Source: Calothrix sp. NIES-4105 (lineage in GTDB: Bacteria > Cyanobacteriota > Cyanobacteriia > Cyanobacteriales > Nostocaceae). Taken from it: DNA of 64,000 bases. Below the pieces are notes generated by a model. The model was given only the letters and a program-made list of their open reading frames with translations, did not search any database and was not told the origin of the DNA. The DNA lies in NCBI RefSeq assembly GCF_002368415.1, contig NZ_AP018290.1, positions 8,547,717 to 8,611,716 of the forward strand, in the 5' to 3' direction. Positions 1-64,000 of this stretch are shown here, piece after piece (within the stretch, counting starts at the first letter, position 1; each line of letters starts with the position of its first letter). The translations under genes were made by a program, and so were the position numbers.

Positions 1-987
1 GCCATCAGTTTCGAGAAGTTCGCCCAATTCAGTATCTTTGTCTTTGCCAACTTTGGTTTCGAGAGATACTGAACGAGGTACGCGCAGTAATACTTCTCTA
101 ACTTGTGTTGGTGACATTTCGAGTTCAATTGCCAAATCTTCTAAAGTCGGTGTGCGACCTTTTTCTTGAGCAATTTTACGCTGTGCTTTTTTAATCTTGT
201 TGAGTTTTTCTGTGATGTGGACAGGGAGGCGAATAGTGCGACTGCTTGTAGCAATTGCACGAGTGATACCCTGACGAATCCACCAGTAAGCATAAGTGCT
301 AAAGCGGTACCCTTTAGTTGGGTCAAACTTTTCGACCGCGCGCTCTAAACCTAAAGTACCTTCTTGAACTAAATCTAATAGTTCTAAGCCACGATTTTGA
401 TACTTCTTAGCAACGGACACAACAAGACGGAGATTCGCCTTAATCATGTGTTCTTTAGATTGAAGTCCTTGGCTTTGAATTTGTTCTAACTCTTCGACAG
501 TCAACTTAGCAACTTCTGCCCAGCGACGTTTACCCTTAGCAAGAAGTTGCTTGAGTTCAAAAACATCCATATCACCTGTTTTTGCCCAGCGTTCGAGCGA
601 AGGACGATGCCCCAACTCGGAAGTTAAACGCTCTTGAATTTCAATAATGCGTGAGTAGGAAGCGATAATATCATCACCCTGCTTGGCAGAATTGGCTAGC
701 AAAATACGTAACCGTAGGTAGCGTTGAACTTTCTGAGCTTCTGAAACTTCTTCATCACGTCCCAACAAACGAACCCGTCCAATTTCCTGAAGATACAAGC
801 GTACCAGGTCAGTGCTACGACGGTTGGGGGTTGTAGCAAAGCTGGCTGGGTCTTGCGATACCATTTCCAGCTCTTCCAAATCCTCTACAGATAACTCACT
901 TTCATCAACTCCGAGGTCTGGGTCAAATGTTTGGTTAGGTTGTTGGGCTTCTTCTGCATCTGCGGCGTAAAAAGATGTTGCTGGCAT
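1..987 (-). CDS. sigC: Group 2 RNA polymerase sigma factor, SigC-like (partial, C-terminus beyond left edge)
   Basis: Primary-type sigma factor that directs core RNA polymerase to promoters. The ATG is at 987 and the frame stays open to base 1, giving 329 residues and missing region 4. Visible: acidic N-terminus, region 1.2 (STDLVRLYLQEIGRV, about residues 58-72), core-binding region 2.1-2.2 (ANLRLVVSVAKKYQNRG, about 184-200, and LLDLVQEGTLGLERA), -10 recognition region 2.4 (FSTYAYWWIRQ, 229-239) and region 3 (LPVHITEKLNKIKKAQR). A roughly 60-residue insertion between regions 1.2 and 2.1, and the start MPATSFYA, resemble SigC-type group 2 factors of heterocystous cyanobacteria. That subgroup assignment is from memory and less certain than the family. 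Confidence 0.88.
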   Translation of the reverse strand, partial: MPATSFYAADAEEAQQPNQTFDPDLGVDESELSVEDLEELEMVSQDPASFATTPNRRSTDLVRLYLQEIGRVRLLGRDEEVSEAQKVQRYLRLRILLANSAKQGDDIIASYSRIIEIQERLTSELGHRPSLERWAKTGDMDVFELKQLLAKGKRRWAEVAKLTVEELEQIQSQGLQSKEHMIKANLRLVVSVAKKYQNRGLELLDLVQEGTLGLERAVEKFDPTKGYRFSTYAYWWIRQGITRAIATSSRTIRLPVHITEKLNKIKKAQRKIAQEKGRTPTLEDLAIELEMSPTQVREVLLRVPRSVSLETKVGKDKDTELGELLETDG

Positions 988-1863
988 AAGGTTCGTCTCA
1001 ATGGCTCCAGGTAACAATAGATTGTGGTGGGCAGTACGCCAACTTAGAGGTTATCTTTAATAAGCGGCTGCAAACCCTGCACGGTTGTAGCATTGCGGTC
1101 AGCATAATCAACTGTTGATATCATTCCCGCAATCTCACAGAAACTAACATCAAGTTGAAAGTTTTTTTTGAATTTATTTCTTGAGTTAAAGCCATTTTAG
1201 TATTTATATATACTTAATAAGCTAAGTATAGGACGTGATTACAACTCAAGAGCGAGATTAATCATGAGTAAAAACTGATTGATATTAAGGGTTGCAGTCT
1301 TTATAATTATTATTCATTAAATAAATATTTACTGTAGCTTTTTTGACGTACTATAATCATAAATTAAGTAGAAGTAAGGGAAAATATTTTTTGTTACGTG
1401 TGATGGTTTTTGTGTGATGGTTATGTATACAGGAATCTTTTTATAATTTCCTGAAGGTTTTAGTATGCTTTGGATTGATTTTGCGTTAAGTATTGTTCGC
1501 GTTGTTTTAAGGATCGCTTCTAACCCCTGATATTTGACCTGACTTTTCACGTTATGTGTCCAAGCATAGAAAAAACCTAACCCCCCAACCCCCTTCCCTA
1601 CTAGGGAATGGGGAGTACAATTGCTCCCCTCTCCTTGTAGGAGCTACCGTGTACACATAAGTTTTTGAAAGTTAATTTTCTTCCCTTTCTTCTCTTTCTT
1701 TGTGTCCGAGCGTGTCTTTGTGGTTCCTTAAAAACATAAACCACAAAGGTCACAAAGGGCACAAAGGAGGGAATATAAGAAGGGTTATAAAGATGTGTGT
1801 ACACCGTAGCCTTGTAGGAGAGGGGTCGGGGGAGAGGTTTTCAACATGCAAATGAATTTTTGT
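988..1863. other. Long intergenic region between sigma factor and gpsA
   Basis: About 880 bases without a convincing gene. The part next to the sigma factor is AT-rich and presumably carries its promoter and leader. The part next to gpsA holds a C-rich dispersed repeat (about 1575-1640 and 1810-1845) that is split by a MITE-like element at 1644-1809. Short open frames here (for example 1329-1550) lack ribosome-binding sites and coding character. Confidence 0.6.
1644..1809. mobile_element. MITE-like 166-bp element with terminal inverted repeats and 11-bp target duplication
   Basis: The ends are CTACCGTGTACACA (left) and TGTGTACACCGTAG (right), inverted repeats matching at 13 of 14 positions. 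The 11-mer CCTTGTAGGAG flanks both sides (1633-1643 and 1810-1820), as expected for a target-site duplication inside an older C-rich repeat. The interior has runs of the type CACAAAGG and an internal stem (CTTTGTGGTT / AACCACAAAG). A second copy in the opposite orientation lies at 51564-51734. No transposase is encoded, so mobilisation in trans is inferred. Confidence 0.75.
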
Positions 1864-2838
1864 TTATTCGTAGTATTCAGGCTTGATGTGACGTAGCATT
1901 AATTCTTCTAAAGCTTGGCGGGGTGTGGAGTCAGATTTGAGGACGCGGTAAACTTGTTCGGTGATAGGCATTGAGATATTTTGCCCAGAAGCGCGCGTTA
2001 TTAATACTGAACAGGTGTTTACTCCCTCTACAGTTCCTTGTAAGTGGGCAAGAATTTCAGGAAGTGTTCTACCACAAGCTAGCTGATAACCAACTTGGTA
2101 ATTTCGGCTAAGAGAACTGTTACAAGTTGCGAGTAAGTCACCTAATCCTGACAAACCATAGAATGTTTCAGTTTTGGCGCCTAAACTTACACCAATGCGA
2201 ACCATTTCGGTAAGACCGCGCGTGACTAAAGCAGCTTTGGCATTAGTTCCTAATTGCAAACCATCACAGACACCTGCTGCGATAGCGATAACATTTTTTA
2301 GAGTTCCCCCTAGTTCGACGCCTAAAGGGTCAAGATTTGTATAAACTCGAAACCGTGGTGAGGAGAAAACGAGTTGTACAGACTCTGCCGCAGTTGCCGA
2401 ATAACTTGCTACTACTGTTGCAGCAGGTAAGCCTAATTCTATTTCTTTAGATAAATTTGGGCCAGATAACACCACAACCGGATGCTTCGGAAATGCTGCT
2501 TGCAAAATTTGCGACGGTGTACAAGTAGTTTGAGTATCTAAACCTTTAGTGGCAGTTACGAAAATAGCTTTATCTCTTAGCTTTATTTTTTGAAGTTGCG
2601 CGATGACTTCAGGCACACCTTTCATAGATATGGCACTAACAATGATATCCGCATTTTCAACGGCAGGCGCCAGTTCTAATTCACCACGACGCGACCAAAT
2701 GCGTACTTGATGACCGTTTGGTGATACTAAGGAAGCTAGACTAGTTCCCCAGGCGCCGGCGCCGAGGATGGTTACTGATTTTGGATTACCCTGTGGAAAG
2801 TCAAAAGGAATATGGGTTTTGGATTTTAGATTAGTCAA
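1864..2838 (-). CDS. gpsA: Glycerol-3-phosphate dehydrogenase [NAD(P)+]
   Basis: Cytosolic enzyme that reduces dihydroxyacetone phosphate to sn-glycerol-3-phosphate, the backbone of membrane glycerolipids. The protein has 324 residues. A Rossmann nucleotide-binding loop GAGAWG is at residues 26-31, the family motif LSGPNLSKE at 124-132, and the substrate/catalytic lysine segment GTLKNVIAIAAG at about 178-189. The segment after WSRR is shorter than in E. coli GpsA, which appears normal for cyanobacterial forms. It lies upstream of and codirectional with nothing overlapping; lipA follows it on the same strand about 110 bases away across a palindromic repeat. Confidence 0.95.
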   Translation of the reverse strand: MTNLKSKTHIPFDFPQGNPKSVTILGAGAWGTSLASLVSPNGHQVRIWSRRGELELAPAVENADIIVSAISMKGVPEVIAQLQKIKLRDKAIFVTATKGLDTQTTCTPSQILQAAFPKHPVVVLSGPNLSKEIELGLPAATVVASYSATAAESVQLVFSSPRFRVYTNLDPLGVELGGTLKNVIAIAAGVCDGLQLGTNAKAALVTRGLTEMVRIGVSLGAKTETFYGLSGLGDLLATCNSSLSRNYQVGYQLACGRTLPEILAHLQGTVEGVNTCSVLITRASGQNISMPITEQVYRVLKSDSTPRQALEELMLRHIKPEYYE

Positions 2839-2871
2839 TTTTGCGGGTTGCGATGGTTCAAAATTATATAA

Positions 2872-2929
2872 GGGCGGGTTTAGTTAGATTTTAAATTCAA
2901 TTTTAAGATATCTGTTAACCCGCCCGTAC
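2872..2929. repeat. GGGCGGGTT palindromic repeat, copy 1
   Basis: GGGCGGGTT and AACCCGCCCGTAC flank about 40 AT-rich bases, so the transcript can form a GC-rich stem with a long loop. It sits between lipA and gpsA and could stop readthrough. Related copies are at 3880-3936 and 26140-26197. The arms are conserved while the loop differs. Confidence 0.7.
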
Positions 2930-2949
2930 AGTAGTCGCGTAATTCAAAA

Positions 2950-3822
2950 TTATTTACGTGGGTAGCGCTGCATTAATTCCCGAACTTGTTCTGCATGGTA
3001 GGAGCTTCTGGTCAAGGGTGATGATACAACTTGTAAAAAACCGATTTTTTCACCGAAAGCTTGCCAAGCATCAAATTGTTCGGGGCGAACAAAATCGCTA
3101 ACCTGTAGATGTTTCTGGCTAGGCTGTAGATATTGTCCGATGGTCAATATATCACAATCAACCGCGCGCAAATCTTGCATAACTTGACGAATTTCTTCGT
3201 CGGTTTCTCCAAGTCCAACCATAATGCCAGATTTTGTGTAAACCCAAGGTGCAATTTCACGACTGCGTTTGAGTAGCTCTAAGGTACGCTCGTAATTAGC
3301 TTGTGGACGCACTCGACGATACAAGCGGGGGATAGTTTCTGTATTATGGTTGAGAACTTCAGGTTGGGAAAGGAGAATTATTTCTAGCGCTTTCCAGTTT
3401 CCACACAAATCAGGAATTAATAATTCTATAGTTGTATGCGGTGATACAGCACGAATATTTTCAATACATTCTACAAACTGAGAGGCACCTCCATCAGGTA
3501 AATCATCGCGGTTAACAGAAGTAATTACTACATGGTTAAGCTTCATGCGTCGTACTGCTTCAGCCAACCGTGTTGGTTCAGTAGGGTCGAGAGGTTTGGG
3601 TTTTTTCTCAAAGTCGATATCACAATAAGGACAAGCGCGCGTGCAAGCAGGACCCATAATTAGAAACGTCGCGGTTCCTGCATTAAAGCATTCCCCAATA
3701 TTCGGACACGACGCTTCCTCACATACTGTATTTAAAGCTAAATCCCGTAATATTTCCTTAACACTACCGACACGCTCCCATTGAGGCGCCTTTACCCGCA
3801 ACCAATCTGGTTTTACAGCCAC
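2950..3822 (-). CDS. lipA: Lipoyl synthase
   Basis: Radical SAM enzyme that inserts two sulfur atoms into protein-bound octanoyl groups to make the lipoyl cofactor of 2-oxoacid dehydrogenases and the glycine cleavage system. The protein has 290 residues. The auxiliary Fe-S cluster cysteines are C34, C39 and C45 (CX4CX5C) and the radical SAM cluster cysteines are C60, C64 and C67 (CX3CX2C). The C-terminal RSSYHAEQ motif, which ligates the auxiliary cluster, is present. Cyanobacteria often carry more than one lipA, so this may be one of two paralogues. Confidence 0.95.
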
Positions 3823-3879
3823 AATCTACTTTTACCCATTTATATAGATATACAAAGTTAATCGTAGCAAGTTGTGCAA

Positions 3880-3936
3880 GGGCGGGTTTACTATATGCTG
3901 GCAAATAATCGGAAATTTGGGTGAACCCGCCCGTAC
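3880..3936. repeat. GGGCGGGTT palindromic repeat, copy 2
   Basis: Same arms as at 2872-2929 (GGGCGGGTTT and GAACCCGCCCGTAC) around a different AT-rich centre, upstream of lipA. Probably a dispersed hairpin element. Confidence 0.7.
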
Positions 3937-4048
3937 AGGTGGCATGGAGTTGGGGATTAGCAAAAATAAATGATTTAATTTTGTGGGGTAGGCATCCTGC
4001 CTGCCCATAACATGTGATATACTGCATTGTAGGCTAGTAATACTATGC

Positions 4049-4122
<74 letters not shown>

Positions 4123-4351
4123 TAATTTTTATTGATGATAAATCGTTTTACTGATCATAAAAATAATCTTGGTTAAAATGCAGTTATTTAGAAGTTTAGT
4201 TTGAAAGTTCTTTATTTAGATACTTTATGCTGATATTTTTTTAGATTGCTTTGCACTTATATTTATTATCTTTGCAAATTCGTCATAGCAAAGGACATTG
4301 AGAATTATAACAGTTCTGATTTTCAGCTATTTTATTACTTATTATACGAAA

Positions 4352-5158
4352 ATGAGTCTAGAAGACTACTTAGTACCTAAAGAAAATATCGAAGCTTATA
4401 ACTACTTATTCATGATTGAAACAGGGCTTCGAGAGCTAATTATAGAAGAGTTACAGAGAGTAGAGATAAAATGGTATAAAACTCGTTTACCTGAAGATAT
4501 TAAAAAAAAGTATATAGACGGTAAAAAAGCAGAAAATAATATTAAGTGGAGCAAATTAATTCTGCATCATCCTATTTACTATGTTGATTTTCCTGACCTT
4601 AAAAAGGTTATAGAAAGTAATACCAACTGGAAGGGTGTTTTTGATACTATTTTTGGAAGAAAAGAGATTTTAAGTGCTACTTTATCAGAAATAGAATATG
4701 TACGCAACAAAGTGGCTCATAACCGAAAAGTAATCAGAGCAGATGTTGATATCGTAAAAGGAGCTTATACGAAAATTTCAAATGCTGTAGGCGAAGGCAG
4801 ATTTAAAAGTCTAGCATCAAAATGTACCTTAGCTGACGATATTACTTCTCAATTAGTCGCTCTAAAATTAGATGCTAATAATTTTTTTGTCCTCATCAAT
4901 AATTATAAAATTATAGACAATATAAAGATATGGGCATGTATTTGTGATAGTTGGTGGTTTGATTTTGAATATCTCAATCATAGTATAGACGCAATCAAAG
5001 AATTCTTTAAATTAGTAGAGCAGTACATGGAACTACCTAGAGTTCGAGGAAGTGGTCATAAAATAGAGTCATGGGTTAAGTCGAATAATGTAAGCGAAAA
5101 ATATAATCATGCTATTGATGAAATTATGATTATTATATCTGAAAAAGGAGAATTTTAA
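4352..5158 (+). CDS. Swt1-type HEPN-domain protein
   Basis: 268 residues from the ATG at 4352. An in-frame TTG at 4298 would add 18 hydrophobic residues, but its only Shine-Dalgarno-like bases are too close. Residues about 15-130 match the Swt1-like HEPN fold: MIETGLRELI, a region ending in a conserved aspartate-rich turn (YYVDFPDLKKVIE), TNWKGVFDTIF, and VRNKVAHNR with the HEPN RX4H signature at R118-H123. HEPN proteins with this motif are often metal-independent RNases used in toxin or defence modules. The stop codon abuts the GTG of the NTPase gene at 5159, so they are probably co-translated. The gene is AT-rich and is not preceded by a recognisable operon partner. Family assignment is by motif; RNase activity is inferred. 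Confidence 0.75.
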   Translation: MSLEDYLVPKENIEAYNYLFMIETGLRELIIEELQRVEIKWYKTRLPEDIKKKYIDGKKAENNIKWSKLILHHPIYYVDFPDLKKVIESNTNWKGVFDTIFGRKEILSATLSEIEYVRNKVAHNRKVIRADVDIVKGAYTKISNAVGEGRFKSLASKCTLADDITSQLVALKLDANNFFVLINNYKIIDNIKIWACICDSWWFDFEYLNHSIDAIKEFFKLVEQYMELPRVRGSGHKIESWVKSNNVSEKYNHAIDEIMIIISEKGEF

Positions 5159-7387
5159 GTGTTAGAAATAAATCAAGTTCACAATCCATACGATTTTTCA
5201 AACCCAGTATCAAAGTTAGAACTTTTTGCTGGCAGAAAAACAGAGTTAGAAGATATAATTTATTATTTAAATCATGCAGTAAAAGCTCCTAAGCCAATTA
5301 ATATTGCGCTACTTGGCAAAAGAGCTTCTGGCAAAACTAGTTTTCTCAATATTATTAATGAAGAAGCAAAAAAATTAGGTTTCTGTGCTGTAAGAGTAGA
5401 TTTAGATGAGGGAGACACTCAAACTCAATTACAATTTTTTAGTAAATTATTTAACTCTATTCTGTTAGAAGCTTGTGAACTAGGTGCTTTTGCTGGGATA
5501 CATGGTAAAACCTATGAAACTCATCAAGACATTATGTTTACATATACTATTCCAGATGATAAGACTTTTTCTCCTTTTTTGTTTCCTCTTCAGTATGCTA
5601 GGGCTATGAATGGCGGTAATCATAATATCCAAATAGATGACAATGTTTTTAAGAGAGATTTGATTACGATTCAAACTGAGCTTGATAAGCCGATAATTGT
5701 TCTCTTTGACGAATGCAATGTACTTTCCAATAGTAGAGTAATTTTAGAAAAAATCAGAAACATATTTATGAATATTTGTGGTTATATGCTTGTTTTTACT
5801 GGTACTCCTGAACTTTTTCCAATTATCGATGATATATTTTCTCCAATAATACGCCAATTTAAAAAAATTAACATTGTTGATTTCAAGAAAATAAATGATA
5901 CTCATGACTGTATCTTAAAACCATTGAAAGAAGTAGGAATTGATATTGAACACGTTTTGGATTTAGAAACAAACGAAGATATTCAAGAAATTCATGACTT
6001 GTCTGGAGGGCGTCCTTATGAGATTCAACTAATATGTCACATAATGTTTCGGCGCCTTCAAAACAAACGTGCGAAAAAAATGAAGTTAGATTTAAGCATC
6101 CTAGAAGATGTTCGTCGAGAGCTTGAAACTTCACAGACTTTATCAAATCGTCCTATTTTATCAAAAATACTCAATCTTACTCATACTGAACTTTCTGCTT
6201 TAAAAATTTTCTCAATAGGTAATGGCAAAGTTACATTTGAGCAAGCATGGGCAATAGAATATATATTTAATGAAAATACTAACTGGACAAAAGATATCTT
6301 ACAAGAATTACTTAATAAATTTATTCGAGAGCAGATTTTTACAATTGAAGGAGATATAATCAAGTTTTCTGGTGATGATTTTGATAAGATTTATACAAAA
6401 TATTATGCTCGTGAACAAAGCATACCTCTTAGCTTTCTTGATTTTCCAATAGACGTAATTTTTGTGATACATGCATTATCTAAATTTAGAATTACAGACT
6501 TAGATAATATAACAATAATTAGCACAAATTCAAGTGTTGAAGAATCTGATATTTACAATTTAACTCAACAATTAGCTAGCGACGATTTAAAGTATGACGT
6601 ATTCGTAGAGAGTCCTCACATGGTTAAGGATTTATATTTTTTAATGGTTGAACATCGAAAAAATGATAAATTACAACTATTAAATATAAGGTTTATTCTT
6701 CCTTGGTTAACTATTCAATTGTGGTTAGGAAGCAAAGAAAACTCTTGTGAAACTATTATAAATTCTTTTCCTTTTTCTATCGAACAAATGAAAGAAAGAA
6801 TTTCTATTATATCAGGAGAGCTTATATTAAAAACACATGATTTAGCAGTTGCTCCGGTAAACTCTTTAATTAAAAAATTGGTTTCTACTGCTAATGAGGA
6901 AGTTAAGAAATCAATAGCTTATCAACATTTTCGTAATGCCTATGATATATATGTTAGTAGTAAAAATTTTGAAGAGGTTGCTTTTCACATTAATCTCGCA
7001 TTTGCAATAAGCACAGAAATTGAAGATTGGATGGTAAACGCTTGTTATCTACTTATAGTTACCGAAGATTATATGCCAGAAAATGTTAGTACTGCAAAAT
7101 CTGTTTTAGAGCAACTTGCGACTTCGGATATATTAAAGGAAAATCAACCTCTTATCAACTATAATTTAGGCATACTGTATCTTAAAGAAGATAACCCTGA
7201 ACAAGCATTAAATAAATTCGACTCATGTATTGAGTATTTAAAAAATTCAGAATCACCATATCCTTGTTCTCATTTACTAATTGTTGATGTACAGGACGAT
7301 AAACTTGTGATTAGAGAACAAGAAAATGTTAATCTTTTCGATATCGCACGCACATCAAAATTGGTTTTAGAAGCTTTTTTGAAATAG
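5159..7387 (+). CDS. P-loop NTPase (AAA/STAND-like) with TPR-like C-terminus
   Basis: 742 residues with a GTG start directly after the HEPN stop codon. The N-terminal FAGR box leads into Walker A GKRASGKT (53-60), Walker B IIVLFDECN (about 179-187), a sensor-1-like strand LVFTGTPELF (211-220) and a GGRP motif (283-286), as seen in ORC/Cdc6-type and STAND ATPases. A winged-helix-like stretch follows. The last 300 residues are helical, with a TPR-like segment near 690-715 (NYNLGILYLKEDNPEQALNKF is shown only in part here). Codon use is AT-rich and only one GGCGCC lies in the whole 4.3-8.1 kb stretch. The pairing suggests that the NTPase senses a trigger and controls the HEPN effector. This is inference. 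Confidence 0.8.
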   Translation: MLEINQVHNPYDFSNPVSKLELFAGRKTELEDIIYYLNHAVKAPKPINIALLGKRASGKTSFLNIINEEAKKLGFCAVRVDLDEGDTQTQLQFFSKLFNSILLEACELGAFAGIHGKTYETHQDIMFTYTIPDDKTFSPFLFPLQYARAMNGGNHNIQIDDNVFKRDLITIQTELDKPIIVLFDECNVLSNSRVILEKIRNIFMNICGYMLVFTGTPELFPIIDDIFSPIIRQFKKINIVDFKKINDTHDCILKPLKEVGIDIEHVLDLETNEDIQEIHDLSGGRPYEIQLICHIMFRRLQNKRAKKMKLDLSILEDVRRELETSQTLSNRPILSKILNLTHTELSALKIFSIGNGKVTFEQAWAIEYIFNENTNWTKDILQELLNKFIREQIFTIEGDIIKFSGDDFDKIYTKYYAREQSIPLSFLDFPIDVIFVIHALSKFRITDLDNITIISTNSSVEESDIYNLTQQLASDDLKYDVFVESPHMVKDLYFLMVEHRKNDKLQLLNIRFILPWLTIQLWLGSKENSCETIINSFPFSIEQMKERISIISGELILKTHDLAVAPVNSLIKKLVSTANEEVKKSIAYQHFRNAYDIYVSSKNFEEVAFHINLAFAISTEIEDWMVNACYLLIVTEDYMPENVSTAKSVLEQLATSDILKENQPLINYNLGILYLKEDNPEQALNKFDSCIEYLKNSESPYPCSHLLIVDVQDDKLVIREQENVNLFDIARTSKLVLEAFLK

Positions 7388-7439
7388 TTTCGGTATGATT
7401 CGCTATTCAACCTTCTAATGCTACCTAAAAAAGTTTAAA

Positions 7440-7471
7440 GCAGTAAGCTACACTTTACTCTTGCTTACTGC
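7440..7471. terminator. Perfect 9-bp hairpin, possible bidirectional terminator
   Basis: GCAGTAAGC at 7440-7448 pairs with GCTTACTGC at 7463-7471 around a 14-base loop, between the converging NTPase gene and the small gene at 7549-7692. There is no clear U-run, so termination is a guess. Confidence 0.45.
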
Positions 7472-7548
7472 CTAGATAAAATCTTAAGCCTTTTGAAACT
7501 TTACGATATGTTTCTAAAAGCCATACTTAACTGATACGTACTACTTCG

Positions 7549-7692
7549 CTAAGCTTTTTCACCTGAATTAGAACTATCCTGGCAATCAACTTCATGATTT
7601 GAGCGTGACAAGTTTATTACTTGAAAATATTGATTTGACTGCTCTTTTACTCTTTTGGAGCCAATAGAGTATAACCCAAGTTTCTTTAACAT
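7549..7692 (-). CDS. Small protein of 47 residues, unrecognised
   Basis: ATG at 7692 (minus strand), preceded by GAGGT seven bases upstream, a good Shine-Dalgarno at ideal spacing and rare in this window. The product starts MLKKLGLYSIGSKRVKE and ends in a Ser/Asp/Glu-rich tail (DCQDSSNSGEKA) with one cysteine. It has a basic N-terminal half and an acidic tail, and no membrane segment. It converges with the HEPN/NTPase pair and may belong to the same cassette (antitoxin, peptide or regulator). I do not recognise the family. It may also be a chance frame. Confidence 0.5.
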   Translation of the reverse strand: MLKKLGLYSIGSKRVKEQSNQYFQVINLSRSNHEVDCQDSSNSGEKA

Positions 7693-8145
7693 TTTATTAC
7701 CTCGGAATATATAATGACTTTATCCGTTACCAGATAAATGTAACGATTCTAACCTAATCAAAATAGAACTTTGTTTTTTCCAGCACTCAGGCTACATTAT
7801 AGCATACACTAGCTGCTTTTTTGGCCGCTATAGTATGTAGATACAGTTTCACAAAGCTCTTTCCGGATATATTAACTCTATTTTAGCTTTTTAAAATCTA
7901 AAATCAAGTCTTTTTAATCTGTTCACCTAATTGGCAATAATGAAGGAGATATGTTAGTGTTAGTATTAATATCAGTTGTAAGTGTTCAAATTCTTGAAAG
8001 CAAGGTCTTATACTTTGGCCTGCAAAACAAATGTATATTTAAGTACATTAGTATTTAGCGTGAAAAGCACATAATCTAAATTTGGTATTATCAAATCTAT
8101 GCTTAATGTTTCAAAAATAGAGTCCTTGAATTGATTTTATCAAAT

Positions 8146-11100
8146 TTACTTGGTTTCCATCCAGTTTTCGCCCGCGCGCGCTTCAACTAGTAGAGGTACA
8201 GTCAGTTTTACTGCGTTTTCCATGACTGATTTAATTTGAGGTTGTAGTTCTTCCCATTCGTTGGGTGGGACTTCAAATATCAGTTCGTCGTGGACTTGGA
8301 GGAGTACGCGCGCTTGGTAGTTTTGCAAGACTTCGTGCATTTTTACCATTGCGATTTTGATGATGTCGGCGCTTGAGCCTTGAATTGGGGCGTTTGCGGC
8401 TGAACGTAGTAACCCAGCGTCGAAGTTACCTAGGTTTTTGAGTTTGCTGAGGTCGATGTCTGAGGGTTTGCTATTTTTTAATTTACGTAGGCTTTCTGTT
8501 GTGAAGTCAAAGTAGCGGCGCCGACCGATGATTGTTTCGACATAACCTTTGCTAATTGCTTGTTTTTTGACTCCTTCTAAGTATTCAAATATTTTGGGGT
8601 AACGGGTGTAAAAGCGTTTGATGAATTCGTTTGCTAGGTTTTTGTCTACACCTGTGGAACGCGAAAACCTTAATGAACCCATCCCGTAGATGACACCGAA
8701 GTTGATTGTTTTTGCTACGCGACGTTCGTCTGATGTGACGTTTTCTTTCTCGAACATTAAGCGCGCGGTGACGGTGTGAATATCCTCGTTGTTTTTGTAT
8801 GCTTCTACCAGTATGGGTTCTTGGCACAAGTGCGCTAAAATTCGCAGTTCGATTTGCGAGTAATCTGCTGCTACCAGTAACCATCCAGATTCGGGTATGA
8901 AGGCTTTACGTATTTGACGACTGAATGCGGTACGTATGGGGATGTTTTGTAAGTTGGGATTTGATGATGATAGGCGCCCGGTTGATGTTGCTGTTTGGTT
9001 AAAGTTAGTGTGGATGCGATGTGTATCGGAACGTACTAGCAATGGTAGTGCATCTACATAAGTTGACTTTAATTTGGAAAGCGTTCTAAATTCGCTAATG
9101 GCTTCAATTATACCGGTTTCATCTACTTCGCGCAGCTTTTCTAATGTTGCTGCATCGGTTGAGTAGCCTGTTTGGATTTTACGCGAGTGCTTGGTGCTTA
9201 ATTTTAATTTGGTAAATAAAATTTCACTGAGCTTTTTGGGTGAACCTAAGTTAAATTTCTCACCAGCAATATCATAGACTTGCTGTTCATATTTGGCTAA
9301 ATCAACTTCTAACTGCTTGGAAAGTTCTTTTAAATAATCACTATTGATGCGGATACCTTGGTATTCCATCTCAGCTAAAACTGGTTCGAGTGGTTGCTCA
9401 ATATCTACAAGTAGCTTTGATAAATCTGGAATTTTATTAAGTTCTCCACGCAGTTTAGAAACGAGTTGGTATGTCGCATGTACTTGTGAGCAACAGTAGT
9501 CAGCTACACTTTTAATGTCTATATCAGCAATAGTTTTGGTTTTAGGAACCAAGTCTTGATAACTTGTCAGCGTTAATTTTAAATAGCGTTCGGTGATTTC
9601 GTTTAAACTGTGAGAGGTATCGGGGTTAATAATGTAACTTGCGAGCATTGGGTCGAATACAACCCCTGCTAAATTAACTCCCTGGCAGCGAAAAACTAAA
9701 CGGTCGAATTTAGCGTTTTGGAAAGTTTTGGGATATTTGTCACTTTCTAAAATTGGTTTTAATGCGTTGAGTGCTTTTTCTAAGTCTAAATTTTCACCTT
9801 GAGTATGATTTAGAGGTATGTAAGCAACTTCCGATGGTTGAGTTCCCCAGCAACAACCGATACCAACTAGTTTCGCATCGCGCGGTTCTAAGTCGCTTGT
9901 TTCAGTGTCCCAGGCTACGGGGGTTTCTACACTGGTATGTTTTTTAAGTATATTTATTAATTCTTCTAGCTGAGAGTCAGAGGTAATAATACGCGGTTGA
10001 ATTTCTGATTTTTCCTGCTGTTGAAATGCGTCAGTGTCTTCTGCACTCCAAAACCATAAATCGTAATCGCTACTAAATGTAGAAGCGCGCGAAGTGGAGG
10101 TGTCCGAAGTAGAGACATCGTTTGTGGAGACATCGTTTGTAGAGACATCGTTTGTAGAGACATCGTTTGTAGAGACATCGTTTGTAGAGACGCGATTAAT
10201 CGCGTCTCTACCAGAGGATTCGTTTTCTTTTAGGGGTGGTTCTTGTGTGGCGCCACCGAGACGTTCTTGAATTTGGTTGATTTTGCCTAGGAAGGATTTA
10301 AATTCGAGTTTTTCAAGAAGTGGTGTGAGGTTGTTTGTATCGAAACCTTGGAGTTTACAGTCTTCTAGATTTACGGATAATGGAACGTCTTGGACTATTG
10401 TGGCTAAATAGCGGGATTTTTCTGCGTCTTCTCTACCCGAAGAGAGTTTTTTCTGAGCGGCGCCTTTAATTTGCTCTAGAGAATTATAAATATTTTCAAG
10501 GGAACCGTATTTAGAAAGCAAATCAACAGCTGTCTTGTCACCGATTCCCTTAACTCCGGGTATATTATCTGATGTATCGCCGCAGAGGGCTTTATAGTCA
10601 ATAATTTGTGATGGTAACACACCGAGTTTCTGTTTGACTTCTTCTAATCCAAACTCGGTAGGGCCTGATGTGGAGGAACGTTGAAGCGCTTCTTTATTAA
10701 GATATAAAACTTTAATTTCTTTTTCAGGGTCAACTAGTTGAAATAAATCTCTGTCTCCTGTAAGAATCTTGACGCGATAACCTTGTTCTGAAGCTTTTTT
10801 AGCCAGAGTTCCAAGAACATCATCTGCCTCATAACCAGATGCAGTCAATATTTTTAAATTGAGCGCATCCAGTAACTCATGCAAATTCTTAAGGTCGGGG
10901 ACGAAATCTTCGGGTGTCCCTGGACGGTCAGCTTTGTAGGTATCATCCGCTTCGTGACGGAAAGTCGGTAAACCTAAATCAAATGCGACAGCTATATGCG
11001 AGGGTTGCCATGTTGCTATTACCTCTAGCAGGGACTTAAGAAAACCGAAGCATACGCTAGTAGGAATCCCCGACTTGGTTCGCAAACCCCCGTCGCGTCC

Positions 11101-11217
11101 TTTCGCGAAGGCAAAGTAGGAACGAAATGCGAGTGAGTGTCCATCAACGAGGATGAACGTGGGTTGCTCTGCGATAGATTGGGAAGCCAACTGGTTTGAT
11201 GTTTTAGTATCTGACAT
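8146..11217 (-). CDS. polA: DNA polymerase I
   Basis: 1023 residues with 5' nuclease, 3'-5' exonuclease and family A polymerase domains, used for Okazaki fragment processing and repair. Visible: N-terminal flap nuclease (TASGYEADDVLGTLA, LTGDRDLFQLV, CGDTSDNIPGVKGIG), exonuclease motif AWDTETSDL, and polymerase motifs DYSQIELRILAH, the O-helix KTINFGVIYGMG and LLQVHDELIFE. The linker between nuclease and exonuclease domains (residues about 335-370) is low-complexity, VSTND repeated, and is encoded by a tandem 15-base repeat fused to a dispersed palindrome at 10109-10211. The catalytic motifs are intact, so the enzyme should be active. No neighbour is obviously cotranscribed. Confidence 0.96.
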   Translation of the reverse strand: MSDTKTSNQLASQSIAEQPTFILVDGHSLAFRSYFAFAKGRDGGLRTKSGIPTSVCFGFLKSLLEVIATWQPSHIAVAFDLGLPTFRHEADDTYKADRPGTPEDFVPDLKNLHELLDALNLKILTASGYEADDVLGTLAKKASEQGYRVKILTGDRDLFQLVDPEKEIKVLYLNKEALQRSSTSGPTEFGLEEVKQKLGVLPSQIIDYKALCGDTSDNIPGVKGIGDKTAVDLLSKYGSLENIYNSLEQIKGAAQKKLSSGREDAEKSRYLATIVQDVPLSVNLEDCKLQGFDTNNLTPLLEKLEFKSFLGKINQIQERLGGATQEPPLKENESSGRDAINRVSTNDVSTNDVSTNDVSTNDVSTNDVSTSDTSTSRASTFSSDYDLWFWSAEDTDAFQQQEKSEIQPRIITSDSQLEELINILKKHTSVETPVAWDTETSDLEPRDAKLVGIGCCWGTQPSEVAYIPLNHTQGENLDLEKALNALKPILESDKYPKTFQNAKFDRLVFRCQGVNLAGVVFDPMLASYIINPDTSHSLNEITERYLKLTLTSYQDLVPKTKTIADIDIKSVADYCCSQVHATYQLVSKLRGELNKIPDLSKLLVDIEQPLEPVLAEMEYQGIRINSDYLKELSKQLEVDLAKYEQQVYDIAGEKFNLGSPKKLSEILFTKLKLSTKHSRKIQTGYSTDAATLEKLREVDETGIIEAISEFRTLSKLKSTYVDALPLLVRSDTHRIHTNFNQTATSTGRLSSSNPNLQNIPIRTAFSRQIRKAFIPESGWLLVAADYSQIELRILAHLCQEPILVEAYKNNEDIHTVTARLMFEKENVTSDERRVAKTINFGVIYGMGSLRFSRSTGVDKNLANEFIKRFYTRYPKIFEYLEGVKKQAISKGYVETIIGRRRYFDFTTESLRKLKNSKPSDIDLSKLKNLGNFDAGLLRSAANAPIQGSSADIIKIAMVKMHEVLQNYQARVLLQVHDELIFEVPPNEWEELQPQIKSVMENAVKLTVPLLVEARAGENWMETK
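10109..10211. repeat. 15-bp tandem repeat plus 28-bp palindrome inside polA
   Basis: Five copies of GTAGAGACATCGTTT (10109, 10124 with one change, 10139, 10154, 10169) run into a perfect 28-bp palindrome at 10184-10211 with arms GTAGAGAC / GTCTCTAC. Both are read in frame by polA. The palindrome belongs to a family seen elsewhere in intergenic DNA. Confidence 0.85.
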
Positions 11218-11383
11218 ATTTTAATTGTAACCAGTTGCTTCCGCCACAGAACATCTTTCTTTAGGCTTTTTTTGGGGTTGTGGGCGGTAATAATTCCGGC
11301 TTTTTTATTTTTGCTGCGAACCGCGTAGATTAAAATGAGCAAGTTGCGATAGTTCAGTTTTCAAATATTCAGCCTAACCATTT

Positions 11384-12262
11384 ATGCCGCAAGCACCATA
11401 CTCAACATTCCCTCAACCAAACGAGAGTAGTAAGGAATCTGTAAATGATATTAAGTTACTAGTAGTCGATATTGATGGCACAATAGCTGGACACTCAAAC
11501 AAAATAAGCCAAGGTGTGAAAAATGCTATCCAACAAGCTAAAGCGCGCGGAGTTCAAGTAGCTGTCGCAACTGGCAGAATGTATCGTTCCGCGTTACGCT
11601 TCCATCTAGAAATTGGTTCGACGCTACCGCTTATTGCTTATCAAGGCGCCTGGATTCAAAACCCAGCTACGAATAAAATTCATAGACATTACCCAGTTGA
11701 CCGCACAACCGCGATACAGCTACTCGATTATTTCGAGCAACCAGAACTACGCGAACAGCTATCTGTACACTTTTATATCAATGACGAACTTTACGTGCGC
11801 TCGATAACGCGCGAAACAAAGATTTATGCTAAACGTTCTAATATCACTCCTATCGCAGTCGGTGACTTACGCTTAACACTCGACAACGAACCGACTAAAA
11901 TTCTCGCTTTGTGTGACGACACTGATGTGATAAACAAACTACTAGGAAATTTACGGCGCCAATATACTCCCGCAGAACTCTACCTGACTACATCAGTTGC
12001 AACTTTCTTTGAAGCTACTAACCCATTAGTAAATAAAGGAATAGCCGTTAAATATCTAGCTGAAGAACTGCTAGGAATTCAAAATAATAACGTGATGACG
12101 ATAGGTGACAATTTTAATGATGTTGAAATGCTGCAATATGCTGGTACTGGTGTTGCTATGGGCAGTGCGCCAGAACAAGTAAAGGCTATTGCTGACTGGG
12201 TTGCCCCAAGCGTTGAAAATGACGGAGTTGCTGCCGCTGTTGAAAAGTTTGTTCTTTGCTAA
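11384..12262 (+). CDS. Cof-type HAD-IIB family hydrolase
   Basis: 292 residues. The HAD motif I nucleophile segment is VVDIDGT (D29 and D31), motif II is VAVATGR, and motif IV is GDNFNDVEML near residue 240. The cap is of the C2B (Cof) type. Members dephosphorylate sugar phosphates, nucleotides or cofactors; the substrate cannot be read from sequence. It is transcribed divergently from polA, with about 165 bases between start codons. Confidence 0.88.
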   Translation: MPQAPYSTFPQPNESSKESVNDIKLLVVDIDGTIAGHSNKISQGVKNAIQQAKARGVQVAVATGRMYRSALRFHLEIGSTLPLIAYQGAWIQNPATNKIHRHYPVDRTTAIQLLDYFEQPELREQLSVHFYINDELYVRSITRETKIYAKRSNITPIAVGDLRLTLDNEPTKILALCDDTDVINKLLGNLRRQYTPAELYLTTSVATFFEATNPLVNKGIAVKYLAEELLGIQNNNVMTIGDNFNDVEMLQYAGTGVAMGSAPEQVKAIADWVAPSVENDGVAAAVEKFVLC

Positions 12263-12373
12263 CACCTAATGGTTAATGATTAATCATCTCTATTTATTAA
12301 TCATTACCATTGAAATTTATTTATAGTGTTGAAAATAATAAATGCAAGGAGATACGTGTTGCAAAAAATCAGA

Positions 12374-12414
12374 AAGGGCACCGACGACTGGCCGTGTTTC
12401 GTCTCGGTGCCCTT
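12374..12414. terminator. Strong 11-bp hairpin after the HAD gene; possible small RNA
   Basis: AAGGGCACCGA (12374-12384) pairs perfectly with TCGGTGCCCTT (12404-12414). Read on the minus strand it is followed by a TTTCTGATTTTTT tract, a plausible Rho-independent terminator for the gene at 12584-13396. On the plus strand the next bases include CTCCTCACAC at 12424-12433, close to the unpaired core of the cyanobacterial sRNA Yfr1. A 69-codon frame over this region (TTG start) is not supported. Confidence 0.55.
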
Positions 12415-12583
12415 GCTGGTTCGCTCCTCACACACTTGATACTATATACCGACCTCTTTAGTGAGTCAATAGCTTTTACAAAACTTTTTATATTTCTAAT
12501 AATTCTGTTAATTATTTAATTGGCTAATTACCTCTAAAACGCTAGTGCCTGTTTAATTTATAAAAATATGCACAATTAGTAAT

Positions 12584-13396
12584 CTACATTTCAAACCAAG
12601 CAACGCTATTTAATTTTTCTTCTAACAATAATCTTAATATCTGTTGAGTAGCTACTATCAATCCAATATGCGTGCGGACAAGTTCAGGTTTCACTTTAAC
12701 TTCACTCCAAATACGAGTATGGCGCCAAAAACAGATCAAAGCTTGGCTCAAATTTAACGCTTTAGAATGCCAGTAAGCATCAGGACGATCAACACATACC
12801 AAATCATCTACTACTTCCACTAAGTTCGCAATTAAACGCTGTGACTCGTCCGAGTTGAAGCGAAGTTTACCTTGACTATCTAACCAAGAAATCTGTAGTG
12901 GCCGCTCAAATGATATCAACCCGGAGTGTAAAGCTATGAGCAGTAGAGAGCAGCAGCGCGCGTGGGCATATTGAATCGAAAATGAAGCAGTGTGGGAGTT
13001 CCGGAGTCTGGGAGTGTGAGAGTGTGGGAGTGTGGGAAAGCTGTGTTGCTCTACCAAACTTTGCAAAAAGACAGCTATAACACTGTCACCGACTTCGATA
13101 TGAATCAAACCCTCCACTGCCTTAAACATAAAATTCTCTTTACAATCACAAAAATGAGAGACTACTTGATTCGCAATGACTGAAGCGCTTGTCCCATATA
13201 CTTTTGCAAGTTTAAAAGCGATTTCGGAAATATACAAAACTTTACATATTTCTTTACTTTTGCGCGCGGCAATTTCTTCCAAAGCAAACGTTAATATTTT
13301 TTTTTCGCTAGTATAAATACTTAAAGCTTCTTGCAAATGACTGTTTATTAGCTGCTTAATTGCTGTGTATTTGCTAACTAGTATCATGGAATACAC
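12584..13396 (-). CDS. DALR anticodon-binding-domain-like protein
   Basis: 270 residues. The C-terminal half (RTHIGLIVATQQILRLLLEEKLNSVAWFEM at the end, cited only as a position: last 30 residues) resembles the all-helical DALR domain of arginyl-tRNA synthetase. The catalytic Rossmann core is absent, so it is not a synthetase. Similar stand-alone proteins occur in cyanobacteria with unknown role. A proline/histidine/serine-rich insertion at about residues 118-140 is encoded by GGAGTGTGG-type repeats (about 12988-13040), probably a repeat captured by the gene. The start ATG at 13396 is followed by another in-frame ATG three codons later. Confidence 0.6.
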   Translation of the reverse strand: MYSMILVSKYTAIKQLINSHLQEALSIYTSEKKILTFALEEIAARKSKEICKVLYISEIAFKLAKVYGTSASVIANQVVSHFCDCKENFMFKAVEGLIHIEVGDSVIAVFLQSLVEQHSFPTLPHSHTPRLRNSHTASFSIQYAHARCCSLLLIALHSGLISFERPLQISWLDSQGKLRFNSDESQRLIANLVEVVDDLVCVDRPDAYWHSKALNLSQALICFWRHTRIWSEVKVKPELVRTHIGLIVATQQILRLLLEEKLNSVAWFEM

Positions 13397-13700
13397 ATAG
13401 TAATCGGGTTACAACTGTCTTACATAGCAAACATCGTGTTTTTACGCTATCTACCTTTTGGCATAACTTTAATTTATTGAGAGAAAAATAAGAATTGCAT
13501 AAAATTTAATGAAAGATGGGTAAATTTTACTACCATCATTGTACAGTAAGAAGTATAACAATCATAGTAGAGGTTTAAATTCTACTTTGTTGATGGCTGG
13601 CACGTTAGGTGTTAAGCCGCGACTTGCCAACACAAAGACACTCCTTGCACCTTTTTTTTGACGCCTGTCTTTGTCTTCAGCCGAACGCTCTTTGTTACCT
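13397..13700. promoter_or_regulatory. Divergent promoter region with possible attenuator before the Crp-type gene
   Basis: AGGTG at 13607-13611 can pair with CACCT at 13648-13652, with a nested GTGTT/AACAC stem, directly followed by eight T residues (13652-13659) about 40 bases before the ATG at 13701. This looks like an intrinsic terminator within the leader. No sequence-specific operator was recognised. Confidence 0.3.
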
Positions 13701-14420
13701 ATGCAATCTCCATCCTCCTTTTCAGAAGCATCACGTCCTTTCTTGACCTGGCAACGTATTCTTGACTGGGCGCAAGAACACTATCGCTGCCGTACCTTTA
13801 GCAAAGATGAGCGCATTCCAGCTAGACCTGGATTGTTGTACTTGGTGCAAAGAGGTGCTATCCGCATGGTCGGTACTGCACAAGTCAGTGCTACAGCCAG
13901 TCAGCTAACGTCTCGTCGTATTAATCGAACTCCTGAAGAAGCTTTTTTAGGGTTTGTTGGCGCCGGACAGCCATTTGAAATAGTAGCTCAGTCACCGTTC
14001 ACACTCCAAGCTTATGCTCATGTTGACCAAACAGCGGTGTTGTGGATGTATTGGCATGACCTAGACAACTGGCCTCACTTCCGTCGTGAAGTGATGGATG
14101 CCTTTAGGTACCAGCACCAGCGCAAGCTATTGTGGCTTAGTGCTTTGGGACAACGGCGTACTATCGACCGACTCCTCGGTTTCTTGACCTTGTTAATTGA
14201 GGAATACGGTGAGCCAGCGATGAGCGAAACTGACCCAGATGTAATTCGTGGTTACTGTTTACCATTCCCTCTAACTCATGCTCAAATTGGTAGCGCGATT
14301 GGTTCAACCCGCGTTACTGTAACTCGTTTGATGGGTAAACTGCGTCAACGCGGTTTGATTTTAACTCAAGGGGATAATTTAATCTGCTTGCCTGCTGAGT
14401 CGATTAATCGAGCTAGCTAA
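13701..14420 (+). CDS. Crp/Fnr-family transcriptional regulator
   Basis: 239 residues from ATG 13701. A TTG at 13671 would add 10 residues without a better ribosome-binding site. The N-terminal half is a cyclic-nucleotide-binding-like beta barrel (LLYLVQRGAIRMVG, FVGAGQPFEIV) lacking the clear phosphate-binding cassette of cAMP receptors. The C-terminal winged helix has the Crp recognition pattern THAQIGSAIGSTRVTVTRLMGKLRQRGLI (about residues 185-213; pattern given as a whole helix-turn-helix). It is related to but distinct from NtcA. Effector and targets cannot be predicted. Confidence 0.85.
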   Translation: MQSPSSFSEASRPFLTWQRILDWAQEHYRCRTFSKDERIPARPGLLYLVQRGAIRMVGTAQVSATASQLTSRRINRTPEEAFLGFVGAGQPFEIVAQSPFTLQAYAHVDQTAVLWMYWHDLDNWPHFRREVMDAFRYQHQRKLLWLSALGQRRTIDRLLGFLTLLIEEYGEPAMSETDPDVIRGYCLPFPLTHAQIGSAIGSTRVTVTRLMGKLRQRGLILTQGDNLICLPAESINRAS

Positions 14421-14445
14421 CATTAAAGTATTAAAGCGGCAGGTG

Positions 14446-14960
14446 TCAGCGGATTTGACTTTCCCCAGCTTGGGAAATTAGTTCCTGTGCCTGCTCGGTA
14501 AGAAGTAAGTTAGCGACCATCCTCACCTAAAAGTTGCTCAAGGAAGCCCGTTTTGTTTGATCACTATAAACAAATTGCGTGTAATTGGGTACTTACCAGA
14601 TTGAAATGCCTCAATGTTCAATTTGTTGCTCTGCGCTCTATCATTCTGCTGGGAGGATGAATGTAAGAGTGTATGCAGCAACGTTTTACCCTTGCTTCCG
14701 CCCCAACGGCACTGGTTTAATTGAGCATTGAGGAACGGCTTCTGGGGCAGAAGCGAAGTACATACCATCGGTTCCACCGTCATATACACGGCGTGAGTAG
14801 GCTTTAATTGGAATGGAAGAGCCACCCAATTCTTTCCAATTGCTAACTTTCCATGTGTAGATAGATTTAAGTTGGTCGGCGCCCAATTTGTGCTGACGAA
14901 TCGTAGTTAAACAGTCCTGTTGGGACGTTTTGAACTGCGACAAAATTTGATGTGCTTTTT
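14446..14960 (-). pseudogene. Decayed PstS-like substrate-binding protein
   Basis: Fragments in more than one frame align in order with the intact gene next to it (15004-16038): VPTGLFNY near 14905-14930, LKSIYTWKVSNWKELGG and YSRRVYDGGT (14770-14880), YFASAPEAVPQCSIKPVPLG, then after a frame change NIEAFQSGKYPITRNLFIVIKQNG (14545-14620) and LLLTEQAQELISQAG down to a TGA at 14446. A deletion follows the DGGT motif. It is therefore a dead tandem paralogue. Exact ends are approximate. Confidence 0.8.
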
Positions 14961-14971
14961 ATTAACCCTTA

Positions 14972-14998
14972 ACAGACGTGATAAATCACGTCTCTACT
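14972..14998. repeat. GTAGAGAC-family palindrome near the PstS-like gene
   Basis: CAGAC and GTCTCTAC flank GTGATAAATCAC (one mismatch in the centre). Lies between the intact PstS-like gene and its decayed copy. Confidence 0.7.
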
Positions 14999-15003
14999 TA
15001 TAA

Positions 15004-16038
15004 TTACCTAATTCTTACAAATCCACTTTTAGATATTAATTTTTGTCCTTGTTCGGTAAGAAGCATTGAAGCATAGGCCATTCCAACTTGCTGGTCGCTT
15101 TGATCATTTTGCTTCACAATCACAAACAGCCGCCTAGTAATTGGGTATTTGTCTGTTTTAAAAGTGTCAACATTAATTTGATTGCGCTTAGTTGGACATT
15201 CAGATGGCTGAACAAATGGTTCTTTGTATGGTGGTATGAATTCTGAAGCTTGGCGCCCAATAGGTAAAGGTCTAATTTGGCACTGCCCTACGACTTCCGG
15301 CGCCGAAGCGTAGTAAATACCACCTTTGTTTCTTTCGAGTTGTCTCAACCCATCAGTCGTAGTTGAAACAAATTGAACGTTGGCACCGAAGTTCTCTTTG
15401 TTTAAAACGTTATCATGAAAAAACTCAATTGTTCCTCCATCTTCTAAGCGTCGGGAATAAGGTGTTATTGGTAGGTTTGGACCACCTAGTTGCTGCCAGT
15501 TTTTAATTTTACCAGTATATATATTTTTGATTTGGGCGACTGTTAACCCAGGTATTTGTATATTTGGATTAACTGCAATCGCAATACCATCAATTGCAAC
15601 TGGTATTTGTACTAGCTCAAAACCCAGAGAACGCGCGGTGGATTGTTCTTCTGCTTTGATTTGACGCGAAGATTGAGAAAAGGCAAGTTGCCCCTGAATT
15701 AACATTCTGATACCAGGAGAGGAACCTGGGGCGCCTGTTATTGGTTCTGTATAGCGAAGTTGAAACTGGGGCAATTCTTTTTGTATCACTGAGTCAACAT
15801 CTCGACGAATAGTTGCCCAAGTAGTGCTTCCTCCATAGTTAAACAATCCTGTCGGAACTTTTGTAATGCTTGTAAATCCGTTTGTATTGGATTGTATTTG
15901 CTGAGTACTTCCATTTGAAACTGATACAATACGAGGATTTTTAAACCATAAAAATGCTCCACCACATACAAGCCCTAATGTAGTTAAAAAGGCAATAATT
16001 AAAATCGCTGTTTCATTTTTATCGTGTTGCTGTGACAT
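15004..16038 (-). CDS. PstS-like phosphate ABC transporter substrate-binding protein
   Basis: 344 residues with an N-terminal membrane anchor (about residues 12-31) and a PBP-like type II domain. Motifs typical of PstS relatives: ITGAPGSSPGIRMLIQGQLAFSQSSR (about 100-125, read as the oxyanion-binding segment), IYTGKIKNWQQLGG, YSRRLEDGGTIEFF, YASAPEVVGQ and PITRRLFVIVKQ. It probably binds phosphate or a related oxyanion outside the inner membrane. No PstCAB genes are adjacent. Two TTAAC-centred repeats 11 bases apart lie about 95 bases upstream (16122-16141) and resemble a Pho box. The decayed copy lies directly downstream. Confidence 0.82.
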   Translation of the reverse strand: MSQQHDKNETAILIIAFLTTLGLVCGGAFLWFKNPRIVSVSNGSTQQIQSNTNGFTSITKVPTGLFNYGGSTTWATIRRDVDSVIQKELPQFQLRYTEPITGAPGSSPGIRMLIQGQLAFSQSSRQIKAEEQSTARSLGFELVQIPVAIDGIAIAVNPNIQIPGLTVAQIKNIYTGKIKNWQQLGGPNLPITPYSRRLEDGGTIEFFHDNVLNKENFGANVQFVSTTTDGLRQLERNKGGIYYASAPEVVGQCQIRPLPIGRQASEFIPPYKEPFVQPSECPTKRNQINVDTFKTDKYPITRRLFVIVKQNDQSDQQVGMAYASMLLTEQGQKLISKSGFVRIR

Positions 16039-16121
16039 TTTTTATCTTTTATTTTTTCATAGAGTTTATTTGTATAGGCGCCCCTGAGCAATAAATCTTG
16101 TCTTTTATTGTGAATCTAATA

Positions 16122-16153
16122 CCTTAACTTCTGGTTAACGTTTTTTGTTTAAC
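16122..16153. promoter_or_regulatory. Possible Pho box upstream of the PstS-like gene
   Basis: CTTAACTT and GTTAACGT are spaced with an 11-base period (TTAAC at 16124 and 16135), with a third TTAAC at 16149. Cyanobacterial PhoB-type sites consist of TTAA-centred 8-mers separated by 3 bases. The distance to the start codon at 16038 fits an activator site. The rest of the 16039-16339 gap is AT-rich with nothing else recognised. Confidence 0.35.
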
Positions 16154-16339
16154 AAAAATATTTTTTTGTAAAAAATGTTAACTTGTATAAATGATTACTT
16201 AAATATTTACAAATGTTACGTGCGCTAGTAACCTTATTTGTTGTGAAAAGACAAAAAATGCTCCTTATTCTTTTATTTATAAAGGAGCAGCACTTTTTTA
16301 TGCGGTTTGGAGGGATAAATTAATTAATAAGTTTTTTGA

Positions 16340-17710
16340 TTAGATTATCATTGATAAAACTTTATATATCAGTCGAAATAGTGAAGTGACAGCAATGGAT
16401 ATTAAGCCAGCAATAACAGCATAGAATAAGACTTGCGGTATACTCAACGAAGCTCGTACAAGATATAAAACGATTGGTAAAGTAATTAGTGGAAAAATTA
16501 TTAAATCTGAACCACCTACCCAACGTCGGAACTGAGCAAATATCATCAAGCTAATTACTATAACTGATATGCCTAAACTAATTGCTGGAGATTTAATCAA
16601 AGTCATAAGCGCTATTGCAATTAATCCGCCTTCAAGACCGCTAAATCCTGCTCCTATTAATATTTGAGATAGGGAAAATTGCGCTTTTGATGTTAGATGT
16701 GTAACTTGTTGTGATGGCTGAAGCTGTGTTTGATGTTGGTGTTGCGCCTGTTGCAATTGTAGTGATGATAATGCGTTTAGTACATCTGTAGCGGTTTGAA
16801 ACCTTTGATTTGCAGCAGGAAGTAACATTCGATTTAGAATGGATGTTAGCGTTCGACTAGTATTTACTAAATTTTCCCATTTCCACTGGTTAGTGTAGGA
16901 ATCAAACAGTTCTGTGGCATCTTTACCAGTGAGCAGAATAATTATAGTTACTGCTAAAGCATACAAGTCTGTTGATGGAAATACTTGACCTCCTGACATT
17001 TGTTCGGGTGGTGCAAACCCTAATGAATAAATCCCTGTCGAGGCGCCTAGGGTACCCGTAAGAGAATTTGTTATTAATTTAACTGCTCCAAAGTCAAGCA
17101 AAAAAAGTTTGCCGCTTTTGTCACGCATGATATTGGAGGGTTTAATATCACGATGAATAATACCTCGATTATGAACGAACTCAAGTATCTTTAAAATCGA
17201 ACTTAATACAAACACAGCATCCGATTCGGAAAATTTACCTTTTTGTATTAGTTCTTGTTCTAAATTTTCCCCATTAATATATTCTTGAACTAAATAAAAA
17301 AACTGCTCTTGCCGTCCTAGTGGTACACTTTCAACAATAACCGGAAAGTAAGCATACAAATCAGGGATTTGGTCGTGCTGGTAGCCAATTTCTTCTAAAA
17401 CTACTGCCTCGCGTTCAAATAAATCTTGCGCGACTTTTAGTTGTGTAGAACTTAAGGAACCAGCTGGCAAAAATTGCTTGACTACACAGGAGCGCATTGC
17501 AGGAGTATAACGATCAAGCGCTAAAAATGCTGCACCAAATCCACCTCTACCAAGTAACTTGGTTGGGATATAACGTCCGGCTAAAATCAATGGCATCCCG
17601 CAACTAGTACAGTATTTCTGCTGGGCGGTTCTAATTAGAGCAGTTTCGTCAAGGTCGGTAAAATGATTCAGCGGACGTGGGCAATGAGGACGAGTGCAGT
17701 AGACTTCCAT
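16340..17710 (-). CDS. Membrane-anchored serine/threonine protein kinase
   Basis: 456 residues. An N-terminal zinc-ribbon-like segment has cysteines C5, C10, C34 and C37. A Hanks-type kinase domain follows: glycine loop GRGGFGAAF, VVKQF with the ATP-binding lysine, catalytic loop HRDIKPSNIM, LLDFGAVK metal-binding motif and the PPEQ activation-segment end. The last 100 residues contain about four membrane segments. This architecture is common in filamentous cyanobacteria. The substrate is unknown. Confidence 0.92.
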   Translation of the reverse strand: MEVYCTRPHCPRPLNHFTDLDETALIRTAQQKYCTSCGMPLILAGRYIPTKLLGRGGFGAAFLALDRYTPAMRSCVVKQFLPAGSLSSTQLKVAQDLFEREAVVLEEIGYQHDQIPDLYAYFPVIVESVPLGRQEQFFYLVQEYINGENLEQELIQKGKFSESDAVFVLSSILKILEFVHNRGIIHRDIKPSNIMRDKSGKLFLLDFGAVKLITNSLTGTLGASTGIYSLGFAPPEQMSGGQVFPSTDLYALAVTIIILLTGKDATELFDSYTNQWKWENLVNTSRTLTSILNRMLLPAANQRFQTATDVLNALSSLQLQQAQHQHQTQLQPSQQVTHLTSKAQFSLSQILIGAGFSGLEGGLIAIALMTLIKSPAISLGISVIVISLMIFAQFRRWVGGSDLIIFPLITLPIVLYLVRASLSIPQVLFYAVIAGLISIAVTSLFRLIYKVLSMII

Positions 17711-17857
17711 ATTTAGCTTATTGGCGGCGTATCAAGGAGGTGAGATAGCCCACGGATCGCGCTGTGGGTATCCCCGGATTATGTGACAAAGCGAACAAAA
17801 GCCACGAGTTTATCCGTTGTATGGGAACTGCAAAGCCTTTTTTTATACTTTCAGGAA

Positions 17858-18868
17858 TTAATCATCGTCTAAAACTGGCTCCTCAACATTTAAAGCACTA
17901 ACCACTATTTCCCTGTGCGTTGATTTTAACACTTCCATATTCCAGCCCGGTGCTGCAAATTGAGGCAGGATTTCTTGGCTGAAAGCTTCGGCGGCTTTGG
18001 AACGGTAACGGTTGGGATTAAAAATTAACCATAGCGTTCGTTTAACTACTACACCTTCAATTGGTGAGCGGTGAAGTACTCCCATTTGCAACTCTTTAGA
18101 AATTGCGCTCGTTGAAACAAAGGCTGCTCCTAAGCCTGATTGCACAGCGGTTTTGATTGCTTCGATCGAATTTAACTCCATTTCAATTTTGAAACGGCGT
18201 GTATCTATATCGCAACGCGATAGTACTTGTTCGATGACCTTGCGTATAGTGGATTGCGAATCGAGAGTAATGAATTGTAATTTATATAAGTCTTCTTTTT
18301 GAATTTTTTCCAGTTTTGCAAAGGGATGGGATACAGGTAAAATCAAAGCCAGTTCGTCTTCTGAATAGGAAATAGTTTCCAACGACTCGGCAAGTTCACC
18401 AGGGACTTCACCGCCAATGATCGCTAAATCGACTTGTCCATTTGCAACGCCCCAAGCTGTGCGTCGGGTTGAGTGGACGTGTAATTGTACAGCTACATCG
18501 GGGTATTTTTGTCGGAACATGCCTATCATTCGCGGCAGCAAATAAGTGCCTGTTGTTTGAGAGGCGCCGACAATTAAAGTGCCACCTTGGAGGTTTTGCA
18601 AGTCATCGATAGCACGACAGGTTTCTTGACACAAGCTAAGGATTTTTTCGCCGTAGCTTAGTAATAGATGTCCTGCTTCGGTTAATTGCGCGCGTCTACC
18701 TCCACGGTCAAATAAGGGAACATCAAGTTGGCGCTCTAAGTTTTGCACTTGCAAGCTAACAGCAGGTTGAGAAACATATAAACTGTCAGCAGCACGCTTG
18801 AAGCTCCCTTCTGCGGCAATCGCTTTGAGAATACGTAACTGATCTAGAGTAAAAGGAAGGTCAGACAT
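17858..18868 (-). CDS. rbcR: LysR-type regulator, RbcR (Ycf30) type
   Basis: 336 residues from the ATG at 18868 ([17 protein letters not shown]). The frame continues upstream to 18934 but the extra 22 residues are not typical. An N-terminal helix-turn-helix ([23 protein letters not shown], about residues 20-42) is followed by a LysR effector domain beginning [21 protein letters not shown]. The sequence and the location upstream of ndhF/ndhD match RbcR, which controls carbon-fixation genes and responds to metabolites such as 2-oxoglutarate or NADP(H) in related regulators. The C-terminus ends with an acidic tail. Confidence 0.85.
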
Positions 18869-19137
18869 AAGGCTCAACACACAAACGTTCTTTGGAGCGA
18901 TTTGAAAATTGATAATGTACTGTGTAAAAGGCACCCGTAATGAAACGAGTGCGGGGAAAGTTAATAATTCTCCACAATTAGAGGACGATTAGAGATTGCA
19001 TCTTAAGTTTGGAGGCTCTTGTTAAAAAACACAACATAAACAACATCTTGACTAAAGTCCCCCTTTAAATACTTTGTAGTATTGATTGTACTTAAACGCG
19101 CGTTTTCATTTAAATTATCCGGAGCGTATGTCGAGAG

Positions 19138-19851
19138 ATGATGCCAGATTGGTTTACTCCTAGTCATTTTATGATGCTTGGACTGCAAATTGTATTTGCA
19201 ATCGCGCACAGCGGAGGCGCTGCACTACGTCCGTGGGCAGAAAAGTATACAGGTGCTAGGCTATATCGCGTTATTTTTGCTTTAATCAGCCTGCCTTTGG
19301 CTGTTATCTTAATTGTTTACTTTTTTAATCACCGTTATGATGGGTTGCAACTTTGGCAAGTCCAAGGACTGCCAGGGGTACAAACATTCGTTTGGGTGCT
19401 ATCGGCGATATCGTTTTTGTTTTTGTATCCTGCCACATTCAATCTACTAGAAATTGCTGCCATTCAAAAGCCCCAAGTTCTTCTGTATGAAACAGGGATT
19501 ATTCGCGTTACCCGCCATCCCCAAATGGTCGGGCAGATAATTTGGTGCATTGCTCACACTTTATGGATAGGTACAACTTTCACACTTGTTACTTCACTGG
19601 GGCTAATTTTGCACCACATGTTTGGGGTTTGGCACGGCGATCGGCGCCTACAAGCACGTTACGGTGAGGCTTTTGAATTGGTAAAACAACGTACAAGCAT
19701 TATTCCATTGTTAGCAGTTCTTGACGGGCGCCAGTCAATTAAGTGGCAGGAATTTGCACGTCCTGCTTATTTAGGTGTTACGCTTTTTGTACTACTGTTT
19801 TGGTGGTTACACCCTTTGCTCTTGGTGTCAACAAGTAAGATACAGTTTTGA
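19138..19851 (+). CDS. NnrU-family membrane protein (Z-ISO related)
   Basis: 237 residues with about six membrane segments. NnrU family signatures: an N-terminal AHSGGAALRPW, RVTRHPQMVGQIIWCIAH, and HHMFGVWHGDRR. The family includes plant 15-cis-zeta-carotene isomerase (Z-ISO), a heme-containing isomerase, and NnrU proteins of denitrifiers. In cyanobacteria the gene commonly sits near rbcR and ndhF. A role in carotenoid isomerisation is possible but not shown. Two adjacent ATG codons begin the frame. Confidence 0.82.
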   Translation: MMPDWFTPSHFMMLGLQIVFAIAHSGGAALRPWAEKYTGARLYRVIFALISLPLAVILIVYFFNHRYDGLQLWQVQGLPGVQTFVWVLSAISFLFLYPATFNLLEIAAIQKPQVLLYETGIIRVTRHPQMVGQIIWCIAHTLWIGTTFTLVTSLGLILHHMFGVWHGDRRLQARYGEAFELVKQRTSIIPLLAVLDGRQSIKWQEFARPAYLGVTLFVLLFWWLHPLLLVSTSKIQF

Positions 19852-19962
19852 ATACTAGCACATAGTCTATTGACAAACTTACCAAAACAAATTTTCGCCC
19901 AACGTTTCCTGTTATCAAATACAGCAAAATCAATGTACGATGGATTGAAGTAGCTATTGATT

Positions 19963-19980
19963 GGGGGTAGCGCTACCCCC
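19963..19980. terminator. 18-bp perfect palindrome after the NnrU gene
   Basis: GGGGGTAGCGCTACCCCC lies between the NnrU-family gene and the thioredoxin gene. It can form a strong short hairpin, though no U-run follows directly. May reduce readthrough. Confidence 0.4.
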
Positions 19981-20028
19981 AGTAGCCATTTTCCTTAATA
20001 TTAAAACCCTATAAATCATAGAGGCGTC

Positions 20029-20400
20029 ATGGTGTTGTCGGTTAGTGAGCGGACATTTACTCAAGAAGTTTTAGAATCTCATGTTCCTGTGTTAGTAAAC
20101 TTTGGGGCGCCTTGGTGCGGCTTATGTCGGATTATTCACCCTCTACTGTTGCAGTTCAACCGAGAATGTGGAGGGGAAATCAAACTCGTTGGAATCAACG
20201 CTGATGAAAATTTTAAAATATCGAATAAGTATAAGCTTAAATCACTGCCAACTTTAATCTTGATTGAACAAGGGTTAGTTCGGCTACGGCTTGAAGGATT
20301 TAAAGGACGTGAGGACTTACTTTATTCCTTACAACAAATTAAAGAAAGCTACATTTCGGAACATAATCACAGTAGCTCAAAAACAGTCAATGTCATGTAA
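20029..20400 (+). CDS. Thioredoxin-like protein with CGLC active site
   Basis: 123 residues with a thioredoxin fold: VLVNFGAPWCGLCRIIHPLL around the redox pair C30-C33 and the cis-proline segment LKSLPTLILIEQG. The usual active-site proline (CGPC) is replaced by leucine, which should shift redox potential or partner choice. A short C-terminal extension (about 20 residues) is Ser/His-rich. Neighbours are electron-transport genes, consistent with a redox regulatory role, but this is inference. Confidence 0.85.
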   Translation: MVLSVSERTFTQEVLESHVPVLVNFGAPWCGLCRIIHPLLLQFNRECGGEIKLVGINADENFKISNKYKLKSLPTLILIEQGLVRLRLEGFKGREDLLYSLQQIKESYISEHNHSSSKTVNVM

Positions 20401-20872
20401 TGTGACTATTCTTTTTCACGCCTGAAGGGTGCTTATATTTGGTCAGATTCCCGACTTCTGAAGTCGGGAATCTTAAAGAGCGCGCGTTTGGAACTCCATG
20501 CGTATATTAGTAATCTTTGTCATCATCCTTCGTGATGATATAAATGCCTAATCTATGGTTAGATAAGATGATCGGGTAGAAAAGCTTTAATCATGGGTTA
20601 AGTTTGAAGTAGAGTCATTCAAGAGCGAGGTTTATTTTCGGTGCTGTTTAAAATACTTGTCTTAGGAAGAAAAAAATTGTGTCTTATTGTACAGGACGAT
20701 AAACTAGTCACCCTTAAGAATGTTAATGCATTTCTTCAAAATCTAAACAATGGCTTAACTACCCACCCGATTCCATTCTGGTGGGGTATTTTATGAATAA
20801 AGGTGTGTGTCACAATTATTAACAGTTCCGACAAATAACTTAATCTTTGAATTCTAGAAGTAGGCGCCAGTG
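20401..20872. other. Intergenic region upstream of ndhF
   Basis: Contains a near-perfect hairpin at 20445-20473 (arms AGATTCCCGACTTC and GAAGTCGGGAATCT), a dispersed sequence whose relative lies at 24873-24905. A weak 51-codon frame (GTG 20641 to 20796) contains VQDDKLV, also present near the C-terminus of the NTPase at 5159-7387. The remainder presumably holds the ndhF promoter and leader. Confidence 0.5.
20445..20473. terminator. Palindromic hairpin after the thioredoxin gene
   Basis: Fourteen-base arms AGATTCCCGACTTC and GAAGTCGGGAATCT are separated by a single T, so a stem of about 13 bp is possible. It is a dispersed repeat type that may serve as a terminator. Confidence 0.5.
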
Positions 20873-22963
20873 ATGGAAATAATCTATCAGTATGCTTGGC
20901 TAATTCCAGTACTCCCGCTGCTTGGGGCAATGCTGGTAGGGCTAGGATTACTCTCTCTCAATCAGGTAACAAACAAAGCGCGACAGCTAAACTCCGCATT
21001 AATCATCTCGTTGATGGGTATAGCGATGGGTCTTAGTGTTGCCATCTTATGGAGCCAAATTCAAGGACACCCTACCTACACCAGTATCTTTGAATGGGCA
21101 GCAGCTGGTAACTTCCATTTGAGCATGGGTTACACGATTGACCACCTGACAGCCTTAATGCTTGTAGTTGTAACAACTGTAGCTTTCCTAGTAATGATAT
21201 ATACGGATGGCTACATGGCACATGACCCAGGTTATGTGCGCTTCTACGCTTACTTAAGCTTATTCGGTTCGTCAATGCTAGGGTTAGTGGTCAGTCCTAA
21301 CCTTGTACAAGTTTATGTATTTTGGGAACTCGTAGGGATGTGTTCCTATTTGCTGGTCGGTTTTTGGTATGACCGCAAGGCAGCAGCAGACGCTTGTCAA
21401 AAGGCGTTTGTCACTAACCGCGTAGGTGACTTTGGTTTGTTGTTGGGTATCTTAGGGCTTTTCTGGGCAACAGGAAGCTTTGAGTTTGATATTATGGGCG
21501 TCCGTCTTGGCGAACTTGTCCAGAATGGCTCTGTAAGCAATTTTCTAGCAATTTTGCTGGCGATTTTAGTATTTTTAGGACCCGTTGCGAAATCCGCACA
21601 GTTTCCCTTACATGTTTGGCTTCCAGACGCGATGGAAGGTCCTACACCAATTTCCGCGCTGATCCATGCAGCAACAATGGTAGCGGCTGGTGTATTCTTA
21701 GTCGCACGCATGTACCCTGTGTTTGAACATGTACCTGCAGCAATGAATGTAATTGCGTACACAGGCGCCTTTACTGCGTTTTTGGGAGCAACAATTGCGA
21801 TAACCCAAAACGATATCAAAAAAGGATTGGCGTATTCAACAATTTCCCAGCTTGGCTACATGGTCATGGCAATGGGTGTTGGCGCCTATAGTGCAGGATT
21901 ATTCCACCTAATGACCCACGCTTACTTTAAAGCGATGTTGTTCTTAGGTTCAGGTTCTGTCATCCACGGTATGGAAGGTGTTGTCGGTCATAACCCAGCT
22001 TTGGCGCAGGATATGCGGTTGATGGGTGGACTACGAAAATACATGCCAGTTACAGGTATTACCTTCTTAATTGGTTGCTTGGCAATTTCTGGTATTCCTC
22101 CTTTTGCTGGTTTTTGGTCAAAAGATGAAATCCTCGGCGCCGCATTTGCAGCAAACCCATTATTATGGTTTGTTGGTTATGCAACCGCTGGTATCACCGC
22201 TTTTTATATGTTCCGGATGTACTTTTCTACCTTTGAAGGTGGGTTCCGGGGTACTGATAAGAAGATAATTCAGAAGCTTGAGAAAGCTGCAACAATTTTG
22301 GTTGAAGGCGAAGCACTGGCGCCTAATTTTGGACCTGGTGCAATGAAACAAGGCGAGTTAGAAGCTACTGGTGGTGGTCATCACTCAGACCACGGTCATG
22401 GACATAGCAGCGAACCGCACGAGTCGCCGTGGACAATGACTTTACCATTAGCAGTACTTGCGATTCCTTCGATGTTAATTGGTTTAGTTGGTACACCTTA
22501 TGCTAACTACTTTGAGGAGTTTATTCATGCTCCTAGCGAAACAGCTTTGGAGATAGCAGAAAAAGCTGCTGAATTCAACCCCCAAGAATTTTATGTGATG
22601 GCGGGTAGTTCGGTTGGTATTTCGTTAATTGGGATAACCTTAGCTTCGCTGATGTACTTGTGGCGGAAAATTGACCCCGCTGCTATTGCATCTCAAATCA
22701 AGCCTTTGTACGAGCTTTCGCTCAACAAGTGGTATTTCGATGATATTTACCACAAAGTTTTCGTTTTAGGATTACGGCGCCTTGCCCGTCAAGTTATGGA
22801 AGTTGACTTCCGCGTCGTTGATGGTGCTGTTAACTTGACTGGTTTCTTCACGCTTGTGAGTGGTGAAGGATTGAAGTATATCGAAAACGGACGCGCGCAA
22901 TTCTACGCTTTGATTATATTTGGTGCGGTTTTAGCGCTAGTAATTTTGTTTGGCGTTACTTAA
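20873..22963 (+). CDS. ndhF: NAD(P)H-quinone oxidoreductase subunit 5
   Basis: 696 residues. The ATG at 20873 is preferred over an in-frame GTG one codon upstream. Thylakoid NDH-1 membrane subunit of the antiporter-like family, used in respiration and cyclic electron flow around photosystem I. Visible: YTDGYMAHDPGYVRFYAYLSLF, VFWELVGMCSYLLVGFW (proton-channel glutamate), LPDAMEGPTPISALIHAATMVAAGV and TISQLGYMVMAMGVGAY signatures, about 15 membrane segments and a His-rich cytosolic loop around residues 500-520. Its neighbour ndhD makes this the ndhF1-D1 pair of the NDH-1L complex. Confidence 0.96.
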   Translation: MEIIYQYAWLIPVLPLLGAMLVGLGLLSLNQVTNKARQLNSALIISLMGIAMGLSVAILWSQIQGHPTYTSIFEWAAAGNFHLSMGYTIDHLTALMLVVVTTVAFLVMIYTDGYMAHDPGYVRFYAYLSLFGSSMLGLVVSPNLVQVYVFWELVGMCSYLLVGFWYDRKAAADACQKAFVTNRVGDFGLLLGILGLFWATGSFEFDIMGVRLGELVQNGSVSNFLAILLAILVFLGPVAKSAQFPLHVWLPDAMEGPTPISALIHAATMVAAGVFLVARMYPVFEHVPAAMNVIAYTGAFTAFLGATIAITQNDIKKGLAYSTISQLGYMVMAMGVGAYSAGLFHLMTHAYFKAMLFLGSGSVIHGMEGVVGHNPALAQDMRLMGGLRKYMPVTGITFLIGCLAISGIPPFAGFWSKDEILGAAFAANPLLWFVGYATAGITAFYMFRMYFSTFEGGFRGTDKKIIQKLEKAATILVEGEALAPNFGPGAMKQGELEATGGGHHSDHGHGHSSEPHESPWTMTLPLAVLAIPSMLIGLVGTPYANYFEEFIHAPSETALEIAEKAAEFNPQEFYVMAGSSVGISLIGITLASLMYLWRKIDPAAIASQIKPLYELSLNKWYFDDIYHKVFVLGLRRLARQVMEVDFRVVDGAVNLTGFFTLVSGEGLKYIENGRAQFYALIIFGAVLALVILFGVT

Positions 22964-22965
22964 AG

Positions 22966-23040
22966 AAGTGCTGAGTGTAAAGTGCGCTCGTGCTGAGTTA
23001 TGAGTTTTTATACTCAGCACGAGCGCACGAGCGCACTTTT
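22966..23040. repeat. Heptad-derived long hairpin between ndhF and ndhD
   Basis: GTGCGCTCGTGCTGAGT (22982-22998) pairs perfectly with ACTCAGCACGAGCGCAC (23012-23028), a 17-bp stem with a 13-base loop; the right arm then repeats GAGCGCAC. Made of the same TGCTGAG motif as the larger heptad arrays. Its place in the ndhF-ndhD spacer could uncouple or stabilise the messages. Confidence 0.75.
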
Positions 23041-23167
23041 AACTAATTTAGCTTCATTTTTATTAAATCAAGCTAACAATGTAGGCGAAAGCCGAAAAAA
23101 ACTGCTAGTAAATAGAGCTAGTGGACGATAGCCGAAAACTTAATTATTCGTTACTAGATAACTTTCG

Positions 23168-24748
23168 ATGAATACAGCTCATTTCCCGTGGCTGACGACG
23201 ATTATTCTTTTGCCAATTGCGGCGTCGCTACTAGTACCAATTATCCCGGATAAAGATGGCAAAACAGTTCGCTGGTTCGCGCTGATCGTTGGACTAGTTG
23301 ATTTTGCATTGATTGTTACTGCGTTCTATACTGGATACGATTTTTCTAATCCAGATTTGCAGCTAGTTGAAAGCTACCCTTGGGTACCACAACTTGATTT
23401 GAATTGGTCAGTAGGGGCAGACGGCTTGTCGATGCCCCTTATTATTTTGACAGGGTTTATCACAACGCTGGCAATTTTGGCAGCATGGCCTGTAACTCTG
23501 AAACCAAGGCTATTTTATTTCTTAATTTTGGCAATGTACGGTGGACAAATAGCCGTGTTCGCTGTACAAGACATGCTGTTGTTCTTCCTGGTATGGGAAC
23601 TCGAACTTGTGCCTGTATATTTCTTGCTGTCGATATGGGGTGGTAAGAAAAGACAGTATGCGGCAACTAAGTTTATTTTGTACACAGCAGGTGGGTCGCT
23701 GTTTATTTTGCTCGCTGCCTTAACAATGGGATTTTACGGCGACACGGTAACGTTCAATATGCACGCTTTAGGGCTTAAAGATTACGCCCTTAACGTTGAA
23801 CTCTTGCTTTACGGCGCCTTTTTAATTGCCTACGCGGTCAAATTACCTATCATTCCTCTCCACACTTGGCTACCTGATGCTCACGGCGAAGCAACAGCCC
23901 CCGTCCACATGTTGCTTGCTGGTATTCTGCTAAAAATGGGTGGATATGCTTTAGTTCGCATGAATGCTCAGATGTTACCTGATGCTCATGCTTATTTTGC
24001 GCCTGTGCTGGTGATATTAGGTGTAGTCAATATTATCTACGCCGCTTTAACATCGTTTGCCCAGCGTAACCTCAAGCGTAAAATCGCTTATTCTTCGATT
24101 TCGCACATGGGGTTTGTGACTATTGGTATTGCTTCGTTTACTGATTTGGGTTTAAACGGCGCCATACTGCAAATGGTATCCCACGGTTTGATTGGGGCTA
24201 GTTTATTCTTCCTTGTCGGTGCTACATACGACCGTACTCATACACTGATGCTGGATGAGATGGGTGGTGTTGGTCAACGTATGGGTAAAATCTTTGCGAT
24301 GTTTACTACTTGTTCGTTGGCATCTTTGGCATTGCCGGGAATGAGCGGTTTTGTTGCAGAATTAATGGTATTCGTTGGTTTCGCCACCAGCGATGCTTAT
24401 AGTCCAACTTTTAAAGTGATTGTGGTCTTCTTGATGGCAATTGGTGTCATTCTCACTCCAATCTACTTGCTATCGATGCTGCGCGAGATTTTCTACGGTA
24501 AAGAAAACGAAGAACTCGTATCGCATCAAAAGCTTATCGATGCCGAACCGCGCGAGATTTTCATTATCGCCTGCTTGTTGGTACCGATTATCGGAATTGG
24601 TTTATATCCTAAGATGTTGACTCAGGTTTATGATTCAACCACAATACAGCTAACTGCAAGGCTACGTGATTCGGTGCCAACGATAGCACAAAAAGAATCA
24701 CCCGCTGTTTCGCTTAAGGCGCCAGTACTTAGCGAAGAAATAAAATGA
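23168..24748 (+). CDS. ndhD: NAD(P)H-quinone oxidoreductase subunit 4 (NdhD1 type)
   Basis: 526 residues with about 14 membrane segments. Proton-pumping antiporter-like subunit of thylakoid NDH-1. Motifs: [39 protein letters not shown] (loop with conserved His/Asp), [20 protein letters not shown], and [17 protein letters not shown]. It follows ndhF by about 200 bases in the same direction, so a shared transcript is possible despite the strong hairpin between them. Assigned to D1 from context and sequence. Confidence 0.96.
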
Positions 24749-24942
24749 CTTAAATTTGATTAACTTTGCAGGGTAGGAGTAACCGTTCAGGGGGCGCCTA
24801 CCTTTTTTTTATTCTAAATTTTTAATTATTGATAAATGTTTAATTAATCTGGGAATAATAAATTTGTAGACAAATTCCCGACTTCTTGAATAAGTCGAGA
24901 ATCTTTGAACTTTTAAAATCATTAAATTTTAGGATTGGCAAA

Positions 24943-25452
24943 ATGGAGCTAATAGGCTTTTTTCTATTTTGTACAATATATTCATGGTATTTAAGTTCAA
25001 CTAGTCCTGACTCTAAACCGGAAATAATTGAAAATAAGGCAATGGATATAGTCAAAGTTGTGAATTTAAATCATACTGAACTAATTAGATATATTGACAA
25101 AATGTTAGGGCAGGAATTTGAATCTTTTTTACAGTGTCTTTTAGAAAAGCTTGGATACATAGTATTCCAAACTGCTACTAGTGGAGACTTTGGGGCAGAT
25201 TTAATAGCTTATAAAGATGGTTTCAAAATCATTATTCAGGCTAAAAGATATAGTAGTGCTGTTGGAATTAAAGCTGTACAAGAAGCTTTAGGCGCCGTTA
25301 ATCACTATAATGCAAACAAAGCAATCGTAATTACTAATAATAGTTTTACCAAAAAAGCCTGTGAACTTGCCGCCAGCAATAATGTAGAACTATGGGATAG
25401 AAGTATTTTATTTGAATTAATACTATTTGTAAAACGTAAACTAAAGGATTAA
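24943..25452 (+). CDS. Membrane-anchored Mrr-like restriction endonuclease domain protein
   Basis: 169 residues from ATG 24943, preceded by AGGA at good spacing. An upstream TTG at 24886 lies inside a dispersed hairpin and is not preferred. One N-terminal membrane segment (about residues 2-18) is followed by a Mrr_cat fold: FESFLQCLLEKLGYIV, GDFGADLIAY (catalytic Asp), IIIQAKRYSS (QxK) and AIVITNNSFTKKACELAASNNVELWD. Such proteins cut DNA, often methylated DNA, or act as PD-(D/E)XK nucleases of unknown role. No methyltransferase is adjacent. The membrane anchor suggests action at the membrane, for example on incoming DNA. Confidence 0.78.
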   Translation: MELIGFFLFCTIYSWYLSSTSPDSKPEIIENKAMDIVKVVNLNHTELIRYIDKMLGQEFESFLQCLLEKLGYIVFQTATSGDFGADLIAYKDGFKIIIQAKRYSSAVGIKAVQEALGAVNHYNANKAIVITNNSFTKKACELAASNNVELWDRSILFELILFVKRKLKD

Positions 25453-25455
25453 GTG

Positions 25456-26136
25456 TCAAACTCGTAGCTTGGTGACAGCAATGTTACCTGAAAAGCATAC
25501 TTCAACATCACTTCCTTCTGTGCGCTCACGTTGGCTGTAATTTCCTACGTAATAAAATTCATTCCCTTCGATGCGGTAGTTTACGGGTAGGGGTTTAGTA
25601 CAAGGTTGGCAAAATATAATTTCAGGTTCTGGTTCACCTGGTTGAAGGTGTGGTAAGTTTACGTTCCAAAATGTGCCAGGTTCCCATGAACGATTTAATA
25701 AGTCTTCTAATACTTTTGCTGTAAACTTTGATGCTGCATCCCAGTTGTAATTTAGTTTGCCTTTGCGGTAGTGTGAAATTGCAATGCCTGGTACACCAAG
25801 CATTGCTGCTTCACGAACTGCAGCAACTGTACCAGAAATATACGCATCAACACCCAAGTTACCTCCAGCATTGATACCTGATAGGACAAATTTGGCACTT
25901 TTACAAATATGAGTTAGGGCAATTCGGGAACAGTCAGCAGGGGTGCCACCAATTGCATATTCGCGTTCGGAACGATGTAAAAGTGGTATCGAACGGGTAG
26001 TAGTTACTTGATGTCCACAACCTGACTGATGATCCTTTGGAGCGGCAATGATTGTTTCGTAACCTTCTACAGCTTTTAATAGTGCTTGAATTCCTGGAGC
26101 ATCAATACCGTCATCATTGGTAAGAATTAAAGTCAT
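25456..26136 (-). CDS. surE: 5'/3'-nucleotidase SurE
   Basis: 226 residues. Metal-dependent phosphatase that dephosphorylates nucleoside 5'- and 3'-monophosphates and short polyphosphates. The metal site is LTNDDGIDAPG (D8, D9), with further family motifs APKDHQSGCGH, GGTPADCSR and LSGINAGGNLG. Length is within the short-form range (220-270). Converges with the Mrr-like gene with only three bases between stop codons. Confidence 0.95.
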   Translation of the reverse strand: MTLILTNDDGIDAPGIQALLKAVEGYETIIAAPKDHQSGCGHQVTTTRSIPLLHRSEREYAIGGTPADCSRIALTHICKSAKFVLSGINAGGNLGVDAYISGTVAAVREAAMLGVPGIAISHYRKGKLNYNWDAASKFTAKVLEDLLNRSWEPGTFWNVNLPHLQPGEPEPEIIFCQPCTKPLPVNYRIEGNEFYYVGNYSQRERTEGSDVEVCFSGNIAVTKLRV

Positions 26137-26139
26137 GTT

Positions 26140-26197
26140 GGGGCGGGTTAACCTAAATTTTGGACTATTACTAGGATACAGGTAAACCCGCCCGTAC
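26140..26197. repeat. GGGCGGGTT palindromic repeat, copy 3
   Basis: Arms GGGCGGGTTA and TAAACCCGCCCGTAC surround an AT-rich loop in the gap between the DUF1868-type gene and surE. Same family as 2872-2929 and 3880-3936. Confidence 0.7.
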
Positions 26198-26245
26198 TTT
26201 TGCGGTTAGGAGGCGCGGAGTACGGTGGCAAAAGCCACCTTACTA

Positions 26246-27055
26246 TTAAGAAAAATCAATTGCTGCCCATTCGGGTTGGCGGTAATAACGTGTCATGTCG
26301 TCGAATTTACGCAATTCGGCGCGGTGTACTATGAATTCGGGGAGATTTCCTAACCATTTCTGATTTAAGTCGGTAATCATTGCGACTAAAGACGCGCGGT
26401 CTAAATCTGGCACTACTTTGCCGAAGTAACCTAATGTAATGTGAGCGGTTAAATGATAGTTTTGTTCGATACCTAAACTCATTAATTGCGGGTTTTGGTA
26501 TAAAGTGCGACGGAAATTAATGATTTGCTCGTAGCTTGCGCGTTCAGTAGGCGCCAAACAAACACCAATTGCCCTTGGCATTACCATTACTCCCAGCACG
26601 GCAAAGCGAATTGGACTTGAAACTGGCGCCGTTTGTTTATACGTATTAAATATTTTGGCGCAGCAAGTTTGTAAATCTGATTCGTAATTGGGATTGCGTA
26701 CACGTTCATCAAGGTAGGTACTATCCCAGATTAAATCAGCTACTGTTAAGTGAAAACTCGTAGATGGTAGCGGGACAATAAGTTCAGTACTTATAGATAA
26801 ATTTAGTAGTTGGGATTGATATTCCTGTAAGTTACCATAGAAATCAGCATTTTTTGTATCATCCTCACTTGGTGGGGTAATGATTGTATAGCCGGGAAAT
26901 GGGGCAGCTTGTCGGGTTCCATTTGGCGCCACTTGGTATTTGTACGACTCATGAATATGTTGAACTTGAGTTTGGTAGAACTCAGGCAACGTCATGCGTG
27001 CTAGTCGGTTTAAGTAAGTTTGATAATCGTCGTCCACCCTGTATGTACCTCGCAC
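26246..27055 (-). CDS. DUF1868 / 2H phosphoesterase-like protein
   Basis: 269 residues with a GTG start (an ATG at 26995 is the alternative). Two HxT motifs, SFHLTVADLI near residue 100 and YHLTAHITLGYFG near 205, are the paired signatures of 2H phosphoesterases, which act on cyclic phosphodiesters of RNA or small nucleotides. The DUF1868 subgroup is widespread in cyanobacteria and its substrate is not established as far as I know. It is codirectional with surE, which acts on nucleotides, so a linked role in nucleotide turnover is possible. Confidence 0.8.
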   Translation of the reverse strand: MRGTYRVDDDYQTYLNRLARMTLPEFYQTQVQHIHESYKYQVAPNGTRQAAPFPGYTIITPPSEDDTKNADFYGNLQEYQSQLLNLSISTELIVPLPSTSFHLTVADLIWDSTYLDERVRNPNYESDLQTCCAKIFNTYKQTAPVSSPIRFAVLGVMVMPRAIGVCLAPTERASYEQIINFRRTLYQNPQLMSLGIEQNYHLTAHITLGYFGKVVPDLDRASLVAMITDLNQKWLGNLPEFIVHRAELRKFDDMTRYYRQPEWAAIDFS

Positions 27056-27261
27056 AGTGTCAAAAGATATTGTATGCGTATTAATGGGGAACTGTAAAAA
27101 CTATATGCGTTTCTTGGTTTTACTTAATTTACGATGCTAAGAATGGGAACTGTATTTAGGTAAACGAGCGTCCATGTGAAAAATAGCATAAAGTACCATT
27201 GTTTTTGCTCTTCCCATTCTTGGAGTCAGGGAGTTAATTTAGGGGTTGGATGTATTTATAA

Positions 27262-27528
27262 ATGATTCAACCTATGCCTAGAACTCCGAACGAATACGTA
27301 GTACATATGATGATGGAAAGCGGTCACAGGGAAGAAGTGCGCTTCCCTACGATTCAAGAATTCCAAAAGTGGTACAGTGGCGAATTGATGCCCAAGGCTG
27401 CTTCGGATGATTTCATCAGTGTACCGATAAAAAATATTCAAGGCGAATACATGGTTGTCCGACCTTCTAAAGTTGTAGCAATCCGTGTTGAACCTATTTT
27501 TAGCTCTAGTGTCGAACGATTTACTTAA
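27262..27528 (+). CDS. Conserved small hypothetical protein (88 residues)
   Basis: Soluble, no membrane segment or motif I recognise; starts MIQPMPRTPNEYVVHMM and has a compact alpha/beta pattern (FPTIQEFQKWYSGEL, VVRPSKVVAIRVEP). Its stop codon is three bases before the MltA gene, so both are probably translated from one message. The leader of about 200 bases carries no obvious element. Confidence 0.75.
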   Translation: MIQPMPRTPNEYVVHMMMESGHREEVRFPTIQEFQKWYSGELMPKAASDDFISVPIKNIQGEYMVVRPSKVVAIRVEPIFSSSVERFT

Positions 27529-27531
27529 ACG

Positions 27532-28839
27532 ATGAGAAAAACGCTTGCTTTATTTTCCGGTTTGCTAGGTATTGCCGCTTTTATACCCCTTTTATCTGTG
27601 GTTGCTCAACCAATATTACCTCCAATACGAATTCCTAGTAGTCCACAACAGTTACCAACCCAGCCACTTCCACAGTTACCACCCCCTGGTCAAACTCCCG
27701 TTCCATTACCTGGAGGGGAAATTCAACCAGTTCAACCAGTTCAACCGCTCAAACTAGTCAAATTGGACTTAAATTGCCAGCCCGCGCGCGGTTGTATTGG
27801 TTGGGATGAGCAGCTTTTCTGGAGCAAAGGCAAGCCAGGAGACGTAAGAGCGCTATTAAGGTCAATTGACAATAGCTTGCGTTATTTGAATACACCGAGA
27901 GCGGCTACAGTGTATCAAAATTTTCCTGTTGAAGGAATTACGCTTGATCGGGTACGCAGAAGTTTAGTGCGGTTCCGGCAATTAGTCGTCAGCGCTAAGT
28001 CACCTGAACAATTACAAATAGCAGTTAAACGAGAGTTTGATTTTTATAAGTCAATCGGTAACGATGGTAAAGGCACTGTAAAATTCACTGCTTACTATGA
28101 GCCTGTTTATACTGCTAGCCGTGTTCCCACGCGAGCGTATAGATACCCTCTTTATAGAATTCCCCAAAACCTCGACCAGTGGGCAAAACCTCATCCAACA
28201 CGAGTCCAACTCGAAGGGGAAGATGGGTTGTTAGGCAATAGAAGCCAATTACGCGGCTCAGAACTGTTTTGGTTTCGTGACCGTTTGGATGCCTACATGA
28301 TTCATATTCAAGGGTCTGCCCAACTTAGATTAACTGATGGTAGGACGACGAGTGTCGGATTTGCTGGCGCCACTGACTACCCTTGGACAAGTATCGGTAG
28401 GGCACTAATTAAAGACGGCAAATTAGACCCTCAAAATGCTACTATGCCTGCTTTAATTAACCATTTCCGTCGCGTACCACAAGATTTAAATGTCTATTTA
28501 CCTTTATGGGAGCGGTTTGTTTTCTTCAAGGAAACTAAAGGTCAACCAGCGACTGGTAGCATTAATGTACCTGTAACAGCCGAACGTTCGATTGCTACAG
28601 ATAAATCACTAATGCCTCCAGGTGCCCTTGCTTTAATTAACAACGCTTTCCCATTTCCTGCACCTGGTGGAGGTATGGTTAGGCGCCAAGTTAGTCGTTT
28701 TGTTCTTGACCAAGATACTGGCAGTGCAATTAAAGGGCCTGGTAGAGTTGATTATTTCATGGGTACTGGTGAAATGGCTGGCAATAGAGCTGGTGTTACT
28801 GGTGGTAATGGACAGTTATATTATTTGCTGCTGAAATAA
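27532..28839 (+). CDS. mltA: MltA-type lytic murein transglycosylase
   Basis: 435 residues. N-terminal signal peptide (about 1-25), a proline/glutamine-rich linker (26-75) and then the MltA domain, which cleaves peptidoglycan with formation of 1,6-anhydromuramyl ends. Visible: VKFTAYYEPVYTASR, YMIHIQGSAQLRLTDG, and the C-terminal 3D motif region GRVDYFMGTGEMAGNRAG with catalytic aspartates. There is no clear lipobox, so it is probably exported to the periplasm rather than lipidated. Likely co-transcribed with the 88-residue gene upstream. Confidence 0.92.
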   Translation: MRKTLALFSGLLGIAAFIPLLSVVAQPILPPIRIPSSPQQLPTQPLPQLPPPGQTPVPLPGGEIQPVQPVQPLKLVKLDLNCQPARGCIGWDEQLFWSKGKPGDVRALLRSIDNSLRYLNTPRAATVYQNFPVEGITLDRVRRSLVRFRQLVVSAKSPEQLQIAVKREFDFYKSIGNDGKGTVKFTAYYEPVYTASRVPTRAYRYPLYRIPQNLDQWAKPHPTRVQLEGEDGLLGNRSQLRGSELFWFRDRLDAYMIHIQGSAQLRLTDGRTTSVGFAGATDYPWTSIGRALIKDGKLDPQNATMPALINHFRRVPQDLNVYLPLWERFVFFKETKGQPATGSINVPVTAERSIATDKSLMPPGALALINNAFPFPAPGGGMVRRQVSRFVLDQDTGSAIKGPGRVDYFMGTGEMAGNRAGVTGGNGQLYYLLLK

Positions 28840-29000
28840 ATCAAATAACTTATATTCTGACTTAGAGGCGTTCAAAGTGGCGCCTCTATTTTGTTTGTAG
28901 AGTTGAACCAGAAATACTACTTTGTATGTATATCTATAACGGACGCTTATACGAGGATTCAAGTTATAGTGCATTTATAACAATATAGAAAAAAACATCT

Positions 29001-29681
29001 GTGTTTCCTCTATACGATGAAAATCCAACGCGAATCAGTCCGTACATTACTTACGGACTGATAGGTATTAATGTTCTGGTATTTTTACACGAGTGGCGCC
29101 TGTTTAGCACTGGTCAAATCGACCAATTTTTACAGCTTTATGCTGTTATTCCACGTCAATTAACTAGGTTTCCTAATGCCGAATGGGTAACGCTATTTAC
29201 GTCACAATTTTTACATGGTGGCTGGTGGCACCTTGGTTCTAATATGCTGTATTTATGGGTGTTCGGTAATAATATCGAAGACCGTATGGGTCACTTTAAG
29301 TATCTAATTTTCTATTTAACTTGTGGTGCTTTAGCTGCGTTGTGTCAGTGGATAATTGGTGTAGATTCTACAATTCCTTCTCTGGGCGCTAGTGGTGCTA
29401 TTTCAGGAATTTTAGGCGCCTATCTAATTCGCTTTCCCCAAACACGAGTTGTAACTCTAGTATTTTTATTTTTTTTCGTGACTACAATTCGTTTACCAGC
29501 ATTAGTACTAATTGGACTCTTCGTAGTTAACAATGTTGTATCTGGTTTAGCTAGTTTACAAGCTGCAGCTAATATGAGCGTCGAAAGCGGAGGTGTTGCC
29601 TACTGGGCACACATTGGCGGGTTTGTTTTTGGTATTATTCTTAGTCCAGTATTTGGATTATTTAAGCAGGATGAATATTAG
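29001..29681 (+). CDS. Rhomboid-family intramembrane serine protease
   Basis: 226 residues with six membrane segments; GTG start at 29001. The catalytic serine is in LGASGAISGILGAY and the catalytic histidine in YWAHIGGFVFG. The HxxxN box GGWWHLGSNMLYLWVFG is present. Rhomboids cleave single-pass membrane proteins within the membrane; the substrate is unknown. Followed by a heptad repeat region. Confidence 0.93.
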   Translation: MFPLYDENPTRISPYITYGLIGINVLVFLHEWRLFSTGQIDQFLQLYAVIPRQLTRFPNAEWVTLFTSQFLHGGWWHLGSNMLYLWVFGNNIEDRMGHFKYLIFYLTCGALAALCQWIIGVDSTIPSLGASGAISGILGAYLIRFPQTRVVTLVFLFFFVTTIRLPALVLIGLFVVNNVVSGLASLQAAANMSVESGGVAYWAHIGGFVFGIILSPVFGLFKQDEY

Positions 29682-29689
29682 TAATAAGT

Positions 29690-29896
29690 GCGCTCGTTGA
29701 AAGTGCTGAGTGCTGAGTTGAAGTTAGGAGTTAGGAAGTAGGGTGCGTGACGCTATAAAAATCTTACAACGAAGCTAGTTGTCTAGTAGCGTCACGCACC
29801 TTACAGTTAGGAGGCGCGGAGTTAGGAGGCGCGGAGTTGGATATTTATTACTCAGAACTCAGCACTCAGCACTCAGAACTCAGCACTCAGCACTCA
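29690..29896. repeat. Heptad repeat region with embedded hairpin element
   Basis: Tandem TGCTGAG / TTAGGAG heptads on the left and TCAGCAC heptads on the right can pair. Between them lies a 62-bp element (29741-29802, separate entry) and two copies of TTAGGAGGCGCGGAG. Separates the rhomboid gene from the convergent Wzc-like gene. Confidence 0.8.
29741..29802. repeat. GGTGCGTGACGC hairpin element, copy 1
   Basis: Ends GGGTGCGTGACGCTA and TAGCGTCACGCACC are inverted repeats around a short interior containing ACAACGAAGC. Copies 2 and 3 are at 36152-36213 and 53911-53971. About 62 bp, no coding capacity; resembles a miniature inverted-repeat element. Confidence 0.75.
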
Positions 29897-29905
29897 TTTA
29901 TTTTA

Positions 29906-32050
29906 TTAATTTCTACCGTTAACTGTGATTCTATCTACTTCTGGTTCAAGTGTTGCTACTCGTTGAGAGGTAATAACTACATCTTCTGCACCGTTGACGA
30001 TGGCGCCTATTAAGCCCATTTCAGATTCAACTAGCTGGTCAACGGCTTCGCCAAATACGTTTTCTTGAGTGAAGTTAGGTCGTGCGACCATGATTATACC
30101 GTCGCTGTAAGGTTGAATTAATAGCGCGTCATTCGATAAACCGAGGGGGTTTGAGTCTAAGATGACGAAATCAAACCGCGCGCGCACGTCTTCCATTAGA
30201 CGCCGCATTTCGCTTGATTCAAGAATTGCCGCTGAATTCCTTACAGGGCCTGGACTGGGAACTATATATAAGTTCTCAATTTCGGGTACAAGACGGATAC
30301 ATTCACCATTAGCATAATAACGTAGCGGTTCGAGAGCAGCGTCTGGGTCTACACTAACTCCTAAAGATTCACAGTAAGAAGCAGAACGTAAATCCGTTTC
30401 GATGATTAAAGTTCGTTTTCCTGCGCGCGCACAAGCTATTCCTAAGTTGTAAGCACTAACTGTTTTTCCTTCTCCTGTACCTGTACTCGTAATCAATACG
30501 ACTTTGACATCGGTGCCACCAACTCGACGCAAGTTACTGCGGAATTTCTCATAGATTTCTAGATAACCAGAATCTGGTGAAATAATTACGGGTACCGTAT
30601 TTTTACTATATTCAAATGGTAATATAGGTAATTCTCCGAGTAGTGCAACTTCTTTTTGCTTCAAGTTGTCGCGAATATCTTCTTTGGTTTTGAAGGTACC
30701 TTCGAGTGAACCAAGTAAGAATATTATCCCACCTCCAATAACTAAACCAAAGAATCCACCTGCTGCCAAGGTAATAGGAACGCTTTTTGGTGGTTTGACA
30801 TTGGCAATAACTCGTGGTGGACGAGCAATAGTTAAACTGCTTACAGTTTCTGCTTCAGCAGCTCTTGCATCGGTAAGCTTGACCTGCATTTGGTCAAAGA
30901 TAGATTTTTTAAGAATTATTTGCTGTTCTAAACGCGAACGTTCAAGTTGTTTATTCGGGATTTGAGCATATTGTAGACGCAATACGCCTTCTTGACGAGT
31001 TTCGTTACCTAGTTGCTGCCGCAGTGTATCGCGCTGAGTTTGCAAGGCGACTAGTTGATTTGCAAGTTCTTGACGCGCGGGGTCTAAATTATTACGAGCT
31101 AACTGGTCTGTAACTCTTCCAGGCAAAGGTGCTGCGTTACCACCACCAGTTGCAACTTGTGCTTTACGCTCATTAAATAATGTTTCAGCCGCTTCAAGTT
31201 GGCGCCTTAACTGTACCATTGCTGGATATTCGGCTCGCACTTCCTTCTGCAAAGGTTCCATTTGCGCCTTTATTTGAAAAATTTGCGCTCGCAAGCTATT
31301 TAATATCGGGTCTGCACTTAGCGCACTGGATACATACGCTGTCGTTGCGTCCATGCCCAATTTGCCTTGGATACTGCGAATTTGAGCATCAATACCAATC
31401 AAAACTTGCTGCAACTGACGCTGCTGGTTTTGACTAGCTGTTACAGCACCTAGTAAGCTGCCGTTTTCTGCTGCTAAAATCGCAGGACGTTCAATACGGT
31501 CATATTGCTCAAGTTTTTTTTCAGCAGCTTCAAGCTCTTTCTTCGCATTCGGCAACCGCTCGTTAATTTTGTTGATAATTGATTTTAATTGCCCTGTATT
31601 ACGGTCGGCACTTAATTTTACCGATTCTTGCAGCATAATTGTTAAAACTTCTGCTGTTCTTTTACGGTCGGTATCTTGATATTTAATCTCAATAATATTT
31701 GATTCTAACTCGCCTGTTTTTGTTCGCTGCGGAAAGTCAATGGCAATTGTATTTGCTAACTGTTGCGGTTTAAACTTTGTTTTATCGACCAACTCGCGCA
31801 TGATTGGTTCAGACAACAAATCATCTGCGGTTAAAGTTTGTCCCTTCTGCTGAATTTGGCTTCCAATTGCCGAAAAAGATATTGGTGGACCGCTATAAGC
31901 TAACGCTGCGTCTCCTTGGTAAGTTGCAGGTGGGTCTGGTTGCATCGCGACTACGGTCGAACCTGCAACAACTAGCGCAAAACCAGCTAGCCCAATCCAT
32001 TTATATTTATCAAATGCTATTAAGTAACGCTTTACAATAGGTGGTGCCAT
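29906..32050 (-). CDS. Wzc-like polysaccharide co-polymerase / BY-kinase-like ATPase
   Basis: 714 residues. Inner-membrane protein with a Wzz-type periplasmic region between membrane segments near residues 15-35 and 430-450, long coiled coils between, and a cytoplasmic ATPase domain. Walker A is TGTGEGKT, the A' motif LIIETDLR and Walker B FVILDSNP. These control length and export of exopolysaccharide. The C-terminus lacks the tyrosine cluster that BY-kinases autophosphorylate. It lies 50 bases downstream of the Wza-like gene on the same strand, so both form an export operon. Confidence 0.9.
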   Translation of the reverse strand: MAPPIVKRYLIAFDKYKWIGLAGFALVVAGSTVVAMQPDPPATYQGDAALAYSGPPISFSAIGSQIQQKGQTLTADDLLSEPIMRELVDKTKFKPQQLANTIAIDFPQRTKTGELESNIIEIKYQDTDRKRTAEVLTIMLQESVKLSADRNTGQLKSIINKINERLPNAKKELEAAEKKLEQYDRIERPAILAAENGSLLGAVTASQNQQRQLQQVLIGIDAQIRSIQGKLGMDATTAYVSSALSADPILNSLRAQIFQIKAQMEPLQKEVRAEYPAMVQLRRQLEAAETLFNERKAQVATGGGNAAPLPGRVTDQLARNNLDPARQELANQLVALQTQRDTLRQQLGNETRQEGVLRLQYAQIPNKQLERSRLEQQIILKKSIFDQMQVKLTDARAAEAETVSSLTIARPPRVIANVKPPKSVPITLAAGGFFGLVIGGGIIFLLGSLEGTFKTKEDIRDNLKQKEVALLGELPILPFEYSKNTVPVIISPDSGYLEIYEKFRSNLRRVGGTDVKVVLITSTGTGEGKTVSAYNLGIACARAGKRTLIIETDLRSASYCESLGVSVDPDAALEPLRYYANGECIRLVPEIENLYIVPSPGPVRNSAAILESSEMRRLMEDVRARFDFVILDSNPLGLSNDALLIQPYSDGIIMVARPNFTQENVFGEAVDQLVESEMGLIGAIVNGAEDVVITSQRVATLEPEVDRITVNGRN

Positions 32051-32101
32051 TTGTCCTGGTGGAGAAGGGAGGGTGGGAGTATAGGAGTGTAGGAATGTTT
32101 T

Positions 32102-33496
32102 TTAATACCTACCAAAATCATTAAAAAAGCGAAGAAATGATTGTATATCAAAAAATGGTCTTGTAATCGTACTCAATACATTAGTAATTTTACCAAGTAA
32201 GTTTCGACCAACTACAATAACATCATTGTCTTGAAGTGGTACGTTTTGGGTTACATCTCCCGATAATGCCCTTTTGGCATCAAGTCGCTGCGTTACTGCT
32301 TTACCGCGTTCAGGGTCAAATCTAACAAGAGCGATGTTGCTTATATTCGCGTTATCTGGATTGATTCCTGATATAGCATCAACAAAGTTACTCCCATTTG
32401 GCAGGGCTTGCGTGATTAAGCCACCACCCGCATAATTTAATATACGTATACGAATTTGAGGTACTGCTAGAGATGAACGCGCGACTAAATTGCGGTCATA
32501 ACCTTCTGAATCTCCGACTTCTCGACGGGGTATTACAATACTATCACCGTCTTGTAAGCGCAAGTTAGGTACTGAGCCACCATTTTGTATTGACGCATAT
32601 AAATTAATGTTCTGTGAAATTACAGTACCATCAACTAGGCGCCTTCGTACCTGAACTTGTCGCAAGTCAGCCATCATTGTTGAACCACCCGCAATTAATA
32701 CAGCGTCTGTTATACGCGGTATACCTGAAGCAACTGGATAGATACCAGGTCGGAAAACTTCACCACTCACAGTAATTTGTACTGGTCGTGGGGCTGATAA
32801 AGATACAGTAATTACAGGCTGTACTAATATTTTACTCAATCCGACGCGAATTTTTTCTTGGGCTTCTTCTAACGTCAAGCCTTGTACCGAAATAGTTCCT
32901 AACTGCGGAACAGCAATATTTCCTTCAGTATTAACTTGAAGTTGATACCCTTGTTCTGGACGCTGCCCAACTAGCGCTAGTACTACTTCTGGATTTACAA
33001 CAAAGCGATTATATGAAACACGGATTTTTTCTTGCGCTTGTTGCAGTGACAAATTTTGTAGCCTTACTGTACCCAGTAGCGGCACAATTATATTGCCTTC
33101 AGGATTGATTTGCGCGCTAAAGCTTAAATCTGGAAAGCGCAGCACCGAAACAGAAACAGCGTCACCCGGTCCCAAAATATAGCGACCAGGAGGACGTTGA
33201 ACTGCGATGCTGATTACATCACCAGGTCCTAAATAGTATCGACTAAACTGTGGAGAATTTCCATCATTAATATCTAATGGCGCAAACTCAACACTCGATG
33301 GGGGTGGAGCTGGTTGTAAGGGTGATTCTCCTGTAGTTGGTGAGGGTGGTGACGATGGCACCAGTTGTGATGGTGCTATCGGTTGATTGTTTTGAGCAAA
33401 AGCTGCTTCCGAAGCAACTGCTGCAAAAAAAACTACTGCCTGAAGACTTGCGACACACAGCGCGCCCAATCCACGTATTTTCCGAATCAATGACAT
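32102..33496 (-). CDS. Wza-like polysaccharide export protein (SLBB domains)
   Basis: 464 residues from the ATG at 33496, which starts a clean signal peptide (MSLIRKIRGLGALCVASLQ, cleavage after about AFAQ). The frame runs up to 33613 but the added residues are atypical. After a Pro/Ser-rich linker there are two Poly_export (SLBB-like) repeats (YLGPGDVISIAV, YILGPGDAVSVSV, then NPEGNIIVPLLGTVRLQNLSL and NTEGNIAVPQLGTISVQGLTL; duplicated), then soluble ligand-binding beta-grasp domains. Forms the outer-membrane channel partner of the Wzc-like protein. Confidence 0.9.
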   Translation of the reverse strand: MSLIRKIRGLGALCVASLQAVVFFAAVASEAAFAQNNQPIAPSQLVPSSPPSPTTGESPLQPAPPPSSVEFAPLDINDGNSPQFSRYYLGPGDVISIAVQRPPGRYILGPGDAVSVSVLRFPDLSFSAQINPEGNIIVPLLGTVRLQNLSLQQAQEKIRVSYNRFVVNPEVVLALVGQRPEQGYQLQVNTEGNIAVPQLGTISVQGLTLEEAQEKIRVGLSKILVQPVITVSLSAPRPVQITVSGEVFRPGIYPVASGIPRITDAVLIAGGSTMMADLRQVQVRRRLVDGTVISQNINLYASIQNGGSVPNLRLQDGDSIVIPRREVGDSEGYDRNLVARSSLAVPQIRIRILNYAGGGLITQALPNGSNFVDAISGINPDNANISNIALVRFDPERGKAVTQRLDAKRALSGDVTQNVPLQDNDVIVVGRNLLGKITNVLSTITRPFFDIQSFLRFFNDFGRY

Positions 33497-33822
33497 AAAT
33501 TTTGATACTATAATCCTTCGAGCGAGAGTTGACGGCGCCAAACACCTATTTACTCTCTTCAGATAATAAAATGTGTCTCCCGTCTGGTTTAAGAAGTTCC
33601 CGAAAGCAACCATCTACACAATCAGGGCGAACCACATATACGGTTATAAGCTTAGTAGCAATTAATTGCTAATTATTAAATCAATAAATTAAAAAAATTG
33701 ATTTTAAAGGCTGCATAACAAGATAAGGTACAGCCAAACCACGACACGCGCAATGACAATTTTTTATGAAAATAATTATTTTTCTACAAAGTTTTTGCAA
33801 TTGCAGGCGCCCACTGTTGCTT

Positions 33823-34560
33823 TTAACTCTTGGCTCCTGACAAGATACCTTCCATCAGTCGAGTTTGTACGGTTTGACCTAATAACTTAGTTTGCTCCCA
33901 AGTTTTATCTATCTGCCCTAACGGTTCCATTGGTATTTGAATACTCACGGCAACCCAAGCAGCACGTTGTTTGTGCCATTGTGCTGACTGGTCGGCAAGG
34001 AACCATTTTAATTGTGATGGGTTGCCACCATCCGACCAAGCATACCACTGTAATACGCTAAAGGTTTGCTGCTTAGTTGAGCCGCGAAGGAATCTAGCTT
34101 TGATTTTGACATCAGTTTTTACAGTTGAGCCAGGTGGTGGTTTGACTGTGAATTCAACGTCACGTTCCTGAGCAGTATCCCACCGCCAAAAACTATTTAC
34201 TTCCGTCCATTCAACTTGGGGTTGATCCATTGGTCCATTTTGCGGTAAAAGTAGCAAAATTACTTTATTTTTATCGTCAGCATCCGAGGCACCAACTTTA
34301 GTAATTGTCTGTAACGACCATTTGCGCTCACCAATTGTGTATTCCTTTTGTTCGGTCGTTTGCCATCCTGGTAAATTTAAACCTTGATGACGTATTTGCC
34401 TTAACTGTTTGAGTGTAGGAATTGGGGGAGGTTGTTTCCATTGCCACTTTCCACTCAAATATCCTGGCACTGCTGCAAACACAAGTAACAGTATCAGCAA
34501 CAACAGTGCCATTAGCTGAGGATATTGGCGTTCTTTTACGAGTTTAGATAAAGAAATCAT
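33823..34560 (-). CDS. Cyanoexosortase B system-associated protein
   Basis: 245 residues. One N-terminal membrane segment (about 17-35) and an extracytoplasmic domain with WQWKQPPPIPTL, LNLPGWQTTEQ, ILLLLPQNGPMDQPQVEW and VLQWYAW. The pattern resembles the EpsI-like proteins encoded beside cyanoexosortase B. No exosortase lies next to it; the upstream neighbour is a heptad array and an ankyrin gene. Together with the export pair just downstream it probably serves exopolysaccharide or protein sorting at the cell envelope. Confidence 0.68.
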   Translation of the reverse strand: MISLSKLVKERQYPQLMALLLLILLLVFAAVPGYLSGKWQWKQPPPIPTLKQLRQIRHQGLNLPGWQTTEQKEYTIGERKWSLQTITKVGASDADDKNKVILLLLPQNGPMDQPQVEWTEVNSFWRWDTAQERDVEFTVKPPPGSTVKTDVKIKARFLRGSTKQQTFSVLQWYAWSDGGNPSQLKWFLADQSAQWHKQRAAWVAVSIQIPMEPLGQIDKTWEQTKLLGQTVQTRLMEGILSGAKS

Positions 34561-34640
34561 TTATACGTTCGCTTATTACCTAAGTATCCATATTACATTT
34601 TTAACTTAATTATGAGTTCAGTAACAGTGCTTAGTAATAA

Positions 34641-34902
34641 GTGCTGAGTTGAAAGTGCTGAGTGCTGAGTTATGAGTTATGAGTTATGAGTTATGAGTTA
34701 TGAGTTATGAGTTATGAGTTATGAGTTATGAGTTATGAGTTATGAGTTATGAGTTATGAGTTATGAGTTATGAGTTATGAGTTATGAGTTATGAATGTAC
34801 TACTCAGCACTCAGCACTCAGCACTCAGCACTCAGCACTCAGCACTCAGTACTCAGCACTCAGCACTCAGTACTCAGCACTCAGTACTCAGCACTCAGTA
34901 CT
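34641..34902. repeat. Large heptad repeat array with complementary arms
   Basis: The left side has TGCTGAG units and then 17 consecutive TATGAGT units (34671-34789). The right side, from about 34803, has about 13 TCAGCAC / TCAGTAC units. TCAGCAC is the complement of GTGCTGA on the left, so the outer parts can pair. The right end supplies the last codons and stop of the ankyrin gene. This is the short tandemly repeated repetitive type known in heterocystous cyanobacteria. Confidence 0.9.
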
Positions 34903-36146
34903 TTGACTATATCTGGGTAATCGTTATATTCTGCGAGCATTAGCGCTGTATATCCACCTTTATTTTTTAAACTGACATCGGCGCCTGCTTTGATTAAGAT
35001 TTGTAATGCTGGCATTTCTCCGCGTGAAGCTGCCCACATTAGTGGTGTTGCTCCTGCTGCATCTTGAAAATTTACATTGGCACCTGCTTCTGCTAGATAT
35101 TTAATGATATCGGTATGACTACGTTCAGATGCTTTGAGCAGGACACTTTGACCGGATGCTGTTAGTGAGTTGGGATTGGCGCCAAAATCTAATAGTGTTT
35201 TGACGATATCTGTATGTCCTTGTGTGACGGCAAGGGTTAAAGGATTTTCATTCAAGTTGCTGGCATTTACATCGGCGCCGTGTCTTAGTAAGGCTTCGAT
35301 AATTTGATTATGCCCTTGTAATGCTGCTACTAATAATGGAGTATCACCGAGTTTGTTTCTAATATTGACATCAGCATCACGGTTGAGTAAGACTTCAGCG
35401 ACATCACCATATCCTTCAAGAGCTGCAATATGAAGCGCGGTTTCACCGTCAGAATCTTGATGATTGACATCGGCGCCTGCTTGCAGCAATAAGGATACTA
35501 TGGCACTATTTCCCGCTGCTGCTGCTGCTGATAGTGCAGTTAGAATTCCTGCAGAGCGCAGTTTGACGGATGAAGCATTGGAGAGCAAGGTTTGAATGAC
35601 ATCGATTTTTCCTAAGTCCGCTGCTAACATTAGCACGGTTTCACCATCGGCATCTTGACTATCTATATCTACACCTGCTTTTAGGAGTAGTTTAATAACA
35701 GAAACATTACCAAGTTTTACTGCTAGTCGCAGTGCTGTATCGGAGTCATTATCTACTATATTTGGGTCGGCGCCTTTTTCAAGAAGCATTTGTACAACTT
35801 CAGTATTACCTTTACTCGTTGCTACCATTAAAGCTGTACTACCGTCTTCGTTTGTCGCGTTGACATCTGAGCCTTTGTCAACGAGCAATTTTACAACATC
35901 AATTTGGTTTGCTGCCGCTGCTAGCATTAATGCTGTTAAGCCATATTGCCGACGACGCAAGTTGACATCAGCCCCCGCTTCAATTAGCGCACGCACAACT
36001 TCGACATAACCATAGTTAGCAGCATACATTAGCGCACTTGTACCACTATAGTTGTCACAGGCGTTTACACTAGCACCCGTCGCTAATAGCATTTGTACTT
36101 TCTTAATGTCGCCACTTTGTGCGGCTAGCAGCAAGTCTTGATTCAT
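34881..36146 (-). CDS. Ankyrin-repeat protein
   Basis: 421 residues made almost wholly of about 12 ankyrin repeats of 33 residues, with the usual consensus (GxTALMxAAxxGxxxVVxxLLxxGADVNxxD), for example TALMVATSKGNTEVVQMLLE. No signal peptide, membrane segment or catalytic domain. It presumably mediates protein-protein contacts. The final residues VLSAEY and the stop are read from the heptad array, so the original C-terminus may have been different. Confidence 0.9.
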   Translation of the reverse strand: MNQDLLLAAQSGDIKKVQMLLATGASVNACDNYSGTSALMYAANYGYVEVVRALIEAGADVNLRRRQYGLTALMLAAAANQIDVVKLLVDKGSDVNATNEDGSTALMVATSKGNTEVVQMLLEKGADPNIVDNDSDTALRLAVKLGNVSVIKLLLKAGVDIDSQDADGETVLMLAADLGKIDVIQTLLSNASSVKLRSAGILTALSAAAAAGNSAIVSLLLQAGADVNHQDSDGETALHIAALEGYGDVAEVLLNRDADVNIRNKLGDTPLLVAALQGHNQIIEALLRHGADVNASNLNENPLTLAVTQGHTDIVKTLLDFGANPNSLTASGQSVLLKASERSHTDIIKYLAEAGANVNFQDAAGATPLMWAASRGEMPALQILIKAGADVSLKNKGGYTALMLAEYNDYPDIVKVLSAEY

Positions 36147-36151
36147 ATTGT

Positions 36152-36213
36152 AGGGTGTGTGACGCCACCAACAATTTTACAACGAAGCGTAGTATTTAAT
36201 AGCGTCACGCACC
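36152..36213. repeat. GGTGYGTGACGC hairpin element, copy 2
   Basis: GGGTGTGTGACGC at the left end and AATAGCGTCACGCACC at the right end, interior with ACAACGAAGCG. Lies between the glgP remnant and the ankyrin gene start. Confidence 0.72.
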
Positions 36214-36225
36214 TTACTTACGGTC

Positions 36226-36486
36226 TTAAGACACAACTCCCGGAATAAAATTATCCTGTCCGTATTCTTGTAGTTGGATTATTTGAGGTTGAATTTTCCA
36301 AATCTCTTGGCAATATTCTTGAATTGCGCGGTCGGAGGAGAATTTACCCGCACGGGCACTGTTGAGGCTAGACATGCGTGTCCAGTTATTGGAGTCAAGA
36401 TAAACTTGACTTACAAGGTCTTGACACTCTATGTATAATTGATAATCTGCCATTAACATGTAATGGTTAATAAGACCCTGCTTCAA
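36226..36486 (-). pseudogene. glgP: C-terminal remnant of glycogen phosphorylase
   Basis: 86 codons. The segment HYMLMADYQLYIECQDLVSQ and the following NNWTRMSSLNSARAGKFSSD and IQEYCQEIWK correspond to the extreme C-terminus of the roughly 840-residue glycogen/alpha-glucan phosphorylase. The catalytic core and the pyridoxal-phosphate site are missing; upstream sequence is AT-rich non-coding DNA. This is a truncated leftover, not a functional gene. A full-length copy is expected elsewhere. Confidence 0.82.
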
Positions 36487-37296
36487 TATCCTTCGGGAAG
36501 TTTGGAATTTAATTTTCTGTACGTAAGTCCTAAAATTATTACATTACAATCTACTAAAAGTTGAGTACTTTACTTTTAGATATGTAATACTTAGTTTTTG
36601 CTGCTAATTATTTTAAACTACAAATTGTATTCATATGTCATTTTTTTTGATGTATTTAAAAATACTTAAATATTCTTTTTATTTTGACAATCAAACTCAA
36701 TTAAATATTTGATCTTAGTACCTGAAAGTTAATAAGTGATTAACGCTTATTCAAAATATTCTCATTGTTATAAATCAAATCAACGATAAGTTTTTTTAGG
36801 ACTTAGCTTCTTAAACATTCTTTTCATTTACGAAAAGTATAAAATAATACTTTTTTGTACTTAGTTAATTATGTGGGTAGAAGTGAAAAAATTTTGAGAT
36901 GCATTTCCGGAATGCGTGCGTATGTAGTTGAAGTTATCAGCATGTTTATTTGAGTAGTAAACAACAAACAATATAATTAAGATTCGACTTATGAGTGCTT
37001 GAATAAGTGTTTTGTTAATCACAATACCAAGCGATATCAGTCACAAAGTATCAATAAGTTACATATAATCTGTAAAGATATGTAGTGAATATATATACTA
37101 AATATATATTTACTGAGGATGTCTAAGTTCTTTGACTTGTAAATTGTCGCATTATTGCAATTTGAAGTCAGAAGGAATGTTACGACTTTTAGAAGCTAGG
37201 CACCGAAAAACGCATAAAACCTTGCGATAAAGTCTGTATATTATCTATGTCTATTATTCAATCATCTGTAAATATTAATCGGCACGGAGGGAAATT
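36487..37296. other. AT-rich intergenic region of about 810 bases
   Basis: No gene, RNA or repeat recognised apart from the place where the phosphorylase remnant ends. The last 20 bases carry the ribosome-binding site GGAGGG of the following gene. A leader or promoters for the plus-strand gene at 37297 are likely. Confidence 0.5.
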
Positions 37297-37890
37297 ATGA
37301 TTGTCGGAGATGCTAAAACCCAATATATTACTACTACAAACAATATGACAGCGAATGCAATAAATGCAGAGGGAGAGGAAAAGAAAAATAATTTTCAGGC
37401 TGATGATGTAATTGATTGGCAAGTTCTTGGTAAAGCGTGTACTTCTTTACCGACAACATTTTTAGTGACTTCGCGTCAAGGTATCACAGTTCAGGTAAGT
37501 ATTGCTTCTGGACATTTGTCAAGAATAGACCAGACATCAAAAGAACCATTGGATTTTTCTATTGGTGATGCGCTTTTATCTACAGGTTTTGGTAATCCTG
37601 GTCCAATTACAATCGTGTTTGAACATCCAATATATGGTGTCAACATGAGAATTCAACCTGATGTTGTTAATGACCCTGATTATTCTGTCTCGATAGAAGC
37701 ATTTGACCGTTTAGACTGTAGTATAGAAAAAATCAAGCATTCAGCACTTAATCAAAATTTAGATGCTGGCGCCATTCCTTTAACTTTGGTAGACGTAAAA
37801 GGTCGAGTTAAAAAGTTAGTAATAGCTGCTAAAGAGCAAGGTATTCATATACCTTTTGCTATTAATTCTATGGAGCTAAAAACTGTATAG
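37297..37890 (+). CDS. Hypothetical protein (197 residues)
   Basis: ATG preceded by GGAGGGAAATT, a strong ribosome-binding site. No signal peptide or membrane segment. The middle (FSIGDALLSTGFGNPGPITI and VFEHPIYGVNMRIQPD, then YSVSIEAFDR) has a beta-rich pattern that vaguely resembles jelly-roll or carbohydrate-binding folds. I do not recognise the family. It is isolated, with long non-coding DNA on both sides. Confidence 0.7.
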   Translation: MIVGDAKTQYITTTNNMTANAINAEGEEKKNNFQADDVIDWQVLGKACTSLPTTFLVTSRQGITVQVSIASGHLSRIDQTSKEPLDFSIGDALLSTGFGNPGPITIVFEHPIYGVNMRIQPDVVNDPDYSVSIEAFDRLDCSIEKIKHSALNQNLDAGAIPLTLVDVKGRVKKLVIAAKEQGIHIPFAINSMELKTV

Positions 37891-38023
37891 CAAACAATCT
37901 CACTTGTAAATCCCTTTAGGGCGCCAAAATTCCTCTGACTTTTCAAAGGTTTTTAAAACCTCTCCCCCAACCCCGGAACCTGCAAGGAGGGGGGAGCAAT
38001 TGTACTCCCCCTTCCCTGTAAGG

Positions 38024-38165
38024 ATACTGCTGGTCATTCAGGGGTATTACCCCTCAGTTCCACGATTTTGCGTTGTTTCCGAAATTGTAAAGACGCGAAA
38101 TTTCGCGTCTCTACACGCCTGTTTTCATGAAATAATGGGCACCACCCCTGATTCGCCAGCAGTAT
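38024..38165. mobile_element. 142-bp inverted-repeat element with 9-bp target duplication
   Basis: Ends ATACTGCTGGTCATTCAGGG and CCCTGATTCGCCAGCAGTAT are inverted repeats with few mismatches over about 20 bases. CCTGTAAGG occurs on both sides (38015-38023 and 38166-38174), splitting one copy of a C-rich repeat. Inside is a 28-bp palindrome (38087-38114) of the GTAGAGAC type, so the site shows three nested layers. No open frame, hence non-autonomous. Confidence 0.75.
38087..38114. repeat. 28-bp palindrome (GTAGAGAC family) nested in the 142-bp element
   Basis: Arms GTAAAGAC and GTCTCTAC (one mismatch) around a 12-base self-complementary centre GCGAAATTTCGC. Relatives are at 10184, 14974, 49665, 49804 and 62825. 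Confidence 0.8.
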
Positions 38166-38236
38166 CCTGTAAGGAAAGGGGACTGGGGGTTAGATTCTAC
38201 ATTGGTTTTTCCACATGACGTGAAAAGTCAGTAAAA

Positions 38237-38422
38237 TTCCTAGAGGATAAACAGAGTCAGAATATATCCTCTAGGAAAATACTTTTACGGCGCCAAAATT
38301 CCTAGAGGATAAACAGAGTCAGAATATATCCTCTAGGAAAATACTTTTACGGCGCCAAAATTCCTAGAGGATAAACAGAGTCAGAATATATCCTCTAGGA
38401 AAATACTTTTAAGGCGCTAAAG
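38237..38422. repeat. Three tandem 62-bp hairpin units
   Basis: Units begin at 38237, 38299 and 38361. Each holds TTCCTAGAGGATA and its complement TATCCTCTAGGAA (13-bp stem), then ATACTTTTA and GGCGCC (GGCGCT in the last). The units are nearly identical, so the amplification is recent. Located at the 3' side of the hybrid kinase gene. Confidence 0.88.
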
Positions 38423-38540
38423 TTCTTAGTATTCCATGTCATTAATTGTGGGGGGTTATCTCTTAATAATTCTTTCTTCGTGTCCTTTGCGTCCTTTGCG
38501 GTTCGTTTTTCTTACGCACCAAAACTTTTGACATGAACCA

Positions 38541-40490
38541 TTACCTTAATGCTAAACTTGCTAATTCCATAATTTTCTCAAAGTAATAACTCTGAGCTAA
38601 ATTTTGTAAAAAGTCGTTTAGCCCAATATGTGGTACGGGCATTTGTTGAAGTAGGGCGAGAATTAGATTATCGCTGCAACTGGCGGCAAAATTATATAGC
38701 TGTTCTACCCATTCGTTCGGTTGCTTCGACAGAATTTTAACTACTTGAGCGTCGGATAAGGTATCGGGATGGGCAGCTTCTTCGCTATGAAGATTTGTTG
38801 CATCTTGATATATATATTCAACGTTGAGATGCTGCTTAATTTTTTCGAGGAGAAATTGTTCGCGAAAAGGTTTATCAATAAAATCGTCACATCCAGCTTC
38901 TTTCATCGCATGACGCTGTTCTGAGAAGACGTTGGCAGTTAGAGCTATGATTACAGTACGATTCAAAGGAAAATATTTTTGCGCGCGCAGTTTAATTTCT
39001 CGTGTTGCGGCGTAACCATCCATTGTTGGCATTCGTAAATCCATTAAAATTAGATTCGGTTGCCATTCATTCCATATCGAAATTGCTTCTCTTCCGTTTA
39101 CTGCTTCTTTAACTGCAAAACCAATTAAGCTAAGTAGTTTTACTATCAGTATACGGCTATCTTCGGCATCATCGACAACAAGAATACGGTAAGTCGGTTG
39201 GTTAGGCGCCAAACCTATAATTTGATAGGTAGATGAATCTGTCGAGATATCGTCTAAAAGTGGAGGCAATATTTTAATATGAAAACTAAATTTACTACCT
39301 ACATCTAAAGTACTATTAAACGTAATATCACCTCCCATCATCTTGACATATTTACGACTAATCGCTAAACCAAGCCCGGTTCCTTGCTGCGATTTTCTAC
39401 CAGTTTCAGTTTGTCCAAATGCTTCAAAAACTAGCTCGATTTCTTTTGGAGAAATACCACTTCCTGTATCTATAACTTCAAACATAACATAGTCGGGGTT
39501 TTCTTGTCTCAAAAAGACCCGCAGCGTAACACTTCCGTTGGTTGTAAATTTTATGGCGTTGCTTAGAAGATTTAATAAAACTTGGCGAAGTTTATTAGCA
39601 TCGGTTTGAATATATTGAGGAATATCACTGTCATATTCAAAAGTCAGGATTAAACCTTTTGCTGTTGCACGGAATTGCAACATTTCTTTAAGGGTGTCAA
39701 GTAAGCTAACCAAATTAAAGCTACTGATGTTGAGGTTGCTTTGACCGGCTTCTATTTTCGACATTTCTAAAATGTCGTTAATTAGGTTGAGCAGATGTTC
39801 ACCTGCACGGTTAATAATGCTAAGGTCTTGCTGATGTTCTTCGGATAGATCCGGATCGTGACTCATTAGCTGTGTAAATCCCAAGATAGCATTGAGTGGA
39901 GTTCGTAACTCATGACTCATGTTCGCAATGAATTCACTTTTCGCGCGGTTGGCAGCTTCAGCAGCGATGGCAGCTTGTTGTAGCGCTTGCGATTGAAGTT
40001 GTGTCATTTCCAACTGCGTTGCAATAGACTTAATTTCGCGCTCGCTATATAGCTGTTGACTTTTTATTTCTAATTCCTTTTCTAGTACTATAGTTCGCAA
40101 ATGCGTTTTGACCCTAACTAATAATTCTTCTTTTGTAAATGGCTTTTTGAGATAATCAACATTTAAACTATTTATATCTATACTTTTTATGGATGAAAAA
40201 CTTTTATTAATATTAGTTATAAAAATAACTGGAATTTTCAAAAAACAACTTTGTTTAGAATTATTTTTTATTTGACAATATTTATATATTTCAACTTCAT
40301 CTATTTCAGAATTTGTCACATCTAATATTATTAAATCTGGCGGGCAATTTAGCGCCTTGATAGCTTCTTGCGTTGAAGTCGCTATTTTAATAACTAAATT
40401 TTGAGCTTTAATAAAATCAATCGGAAAAACAACACTTTCTTGTTCTTTTATTACTAATAATACTTCAATATAGCTTTTATCCATGACCAT
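38541..40490 (-). CDS. Hybrid histidine kinase with N- and C-terminal receiver domains
   Basis: 649 residues, no membrane segment. A divergent N-terminal receiver (DLIILDVTN with the phospho-acceptor region, and VDYLKKPF) is followed by a coiled coil, the dimerisation helix FIANMSHELRTPLNAILGF with the phospho-histidine, and an HATPase domain (NLLSNAIKFT, DTGSGIS, GTGLGLAISR). A second receiver (ILVVDDAEDSR, LILMDLRMPTMDGYAATR, TANVF, DKPF) has all key residues. The last 80 residues resemble no output domain. A cytosolic phosphorelay sensor; signal unknown. Confidence 0.93.
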   Translation of the reverse strand: MVMDKSYIEVLLVIKEQESVVFPIDFIKAQNLVIKIATSTQEAIKALNCPPDLIILDVTNSEIDEVEIYKYCQIKNNSKQSCFLKIPVIFITNINKSFSSIKSIDINSLNVDYLKKPFTKEELLVRVKTHLRTIVLEKELEIKSQQLYSEREIKSIATQLEMTQLQSQALQQAAIAAEAANRAKSEFIANMSHELRTPLNAILGFTQLMSHDPDLSEEHQQDLSIINRAGEHLLNLINDILEMSKIEAGQSNLNISSFNLVSLLDTLKEMLQFRATAKGLILTFEYDSDIPQYIQTDANKLRQVLLNLLSNAIKFTTNGSVTLRVFLRQENPDYVMFEVIDTGSGISPKEIELVFEAFGQTETGRKSQQGTGLGLAISRKYVKMMGGDITFNSTLDVGSKFSFHIKILPPLLDDISTDSSTYQIIGLAPNQPTYRILVVDDAEDSRILIVKLLSLIGFAVKEAVNGREAISIWNEWQPNLILMDLRMPTMDGYAATREIKLRAQKYFPLNRTVIIALTANVFSEQRHAMKEAGCDDFIDKPFREQFLLEKIKQHLNVEYIYQDATNLHSEEAAHPDTLSDAQVVKILSKQPNEWVEQLYNFAASCSDNLILALLQQMPVPHIGLNDFLQNLAQSYYFEKIMELASLALR

Positions 40491-40703
40491 CTAAACTGCA
40501 CTTTTATCTTATTTAAAAATAATTAAAAAGTTAAATTTTTACTAATACTTACACTTTAATTAAATTTAATAATAATTGTATACGATTATTAATATAATGT
40601 ATACTACTTACGGAATATAACCGCTTTAGGCGCCGTAGACGGATGTAACAGTAGTAAAATTCCCGACAACGGTCAACCGCACATCGGGAATATAAAGGAA
40701 TCA

Positions 40704-40907
40704 TTAAAAGCGCCACCAAGTTTTCTGTACGTAAGCAAGAATAGCTAACGCTATTGAAATTGCGAGTAGCAACCAAATTATTCCTCCGGGAATGGCTGCT
40801 AAAATTCCGACCCCAAGTCCTCGCAATATCCAGACAGCAAGAGCAATACCAAAAAACATTCCAAACGCTTGCGTTAGTAGACGGTTTAATTTGGAAGACT
40901 GTGACAC
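40704..40907 (-). CDS. Small membrane protein (67 residues)
   Basis: GTG start with GGAGA seven bases upstream. Two hydrophobic segments (about 15-30 and 36-58) separated by the glycine-rich turn RGLGVGILAAIPGG, ending KTWWRF. Small proteins of this type occur in filamentous cyanobacteria without a known role. A single-gene unit. Confidence 0.68.
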   Translation of the reverse strand: MSQSSKLNRLLTQAFGMFFGIALAVWILRGLGVGILAAIPGGIIWLLLAISIALAILAYVQKTWWRF

Positions 40908-41409
40908 TTGATTCTCTCCAAGAACTATAAAGATTTGATGAAGTATAAATAGTTATCTATCTTTTTTCTTTTTACTAACGGTAAGCTAACAGTGTTTTGC
41001 AGTCGCTAGTACATAAGATTGCTTGTTGTATGCAATTCGTGATTTCTGGACATTAAGCAGCAGTAGACGCTAGAGACGCATTCGTTATGCTTTTTGTGCT
41101 ATTGTAGCGTCTTGAATCGCAACCAAGATGGATTTGATGTTGCTGATTTAAATAAATGTTTCAGTATTTTTACAGAAAAAACATATTATTCGTGAAGATG
41201 ACATATTTTTAGTGAATTTTTGGGAATAATGGGAAAAGAAACCACTACTTCCGGAAAATGTAGGTATTGTAGTGGAATGGAAACTAGTGAGTTAATTTAA
41301 ACTCTTATAAAAGTTCCTACCAGATTGCAACCAAGTTTAAAATTTTAAGTCTTGTCCAAATTTTGTCTAAATGTTGTAGTTAAATTGTTGAGGAGTGATT
41401 GAAGTTCTT
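40908..41409. other. Intergenic region with divergent promoters
   Basis: About 500 AT-rich bases between the small membrane gene (minus) and the SRPBCC gene (plus). No repeat or RNA gene recognised. Confidence 0.4.
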
Positions 41410-41964
41410 ATGTTTGCATCCCATACTTCTAATTCGGTCATATATACAGAAGGCACAGCTTGGAGTCCAGACCAACAAGCTAGAGTAATACAAGGTGAAG
41501 TTTTTGTCGAAACATCCGCTTATAGTGCTTGGGGTGGTGCGGTGACAGCGTGGATGTATTTGCCCATGCAACGAAACCAAGTATGGCAACAGCTAACAGA
41601 TTATCCTCGTTGGGTGCAATATTTTCCCGACGTGACGAAAAGCGAGATATTACAACGGGGCGAAGTTAAACGTCTGTATCAAGCAGCACAGAAAATGTTT
41701 TTATTTTTTACTGCCCAAGTAGAAATTTACTTAAATGTAGTAGAAGAACTAGGACAGCGTATCCAATTTAAACTAGAGAAGGGTACTTTCCACGATTTTA
41801 CGGCAAATCTTGAATTATCTGATTTTGGTAATGGAACCCTACTTAAATATGCTGTTAAAGCTACACCAACAATTCCTGTGCCATCGATTTTAATTCAACA
41901 AGCCATGAACCTTGAATTGCCTGCTAATATGCGTAAAATGCGACAAGTGATTTGTCAAAGTTAA
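41410..41964 (+). CDS. SRPBCC / START-like lipid-binding family protein
   Basis: 184 residues from ATG 41410; a GTG at 41395 would add five residues. The pattern MQRNQVWQQLTDYPRWVQYFPDV, with later beta strands ending in an amphipathic helix, is typical of polyketide cyclase/dehydrase-like SRPBCC proteins, which bind hydrophobic ligands. Substrate unknown. Followed by a heptad repeat region. Confidence 0.78.
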   Translation: MFASHTSNSVIYTEGTAWSPDQQARVIQGEVFVETSAYSAWGGAVTAWMYLPMQRNQVWQQLTDYPRWVQYFPDVTKSEILQRGEVKRLYQAAQKMFLFFTAQVEIYLNVVEELGQRIQFKLEKGTFHDFTANLELSDFGNGTLLKYAVKATPTIPVPSILIQQAMNLELPANMRKMRQVICQS

Positions 41965-42190
41965 AAGTGCTGAGTGCTGAGTGCTGAGTGCTGAGTAGGT
42001 TAGGAGTTAGGAGTTAGGGTTCGATCAGTCCATAAAAATTTTAGAACTCAGCAAGTGGTTTAGTGGCCTGATCGCACAGAAGCGAGTTAGGAGGCGCGAA
42101 GTTAGGGGTTGTTTCTAACTCAGCACTCAGCACTCATAACTCAGCACTCAGCACTCAGCACTCAGCACTCAGCACTCATAACTCATAACT
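41964..42190. repeat. Heptad repeat region between SRPBCC and sugar transferase genes
   Basis: TGCTGAG units from 41969 and TTAGGAG units, then an inverted element around TTCGATCAG...CTGATCG (about 42019-42080), then TCAGCAC and TCATAAC units to 42187. The two sides are complementary. Confidence 0.8.
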
Positions 42191-42191
42191 A

Positions 42192-42866
42192 TTAACAGGC
42201 GCCGACTTTGGCTAAGATGACGTAAATAGTTTTTACGATTACTAATACGTCATACATTGGATACCATTTTTTTTGGTACTGTAAGTCTAAATCGACTACT
42301 GCCTCAAAGTCTTTTACTTGTGAGCGACCGTTGACTTGCCATTCACCAGTCAAACCAGGTTTAACGTTCAACCGCTGCCAGTGACGCTCGTTATAGTTAA
42401 TAACTTCGTCAACAGTTGGAGGACGAGTACCAACCAAACTCATATCCCCGATTAGAACATTCCAGAACTGAGGTAACTCATCTAAACTTGTGCTTCGCAA
42501 AAAACGACCTAATTTCGTAACTCTAAAGTCGTTCTGATTTTTAAAAAACAACCCGTTAGCTTCGTTCTTAACCAAATTTTTTAACTGCTCCGCTTCTGTT
42601 ACCATCGAGCGGAATTTACAAATCTTAAATGTTTTTCCATGTAGCCCATAACGCTCTTGTACAAAGAAAACAGGCCCAGGACTGTCTAACTTTATAGCAA
42701 TCGCTATAGGTATGAATACGATACTTAAAATAATTAACCCGACTATACTACCCACGATATCTAAACAACGTTTAAATTTAGACTTGACCGAAGGATGGTA
42801 TTGAGTTTCATTATCCCAAGTTTCAGTAGCACCCTGAACAATGGTTGTAAATAATATTTGATACAT
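42192..42866 (-). CDS. Bacterial sugar transferase (undecaprenyl-phosphate glycosyl-1-phosphate transferase)
   Basis: 224 residues from ATG 42866; the frame also allows a TTG at 42920. One membrane segment (about 34-54), then the Bac_transf signature: KRCLDIVGSIVGL, DSPGPVFFVQERYG, FKICKFRSMV, TSLDELPQFWNVLIGDMSLVG and RPGLTG-like KPGLTGEWQVNGR. It transfers a sugar phosphate to the lipid carrier, the first step of exopolysaccharide assembly. Likely works with the Wza/Wzc-like pair at 30-33 kb. Confidence 0.93.
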   Translation of the reverse strand: MYQILFTTIVQGATETWDNETQYHPSVKSKFKRCLDIVGSIVGLIILSIVFIPIAIAIKLDSPGPVFFVQERYGLHGKTFKICKFRSMVTEAEQLKNLVKNEANGLFFKNQNDFRVTKLGRFLRSTSLDELPQFWNVLIGDMSLVGTRPPTVDEVINYNERHWQRLNVKPGLTGEWQVNGRSQVKDFEAVVDLDLQYQKKWYPMYDVLVIVKTIYVILAKVGAC

Positions 42867-43407
42867 CGTAAAGCCGACCAAATTTTTATTAAAACGTATA
42901 TTTACGTAAGCTAAATTCAACTATAGACTTTGCTTTCATAATTACAATTAGCATCAACCGTATATTCACTGAATCTTCATCAGTATGTGCCTGATTATGA
43001 GCTTTTTTAAATCTTGTATAAAGTTAATTTAATATATCTTATGAAGGATGAAAAATACTTTCTAGTGTGCATCTTCAAGAGAGATGTGCTATAGTTTACT
43101 ACTAGCTAAGTACGTGTAACAAATGCATTAGCATGTGTATAAATTACATGGAAGTAGCAGATGAAATACCTATATAACTTAAATATTTACAATATATCTG
43201 ACAAAAAGTTGTCTTAGTGTAGCTTAGGTATTTGACTGTAATGTAAATTTGGGTTAAACATTAGAATTATCTGTATAAAATATTGATTAAGTTTGGAATT
43301 TTGGTATTAAATTTTACTACCACTTTGATTCCAAATAATTATATGTTCCAGGACGGCTAATCTATGATTGCTGTCTACTCGTGCTATTGATTGAGGTGAA
43401 GAGCGAA
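42867..43407. other. Intergenic region before the coiled-coil gene
   Basis: About 540 AT-rich bases between divergent genes. Promoters are expected on both sides. No repeat, RNA or small gene recognised. Confidence 0.4.
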
Positions 43408-43707
43408 ATGGTTGCTATTGGGTTTGATGCAAAAGTTGGTCGTTTAGAGTCAATTGTCGAGCAAATAGGAGAAGCAGTACTTGCGACTACGGAGACAATT
43501 GAGCGGTTGGGGGATCGCGTTGATAATTTAAGTGGGCAGATTGAAGAGCAGGGGAAGCAAATTAAACAGCAGGGATATCAAATTTTGGCTTTGTGCGACG
43601 CAGTGCAAACTTTGGCTGAAACCCAAGATGACTCTTTGCAAAAGCTCTCGCAACTTACACAAACTTTAGACCGTTTAATGACGATGATTCAAGGGTCTGG
43701 AGATTAA
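43408..43707 (+). CDS. Small coiled-coil protein
   Basis: 99 residues from ATG 43408, with GAGGTG ten bases upstream; a GTG at 43381 is possible. Almost entirely heptad coiled coil (ERLGDRVDNLSGQIEEQGKQ and LQKLSQLTQTLDRLM). No enzymatic motif. Similar small proteins in cyanobacteria are unassigned. Function unknown. Confidence 0.7.
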   Translation: MVAIGFDAKVGRLESIVEQIGEAVLATTETIERLGDRVDNLSGQIEEQGKQIKQQGYQILALCDAVQTLAETQDDSLQKLSQLTQTLDRLMTMIQGSGD

Positions 43708-43782
43708 AGCCCAACCGCCTTTTTTACTATTTTAAGTATACTAGTACTATATAATTAATATAGCTAGATTGCGCGCGTTGTA

Positions 43783-44556
43783 ATGATGCCGTCGCGTCTG
43801 GGTACACTTACTGTAGCGTGTAAGAGAGGGCGTATGGATATAAAGTTGGGGTTTGGCTCAGTTCCGAAAGCGCAATATGTTTTCGTGAGTCGAGAAGGTG
43901 ATGCTTGTTGGTATAGTCTTTCAGAAGAAGGTAAGCAAGTACCAATTCATGAAAAGGCTTTAACAGGGTTAATTACTGGGATTGAATGTAATAAGAGCGT
44001 TGAAACGCAGTATGGCTTAACTTATAAGACTGACTTAGCGATTTTGGCGCCAACACCTTGTATAATACGTTCGGGAAGAGAGTCTTATTTCTCTAAAAGT
44101 TTGTTACTATCGCTTGACGCTTTGACTATAGAGCAATTACGTAACCCTTTGACAATTGCGGTTAGTCCTGGTGATAAAACGGTAGTTTTTTGCAGTATTT
44201 ATGACCCAGCGACATATAAAGTTGTTGATTTTAGTTGGGGTGGACATAAAGAAATTGATTTGCAAGCGTTAGAACAAAGAGTCACATATAAAGTCAGCCA
44301 AGTAGCTTCACAAACCCAGGCGCCGTTGACTCAAATTTCTGTGAGTAAAAACACTGAAATACGCGCGATGATGATGGCACAAATTGATAAGTATTTGTCG
44401 CAGTTGAATTGGACACCAGAAATGGGGCGTAAATACTTACAGCAAAATTATGCTAAAACTTCACGCCGACAATTAGATGATACTGAACTATTAGATTTTA
44501 CATTTCGAGTTATCGAGATGGCAAAAGTGCAAACTGCGTTGTCTATTGCTTCTTAA
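43783..44556 (+). CDS. Hypothetical protein (257 residues)
   Basis: No signal peptide. ATG at 43783; MDIKLGFG at 43834 is an alternative. The first 160 residues are beta-rich (YVFVSREGDACWYSL, LTYKTDLAILAPTPCIIRSG), and the C-terminal 60 are helical (LNWTPEMGRKYLQQNYAKTSRRQLDD). The latter looks like a small helical domain seen at the C-terminus of some cyanobacterial proteins. I do not assign a function. It is followed by a heptad repeat. Confidence 0.72.
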   Translation: MMPSRLGTLTVACKRGRMDIKLGFGSVPKAQYVFVSREGDACWYSLSEEGKQVPIHEKALTGLITGIECNKSVETQYGLTYKTDLAILAPTPCIIRSGRESYFSKSLLLSLDALTIEQLRNPLTIAVSPGDKTVVFCSIYDPATYKVVDFSWGGHKEIDLQALEQRVTYKVSQVASQTQAPLTQISVSKNTEIRAMMMAQIDKYLSQLNWTPEMGRKYLQQNYAKTSRRQLDDTELLDFTFRVIEMAKVQTALSIAS

Positions 44557-44735
44557 AGTGCTGAGTAGAAAGTGCTGAGTGCTGAGTAGTTATTCTTAAT
44601 TCTTAACTCAGCACGACTCACTCAGCACTTTGCACTTCTCTTAACTCAGCACGACTCACTTTGCACTTCTCTTAACTCAGCACGACTCACTCAGCACTTT
44701 TCTTAACTCAGCACGACTCACTCAGCACTTTGCAC
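44554..44735. repeat. Heptad repeat region after the hypothetical gene
   Basis: TGCTGAG units followed by repeats of a roughly 50-base block, TCTTAACTCAGCACGACTC then ACTCAGCACTTTGCAC, three times with small differences. Separates two convergent genes. Confidence 0.8.
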
Positions 44736-44736
44736 T

Positions 44737-46224
44737 CTATTGTGTTCGGCATAATTTACGTTCGCTGTCGTGTTGGGGGTCTTGCCAGGAGTAGGCGAAG
44801 TGACTAACGGAACGTACACGCGGGGCAAATTGGCGAAGTGCTTGCATTTGAATTTCTAATGGTGGGCGCCCGCTAACAGATTGACCCCAACCACCAGCGA
44901 TGGCGGGAATTATTTGTGTTTCGGGTTTTGCCATACTTAAGACGCGCTGAACTTGTTGGGCAATACAAGCAACGTTTCCACAGTTTGCATATGACATTGG
45001 ATGCCATTCAAAGTTACTAGGAAATCTATCCCACGGTTGTAAACGCGAGTCGTAACCTTGACCGTGAATTTGGTTGCCTTCAGGAAAAAAGACGGCGCCT
45101 GTGGGTACACCCATTTGTTGCGCTGGATATGCGGCTAAATTGACAAAATCAACAATTCCCTGCATTGCGTGGGCAACCGAAAGCTGCCATAAATCTGATT
45201 GAAGTTGCGGTTGACGTTGACTTGCTGACAAGATCGACTTATTCGCAATGAGAGTACGTCCTTGCCACATTGGTTCGCCTTCATTTGGATATAGTTGATC
45301 CACCTGTGCGACATCACTCGCAGTTACATATCCTTTGCCTAAAAAGCGGCGTATTAAATCTAATCCTTTCGTATTTTGTGCCCTTCTAAATAAAGCTTGC
45401 TGAGTTGCTTCTGTATAAAGCCATAAATCAGTAACTTTTGTCGCTATTGAGTTACTACCAGATTGACGTGGATAGCGTACATAGTCGAATAAAATACCAT
45501 CTGGGCGCCGACGAGCGACTGATTGTACCATACGTCCATAATCTGTTTTTGCTTGAACGCTATACGGGTCAATAAAAACATGACTACCGTTATCAACAAC
45601 GTACAAACTAGTTTGCCCTTTACCGTTACGCGCGATTGCACTTTCTCTATCTTTCCGTTGAGCGTAGTTGAAACCGAAATTAACTGTATACATCCAAGCG
45701 TAAACTTTCAAACCACGTTCGCGTCCTTTCTGAATTGCAAGAGCCAGTAAATCGGTGTTTTCTTGTCCAGACGCGCGCACTACAGACGGCCAAACTGTAG
45801 GATTATCGTTCGAGGGTAACATTACCCGTCCATCGTAAAAAGTTTCTACATAGACAGCGTTATAGCCTTTATTAACGATTCGATCCATAATTCGGTCGAG
45901 GGCGCCAGCCTTTACATCACAAGGATACAAACGTAACCAAATCGCTTGGACTTGTAACCAATTGTCTTGACGGCAATCTCGAACAGCTTCAGAGTGTTGC
46001 AATAGTAACTTTTGATATTTTTTTTGTGCCTCAAAGTCTCCTCGAAGCGCTGATAAACGTAAATTTTCCTTTTCTTGTACTGCCTGTAATGGTAACTGAC
46101 AATACTCATTCAATTGAGCCTTTGAAGGTTGTCCCAAAAAGGGAAGTAGCAAACTACCAATAAAAGCGGCAGCAAACAAGCGGCGCCAAAACAACATTAC
46201 AACATTCAAAGAACGTAGAGACAT
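44737..46224 (-). CDS. Family-10-like glycoside hydrolase (GHL10)
   Basis: 495 residues with a signal peptide (about 1-36). Motifs of the GHL10/DUF187 group: YNAVYVETFYDGRVMLPS, GLKVYAWMYTVNFGFN, and PDGILFDYVRYPRQ, with conserved Asp and Glu of a TIM barrel. Members are extracytoplasmic hydrolases of cell-wall or exopolysaccharide glycans. The region around residues 250-330 is an insertion. Substrate unknown. Confidence 0.85.
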   Translation of the reverse strand: MSLRSLNVVMLFWRRLFAAAFIGSLLLPFLGQPSKAQLNEYCQLPLQAVQEKENLRLSALRGDFEAQKKYQKLLLQHSEAVRDCRQDNWLQVQAIWLRLYPCDVKAGALDRIMDRIVNKGYNAVYVETFYDGRVMLPSNDNPTVWPSVVRASGQENTDLLALAIQKGRERGLKVYAWMYTVNFGFNYAQRKDRESAIARNGKGQTSLYVVDNGSHVFIDPYSVQAKTDYGRMVQSVARRRPDGILFDYVRYPRQSGSNSIATKVTDLWLYTEATQQALFRRAQNTKGLDLIRRFLGKGYVTASDVAQVDQLYPNEGEPMWQGRTLIANKSILSASQRQPQLQSDLWQLSVAHAMQGIVDFVNLAAYPAQQMGVPTGAVFFPEGNQIHGQGYDSRLQPWDRFPSNFEWHPMSYANCGNVACIAQQVQRVLSMAKPETQIIPAIAGGWGQSVSGRPPLEIQMQALRQFAPRVRSVSHFAYSWQDPQHDSERKLCRTQ

Positions 46225-46440
46225 AGATGAAATTTAATTTTAAGTTTAAGTATTGGGCAAGATGTTGGAATAGCCACAAATACTTTCATTCCACATCAGC
46301 CCTAAGATATAAATAATAGCAATAGCTTATAAGAGTCAAGAATCAGTTATTTTAGCTATTTAATTTAAGCTTTTAATTTAAAAAATAATTTCTAGTAGGT
46401 TGGTTTTACCCAACCCACACAGTTAGTACTGTAAAGTTGG

Positions 46441-46842
46441 TTAAGCACCACGTTGCAAAGCTGATTCTACCTGTTTTAACTCTTGCTCTAAACGGTTTTT
46501 AAGTTTTTGAGGTACAGGGCGGTTAGGATAAGAGCTATAATGTCCTGCTAAAGAATTCAGGGCAGTTCGCATAGTAGTGAAAGAACTTAAGCCCGCAACA
46601 GAGGTGTTACGCTGATAGCGTGCCGAAAAGTCGTTGATTTTTTGACGCGCTTCTGTTTGAACTGCAGCTTTAGAAGGTTCCGAGTCTGGTAGTTCAATGG
46701 CATTACGTATAACCTTTACTACAGTTAAAGTGTCTTGGCTATAATTCCCCGTTAAGCTGTTGGGGTCAGAAGACGAACAACCCATCAAACCAATAGTTAC
46801 AACCAAAACTAGGGCAAGTAAGCGTGACAAATAGCGCTTCAT
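46441..46842 (-). CDS. psb27: Photosystem II assembly lipoprotein Psb27
   Basis: 133 residues from ATG 46842 (a TTG at 46848 adds two residues). A signal peptide ends in the lipobox LMGC with lipidated C22. The mature part is a four-helix bundle (TGNYSQDTLTVVKVIRNAIELP, INDFSARYQRN, LAGHYSSYPNRPVPQKLKNRLEQEL). Psb27 binds CP43 on the lumenal side during photosystem II assembly and repair and keeps the manganese cluster from forming too early. Gene stands alone. Confidence 0.95.
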   Translation of the reverse strand: MKRYLSRLLALVLVVTIGLMGCSSSDPNSLTGNYSQDTLTVVKVIRNAIELPDSEPSKAAVQTEARQKINDFSARYQRNTSVAGLSSFTTMRTALNSLAGHYSSYPNRPVPQKLKNRLEQELKQVESALQRGA

Positions 46843-46912
46843 AAGCAATCAAAAGTGAAAAAATACCTAAATCAAAGTCCATCGTATCCTGGATTGGGAT
46901 CAAAGAGAGTTA

Positions 46913-47095
46913 AAAGTGCTGAGTGCTGAGTGCTGAGTGTTGAGTGCTGAGTGTTGAGTGCTGAGTGCTGAGTGCTGAGTGCTGAGTGCTGAGTGCTGAG
47001 TGAGGAGTTAGGAGTTAGGAGTTATAAATAGCTACTCAGAACTATACTCAGCACTTTCTACTCACTACTCTACTCAGCACTCAGCACTTTCCACT
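46913..47095. repeat. Heptad repeat array reaching into cofH
   Basis: At least nine TGCTGAG / TGTTGAG units from 46917, then TTAGGAG, and complementary ACTCAGCAC units to about 47095. The right end codes the last residues (GKC) and the TGA of cofH. Confidence 0.85.
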
Positions 47096-48223
47096 CATAA
47101 CTTTATAAAGGGTGTCTCTTTGTTGATATGGGCGCCCAAGTTCTGATATTGCGTTTTGTAAATCTTGAACAGACATACAGGTTCCACCGATGGCGCCTGC
47201 CATTGTGGTAATATGCTCTTCCATTAAGGTGCCGCCAATATCGTTACATCCCCAAGTTAATGCTTCTTTTGCGCCTTGAAGTCCGAGTTTCACCCAGCTT
47301 GGCTGATGATTTGGTATGTATTTACCTAAATATAATCGGGCTACGGCTGTAAGTAATAGTGCGTCTTGTAAGACTGGCTGGTCACGACCAACACGGCGCC
47401 GTAAGGGTTTTGGAGCTAATGCACCCACAAAGGGTAATAAAATAAATTCGGTAATTCTTGCTGGATAGTTGTTTTTGATAGCAGTTTGCTGAAGCGCGCG
47501 GAGTTTTTCTAAGTGTGCTATTTGCTGTGAGGGTGTTTCGATATGTCCTGATAACATTGTGCTGGTGGTAGGTAAACCCAATTTATGCGCGGTTTCGACT
47601 ATTTCTAACCAAGTTGCTGAATTAATTTTTTCAGGGCATAATACAGAGCGAACATTATCATCTAATACTTCGGCAGCAGTTCCGGGCATTGAGTTGACAC
47701 CCGCAGAGTGCAAAGCTGTTATGACCTCGGCTATTGAAATTGAATCAATTCTGGCGATAAATTGAACTTCTTGAGGTGAAAAAGCGTGGAGATGGAGTTG
47801 CGGAAACTCTTGTTTAATAATTTCGACTAACTTTATATAGTAGTTCAGTGACTTGCCGTTGATTTTTGCTTCTGGGTTTAAACCACCCTGCATACAAATT
47901 TCTGTGGCGCCTCGTTCTACTGCGTCAATTGTTTTAGCCCGAATTTGCTCGCCATCTAACCAGTATGAGCCATCCGAATTTGAATCTCGACGAAAAGCGC
48001 AGAAACTACAGTGCTGTTCACAAATGTTTGTAAAATTGATGTTGCGATTCACAACGTATGTTACAGTGTCTCCAACTTGTAAGTTACGCAGTTTATCAGC
48101 AGCTTGGCGAATTTCGGCAATAATACTTGGGTCAGTTTGTTTCAATAATAACAAACCTTCAGTTGGAGATAAATCATACTCTCCAGCACGTTCTAAAATA
48201 GCATCAATAGTTATAACAACCAC
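47081..48223 (-). CDS. cofH: FO synthase subunit 2 (CofH)
   Basis: 380 residues with a GTG start. Radical SAM enzyme that joins a tyrosine-derived radical to 5-amino-6-ribitylaminouracil in synthesis of the deazaflavin FO, used by cyanobacterial photolyase. The cluster cysteines are C68, C72 and C75 ([10 protein letters not shown]). Other CofH motifs: [32 protein letters not shown] and [14 protein letters not shown]. The partner CofG is not in the window. The C-terminal residues come from a heptad repeat. Confidence 0.94.
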
Positions 48224-48420
48224 AGTTTAGCTTGTTTGATAAAGGTTTATTTATAGCAAATCACTTTATCAATTGTAATATATACGACTATTATTCGTTC
48301 TAAAAAGTGTAACCAATGCTTGAATTATGCTTACTTTGACTTAAAATCAAGAGCGAGAAATTTTTACACTACCCTACAGCCAATCCAAAGCTCACCCTTT
48401 GACATTCCCCATTTTATTGA

Positions 48421-49659
48421 ATGAGTATTATTGAACCAAATCGACTGCTATCGGCGCCAACTGGTGCATTACGGGTTCCAAAGTGTCCTATCTTAGGTAC
48501 TGATAGTAAAGGTGGCATCTTATTCTCACTAATAATTCCCACATATAACGAGCGCAACAACATCATAAACGTTATACAGGTGTTGACCAACTTGCTCGAC
48601 TCGTCAATACATGGAGATTATGAGCTAATCGTTGTAGATGATGATAGCCCTGATGGAACCTGGGAAGTTGCCGCTTCTCTCATGACCTCATATCCCCAGC
48701 TGCGAGTGATGCGTCGAGTTTCTGAGCGAGGACTATCACAAGCGGTAATTCGCGGTTGGCAAGTAGCTAAGGGACGAATTTTAGGAGTTATTGACGGGGA
48801 TTTGCAACATCCTCCGCATGTTATGTTGCAATTGCTACGTGCTGTATCTGAAGGCGCCGATTTAGCGGTTGGCAGTCGTCATGTAGATGGAGGTGGGGTA
48901 AGTAGCTGGAGTGTGGTACGAAGGTTTTTATCACGAGGCGCCCAAGTCTTGGGGTTGATAATTTTACCAGGAGTTTTAGGTAGAGTATCTGACCCAATGA
49001 GCGGTTATTTTATGGTGCGGAGAGATAGTATAGCCGAAATCACACTACATCCGGTTGGTTACAAAATACTTTTGGAAATAATTGGAAGAGGCGATATTCG
49101 GGAAATTGCTGAAGTCGGATATGTTTTTAACGAGCGCGTAGAGGGTGAAAGCAAAGTGACATGGAAGCAATACGTTGATTATTTACGCCATTTAGTGCGT
49201 TTACGACTAACAACAGGACACTTGGGACGTTCTTTGGGTCGCTTCAAATTTCCAGTTGGCAGGTTTTTGCGGTTTGGTGTAGTCGGTTTTAGCGGTTTAG
49301 GAGTAGACTTAACTGTTTTTTACGTTTTACGTGAAGTTCTAAAGCTGGGACTAACACGCAGCACAATACTTTCGGCAGAAATGGCCATCATTAATAACTT
49401 TCTATGGAATGATATTTGGACATTTCGCGACATCTCACGTTGGCAAACTGGAAGAGGCGCCCGTCTAAAAAGATTTTTGAAATTCAACGTTATTTGTTTA
49501 GCTGGAGTAATTTTGCAAGCTTTGATAGTAAATTTGCTCTATAACGTTTTGAAGGTTAACGAGTATTTAGCCAAATTAATTGCAATAGCGGTAGTCGTTT
49601 TGTGGAACTTTTGGGTTAATTTAAAGCTCAGTTGGCGTGTAACCGATGTAAATAAGTAA
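48421..49659 (+). CDS. Glycosyltransferase family 2 with GtrA-type membrane domain
   Basis: 412 residues. The N-terminal GT2 domain has SLIIPTYNER, VVDDDSPDGTWEVA and GVIDGDLQHPP, as in dolichol/undecaprenyl-phosphate mannose or glucose synthases. From about residue 275 come four membrane segments of the GtrA/DPMS type (FLRFGVVGFSGLGVDLTVFY, IINNFLWNDIWTF). It makes a lipid-linked sugar for transfer by a membrane glycosyltransferase, plausibly the next gene. Confidence 0.92.
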   Translation: MSIIEPNRLLSAPTGALRVPKCPILGTDSKGGILFSLIIPTYNERNNIINVIQVLTNLLDSSIHGDYELIVVDDDSPDGTWEVAASLMTSYPQLRVMRRVSERGLSQAVIRGWQVAKGRILGVIDGDLQHPPHVMLQLLRAVSEGADLAVGSRHVDGGGVSSWSVVRRFLSRGAQVLGLIILPGVLGRVSDPMSGYFMVRRDSIAEITLHPVGYKILLEIIGRGDIREIAEVGYVFNERVEGESKVTWKQYVDYLRHLVRLRLTTGHLGRSLGRFKFPVGRFLRFGVVGFSGLGVDLTVFYVLREVLKLGLTRSTILSAEMAIINNFLWNDIWTFRDISRWQTGRGARLKRFLKFNVICLAGVILQALIVNLLYNVLKVNEYLAKLIAIAVVVLWNFWVNLKLSWRVTDVNK

Positions 49660-49664
49660 ATAAT

Positions 49665-49690
49665 GTAGAGACTGTACATGTACAGTCTCA
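49665..49690. repeat. GTAGAGAC-family palindrome overlapping the next start
   Basis: GTAGAGAC and GTCTCA flank a self-complementary centre TGTACATGTACA. The ATG of the following frame at 49678 lies in its middle. Confidence 0.72.
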
Positions 49691-51492
49691 GTGCATTCGT
49701 TCTATTATTCCTTCCCGCTTTCTACCCCATGCTGAAGTCTATGCTGAAAAAGCTATTTTCTTACTCTTCACCCAAAAATCAGCATTCAGCACAAACGTTT
49801 GGAAAAGACGTGATATATCACGTCTCTACATTTCAGAATTCTGTACTTTTGCTTTTATCCTGGTTTGCTATTGGTGCTATTTTACGCTTCATTAATTTGG
49901 ATGCTAAACCCCCTTGGACTGATGAGTTTTCAACTTTGGTATTTAGTCTCGGTAATAGCTTTTTAAATGTCCCGCTCGACCAACCTATTAGTATTGATAC
50001 ACTTTTACAACCACTGCAACCGCGCGTTGGTGCTGGTGTGCAAGATGTTTTAAAGCACTTATTAACTGAAAGTAATCATCCACCGCTTTATTTTATACTG
50101 ACGCATTGGTGGCTGCGGTTATTTCCAAGCGATGACGGTTTGGTGTCGGTTTGGGGCGCCCGTTCGTTGGCTGCTATATTTGGTGCTATTAGTGTTCCTG
50201 CAATTTATTTGTTGAGCTTTAAGCTATATCGTTCGCGGTTAGTCAGTCATTTAGCTGCGGCTTTTATGGCTACTTCACCCTATGCAATTTTTCTAGCTCA
50301 AGAAACACGGCACTACACTTTACCTATTTTATGGGTGATGGCAACGCTTGCGTGTTTTATAACTGCTGTTAGACGTGTTCAAAGTCGTAGTCAATTACCT
50401 ATTAAAGTAGTAGTGGCATGGATTGTAGTTAATGCTCTGGGGATAGCTACACATTATTTCTTTGTTTTAACTCTTTGTTGTCAAGCAATTGTATTACTTT
50501 TCCTTTTGGTCAAACAAGTCAGGAATAAAGAATGGAGAACTGTTTGGTACCGTATATTCGCGGTTGCAGGGGGTACAGCTATTGCAGGCGCCGTATGGAT
50601 ACCTGTATTTTTACAGAATAGCTATGGTGGAAAATTAACTGAATGGATTCAAGGTGATAGAGTTGGTCTTGCTTGGTTGAATCCGATTTTTCAAGCTTTA
50701 GCTGCTTGGATTACAATGATTTCGCTACTGCCTGTTGAGTCTCCACGTTTAGCTGTCGTCGTGACTTCGGGACTTGTAATGCTGGCTTTCTTTATTTGGG
50801 CAACACCAATATTAGTTCGCGGTTTGAAAGCTAGACTTGCTCTTACTGAAAACCAATTAGTCACAAAGGTCTTAATTGGCTTTATAATTAGCGCACTGCT
50901 ATTATTTTTCATCTTTACCTACTTTTTAGGTATTGATTTGACGCGCGGCGCCCGCTACAACTTTATTTATTTCCCTGCGGTGATAGTACTATTAGGAGCT
51001 TCTTTGGCTGTATGCTGGCGGGCGCCCACAGTCAAAATGTTTAAATGGTCAATATCAGGGAAAAAAGCCGTGTTAATAATTTGGCTGATGTCACTAGCGA
51101 GTGGCATAACAGTTGTTAATAACTTAGGCTATCAAAAATACTATCGTCCTGATTTATTCGTTAGTGTTATTCAAAGAGTCTCTAGCCAACCAGTATTGAT
51201 TGCTACCACACAGAAAACACATGTCCATATAGGGGAAATGATGGGTGTAGCAAGGGAATTGAAAAAAAATGTGAAAAATAATACTAAATTTTTATTGGCA
51301 CACCAAGATGATAAACCTGAAGCTTCATCAAAAGCTTTAGGAAAAGCCGTCAAAACCCTACCCCGTCCATTTGATTTATGGAAGGTGAACTTTTTTGCCG
51401 ACGACCCTGAAGAACTAGAAACTTGTTCGCTTAACAGTAAACCTTTGCCAGCAGTAAATGGTTATGAGTACAAAGTTTATCGGTGTAGATAA
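49678..51492 (+). CDS. GT39-like membrane glycosyltransferase
   Basis: 604 residues with about ten membrane segments. The N-terminal AILRFINLDAKPPWTDEFSTL carries the conserved Asp-Glu pair of PMT/ArnT-type enzymes, followed by ESNHPPLYFILTHWWLRLF and RSLAAIFGAISVPAIYLL. They move sugars from polyprenyl phosphate to proteins or glycolipids outside the membrane. The ATG at 49678 sits in a palindromic repeat; MLKS at 49729 may be the true start. Residues 43-51 (KDVIYHVST) are encoded by a second palindrome (49804-49829). Partner of the GT2-GtrA gene, 18 bases upstream. Confidence 0.85.
   Translation: MYSLSAFVLLFLPAFYPMLKSMLKKLFSYSSPKNQHSAQTFGKDVIYHVSTFQNSVLLLLSWFAIGAILRFINLDAKPPWTDEFSTLVFSLGNSFLNVPLDQPISIDTLLQPLQPRVGAGVQDVLKHLLTESNHPPLYFILTHWWLRLFPSDDGLVSVWGARSLAAIFGAISVPAIYLLSFKLYRSRLVSHLAAAFMATSPYAIFLAQETRHYTLPILWVMATLACFITAVRRVQSRSQLPIKVVVAWIVVNALGIATHYFFVLTLCCQAIVLLFLLVKQVRNKEWRTVWYRIFAVAGGTAIAGAVWIPVFLQNSYGGKLTEWIQGDRVGLAWLNPIFQALAAWITMISLLPVESPRLAVVVTSGLVMLAFFIWATPILVRGLKARLALTENQLVTKVLIGFIISALLLFFIFTYFLGIDLTRGARYNFIYFPAVIVLLGASLAVCWRAPTVKMFKWSISGKKAVLIIWLMSLASGITVVNNLGYQKYYRPDLFVSVIQRVSSQPVLIATTQKTHVHIGEMMGVARELKKNVKNNTKFLLAHQDDKPEASSKALGKAVKTLPRPFDLWKVNFFADDPEELETCSLNSKPLPAVNGYEYKVYRCR
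49804..49829. repeat. GTAGAGAC-family palindrome inside the GT39-like gene
   Basis: AAAGAC and GTCTCTAC surround GTGATATATCAC. Read in frame as KDVIYHVST, in the non-conserved region before the first conserved motif. Confidence 0.75.
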
Positions 51493-51832
51493 ATAAATTG
51501 CATAAAATTACCACAGAGACGCAGAGTTAACAGAGGGATCCCCCCAACCCCCCCTTAATAAGCAGGGCGTGTACACACATCTTTAATAACCCCCTTCTTT
51601 TCCCCCCTTTGTGTTCTTTGTGTTCTAAAGAGCGGGAAATCCTCCGGATTATCTGGTTTATTTCTTTAAGGAACCACAAAGGCACAAAGGGCACAAAGAA
51701 AGAGAAGAAAGAGAGACTTGTGTGTACACGCTCTGCGCGCGGAAGGGGGGCTTTAAGAACTCACTTCTTAGCCCCCCGCGTGGAAGGGGGGTTGGGGGGA
51801 TCAAATAAACTAACTGCAAAATAAGTAAAGTC
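51493..51832. other. Repeat-rich intergenic region before hyuA
   Basis: A C-rich dispersed repeat at about 51538-51560 and its complement near 51745-51800 surround the MITE-like element at 51564-51734. No gene is supported; open frames here read through repeats. Confidence 0.6.
51564..51734. mobile_element. MITE-like element, second copy (opposite orientation)
   Basis: Ends AGGGCGTGTACACACA and TGTGTGTACACGCTCT are inverted repeats. Reversed, it aligns with 1644-1809: both have TCTTCTCTTTCTTTGTG, then CTTTGTGGTTCCTTAA, and end AAAGATGTGTGTACAC. A clear target duplication was not found. Confidence 0.72.
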
Positions 51833-53911
51833 ATGCTGAAAGTTTTTGCTGACCGGGGTGGTACATTTACAGACCTTGTTGCTGTTACTGATAGTAGAGA
51901 AATTATAAGTAACCTCGAAAATCATCGTGAACGATTTTTAATTGTTCCGTTGGAAAATAACCAATGGGTAATAGTTTACAAGCTTTTGTCCGAGAATCCA
52001 GAGTTATATGAGGATGCGGCGATTCAAGGAATAAAGGATATTATGGGGCTTTCGGGTGATGAACTTATTCCCTGTGAAGAAATTGAAGTGGTAAAAATGG
52101 GAACGACGGTAGCTACAAATGCGCTGTTGGAAAGGAATGGTTCGCGCGTTGTTCTGCTTATCACAAAAGGGTTTAAAGATGCTTTGCGAATAGGTTATCA
52201 AAACCGTCCGAATATTTTTGCCCGTCGCATCGTTTTACCGACAATGCTTTACGAACAGGTTATTGAGGTTGACGAACGTTACGATGCTCACGGTACCGAA
52301 CTGGCGCCAGTAAATATTGAAGAAGTAAAAAAAGACTTACAAGCAGCTTATAATTCAGGTATTCGTAGCTGTGCAATTGTATTGATGCACGCTTACCGCT
52401 ATCCTGAACACGAACAACAGGTTGCACAATTAGCTTCAAGCATTGGATTTACACAAATATCTGTATCGCATCAAGTTAGTCCTTTGATGAAATTAGTTAG
52501 TCGAGGAGATACAACTGTTGTGGATGCTTATTTAACTCCTATTTTGCGGCACTACGTTAACCAAGTCGCAAGTCATCTACCTGGAGTTAGATTAATGTTT
52601 ATGAAATCTGATGGAGGTTTAGTTGCTGCCGAACAGTTTCAAGGTAAAGATAGTATATTAAGTGGGCCTGCTGGTGGTATTGTCGGCGCCGTTCAAACAA
52701 GCAAACGCGCGGGTTTTTCCAAAGTCATTACCTTTGATATGGGAGGTACGAGTACTGATGTTGCCCATTTTAAAGGCGAATATGAACGACAGTTAGAAAG
52801 CGAAATTGCAGGCGCCCGAATGCGAGTACCAGTATTAGATATTCATACTATCGCAGCAGGTGGAGGTTCAGTACTATTTTTCGATGGTTCTAGTTACCGT
52901 GTTGGCCCAGAGTCTGCTCGCTCAAACCCTGGCCCTGCAAGTTATCGACGGGGTGGACCTACTTCGGTTACAGATGCTAATGTTATGCTTGGCAAAATTC
53001 ATCCCCAGTATTTTCCATCAGTATTTGGAGTCGATGGAAATTTACCTTTAGATAAAGATATCGTCGTCGAGAAATTTACGCAGTTAGCACAAGAGATATC
53101 AGCAAAAACAGGAAATGTTAGTACACCCGAACAGGTAGCTGCTGGGTTTATTGCTATTGCTGTAGAAAATATGGCAAATGCAATTAAAAAGATTAGTTTA
53201 CAGCGTGGTTATGATGTGACGCGGTATGCGCTTTGCTGTTTTGGAGGCGCCGGAGCGCAGGTAGCTTGTTTAATAGCTGATACTTTAGGGATGAAAAAGA
53301 TATTTTTACATCCTTATGCAGGAGTTTTATCAGCTTATGGCATGGGACTTGCTGATGTACGCGCGCTGCGTGAGGGTGCTGTTGAACAAGTTTTAACGCA
53401 GGGTTTGATACAGCAGTTACAGGTGTTGATGGAAAGTTTGGAGACGAGTGCGAGAAAAGAGTTACCCCTCCCTACAGAGATAGTGCGAAAAGTTAATTTG
53501 AAATATGAAGGGACTAATTCGATACTGACTGTTAATTTTGACTTAGATGTAACAGTTATGCAGGAAGAATTTGAGATAGAACATAAGACGCGCTACGGTT
53601 TCATTCAATCTGGTAAAACTTTAGTTGTTGAGTCAGCAAGCGTGGAAGTTATTCAAAAAATGGATACTCCTGAAGAACCTTTAATTAGTCGTACTCGCTC
53701 TGACTCAGAGGCGCCTCAAAGTGTAGATACTGTAAAAATGTTTGCCTTAGATAAATGGCATAATGCTCCAGTTTATCGACGCGACCATTTACAACCAGAG
53801 GACAATGTAAACGGGCCTGCGATTATTGTAGAGAAAATTAGCACAATTGTAGTTGAACCAAATTGGCAAGCAAAATTAACAGAACGTAATCATTTAATTT
53901 TAGAGCGGTAG
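51833..53911 (+). CDS. Hydantoinase/5-oxoprolinase subunit A
   Basis: 692 residues. ASKHA-fold ATPase subunit; ATP-dependent opening of 5-oxoproline or hydantoin rings. Visible: FADRGGTFTD (phosphate 1 loop), KMGTTVATNALLERNG, SRGDTTVVDAYLTPILRHYV, MKSDGGLV, LSGPAGGIVGA, FDMGGTSTDVAH and DIHTIAAGGGS. The DRGGTFTD start is of the oxoprolinase type. The B subunit is at 57663-59216, separated by about 3.7 kb. The usual fused eukaryotic enzyme has A and B in one chain. Confidence 0.92.
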   Translation: MLKVFADRGGTFTDLVAVTDSREIISNLENHRERFLIVPLENNQWVIVYKLLSENPELYEDAAIQGIKDIMGLSGDELIPCEEIEVVKMGTTVATNALLERNGSRVVLLITKGFKDALRIGYQNRPNIFARRIVLPTMLYEQVIEVDERYDAHGTELAPVNIEEVKKDLQAAYNSGIRSCAIVLMHAYRYPEHEQQVAQLASSIGFTQISVSHQVSPLMKLVSRGDTTVVDAYLTPILRHYVNQVASHLPGVRLMFMKSDGGLVAAEQFQGKDSILSGPAGGIVGAVQTSKRAGFSKVITFDMGGTSTDVAHFKGEYERQLESEIAGARMRVPVLDIHTIAAGGGSVLFFDGSSYRVGPESARSNPGPASYRRGGPTSVTDANVMLGKIHPQYFPSVFGVDGNLPLDKDIVVEKFTQLAQEISAKTGNVSTPEQVAAGFIAIAVENMANAIKKISLQRGYDVTRYALCCFGGAGAQVACLIADTLGMKKIFLHPYAGVLSAYGMGLADVRALREGAVEQVLTQGLIQQLQVLMESLETSARKELPLPTEIVRKVNLKYEGTNSILTVNFDLDVTVMQEEFEIEHKTRYGFIQSGKTLVVESASVEVIQKMDTPEEPLISRTRSDSEAPQSVDTVKMFALDKWHNAPVYRRDHLQPEDNVNGPAIIVEKISTIVVEPNWQAKLTERNHLILER

Positions 53912-53971
53912 GGTGTGTGACGCTATTAACAATCTAACAGCGAAGCGAATAACCCTGTAGCGTCACGCACC
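53911..53971. repeat. GGTGYGTGACGC hairpin element, copy 3
   Basis: GGGTGTGTGACGCTA and GTAGCGTCACGCACC are inverted ends; interior has ACAGCGAAGCG. It begins at the stop codon of the A subunit gene. Confidence 0.75.
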
Positions 53972-54004
53972 AGATAATATCGATTTTAAAAACGGTTGAA
54001 ATAT

Positions 54005-54775
54005 ATGAAATCTCGAATTCAGTCATACCTACGCTTTGCAGCAAGCAAGCAGCGTGATATCGAGCAAATTGGCTCATTCTTAGCAACTTTTAGCGTTCAT
54101 AGTGACAACCCCTTTCTCAACTACGCCATTCCTGACGATAATGCTATTCCATCCGAAGCTGATGTCAATGCTTTGATTACTGCTTACAAACAGCGTTTGC
54201 GAATACCTCGTCTTGAATATATTACACAACTGGCGCCATCAGTTGAAGGAGCGCTACTAGCAGCAGGGTTTACAGTTGAGGGACGCTTGCCACTTATGAC
54301 CTGCCTTCCCGGCTCACAACAAAACTTACCCGTACCAGAAGGTATCGAATTAGTTGCGCCAGTCACTGATACGGAACTATTTGCCACTATTGCAGCACAG
54401 AACGAAGCTTATGGCGAGTCGGCGCCAACAGATGATGCCGTCATGAGACTTCGGGAAAGTATGGCGGCAGGACAAATTGTAATTCTTGCTCGCGTTGCCT
54501 CTACAGGTGAAGCTGTGGGAGCAGGAGTTTGCACTGTGCCAAATAATGGAATGACAGAAATTGCCGCTATTGGTGTACGGGCACCGTTCCGAAGACGTGG
54601 AGTTGCAGGTGCTATAACAACACGGTTAGCATGTGAAGCTTTTGATAAAGCTGTTACTGTAGCTTTTTTAATGGCAGCTCACGAAGCGGAAGAACGAATA
54701 TACACACGGGCTGGGTTCTCCAAAGTTGGGGAAATTTTGCACATTTCTTTCCAAAACGGAAGAACTGTCTTCTAA
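54005..54775 (+). CDS. GNAT-family N-acetyltransferase
   Basis: 256 residues from ATG 54005 (TTG at 53996 adds three). The acetyl-CoA binding motif is in AAIGVRAPFRRRGVAGAITTRLACEAF, with VAFLMAAHEAEERIYTRAGF at the C-terminal end. The N-terminal 100 residues form a second, more divergent half. The acceptor is unknown. First of five small genes between the two hydantoinase subunits. Confidence 0.86.
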   Translation: MKSRIQSYLRFAASKQRDIEQIGSFLATFSVHSDNPFLNYAIPDDNAIPSEADVNALITAYKQRLRIPRLEYITQLAPSVEGALLAAGFTVEGRLPLMTCLPGSQQNLPVPEGIELVAPVTDTELFATIAAQNEAYGESAPTDDAVMRLRESMAAGQIVILARVASTGEAVGAGVCTVPNNGMTEIAAIGVRAPFRRRGVAGAITTRLACEAFDKAVTVAFLMAAHEAEERIYTRAGFSKVGEILHISFQNGRTVF

Positions 54776-54828
54776 ATATTTACAGCATAATTATTAATGT
54801 CAGTTGATTAAATTCAGATAGGAGTTTT

Positions 54829-55155
54829 ATGTCACCTTATCAGTATCCAGTCGTTGAGACTACGGACATAGAAACAACTTTTTTGGAGTTAGCAGAACAA
54901 TGGCGGCGTGAAACTGGAATGCTGTCTGTCACCTCCAAAATGTCAATGCATCCAGCGTATCAAAGAATAATTGGGATGGGGCAACCTGTTGTACCATTGA
55001 TTATGCGTGAGCTTGAACGTGAACCAGACCATTGGTTTTGGGCATTAACTGCTATTACAGGTGCAAATCCTGTTAAAGCTGAACAGCGTGGCAGAATCGA
55101 CCAAATGGCTCAAGCTTGGATTGCGTGGGGAAGAGAAAATGGATACAGATGGTAA
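54829..55155 (+). CDS. Hypothetical protein (108 residues), partner of DUF7689-like gene
   Basis: Good ribosome-binding site (GGAG five bases upstream). Helical, with conserved-looking pattern MHPAYQRIIGMGQPVVPLIM and HWFWALTAITGANPV, and AWIAWGRENGYRW at the end. No catalytic motif recognised. It overlaps the next gene by 17 bases, so they are translated together. I believe homologues often sit next to DUF7689 proteins, though this is from memory. Confidence 0.72.
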   Translation: MSPYQYPVVETTDIETTFLELAEQWRRETGMLSVTSKMSMHPAYQRIIGMGQPVVPLIMRELEREPDHWFWALTAITGANPVKAEQRGRIDQMAQAWIAWGRENGYRW

Positions 55156-55594
55156 GTTAGAAATTTTTAGAGAAAACAAGTTTCCTAACTTATCGCTTAC
55201 TGAGTATTCTGTAACTAGCAAGCAAAGTGAATTGTATAACTGTTTTGCTTGGGCTGCGGGCGAAGATAACCGTTGGTGGAGTCCTATTGACCCTGAAAAT
55301 ATTAATTATTGGGTAGAAGGTGTAGCTGTTGAGTTAACGATATCAGCTTTTGTTCAAGCATACCAAACCTTGGGTTATGAGGTTTGTGATAATAGCGAGC
55401 TTGAGCCAGGTTTTAAAAAAATAGCAATATATGGCGATTCTGATGGAGAAGCAACCCATGCTGCTAGGCAACTACCTAACGGGAAATGGACAAGTAAACT
55501 AGGACGCTGGCAGGATATTGAGCATGAACTCGAAGGTTTGATAGGTGAAATGTATGGCGATGTGAAACAAATCTTAAAACGCCCAATTAGGTAA
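55139..55594 (+). CDS. DUF7689-like protein with possible cysteine-protease-like motif
   Basis: 151 residues from ATG 55139; the frame extends up to 55061 inside the preceding gene. NCFAWAAGEDNRWW (cysteine) and later THAARQLPNGKWTSKLG (histidine) have the spacing of a papain-like or NlpC-like Cys-His pair. The C-terminus (EGLIGEMYGDVKQILKRPIR, helical) is positively charged. A catalytic role is a guess. Overlap with the 108-residue gene suggests a two-component unit. Confidence 0.65.
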   Translation: MDTDGKLEIFRENKFPNLSLTEYSVTSKQSELYNCFAWAAGEDNRWWSPIDPENINYWVEGVAVELTISAFVQAYQTLGYEVCDNSELEPGFKKIAIYGDSDGEATHAARQLPNGKWTSKLGRWQDIEHELEGLIGEMYGDVKQILKRPIR

Positions 55595-55624
55595 AGGTTA
55601 ATCTTAGTAAAAGGCTCAAATTTT

Positions 55625-57082
55625 ATGAATAATGCTAAGTTGGAAACTAAGCACCAACACCAAACCTCGCCTTTGCAAGCCATATTATTATTTGTTAATC
55701 AGACGCTTGCTAAGTTTTTTCAACGCTCAGAGGAATATTATCTTTATGTAATTCTACGTCATCCAAGCGTTGCTAAGGTTTTGATGCATTCCGAAAACGG
55801 TAGTTATTTTCTACCTTATGTTCATGTAAATAAAAGTGTTGATTTTGAGGATTTTGTAGCGATTAAGTCAGAAATAGAAGCAAAGCTGGGATTTGCTGTT
55901 AACATTTTATATTATGCTAGCTCTGATTATGATGAATCGAGGCGCCGAGCTAACTATATATATGTACTCGAACCAGATACTTCTATTCAGGAAGTTAAAG
56001 AAGGTGATTGGATTGATTTGGAAACTTTGAGAAATATATCTTTAAGAATTCCTGAACATTTAGCAGTTATTGAAACATATTTGACAGAACTTGAAAGTGG
56101 TCATGTTCCAGAACTGCGTCCACCTTGGGCAAGAGTTGGTTGGTTGAAATCAGCGACTCAATGGATTGATGAGCAATTATTAGAGTTAAACTATCAAAGA
56201 CTTTCTCCAGTAGAGTGTATAAAAAGTTGGGGTATTTCTTGTGTATTAAGGGTGAATACTACAGGAGGAAAGATTTACTTGAAGGAATCTTCTACATTAC
56301 CTCTTTTTTGTAACGAACCAGTAGTGACGACAGAATTAGGGAATTTATTTCCCACACATATTCCGAATGTTCTTAGCATTGATACTGGGCGCCACTGGAT
56401 GTTATTATCTGATTTTGGAGAACCGATTGGTAGAGATGCACCAATAAAATTGCAGAAAGATATTTATAAATTACTTGCTCAAATACAAATCAAATCAGTT
56501 CAATATATAGATAATTTACTAAGTACAGGATGTTTAGACAGACGTTTGGATTGGTTAGCAACTCAAATCGATATTTTATTTAACGATGAAATTGCTTTAT
56601 CTCAATTGCGAGCAGACGAAATCAAACAGCTACAAAACTCTGCTCCCTATCTGAAAGACTTATGCTCTCAACTAGCTAGTTATAATATACCACAGACATT
56701 AATTCATGGTGATTTACATTTAGGTAATGTTGCTGCTTATAAAGATAGCTACCTAATTTTTGATTGGACTGATAGCTGTATTTCACATCCTTTCTTTGAT
56801 ATGATTGGCTTGTTTTTTTCCCGTAAAAAGAAACCAAATTTATCAGCAATTAAGGTTTTACAAGAGGAATATTTAGCCCAATGGACAGCTTATGAACCAA
56901 TGTCGCGTTTACAAGAAGCTTGGACATTAGCCAAATGTTTATCTGCTTTGCATCATGCTGTTACATACCAGCATATTATCGCTTGTTTAGAACCTAGGGC
57001 AAAACACGAGTTAAGTAATGCTGTACCCGCTTTTCTGCGAGAGCTTATAAAATGCACAACTGAACGGGTTGAAAAGTTATGA
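55625..57082 (+). CDS. Aminoglycoside-phosphotransferase-fold protein with extra N-terminal domain
   Basis: 485 residues. Residues about 220-460 form an APH-type kinase fold: IYLKESS (ATP-binding lysine), LIHGDLHLGNV (catalytic Asp) and IFDWTDSCISHPFFDM (metal site). Residues 35-150 form a separate alpha/beta domain (YYLYVILRHPSVAKVLM, FLPYVHVNK) that looks NUDIX-like in layout but shows no complete Nudix box. The substrate could be a small molecule. The next gene, a GNAT, overlaps by four bases (ATGA). Confidence 0.82.
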   Translation: MNNAKLETKHQHQTSPLQAILLFVNQTLAKFFQRSEEYYLYVILRHPSVAKVLMHSENGSYFLPYVHVNKSVDFEDFVAIKSEIEAKLGFAVNILYYASSDYDESRRRANYIYVLEPDTSIQEVKEGDWIDLETLRNISLRIPEHLAVIETYLTELESGHVPELRPPWARVGWLKSATQWIDEQLLELNYQRLSPVECIKSWGISCVLRVNTTGGKIYLKESSTLPLFCNEPVVTTELGNLFPTHIPNVLSIDTGRHWMLLSDFGEPIGRDAPIKLQKDIYKLLAQIQIKSVQYIDNLLSTGCLDRRLDWLATQIDILFNDEIALSQLRADEIKQLQNSAPYLKDLCSQLASYNIPQTLIHGDLHLGNVAAYKDSYLIFDWTDSCISHPFFDMIGLFFSRKKKPNLSAIKVLQEEYLAQWTAYEPMSRLQEAWTLAKCLSALHHAVTYQHIIACLEPRAKHELSNAVPAFLRELIKCTTERVEKL

Positions 57083-57540
57083 AAATACGTTTATTTCAAG
57101 AAAATGATGCCGAACAAATTGCGCGTTTGTTTCATAATACTATTCGCGAAGTAAATATTCGTGATTATTCGCTTAAACAGGTTGAAGCATGGGCGCCGGA
57201 TGATATAAATTTTAGAGACTGGGCAAAAGCTTGTTCAAGTAAGTTTACTTTTGTTGCTGATGATGAACTTATTATTGCCGGGTTTGGTGAATTAGAAGCA
57301 AATGGTCATATAGATTGTTTCTACTGTCACAAAGATTATCAGCGAATGGGTGTTGGTAGTAAGATTTATAGTGCGATAGAAACAAAAGCGCGCGAGTTGG
57401 GAATTAAACGTTTGTATACAGAAGCAAGTCTTACCGCGAAACCCTTTTTCCTACGCATGGGTTTTTCAGTTATAAAAGAACAACAAGTACAGTGTAGAGG
57501 ACAAACTTTTATAAATTTTCAAATGGAAAAGTTTCTTTAA
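57079..57540 (+). CDS. GNAT-family N-acetyltransferase
   Basis: 153 residues, ATG overlapping the stop of the kinase-fold gene. The motif YCHKDYQRMGVGSKIYSAIETKARELG is the acetyl-CoA loop, and LTAKPFFLRMGFSVIKEQQV the C-terminal half. The coupling with an APH-fold kinase suggests small-molecule modification, possibly antibiotic-related, but no substrate can be given. Confidence 0.88.
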   Translation: MKIRLFQENDAEQIARLFHNTIREVNIRDYSLKQVEAWAPDDINFRDWAKACSSKFTFVADDELIIAGFGELEANGHIDCFYCHKDYQRMGVGSKIYSAIETKARELGIKRLYTEASLTAKPFFLRMGFSVIKEQQVQCRGQTFINFQMEKFL

Positions 57541-57555
57541 CTAAAATAAACCTCT

Positions 57556-57640
57556 TACCTTTGTGCCCTTTGTGTACTTTGTGGTTCATTAAAAGAAAAA
57601 CCACGCTCGTCACAAAGGACACAAAGAAAGGAAGAAAGAA
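57556..57640. repeat. Degenerate MITE-interior repeat before hyuB
   Basis: TTTGTGCCCTTTGTG and CACAAAGGACACAAAG, with the stem GTGGTT / AACCAC, match the interior of the elements at 1644 and 51564 but lack their GTGTACAC ends. A remnant or a distinct family. Confidence 0.6.
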
Positions 57641-57662
57641 AATATTTATCAAGGATTTTACA

Positions 57663-59216
57663 ATGAACAGAACATCACAACCCGACCCAATACGCTTGGA
57701 AATTTTCAAAAACTTATATCAGTTTATTGCCGAGCAAATGGGGATAGTGCTGCAAAACACAGCTACCTCAGTAAACATCAAAGAAAGATTAGATTTTTCC
57801 TGTGCAATTTTTGATTCTTCGGGTTTATTAGTGGCAAACGCTCCTCATATACCTGTACACTTAGGGTCAATGAGTGAAAGCGTTCGCAGTTTAATTAACG
57901 ATAAAGCGAATACTATTAAACGAGGAAATGTATATTTATCTAATAACCCCTATAACGGAGGAACCCATCTTCCTGATATTACAGCTATTACACCTGTTTA
58001 TCTAAACGGCGCCAATTTATCCTCTCCTATATTTTATGTAGCATCGCGCGGACATCAAGCTGATATTGGTGGTATAACTCCCGGCTCGATGCCTCCTAAT
58101 AGCACTACAATTGAAGAAGAAGGGATTTTGTTTGATAATTTTCTCTTAGTCGAAGAAGGAAATTTCCAAGAAGTACAATTACGTGAAGTTCTGGCAAATC
58201 ATCGTTATCCCGCGCGCAACCCTGACCAAAATATAGCAGACCTGAAAGCACAAATTGCCGCAAACGAACGCGGAGTGCAAGAACTGCAACGCATGGTTTC
58301 TCAATATGGGTTAGAAACAGTTCAAGCTTACATGCAATTTGTGCAAAATAATGCTGAAGAAGCAGTGAGGCGCGCTATTGATGTTCTTAAAGACGGCGCC
58401 TTTACTTATTATATGGATGGGGATGCAGTAATTAAGGTTACAGTCACCATTAATAAACAAAATCGTAGTGCCGTTATAGATTTTACCGGAACATCTCAGC
58501 AACTAAATACAAACTTTAATGCACCTAAAGCCGTTACTCAAGCTGCTGTATTATACGTATTTAGAACATTAGTGGATGATAGCATTCCCCTTAACGCTGG
58601 ATGTCTTAACCCCTTAGAAATAATAATCCCCGAAAGCTCAATGCTTAACCCCGTATATCCAGCAGCAGTAGTTGCGGGTAACGTCGAAACATCCCAAACT
58701 ATAGTTGATGCTTTGTATGGAGCATTAGGAGTAATGGCAGCATCTCAAGGAACAATGAATAATTTCACTTTCGGTAACGCGCGCTATCAATATTATGAAA
58801 CAATTTGTGGCGGTTCGGGAGCAGGCGCCGACTTTGATGGAACCGACGCAGTACATACACACATGACAAACTCCCGCTTAACCGACCCAGAAGTATTAGA
58901 AACAAGATATCCAGTCATGGTAGAAAGTTTTGGAATACGTCTAAACAGTGGAGGTAAAGGAAAACATACAGGAGGAAACGGAGTAATTCGTAAAATTAAG
59001 TTTCTAGAACCAATGACGGCAAATATCCTTTCCAATCATAGATTAATTCCACCCTTTGGATTAAATAATGCGTTATCTGGACAGTTAGGAAAAAACTCAA
59101 TACGGCGCCATAATGGCACAGAAGAAACTTTAGGTAGCACTGGAACAGTAGAAATGCAACCAGGAGACATATTTATAATCGAAACACCTGGAGGAGGAGG
59201 TTTTGGTAGCAACTAG
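57663..59216 (+). CDS. Hydantoinase/5-oxoprolinase subunit B
   Basis: 517 residues from ATG 57663, which has AAGGA at good spacing; the upstream frame runs through a repeat. Subunit B family marks: DPIRLEIFKNLYQFIAEQMG, FDSSGLLVANAPHIPVHLGSM, NPYNGGTHLPDITAITPV (metal-binding region), ASRGHQADIGG and the C-terminal GDIFIIETPGGGGFG. Works with the A subunit at 51833-53911. Confidence 0.93.
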   Translation: MNRTSQPDPIRLEIFKNLYQFIAEQMGIVLQNTATSVNIKERLDFSCAIFDSSGLLVANAPHIPVHLGSMSESVRSLINDKANTIKRGNVYLSNNPYNGGTHLPDITAITPVYLNGANLSSPIFYVASRGHQADIGGITPGSMPPNSTTIEEEGILFDNFLLVEEGNFQEVQLREVLANHRYPARNPDQNIADLKAQIAANERGVQELQRMVSQYGLETVQAYMQFVQNNAEEAVRRAIDVLKDGAFTYYMDGDAVIKVTVTINKQNRSAVIDFTGTSQQLNTNFNAPKAVTQAAVLYVFRTLVDDSIPLNAGCLNPLEIIIPESSMLNPVYPAAVVAGNVETSQTIVDALYGALGVMAASQGTMNNFTFGNARYQYYETICGGSGAGADFDGTDAVHTHMTNSRLTDPEVLETRYPVMVESFGIRLNSGGKGKHTGGNGVIRKIKFLEPMTANILSNHRLIPPFGLNNALSGQLGKNSIRRHNGTEETLGSTGTVEMQPGDIFIIETPGGGGFGSN

Positions 59217-59568
59217 TAAAGGGTAACGTAATAGTAAGGTAGCTATGCCGCACCTACGTAATAAGAATTATACAAAATCGCTTGTTGTTTATAGCGGTTT
59301 CCATTCAAATGAAGTACATAAAAACGGGCAGGGATGCCCATTCCACAAGAATTTTGATAATTTAATATGTACCTGGCTTGATTAGGAAACGCTATATAAA
59401 TTTTCTATGAAGAGATAAAAATACTAATTAGCACAAGATATGTTAGTACAAAAATACTATAAAAAATATAAAGTATAAAAAATCTCTAATACATTATTGG
59501 CGCCTTTCGTTGATAGAGGCGCCTACTTCTCGCTGCAAAAATTAGACATCAAAACACAGGGTCATTAC
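59217..59568. other. Intergenic region before the DUF4351-like gene
   Basis: Contains an inverted-repeat element (59291-59401) and AT-rich DNA, with two GGCGCC sites near 59500-59525. No gene seen before the ATG at 59569. Confidence 0.5.
59291..59401. repeat. Inverted-repeat element of about 110 bp
   Basis: TTATAGCGGTTTCC at the left and GGAAACGCTATATA at the right are imperfect inverted ends; the interior has TTCAAATGAAGTAC and GGGCAGGGATGCCC. Typical of small dispersed elements in filamentous cyanobacteria. Confidence 0.6.
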
Positions 59569-60450
59569 ATGACAAAAAACCCATTTGACCAATTTTCTAA
59601 GCAGTTCTTTGAAACATTCCTCAGTCCATATGGTGAAGTCAAAATTAGTGAGGAAGTGCCTGGGGAACCTACGCTTATAGATATATATTTCTCGCCAACG
59701 GTAAAACCAACAAAGATACCAAAGTCCCTAGGTTTAATACGTCGTATTGCATCATCACCATGTTTGTTAGAACCTTACCGAAACCAACCAACTTTTGATG
59801 ATATTGAAAGCTGTCTAAATAAGTTATTTGCTGTACGTGCGGAGTATAGACGCGATGTTGGACATACTAATGAAATTGTTTCTGATAAAAAATCCCCAAA
59901 GCTATGGATAATTGCACCTTCAGCATCAGATGACTTACTCAACCATTATGGCGCCCAACCTCGCCGTAAATGGGTATCGGGTATATACTTTTGCTCACAA
60001 GGTTTCCACACAAGATTTATATCAGTGAACAAACTGCCCAAAACCCCAGACACAATGTGGTTAAGACTCTTTGGACGGGGTGGAGTCCAAGAAGAAGCAA
60101 TAGATGAAGTTCTAACTCTAGAAGTAAATGATAATCAGCGCAACGAAGCACTACGTTTATTATCGACTTGGAGGATTAGTATAGATGTAATACCACAACC
60201 AACTTCGGAAGATTTGGAGTTTAAGATGATAGTATCAAAAGCTTATCAGGAATGGGAACAAGCTACTAAGCGCCAAGGTATCGAGCAAGGTCAACGTATT
60301 GTAGTGGAAAATTTGCTCAAAGCTCGTTTCGGAACACTTGACCCTGAATTAACTAACATTATTCCATCACTCTTAACCCAACCCACTGAAGAATATACCC
60401 GTTTATTACTGCAATTATCTCGCGAAGAGTTAATAAATCGCTTTAGTTAG
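59569..60450 (+). CDS. DUF4351-type (Rpn/PD-(D/E)XK-like) cyanobacterial protein
   Basis: 293 residues from ATG 59569; the frame runs back to 59497 (TTG). N-terminal NPFDQFSKQFFETFLSPYGEV is typical of the cyanobacterial Rpn-like nuclease-fold group, in which the start carries a PD-(D/E)XK-like core (EEVPGEPTLIDIYFSP). The C-terminal tail (VVENLLKARFGTLDPELTNI, TQPTEEYTRLLLQLSREELI) is the DUF4351 domain. Such proteins exist in many paralogous copies. Function unknown, possibly DNA cleavage. Confidence 0.75.
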   Translation: MTKNPFDQFSKQFFETFLSPYGEVKISEEVPGEPTLIDIYFSPTVKPTKIPKSLGLIRRIASSPCLLEPYRNQPTFDDIESCLNKLFAVRAEYRRDVGHTNEIVSDKKSPKLWIIAPSASDDLLNHYGAQPRRKWVSGIYFCSQGFHTRFISVNKLPKTPDTMWLRLFGRGGVQEEAIDEVLTLEVNDNQRNEALRLLSTWRISIDVIPQPTSEDLEFKMIVSKAYQEWEQATKRQGIEQGQRIVVENLLKARFGTLDPELTNIIPSLLTQPTEEYTRLLLQLSREELINRFS

Positions 60451-60549
60451 TTTTTACTTTATTAAAGCGACTTCCAAATCAAAAAATCTCCACAATTTTC
60501 TTGTGGGATGGGTGTCCTCACCCGTCCCTAAAATAGCCACAACTCTGTT

Positions 60550-60900
60550 TTGAACAATATAGATTTAATACCCCAAGCAACTGCTGAAGATTTGGAGTTT
60601 AAAATGATAGTATCAAAAGCTTATCAGGAATGGGAACAAGCTACCAGGCGCCAAGGTATCGAGCAAGGTATCGAGCAAGGTATCGAGCAAGGTATCGAGC
60701 AAGGTATTGAGCAAGGTATCGAGCAAGGTATCGAGCAAGGTCAACGTATTGTAGTGGAAAATTTGCTTAAAGCTCGTTTCGGAACACTTGACCCTGAATT
60801 AACTAACATTATTCCATCACTCTTAACCCAACCCACTGAAGAATATACCCGTTTATTACTGCAATTATCTCGCGAAGAGTTAATAAATCGCTTTAGTTAG
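60550..60900 (+). pseudogene. Tail-only duplicate of the DUF4351-type gene with GIEQ expansion
   Basis: The last 95 residues nearly match the C-terminus of the gene at 59569-60450, including the same 3' flank. The start codon would be TTG without a ribosome-binding site. Between the shared parts the four-residue unit GIEQ occurs seven times, encoded by a 12-base tandem repeat GGTATCGAGCAA (60653-60740); the parent has one. The N-terminal catalytic-like core is missing, so this is probably a fragment rather than a gene. Confidence 0.75.
60653..60740 (+). repeat. 12-bp tandem repeat (GIEQ codons)
   Basis: About seven units of GGTATCGAGCAA, one with ATT for ATC. Likely variable in number between strains. 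Confidence 0.85.
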
Positions 60901-60997
60901 TTTTTACTTTATTAAGCGACTTCCAAATTAAGCACGCTTTGCTAGAGGGAAAAGAAGGTTTGGAAGCGCGCAAAATATAACAATTAGTATTTTTATG

Positions 60998-61264
60998 TTA
61001 GCTTTTGTCTTTGTAAACGTAGCTACGATTTTCTATTCTGACAATACTTACTAAAAGTACATTATCAAAAACATCATATTAAATACGATAATCACCGACT
61101 CGAATACGATAACCGTTTTCTCTGCCTTTAAGTTTTTTAACCCCATCTGGACGGGGTTCTATAGCTAAATCATTAATTCTAGCTTGTATGCGCTCTTGAA
61201 GTTCTGCTGATAACTTATTAAATTGTTTTGATGCACCCTTTGAGAATGAAACTTTGTAACTCAC
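60998..61264 (-). pseudogene. RelE/ParE-type toxin gene with an internal stop
   Basis: GTG start overlapping the antitoxin stop (GTGA). MSYKVSFSKGASKQFNKLS, then LQERIQARINDLAIEPRP and GYRIRVGDYRI are typical of RelE. A TAA at 61079-61081 ends the frame after 61 residues. Reading on in frame gives YDVFDNVLLVSIVRIENRSYVYK and a second stop at 60998, which is the usual RelE C-terminus and total length (88). So one nonsense codon removes the catalytic C-terminal residues. Probably inactive. Confidence 0.82.
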
Positions 61265-61488
61265 ACTACTTCCTTTTTCATTTCTTTTTTAACTTCTTCC
61301 CAAGATACCGTGCCGTTAAGACGTATATCTTCCTTACCTTCATCATAGGCTCTTAGGTCGTCTTCTTCCTCTTCATCATCGATTCTTTTTAAAAGTGCAT
61401 AAATATCATCTAAAATGCTATCATAAGCCTGATTTAACAGTATGTTGATATCTTGAATCAATTGTTTTCTTTCGCGTTCATTTTTCAT
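61261..61488 (-). CDS. Antitoxin of the RelE-type pair
   Basis: 75 residues, acidic and helical (LQ..DINILLNQAYDSILDDIY, EEEEDDLRAYDEGKEDI) ending WEEVKKEMKKEV. Position upstream of and overlapping a RelE toxin gene by four bases makes it the antitoxin. DNA-binding residues are not obvious. With its toxin broken, it may persist only as a DNA-binding or neutral remnant. Confidence 0.78.
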   Translation of the reverse strand: MKNERERKQLIQDINILLNQAYDSILDDIYALLKRIDDEEEEDDLRAYDEGKEDIRLNGTVSWEEVKKEMKKEVV

Positions 61489-61571
61489 TGCTAATGTTCC
61501 TTTTCTATTGTTCTTCTAAATCTCACTTTAACCGCATAACAAGTTTTATCTATATGAATAATATTTTATCC

Positions 61572-61687
61572 TCCCAACAAGAACGCGCGTTCGGGGAGCT
61601 AAGAAATAAATTCTTGCTTCCCATTATTAACGAATGTTAAAAACCTTCCTCTTACTCCCCCCGAACTCGCGTTCTTGTTGGGGGGAT
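61572..61687. repeat. Inverted-repeat element between antitoxin and DUF3318 genes
   Basis: TCCCAACAAGAACGCGCGTT and its near-complement AACTCGCGTTCTTGTTGGGG form inverted ends about 60 bases apart. Small dispersed element; no coding sequence. Confidence 0.6.
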
Positions 61688-61692
61688 CAACC

Positions 61693-62286
61693 TTATCTAC
61701 GAACACCCACAGGAGAAAGTCCAGCAGTCGCGCGCAAATTCTGACAGCGAATTAATTCGATAAAATCTAAACCTGGGCGCCCTTCAATTTTTGCGACTAT
61801 TTCTATTGCAGTTAGTAAATGTTCTGCAGCCTCGGTTTCTGTATAGTCTCGACGTTGTGCGATTTTAATTGCGGCAGTGTCGGCGCCTATTTCTGAGTCT
61901 TGGTCATTATTTTGGCGCCATATTCGTAATATTGCCATTGAGCTTAAACCAACAGCAGCTATAATACCTACTACATCTCGCTGTGCTAACTCGACAAACC
62001 CACCTAATAATCCAGCAACTGCTACACCTTGATAGATATCTGGTTTAAACCATTTTACTCCTGTTAACCAACTTACCGTTCGCAGTAACAACATGTCACG
62101 CTGCGGTTTGGTTAATCGGCGCCACAAATCAAAGTTAATATATATAGGTCTATCTGAATTCCAAGGCAATGGAAAAGTTACATCTATTACTTTAGCTTGC
62201 TCTGGTTTGCTGATGATTTTTACTGTCATCCTGCTTGATGCTGGCATTATATCCAACAAACGGCGAATCTCAATGTTCGGCTCCAT
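61693..62286 (-). CDS. DUF3318-family protein
   Basis: 197 residues. IEIRRLLDIMPASSRMTVKI, PIYINFDLWRRLTKPQRDML and LRTVSWLTGVKWFKPDIYQG match the cyanobacterial DUF3318 family. One or two membrane-like segments around residues 90-120 (VAVAGLLGGFVEL, VVGIIAAVGLSSMAIL). Function unknown. Confidence 0.8.
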   Translation of the reverse strand: MEPNIEIRRLLDIMPASSRMTVKIISKPEQAKVIDVTFPLPWNSDRPIYINFDLWRRLTKPQRDMLLLRTVSWLTGVKWFKPDIYQGVAVAGLLGGFVELAQRDVVGIIAAVGLSSMAILRIWRQNNDQDSEIGADTAAIKIAQRRDYTETEAAEHLLTAIEIVAKIEGRPGLDFIELIRCQNLRATAGLSPVGVRR

Positions 62287-62469
62287 ATTTTTGATCTAAA
62301 ATAAATTGTTATTACTAAAACAAGTAACGTCAGCGGATTCCGAAGGGCTATAGTAATATTTTTTACATAATTTCTACTAGCTATCAAACAATCTTGGATA
62401 ATAAATATCACACACAAAACTTCAAAATCAAACCTTTACGCATACAAATCAATTCTAATTAAACATATT

Positions 62470-62730
62470 ATGGAAGCTTTTGCATTTATCCCACCTGAAT
62501 GGACGAATGAGGCAATTCATGCTTACGATTTTTGTTGTCCTAAGTGCCATTCGAGTAGCTTGGAAGCAACAAAAGTTTGGATTAACCGACGGGCGCCTGT
62601 AACTACCGAGAATTATAGACGCAAATGGCAAGAATTTTATAAATGTCAATGCGGAGGCGTTTGGTGGGCTTGGAGTAATGATAGACCACCCACTAATTTA
62701 AAGAAACCAGACGAACTGAATGAATTGTAG
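62470..62730 (+). CDS. Small zinc-ribbon-like protein
   Basis: 86 residues with CCPKCHSSS near 22-30 and KCQCGGVWWAWS near 57-68, a CX2C...CXC zinc-ribbon pattern. Occurs in many cyanobacteria without assigned role. Possible nucleic-acid or protein contact. Confidence 0.72.
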   Translation: MEAFAFIPPEWTNEAIHAYDFCCPKCHSSSLEATKVWINRRAPVTTENYRRKWQEFYKCQCGGVWWAWSNDRPPTNLKKPDELNEL

Positions 62731-62824
62731 GTTGGGTGAAGGAACGTAACCCAACAAGGAAATTCAAACAAAAAGCCCACCACTTGGTGAGCGTGAGCGC
62801 AAATTCAATTAAATCACGGTTGTG

Positions 62825-62852
62825 GTAGAGACTAAACATGTTTAGTCTCTAC
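62825..62852. repeat. 28-bp perfect palindrome (GTAGAGAC family)
   Basis: Arms GTAGAGAC / GTCTCTAC with centre TAAACATGTTTA, fully palindromic, just after the porin stop codon. It may also act as a hairpin terminator for the porin gene. Confidence 0.85.
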
Positions 62853-62867
62853 AGCATATTCATAGTT

Positions 62868-64000
62868 TTAGAATGTGAAGGTTGTACGTAAGGTACCGAT
62901 GTAAACGGTATCGTTACGGTCGTTGTGTTCTGGGTTGAAGATTACTAACAACGCAGGAGTTACCGAAACGTTGTCATTAAGTTGTAATCTGTACAGAGTT
63001 TCTAATTGGTAAGAAGTGTCTTCGTCTTTCTGACGTGTACCAGCTGCGTTGCCCACACCACCAGCTACAGCTCCTCTAAAATTGCTACCTGTAATTTTAG
63101 GAGGTTGACCAAAAGTAACACCTAGTAAACTGCCTTTGCTACCAAAATCTCTAAGCGCTAAGTTTGCTGCCCAATATGTAGCAGTGGCATCTAATCTATT
63201 ATTATTTACTCCTGTTTCACCTGAGATGTCAGCTAAACCATACCATCCACCAATTGCGATTTTGTCACTTAGACGGAAGTTAACTTGGGCGCCGTAGTGG
63301 TTTGCAGAAGTGGCAATGTTGTTATTGATAGTACCATTGGCGTTAAGCGTAGCAAAAGGTGCGCTAGCAAAATCACTACCTGTGCTTTCAAATACGTTTA
63401 CTCCACCAGCATTGTTTTGATAAGTGTGAGCATAAGTCAAACCAATACCTAGTTGTCTGCTAGGTTGGAAAGCAAGTTGTGCAAGTGCAGCATAGTTACC
63501 TTCTGTAAGACCATTTCTATCATTAGGGTTGTTTGCTGTGTTAGTACGTCCACCTGCCAAGTAACCACCTGATAGAGATATTGCTCCACTGGGGTTAAAG
63601 GTAATAGTAGCACCGGCGCCACCTTGACCTTGGCGGTAAATTGGGCTAAAACGACCGTAACGAGAAATTGAACCACGGCTAGAACTAGCAAAGTCTGGGT
63701 TAAAGTTATTGATGTTTTCCCAGAACTCACCGTTATTAGCATCAACCTTAATACGAATAGCATCGCTCAGGTTAAAAGCGTAGTTAATTTTATCAATAGC
63801 AACGCTGTTAGGGTTGTTGTTGAAACCATCGTATGCCAAGCGGGTCATTTGTGTACCTGTAGAACCTGTACCAGCAGCGTTGTCATTATTAGAAATAACG
63901 TTTCCTGCTTGCAAACGAATTTGCAACTGGTCTTTACCACTAAAACTGCTAAGTAAGTTCAAACGAATCCGGTCAGAGAAGGTGGTATTGCTGTTTAAGT
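62868..64000 (-). CDS. Iron-uptake/carbohydrate porin of the SomA-OprB group (partial, N-terminus beyond right edge)
   Basis: The frame is open to base 64000; an internal ATG at 63962 is not the start, because the codons upstream continue the barrel (RIRLNLLSSFSG). About 377 residues visible: repeated amphipathic beta strands (DQLQIRLQAGNVI, ISLSGGYLAGG, GIGLTYAHTYQN, AIGGWYGLADISG) ending with LRTTFTF and a final Phe, as in outer-membrane barrels. The SLH domain that normally anchors this family to peptidoglycan lies beyond the edge. It forms a passive pore for solutes or iron. Confidence 0.9.
   Translation of the reverse strand, partial: LNSNTTFSDRIRLNLLSSFSGKDQLQIRLQAGNVISNNDNAAGTGSTGTQMTRLAYDGFNNNPNSVAIDKINYAFNLSDAIRIKVDANNGEFWENINNFNPDFASSSRGSISRYGRFSPIYRQGQGGAGATITFNPSGAISLSGGYLAGGRTNTANNPNDRNGLTEGNYAALAQLAFQPSRQLGIGLTYAHTYQNNAGGVNVFESTGSDFASAPFATLNANGTINNNIATSANHYGAQVNFRLSDKIAIGGWYGLADISGETGVNNNRLDATATYWAANLALRDFGSKGSLLGVTFGQPPKITGSNFRGAVAGGVGNAAGTRQKDEDTSYQLETLYRLQLNDNVSVTPALLVIFNPEHNDRNDTVYIGTLRTTFTF

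Follow-up and report, generated by a model that had tools for sequence, protein, structure and literature searches.

STAND NTPases of the Avs type carry C-terminal repeats as the proposed sensor and an effector fused to the N-terminus. TIR-STAND-TPR and similar proteins are described in the accessible text of PMC9122126. Swt1/Abi2 HEPN domains fused to a DUF499 AAA+ ATPase (e.g., Ava_2192) appear in the accessible text of a 2013 survey of HEPN domains (PMC3710099), and a 2026 article, in the portion available, places such DUF499-HEPN fusions in BREX-related systems, suggests that the HEPN is a suicide effector and assigns BrxB to the STAND/ORC-Cdc6 family (PMC12839542). The HEPN protein AbiF is reported in the accessible text of PMC12373285 to be regulated by an RNA. 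HEPN RNases and STAND/ORC ATPases are both recurrent immune parts, and the locus considered here is a conserved two-gene combination for which there is no PADLOC system. Our best reading is that this pair, consisting of a HEPN gene and an NTPase gene, is probably an uncharacterised module of the abortive-infection type.

A variable slot between tRNA-Pro and polA

How might the pair have reached its present position? The window, by which we mean the whole 64,000-nucleotide stretch analysed, belongs to a 12.0-Mb genome and contains a tRNA-Pro gene (CGG; 4049–4122, + strand; ARAGORN and Rfam) that forms the left edge of the slot. This gene is kept together with lipA (named from its translation) in all seven genomes compared with the window's own. 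Homology to these genomes stops at 4123–4130, and in four of the six same-genus genomes it resumes at 8145–8146, the end of polA (8146–11217, − strand, named from its translation). The segment that fills the slot (4131–8145) holds the two genes; besides these, its only ORF of at least 80 amino acids is an antisense one of 87 amino acids, and none has the size of an integrase gene. The initial annotation had described two AT-rich genes with abutting stop and start immediately after a tRNA gene. Their coordinates were confirmed: the HEPN gene starts 229 bp after tRNA-Pro, and the GC content is 30.4% in the HEPN gene, 29.9% in the NTPase gene and 29.8% in 4123–8145 as a whole, against 40.3% in the window outside 4123–8145.

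In those four same-genus genomes, the distance from tRNA-Pro to polA is 0.75 kb (L088), 1.1 kb (L086), 5.0 kb (L089) or 6.4 kb (L085); in L084, L087 and L090, polA does not lie within the fetched stretch. The long slots differ in cargo, L089 encoding a Schlafen AlbA_2 protein and L085 a Tn3 transposase and a pentapeptide protein. Two stretches not bounded by polA encode, in L084, a HATPase_c_4 protein resembling the C-terminal part of the L089 protein, an SMC-type ATPase and a metallophosphoesterase (the last two possibly SbcCD-like), and, in L090, which is from another genus, a TIR protein. No remnants of the HEPN or NTPase genes were found in the seven fetched sister stretches. Because lipA and tRNA-Pro are conserved, the contents of the slot differ and no remnants occur, we deduced that the slot is a variable site and that the segment was inserted there. 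Neither a repeat of the tRNA 3′ end at the right end of the segment nor any other convincing repeat was found, and no terminator-like site was detected at the segment.

A foreign origin had previously been proposed from the scarcity of GGCGCC. This origin is supported by the empty-site comparison and by the GC content of the segment. The scarcity itself is real, in that just one of the 104 copies in the window lies between 3785 and 8517 (at 6051) and 10 of 600 sliding 3.8-kb intervals hold at most one copy; however, the deficit is largely predicted by low GC and is therefore weaker evidence than the empty-site comparison.

The HEPN protein and its NTPase partner

The first gene (4352–5158, + strand; stop codon TAA at 5156–5158) encodes a HEPN_Swt1 protein of 268 amino acids, a candidate RNase effector. 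Its reading frame extends upstream to a TTG at 4298, and the ATG at 4352 fits the conserved start of the family. The protein scores 34.2 bits against the Pfam HEPN_Swt1 model (PF18731; cut-off 27.5, E = 3.5e-8), and its predicted structure has a pLDDT of 93.2. The RX4H motif noticed in the initial annotation (R118-N-K-V-A-H123, codons at 4703–4720, + strand) proved to be real: R118, N119, H123 and R125 are invariant in all 185 HEPN homologues compared among the matches listed, which were taken from one search (103 of 103) and from the best 120 of 189 in another. Because RNxxAHNR was part of the search patterns in the genome-contig and viral-contig HEPN scans, loci from those two scans are no independent evidence of the conservation of the motif. 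The product of the first gene is probably an RNA-cutting toxin. Eukaryotic Swt1 HEPN domains have been proposed to be inactive binders (Anantharaman 2013, in the accessible text of PMC3710099), and the protein could by analogy be an RNA-binding adaptor that presents RNA to the NTPase, not an RNase; the RNxxxH residues, conserved in 185 of 185 listed homologues, argue against such a role, which we consider very unlikely.

Structural comparison of the HEPN protein gave a divided result. Foldseek returned no match of the model in the PDB at E ≤ 0.001, and a search of the PDB with a sequence profile gave two weak matches, whereas re-alignment of solved folds (VIA) placed HEPN chains on top, with AbiF and Csm6′ first. 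The AbiF of this comparison is bound to a noncoding RNA, and in the window 229 nt of untranslated leader lie between the tRNA gene and the HEPN gene; a noncoding RNA antitoxin encoded there might control the HEPN, much as in AbiF systems, with the NTPase as an accessory. Against this, Rfam at gathering score gives the tRNA alone; up to E = 1 in 3900–8200 there is one antisense-RNA match, on the minus strand at 4092–4224 (36.5 bits, gathering score 59); and the folding z-score of the leader is −0.26. The abiF RNA was matched neither at gathering score nor up to E = 1 in 3900–8200, a search that a diverged RNA could escape. We consider control by such an RNA very unlikely.

The second gene (5159–7387, + strand) begins with a GTG at 5159, the first base after the HEPN stop codon, and AAGGAG at 5145–5150 (+ strand), within the last codons of the HEPN gene, is read as its likely ribosome-binding site; translation of the two genes may be coupled. 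The product is an ORC/Cdc6-STAND-like P-loop NTPase of 742 amino acids, a candidate sensor or controller, the assignment being based on weak, below-cut-off NCBIfam matches of the ORC1 type, on the structural model and on fold comparison. The hallmarks of STAND/ORC-Cdc6 ATPases are a GR motif before Walker A, the Walker A and B motifs and a GxP-type motif. All of these are found in the NTPase, as is the AAA plus winged-helix fold of the class, and ORC/Cdc6 is the top fold match of the model.

Conservation was counted in the best 120 of 358 NTPase homologues. The Walker motifs reported initially are upheld by these counts: in the Walker A region (G53-K-R-A-S-G-K-T-S61; 5315–5341, + strand), G53, G58, K59, T60 and S61 occur in all 120 listed homologues, and in Walker B (5696–5713, + strand), which ends with D184-E185, D184 occurs in 119 and E185 in 120. 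G25 and R26 are likewise present in 120 of 120. The GGRP motif (residues 283–286; 6005–6016, + strand) holds in part, with P286 found in every listed homologue, G284 in 109 of the 120 and R285 in 108.

The model resembles ORC/Cdc6-STAND ATPases; the core of the protein is conserved, and its C-terminal half, which bears the TPRs, is variable. Among the 120 listed homologues, mean pairwise identity is 0.310 in residues 426–742 (6434–7384, + strand; 6670 pairs) compared with 0.604 in residues 1–425 (7140 pairs), and the variable half is a candidate sensor. The TPR-like character first ascribed to this tail is weak in the window's protein (TPR_2, E = 0.031, under the cut-off) and clearer in some relatives (Pfam); the tail is helical in the structural model. 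A sequence profile of the NTPase gave mainly TPR matches in the PDB, with a few weak matches of the GTPase type.

Co-inheritance, distribution and neighbourhood

A single scan of genome contigs gave 12 HEPN loci. All four near-full-length ones have the NTPase adjoining; they come from an Archaeoglobaceae MAG (L002, whose archaeal assignment rests on binning because the contig is 3.5 kb long), a Nostoc MAG (Nostoc sp. S13, L003), a Deltaproteobacteria MAG (L004) and a Dormiibacterota MAG (L005, in which the NTPase match spans just 79 residues, up to the contig end). In the remaining eight, the match is confined to the HEPN domain or less, and no NTPase match lies beside it. The two genes abut in the window, are 5 bp apart in L002 and 14 bp apart in L091, and overlap in L004 (8 bases) and L005 (4 or 19 bases, depending on the choice of start).

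Pairing was also assessed by taking an equal longest-contig size to mean the same contig, in lists of the best 120 of 358 NTPases and of 185 HEPNs. For 53 of the 120 listed NTPases, the longest contig equals in bases that of a listed HEPN, whereas 120 length-shift controls gave a mean of 2.29 and a maximum of 6; on contigs of at least 8 kb, 22 of 41 listed NTPases are paired, against 0.03 by chance. Counted in reverse, 51 of the 185 listed HEPNs match a listed NTPase. The HEPN and NTPase distance matrices are correlated (Mantel r = 0.847; 49 unambiguous pairs), and none of 2000 permutations reached this value, the best being 0.318; four of the 53 matched NTPases were left out, the sizes 3432 and 4425 each being common to two NTPases. 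We conclude from the equal-contig pairing and this correlation that the two genes are transmitted and evolve together. The co-occurrence that the initial annotation had proposed to look for was thus found, and what it had named as fatal to the idea, homologues always standing singly or in housekeeping contexts or an RX4H motif that varies among them, was not: the two genes are inherited together and the motif is invariant in the listed homologues. Pairing is nevertheless not fully obligatory: among the 41 listed NTPases on long contigs, 19 lack a HEPN in the list. The distant NTPase relatives L044–L046, L098 and L114 have no HEPN in the stretches examined (3.7 kb for L098 and 3.9 kb for L114).

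Within the host family, strong matches to the NTPase and to the HEPN occur in the same two of 217 genomes, the window's own and G511. Ten other genomes of the family have HEPN matches at E ≤ 1e-10, all of at most 83 bits. The ATPase core is matched in 24 of the 217 at E ≤ 1e-3, but below 1e-10 in just the window's genome and G511, the next value being 4.7e-8. At E ≤ 1e-10, the core was found in another phylum in 2 of 294 genomes, including the starting genome (the other match is 28% identical); in a second in 1 of 195, the starting genome; and in a third in 1 of 251 (26% identical), where the copy in the starting genome, truncated at a contig end, does not reach the threshold. A Cyanobacteriota-wide tally with the full NTPase (210 of 386 genomes) was discarded, the listed matches other than the window's all lying within residues 494–739, the C-terminal, TPR-bearing part. 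A viral-contig scan found no relative of the NTPase; with the HEPN, it found three HEPN-domain loci (L099, L100 and L101). The distribution of the pair is patchy, and its spread is probably horizontal.

Such a distribution bears on whether the pair might process host RNA or regulate host replication, with no role in conflict. ORC/Cdc6 as the top fold match of the NTPase would suit such a role, but the pair is carried by so few genomes of the family, is lacking from all six same-genus genomes (neither gene was found in any of them), and lies in an AT-rich foreign segment of a slot whose cargo differs among sisters. We give a host function very little weight.

The main rival to a conflict module is an addiction system resembling toxin–antitoxin pairs, in which the NTPase would be an antidote that binds and neutralises a constitutively toxic HEPN and thereby stabilises the mobile segment, instead of sensing phage. 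Abutting genes with the toxin first, tight co-inheritance, horizontal patchiness and a small isolated cassette would all fit this explanation. However, an NTPase of 742 amino acids, whose Walker motifs are invariant and whose TPR half varies, is unlike small antitoxins, and the pair is rare on plasmids (three distant matches in 72,556 records) and without a match in 50,697 phage records. We therefore regard addiction as unlikely, although it deserves more weight than the alternatives discussed above.

The neighbourhood of the pair bears on a possible role in defence. In L004, it adjoins a 1783-aa helicase whose best match is Druantia DruE (9.6e-95), and a DpdE protein (1.3e-195), a DrmMI-like fragment and a WYL regulator are nearby. 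In L091, it sits between clpB and an HNH gene, the product of which weakly matches PtuB (1.4e-7). The defence-island setting that the initial annotation had proposed to look for is clear in L004 and weak in L091, and we grade the defence context as strong for L004, suggestive for the window's own slot, given the cargo of the sister slots, and weak for L091; L002, a 3.5-kb contig, and L005, which ends inside the NTPase, offer limited context.

Proposed working and relation to described systems

We consider it likely that the pair is an unnamed two-gene conflict module, most probably directed against phages, in which a HEPN RNase is controlled by a sensing NTPase. This reading is built on what was observed: the domains with their invariant catalytic-type residues, two genes that are paired and inherited together, a patchy distribution, and a position in a variable slot and, in one relative, in a defence island. 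We infer that the HEPN is an active RNase, that the two proteins are in physical contact, what kind of trigger acts, which way control runs and that the module acts against phages. In normal cells, the HEPN endoribonuclease would be held inactive. The fast-evolving C-terminal half of the ORC/Cdc6-STAND-type NTPase would bind an infection-linked trigger, and this binding, together with ATP exchange, would change the NTPase, probably by oligomerising it. The changed NTPase would then activate or release a HEPN dimer, which would cut cellular RNA, so that growth or phage production stops.

A bolder version, which we hold tentatively at best, is that an origin-recognition/STAND-like NTPase with a rapidly diversifying C-terminal sensor recognises a viral structure, either of replication or of nucleic acid, and activates the separate HEPN RNase in trans, as a new immune class. 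The pair would in that event, and with the same reserve, do with two proteins what the STAND immune receptors do with one. If confirmed, the module would illustrate the way in which a STAND-type sensor governs an RNase that is the product of another gene. It is directly testable because it is compact (3 kb), has invariant catalytic-type residues and has relatives across distant prokaryotes: cyanobacteria, a MAG of the Deltaproteobacteria, another of the Dormiibacterota and a contig that binning assigns to the Archaeoglobaceae.

How does the pair compare with described systems? The initial statement that no named system has exactly this pair stands for PADLOC-DB 2.0.0 (2023) and for the open literature searched, in which we found no description of the pair; other papers, within that literature or beyond it, could hold one. 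The AbiF/AbiD HEPN systems differ from the pair in having, to our knowledge, no NTPase partner. PDC-M34, of which the open literature searched likewise gave no description, is similar in being a two-gene unit and in its HEPN, since the window's HEPN matches M34B profiles (PDLC04592, E = 1.5e-19), as do 53 of 53 members of the HEPN set. In the PDC-M34 loci L008 and L010, however, a HEPN of 191 amino acids stands with an upstream M34A protein of 213–214 amino acids that matches M34A profiles, whereas here the HEPN has 268 amino acids and comes first, and its partner is the 742-aa NTPase. Neither of the window's proteins matches M34A at E ≤ 10, and between tRNA-Pro and the HEPN reading frame there is no + strand ORF of at least 80 amino acids. 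Membership in PDC-M34 was rejected because M34A is absent and the M34 pairs are built differently.

The DUF499-HEPN proteins of Type-1 BREX-related (Hma) systems, as far as the accessible texts cited above describe them, resemble the pair in linking a Swt1/Abi2 HEPN with a P-loop ATPase in the context of defence. Here, in contrast, there are two separate proteins, a different ATPase family and different neighbours. DUF499 is matched by neither protein of the pair at E ≤ 10, and the slot (4131–8145), flanked by lipA and polA, holds no linked methylase or helicase; membership in DUF499-HEPN, Hma or Type-1 BREX-related systems was rejected on these two grounds. BrxD profiles match 22 of 49 members of the NTPase set at E ≤ 1 (best 9.2e-6), but full-length similarity is lacking (13.5 bits against a cut-off of 350) and the slot has no other gene of BREX size.

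The likeness to Avs/AVAST lies in the STAND-type NTPase with C-terminal repeats as the proposed sensor. In the window, however, the effector has a gene of its own and the P-loop (residues 53–61) lies at the NTPase's own N-terminus; membership was rejected because the HEPN is a separate ORF and there is no N-terminal effector fusion. Viral locus L099 also combines a P-loop NTPase with a Swt1 HEPN, but as a single protein of 827 amino acids in which the HEPN is C-terminal and the NTPase is not detectably homologous by BLAST. As far as its predicted product tells, this fusion is an independent link between the NTPase and HEPN activities.

Genes downstream of the tRNA-Pro gene in related genomes

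The tRNA-Pro gene that precedes the HEPN/NTPase pair in the window is followed by other genes in related genomes. In a sister genome (locus L084), genes encoding a metallophosphoesterase and an SMC-type ATPase lie downstream of this same tRNA gene (501–4888), and the ATPase, of 1050 aa, is LmuB-like in PADLOC (E = 5e-37). Downstream of this tRNA gene in genome G511, which belongs to another genus, we found genes for a TIR-domain protein and a DUF4351 protein (L090, 1460–3051).

Repeats in the window

A short dispersed repeat lies upstream of lipA (3880–3940); dozens of similar sequences occur at other places in this genome, and most of them are 82–92% identical to it. Within polA, a 15-bp tandem repeat of 5.5 copies (10109–10191) encodes VSTND repeats in PolA, the ORF of which is 1023 aa in the window versus 992, 1010 and 1010 aa in three sisters. 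An 8-bp tandem repeat, AGTGTGGG, is present in about six copies at 12989–13037.

Related NTPase and HEPN arrangements

On a Halobaculum plasmid (L044, 9968–18095), the gene for a distant NTPase relative is followed by those for a 1490-aa protein, whose NACHT match is weak and below the cut-off, and a Cdc6-lid ATPase; these two proteins are a possible alternative partner set. A viral contig from IMG/VR (L099, 7937–10420) encodes an 827-aa protein with an N-terminal P-loop NTPase and a C-terminal Swt1 HEPN domain containing RNTIAHNR, possibly a one-protein version of the two-gene arrangement in the window. Among known candidate systems, PDC-M34 pairs, consisting of M34A and a 191-aa HEPN protein, are clear in L008 (1945–3158) and L010 (9177–10393), loci from Chthoniobacterales and Gammaproteobacteria MAGs.
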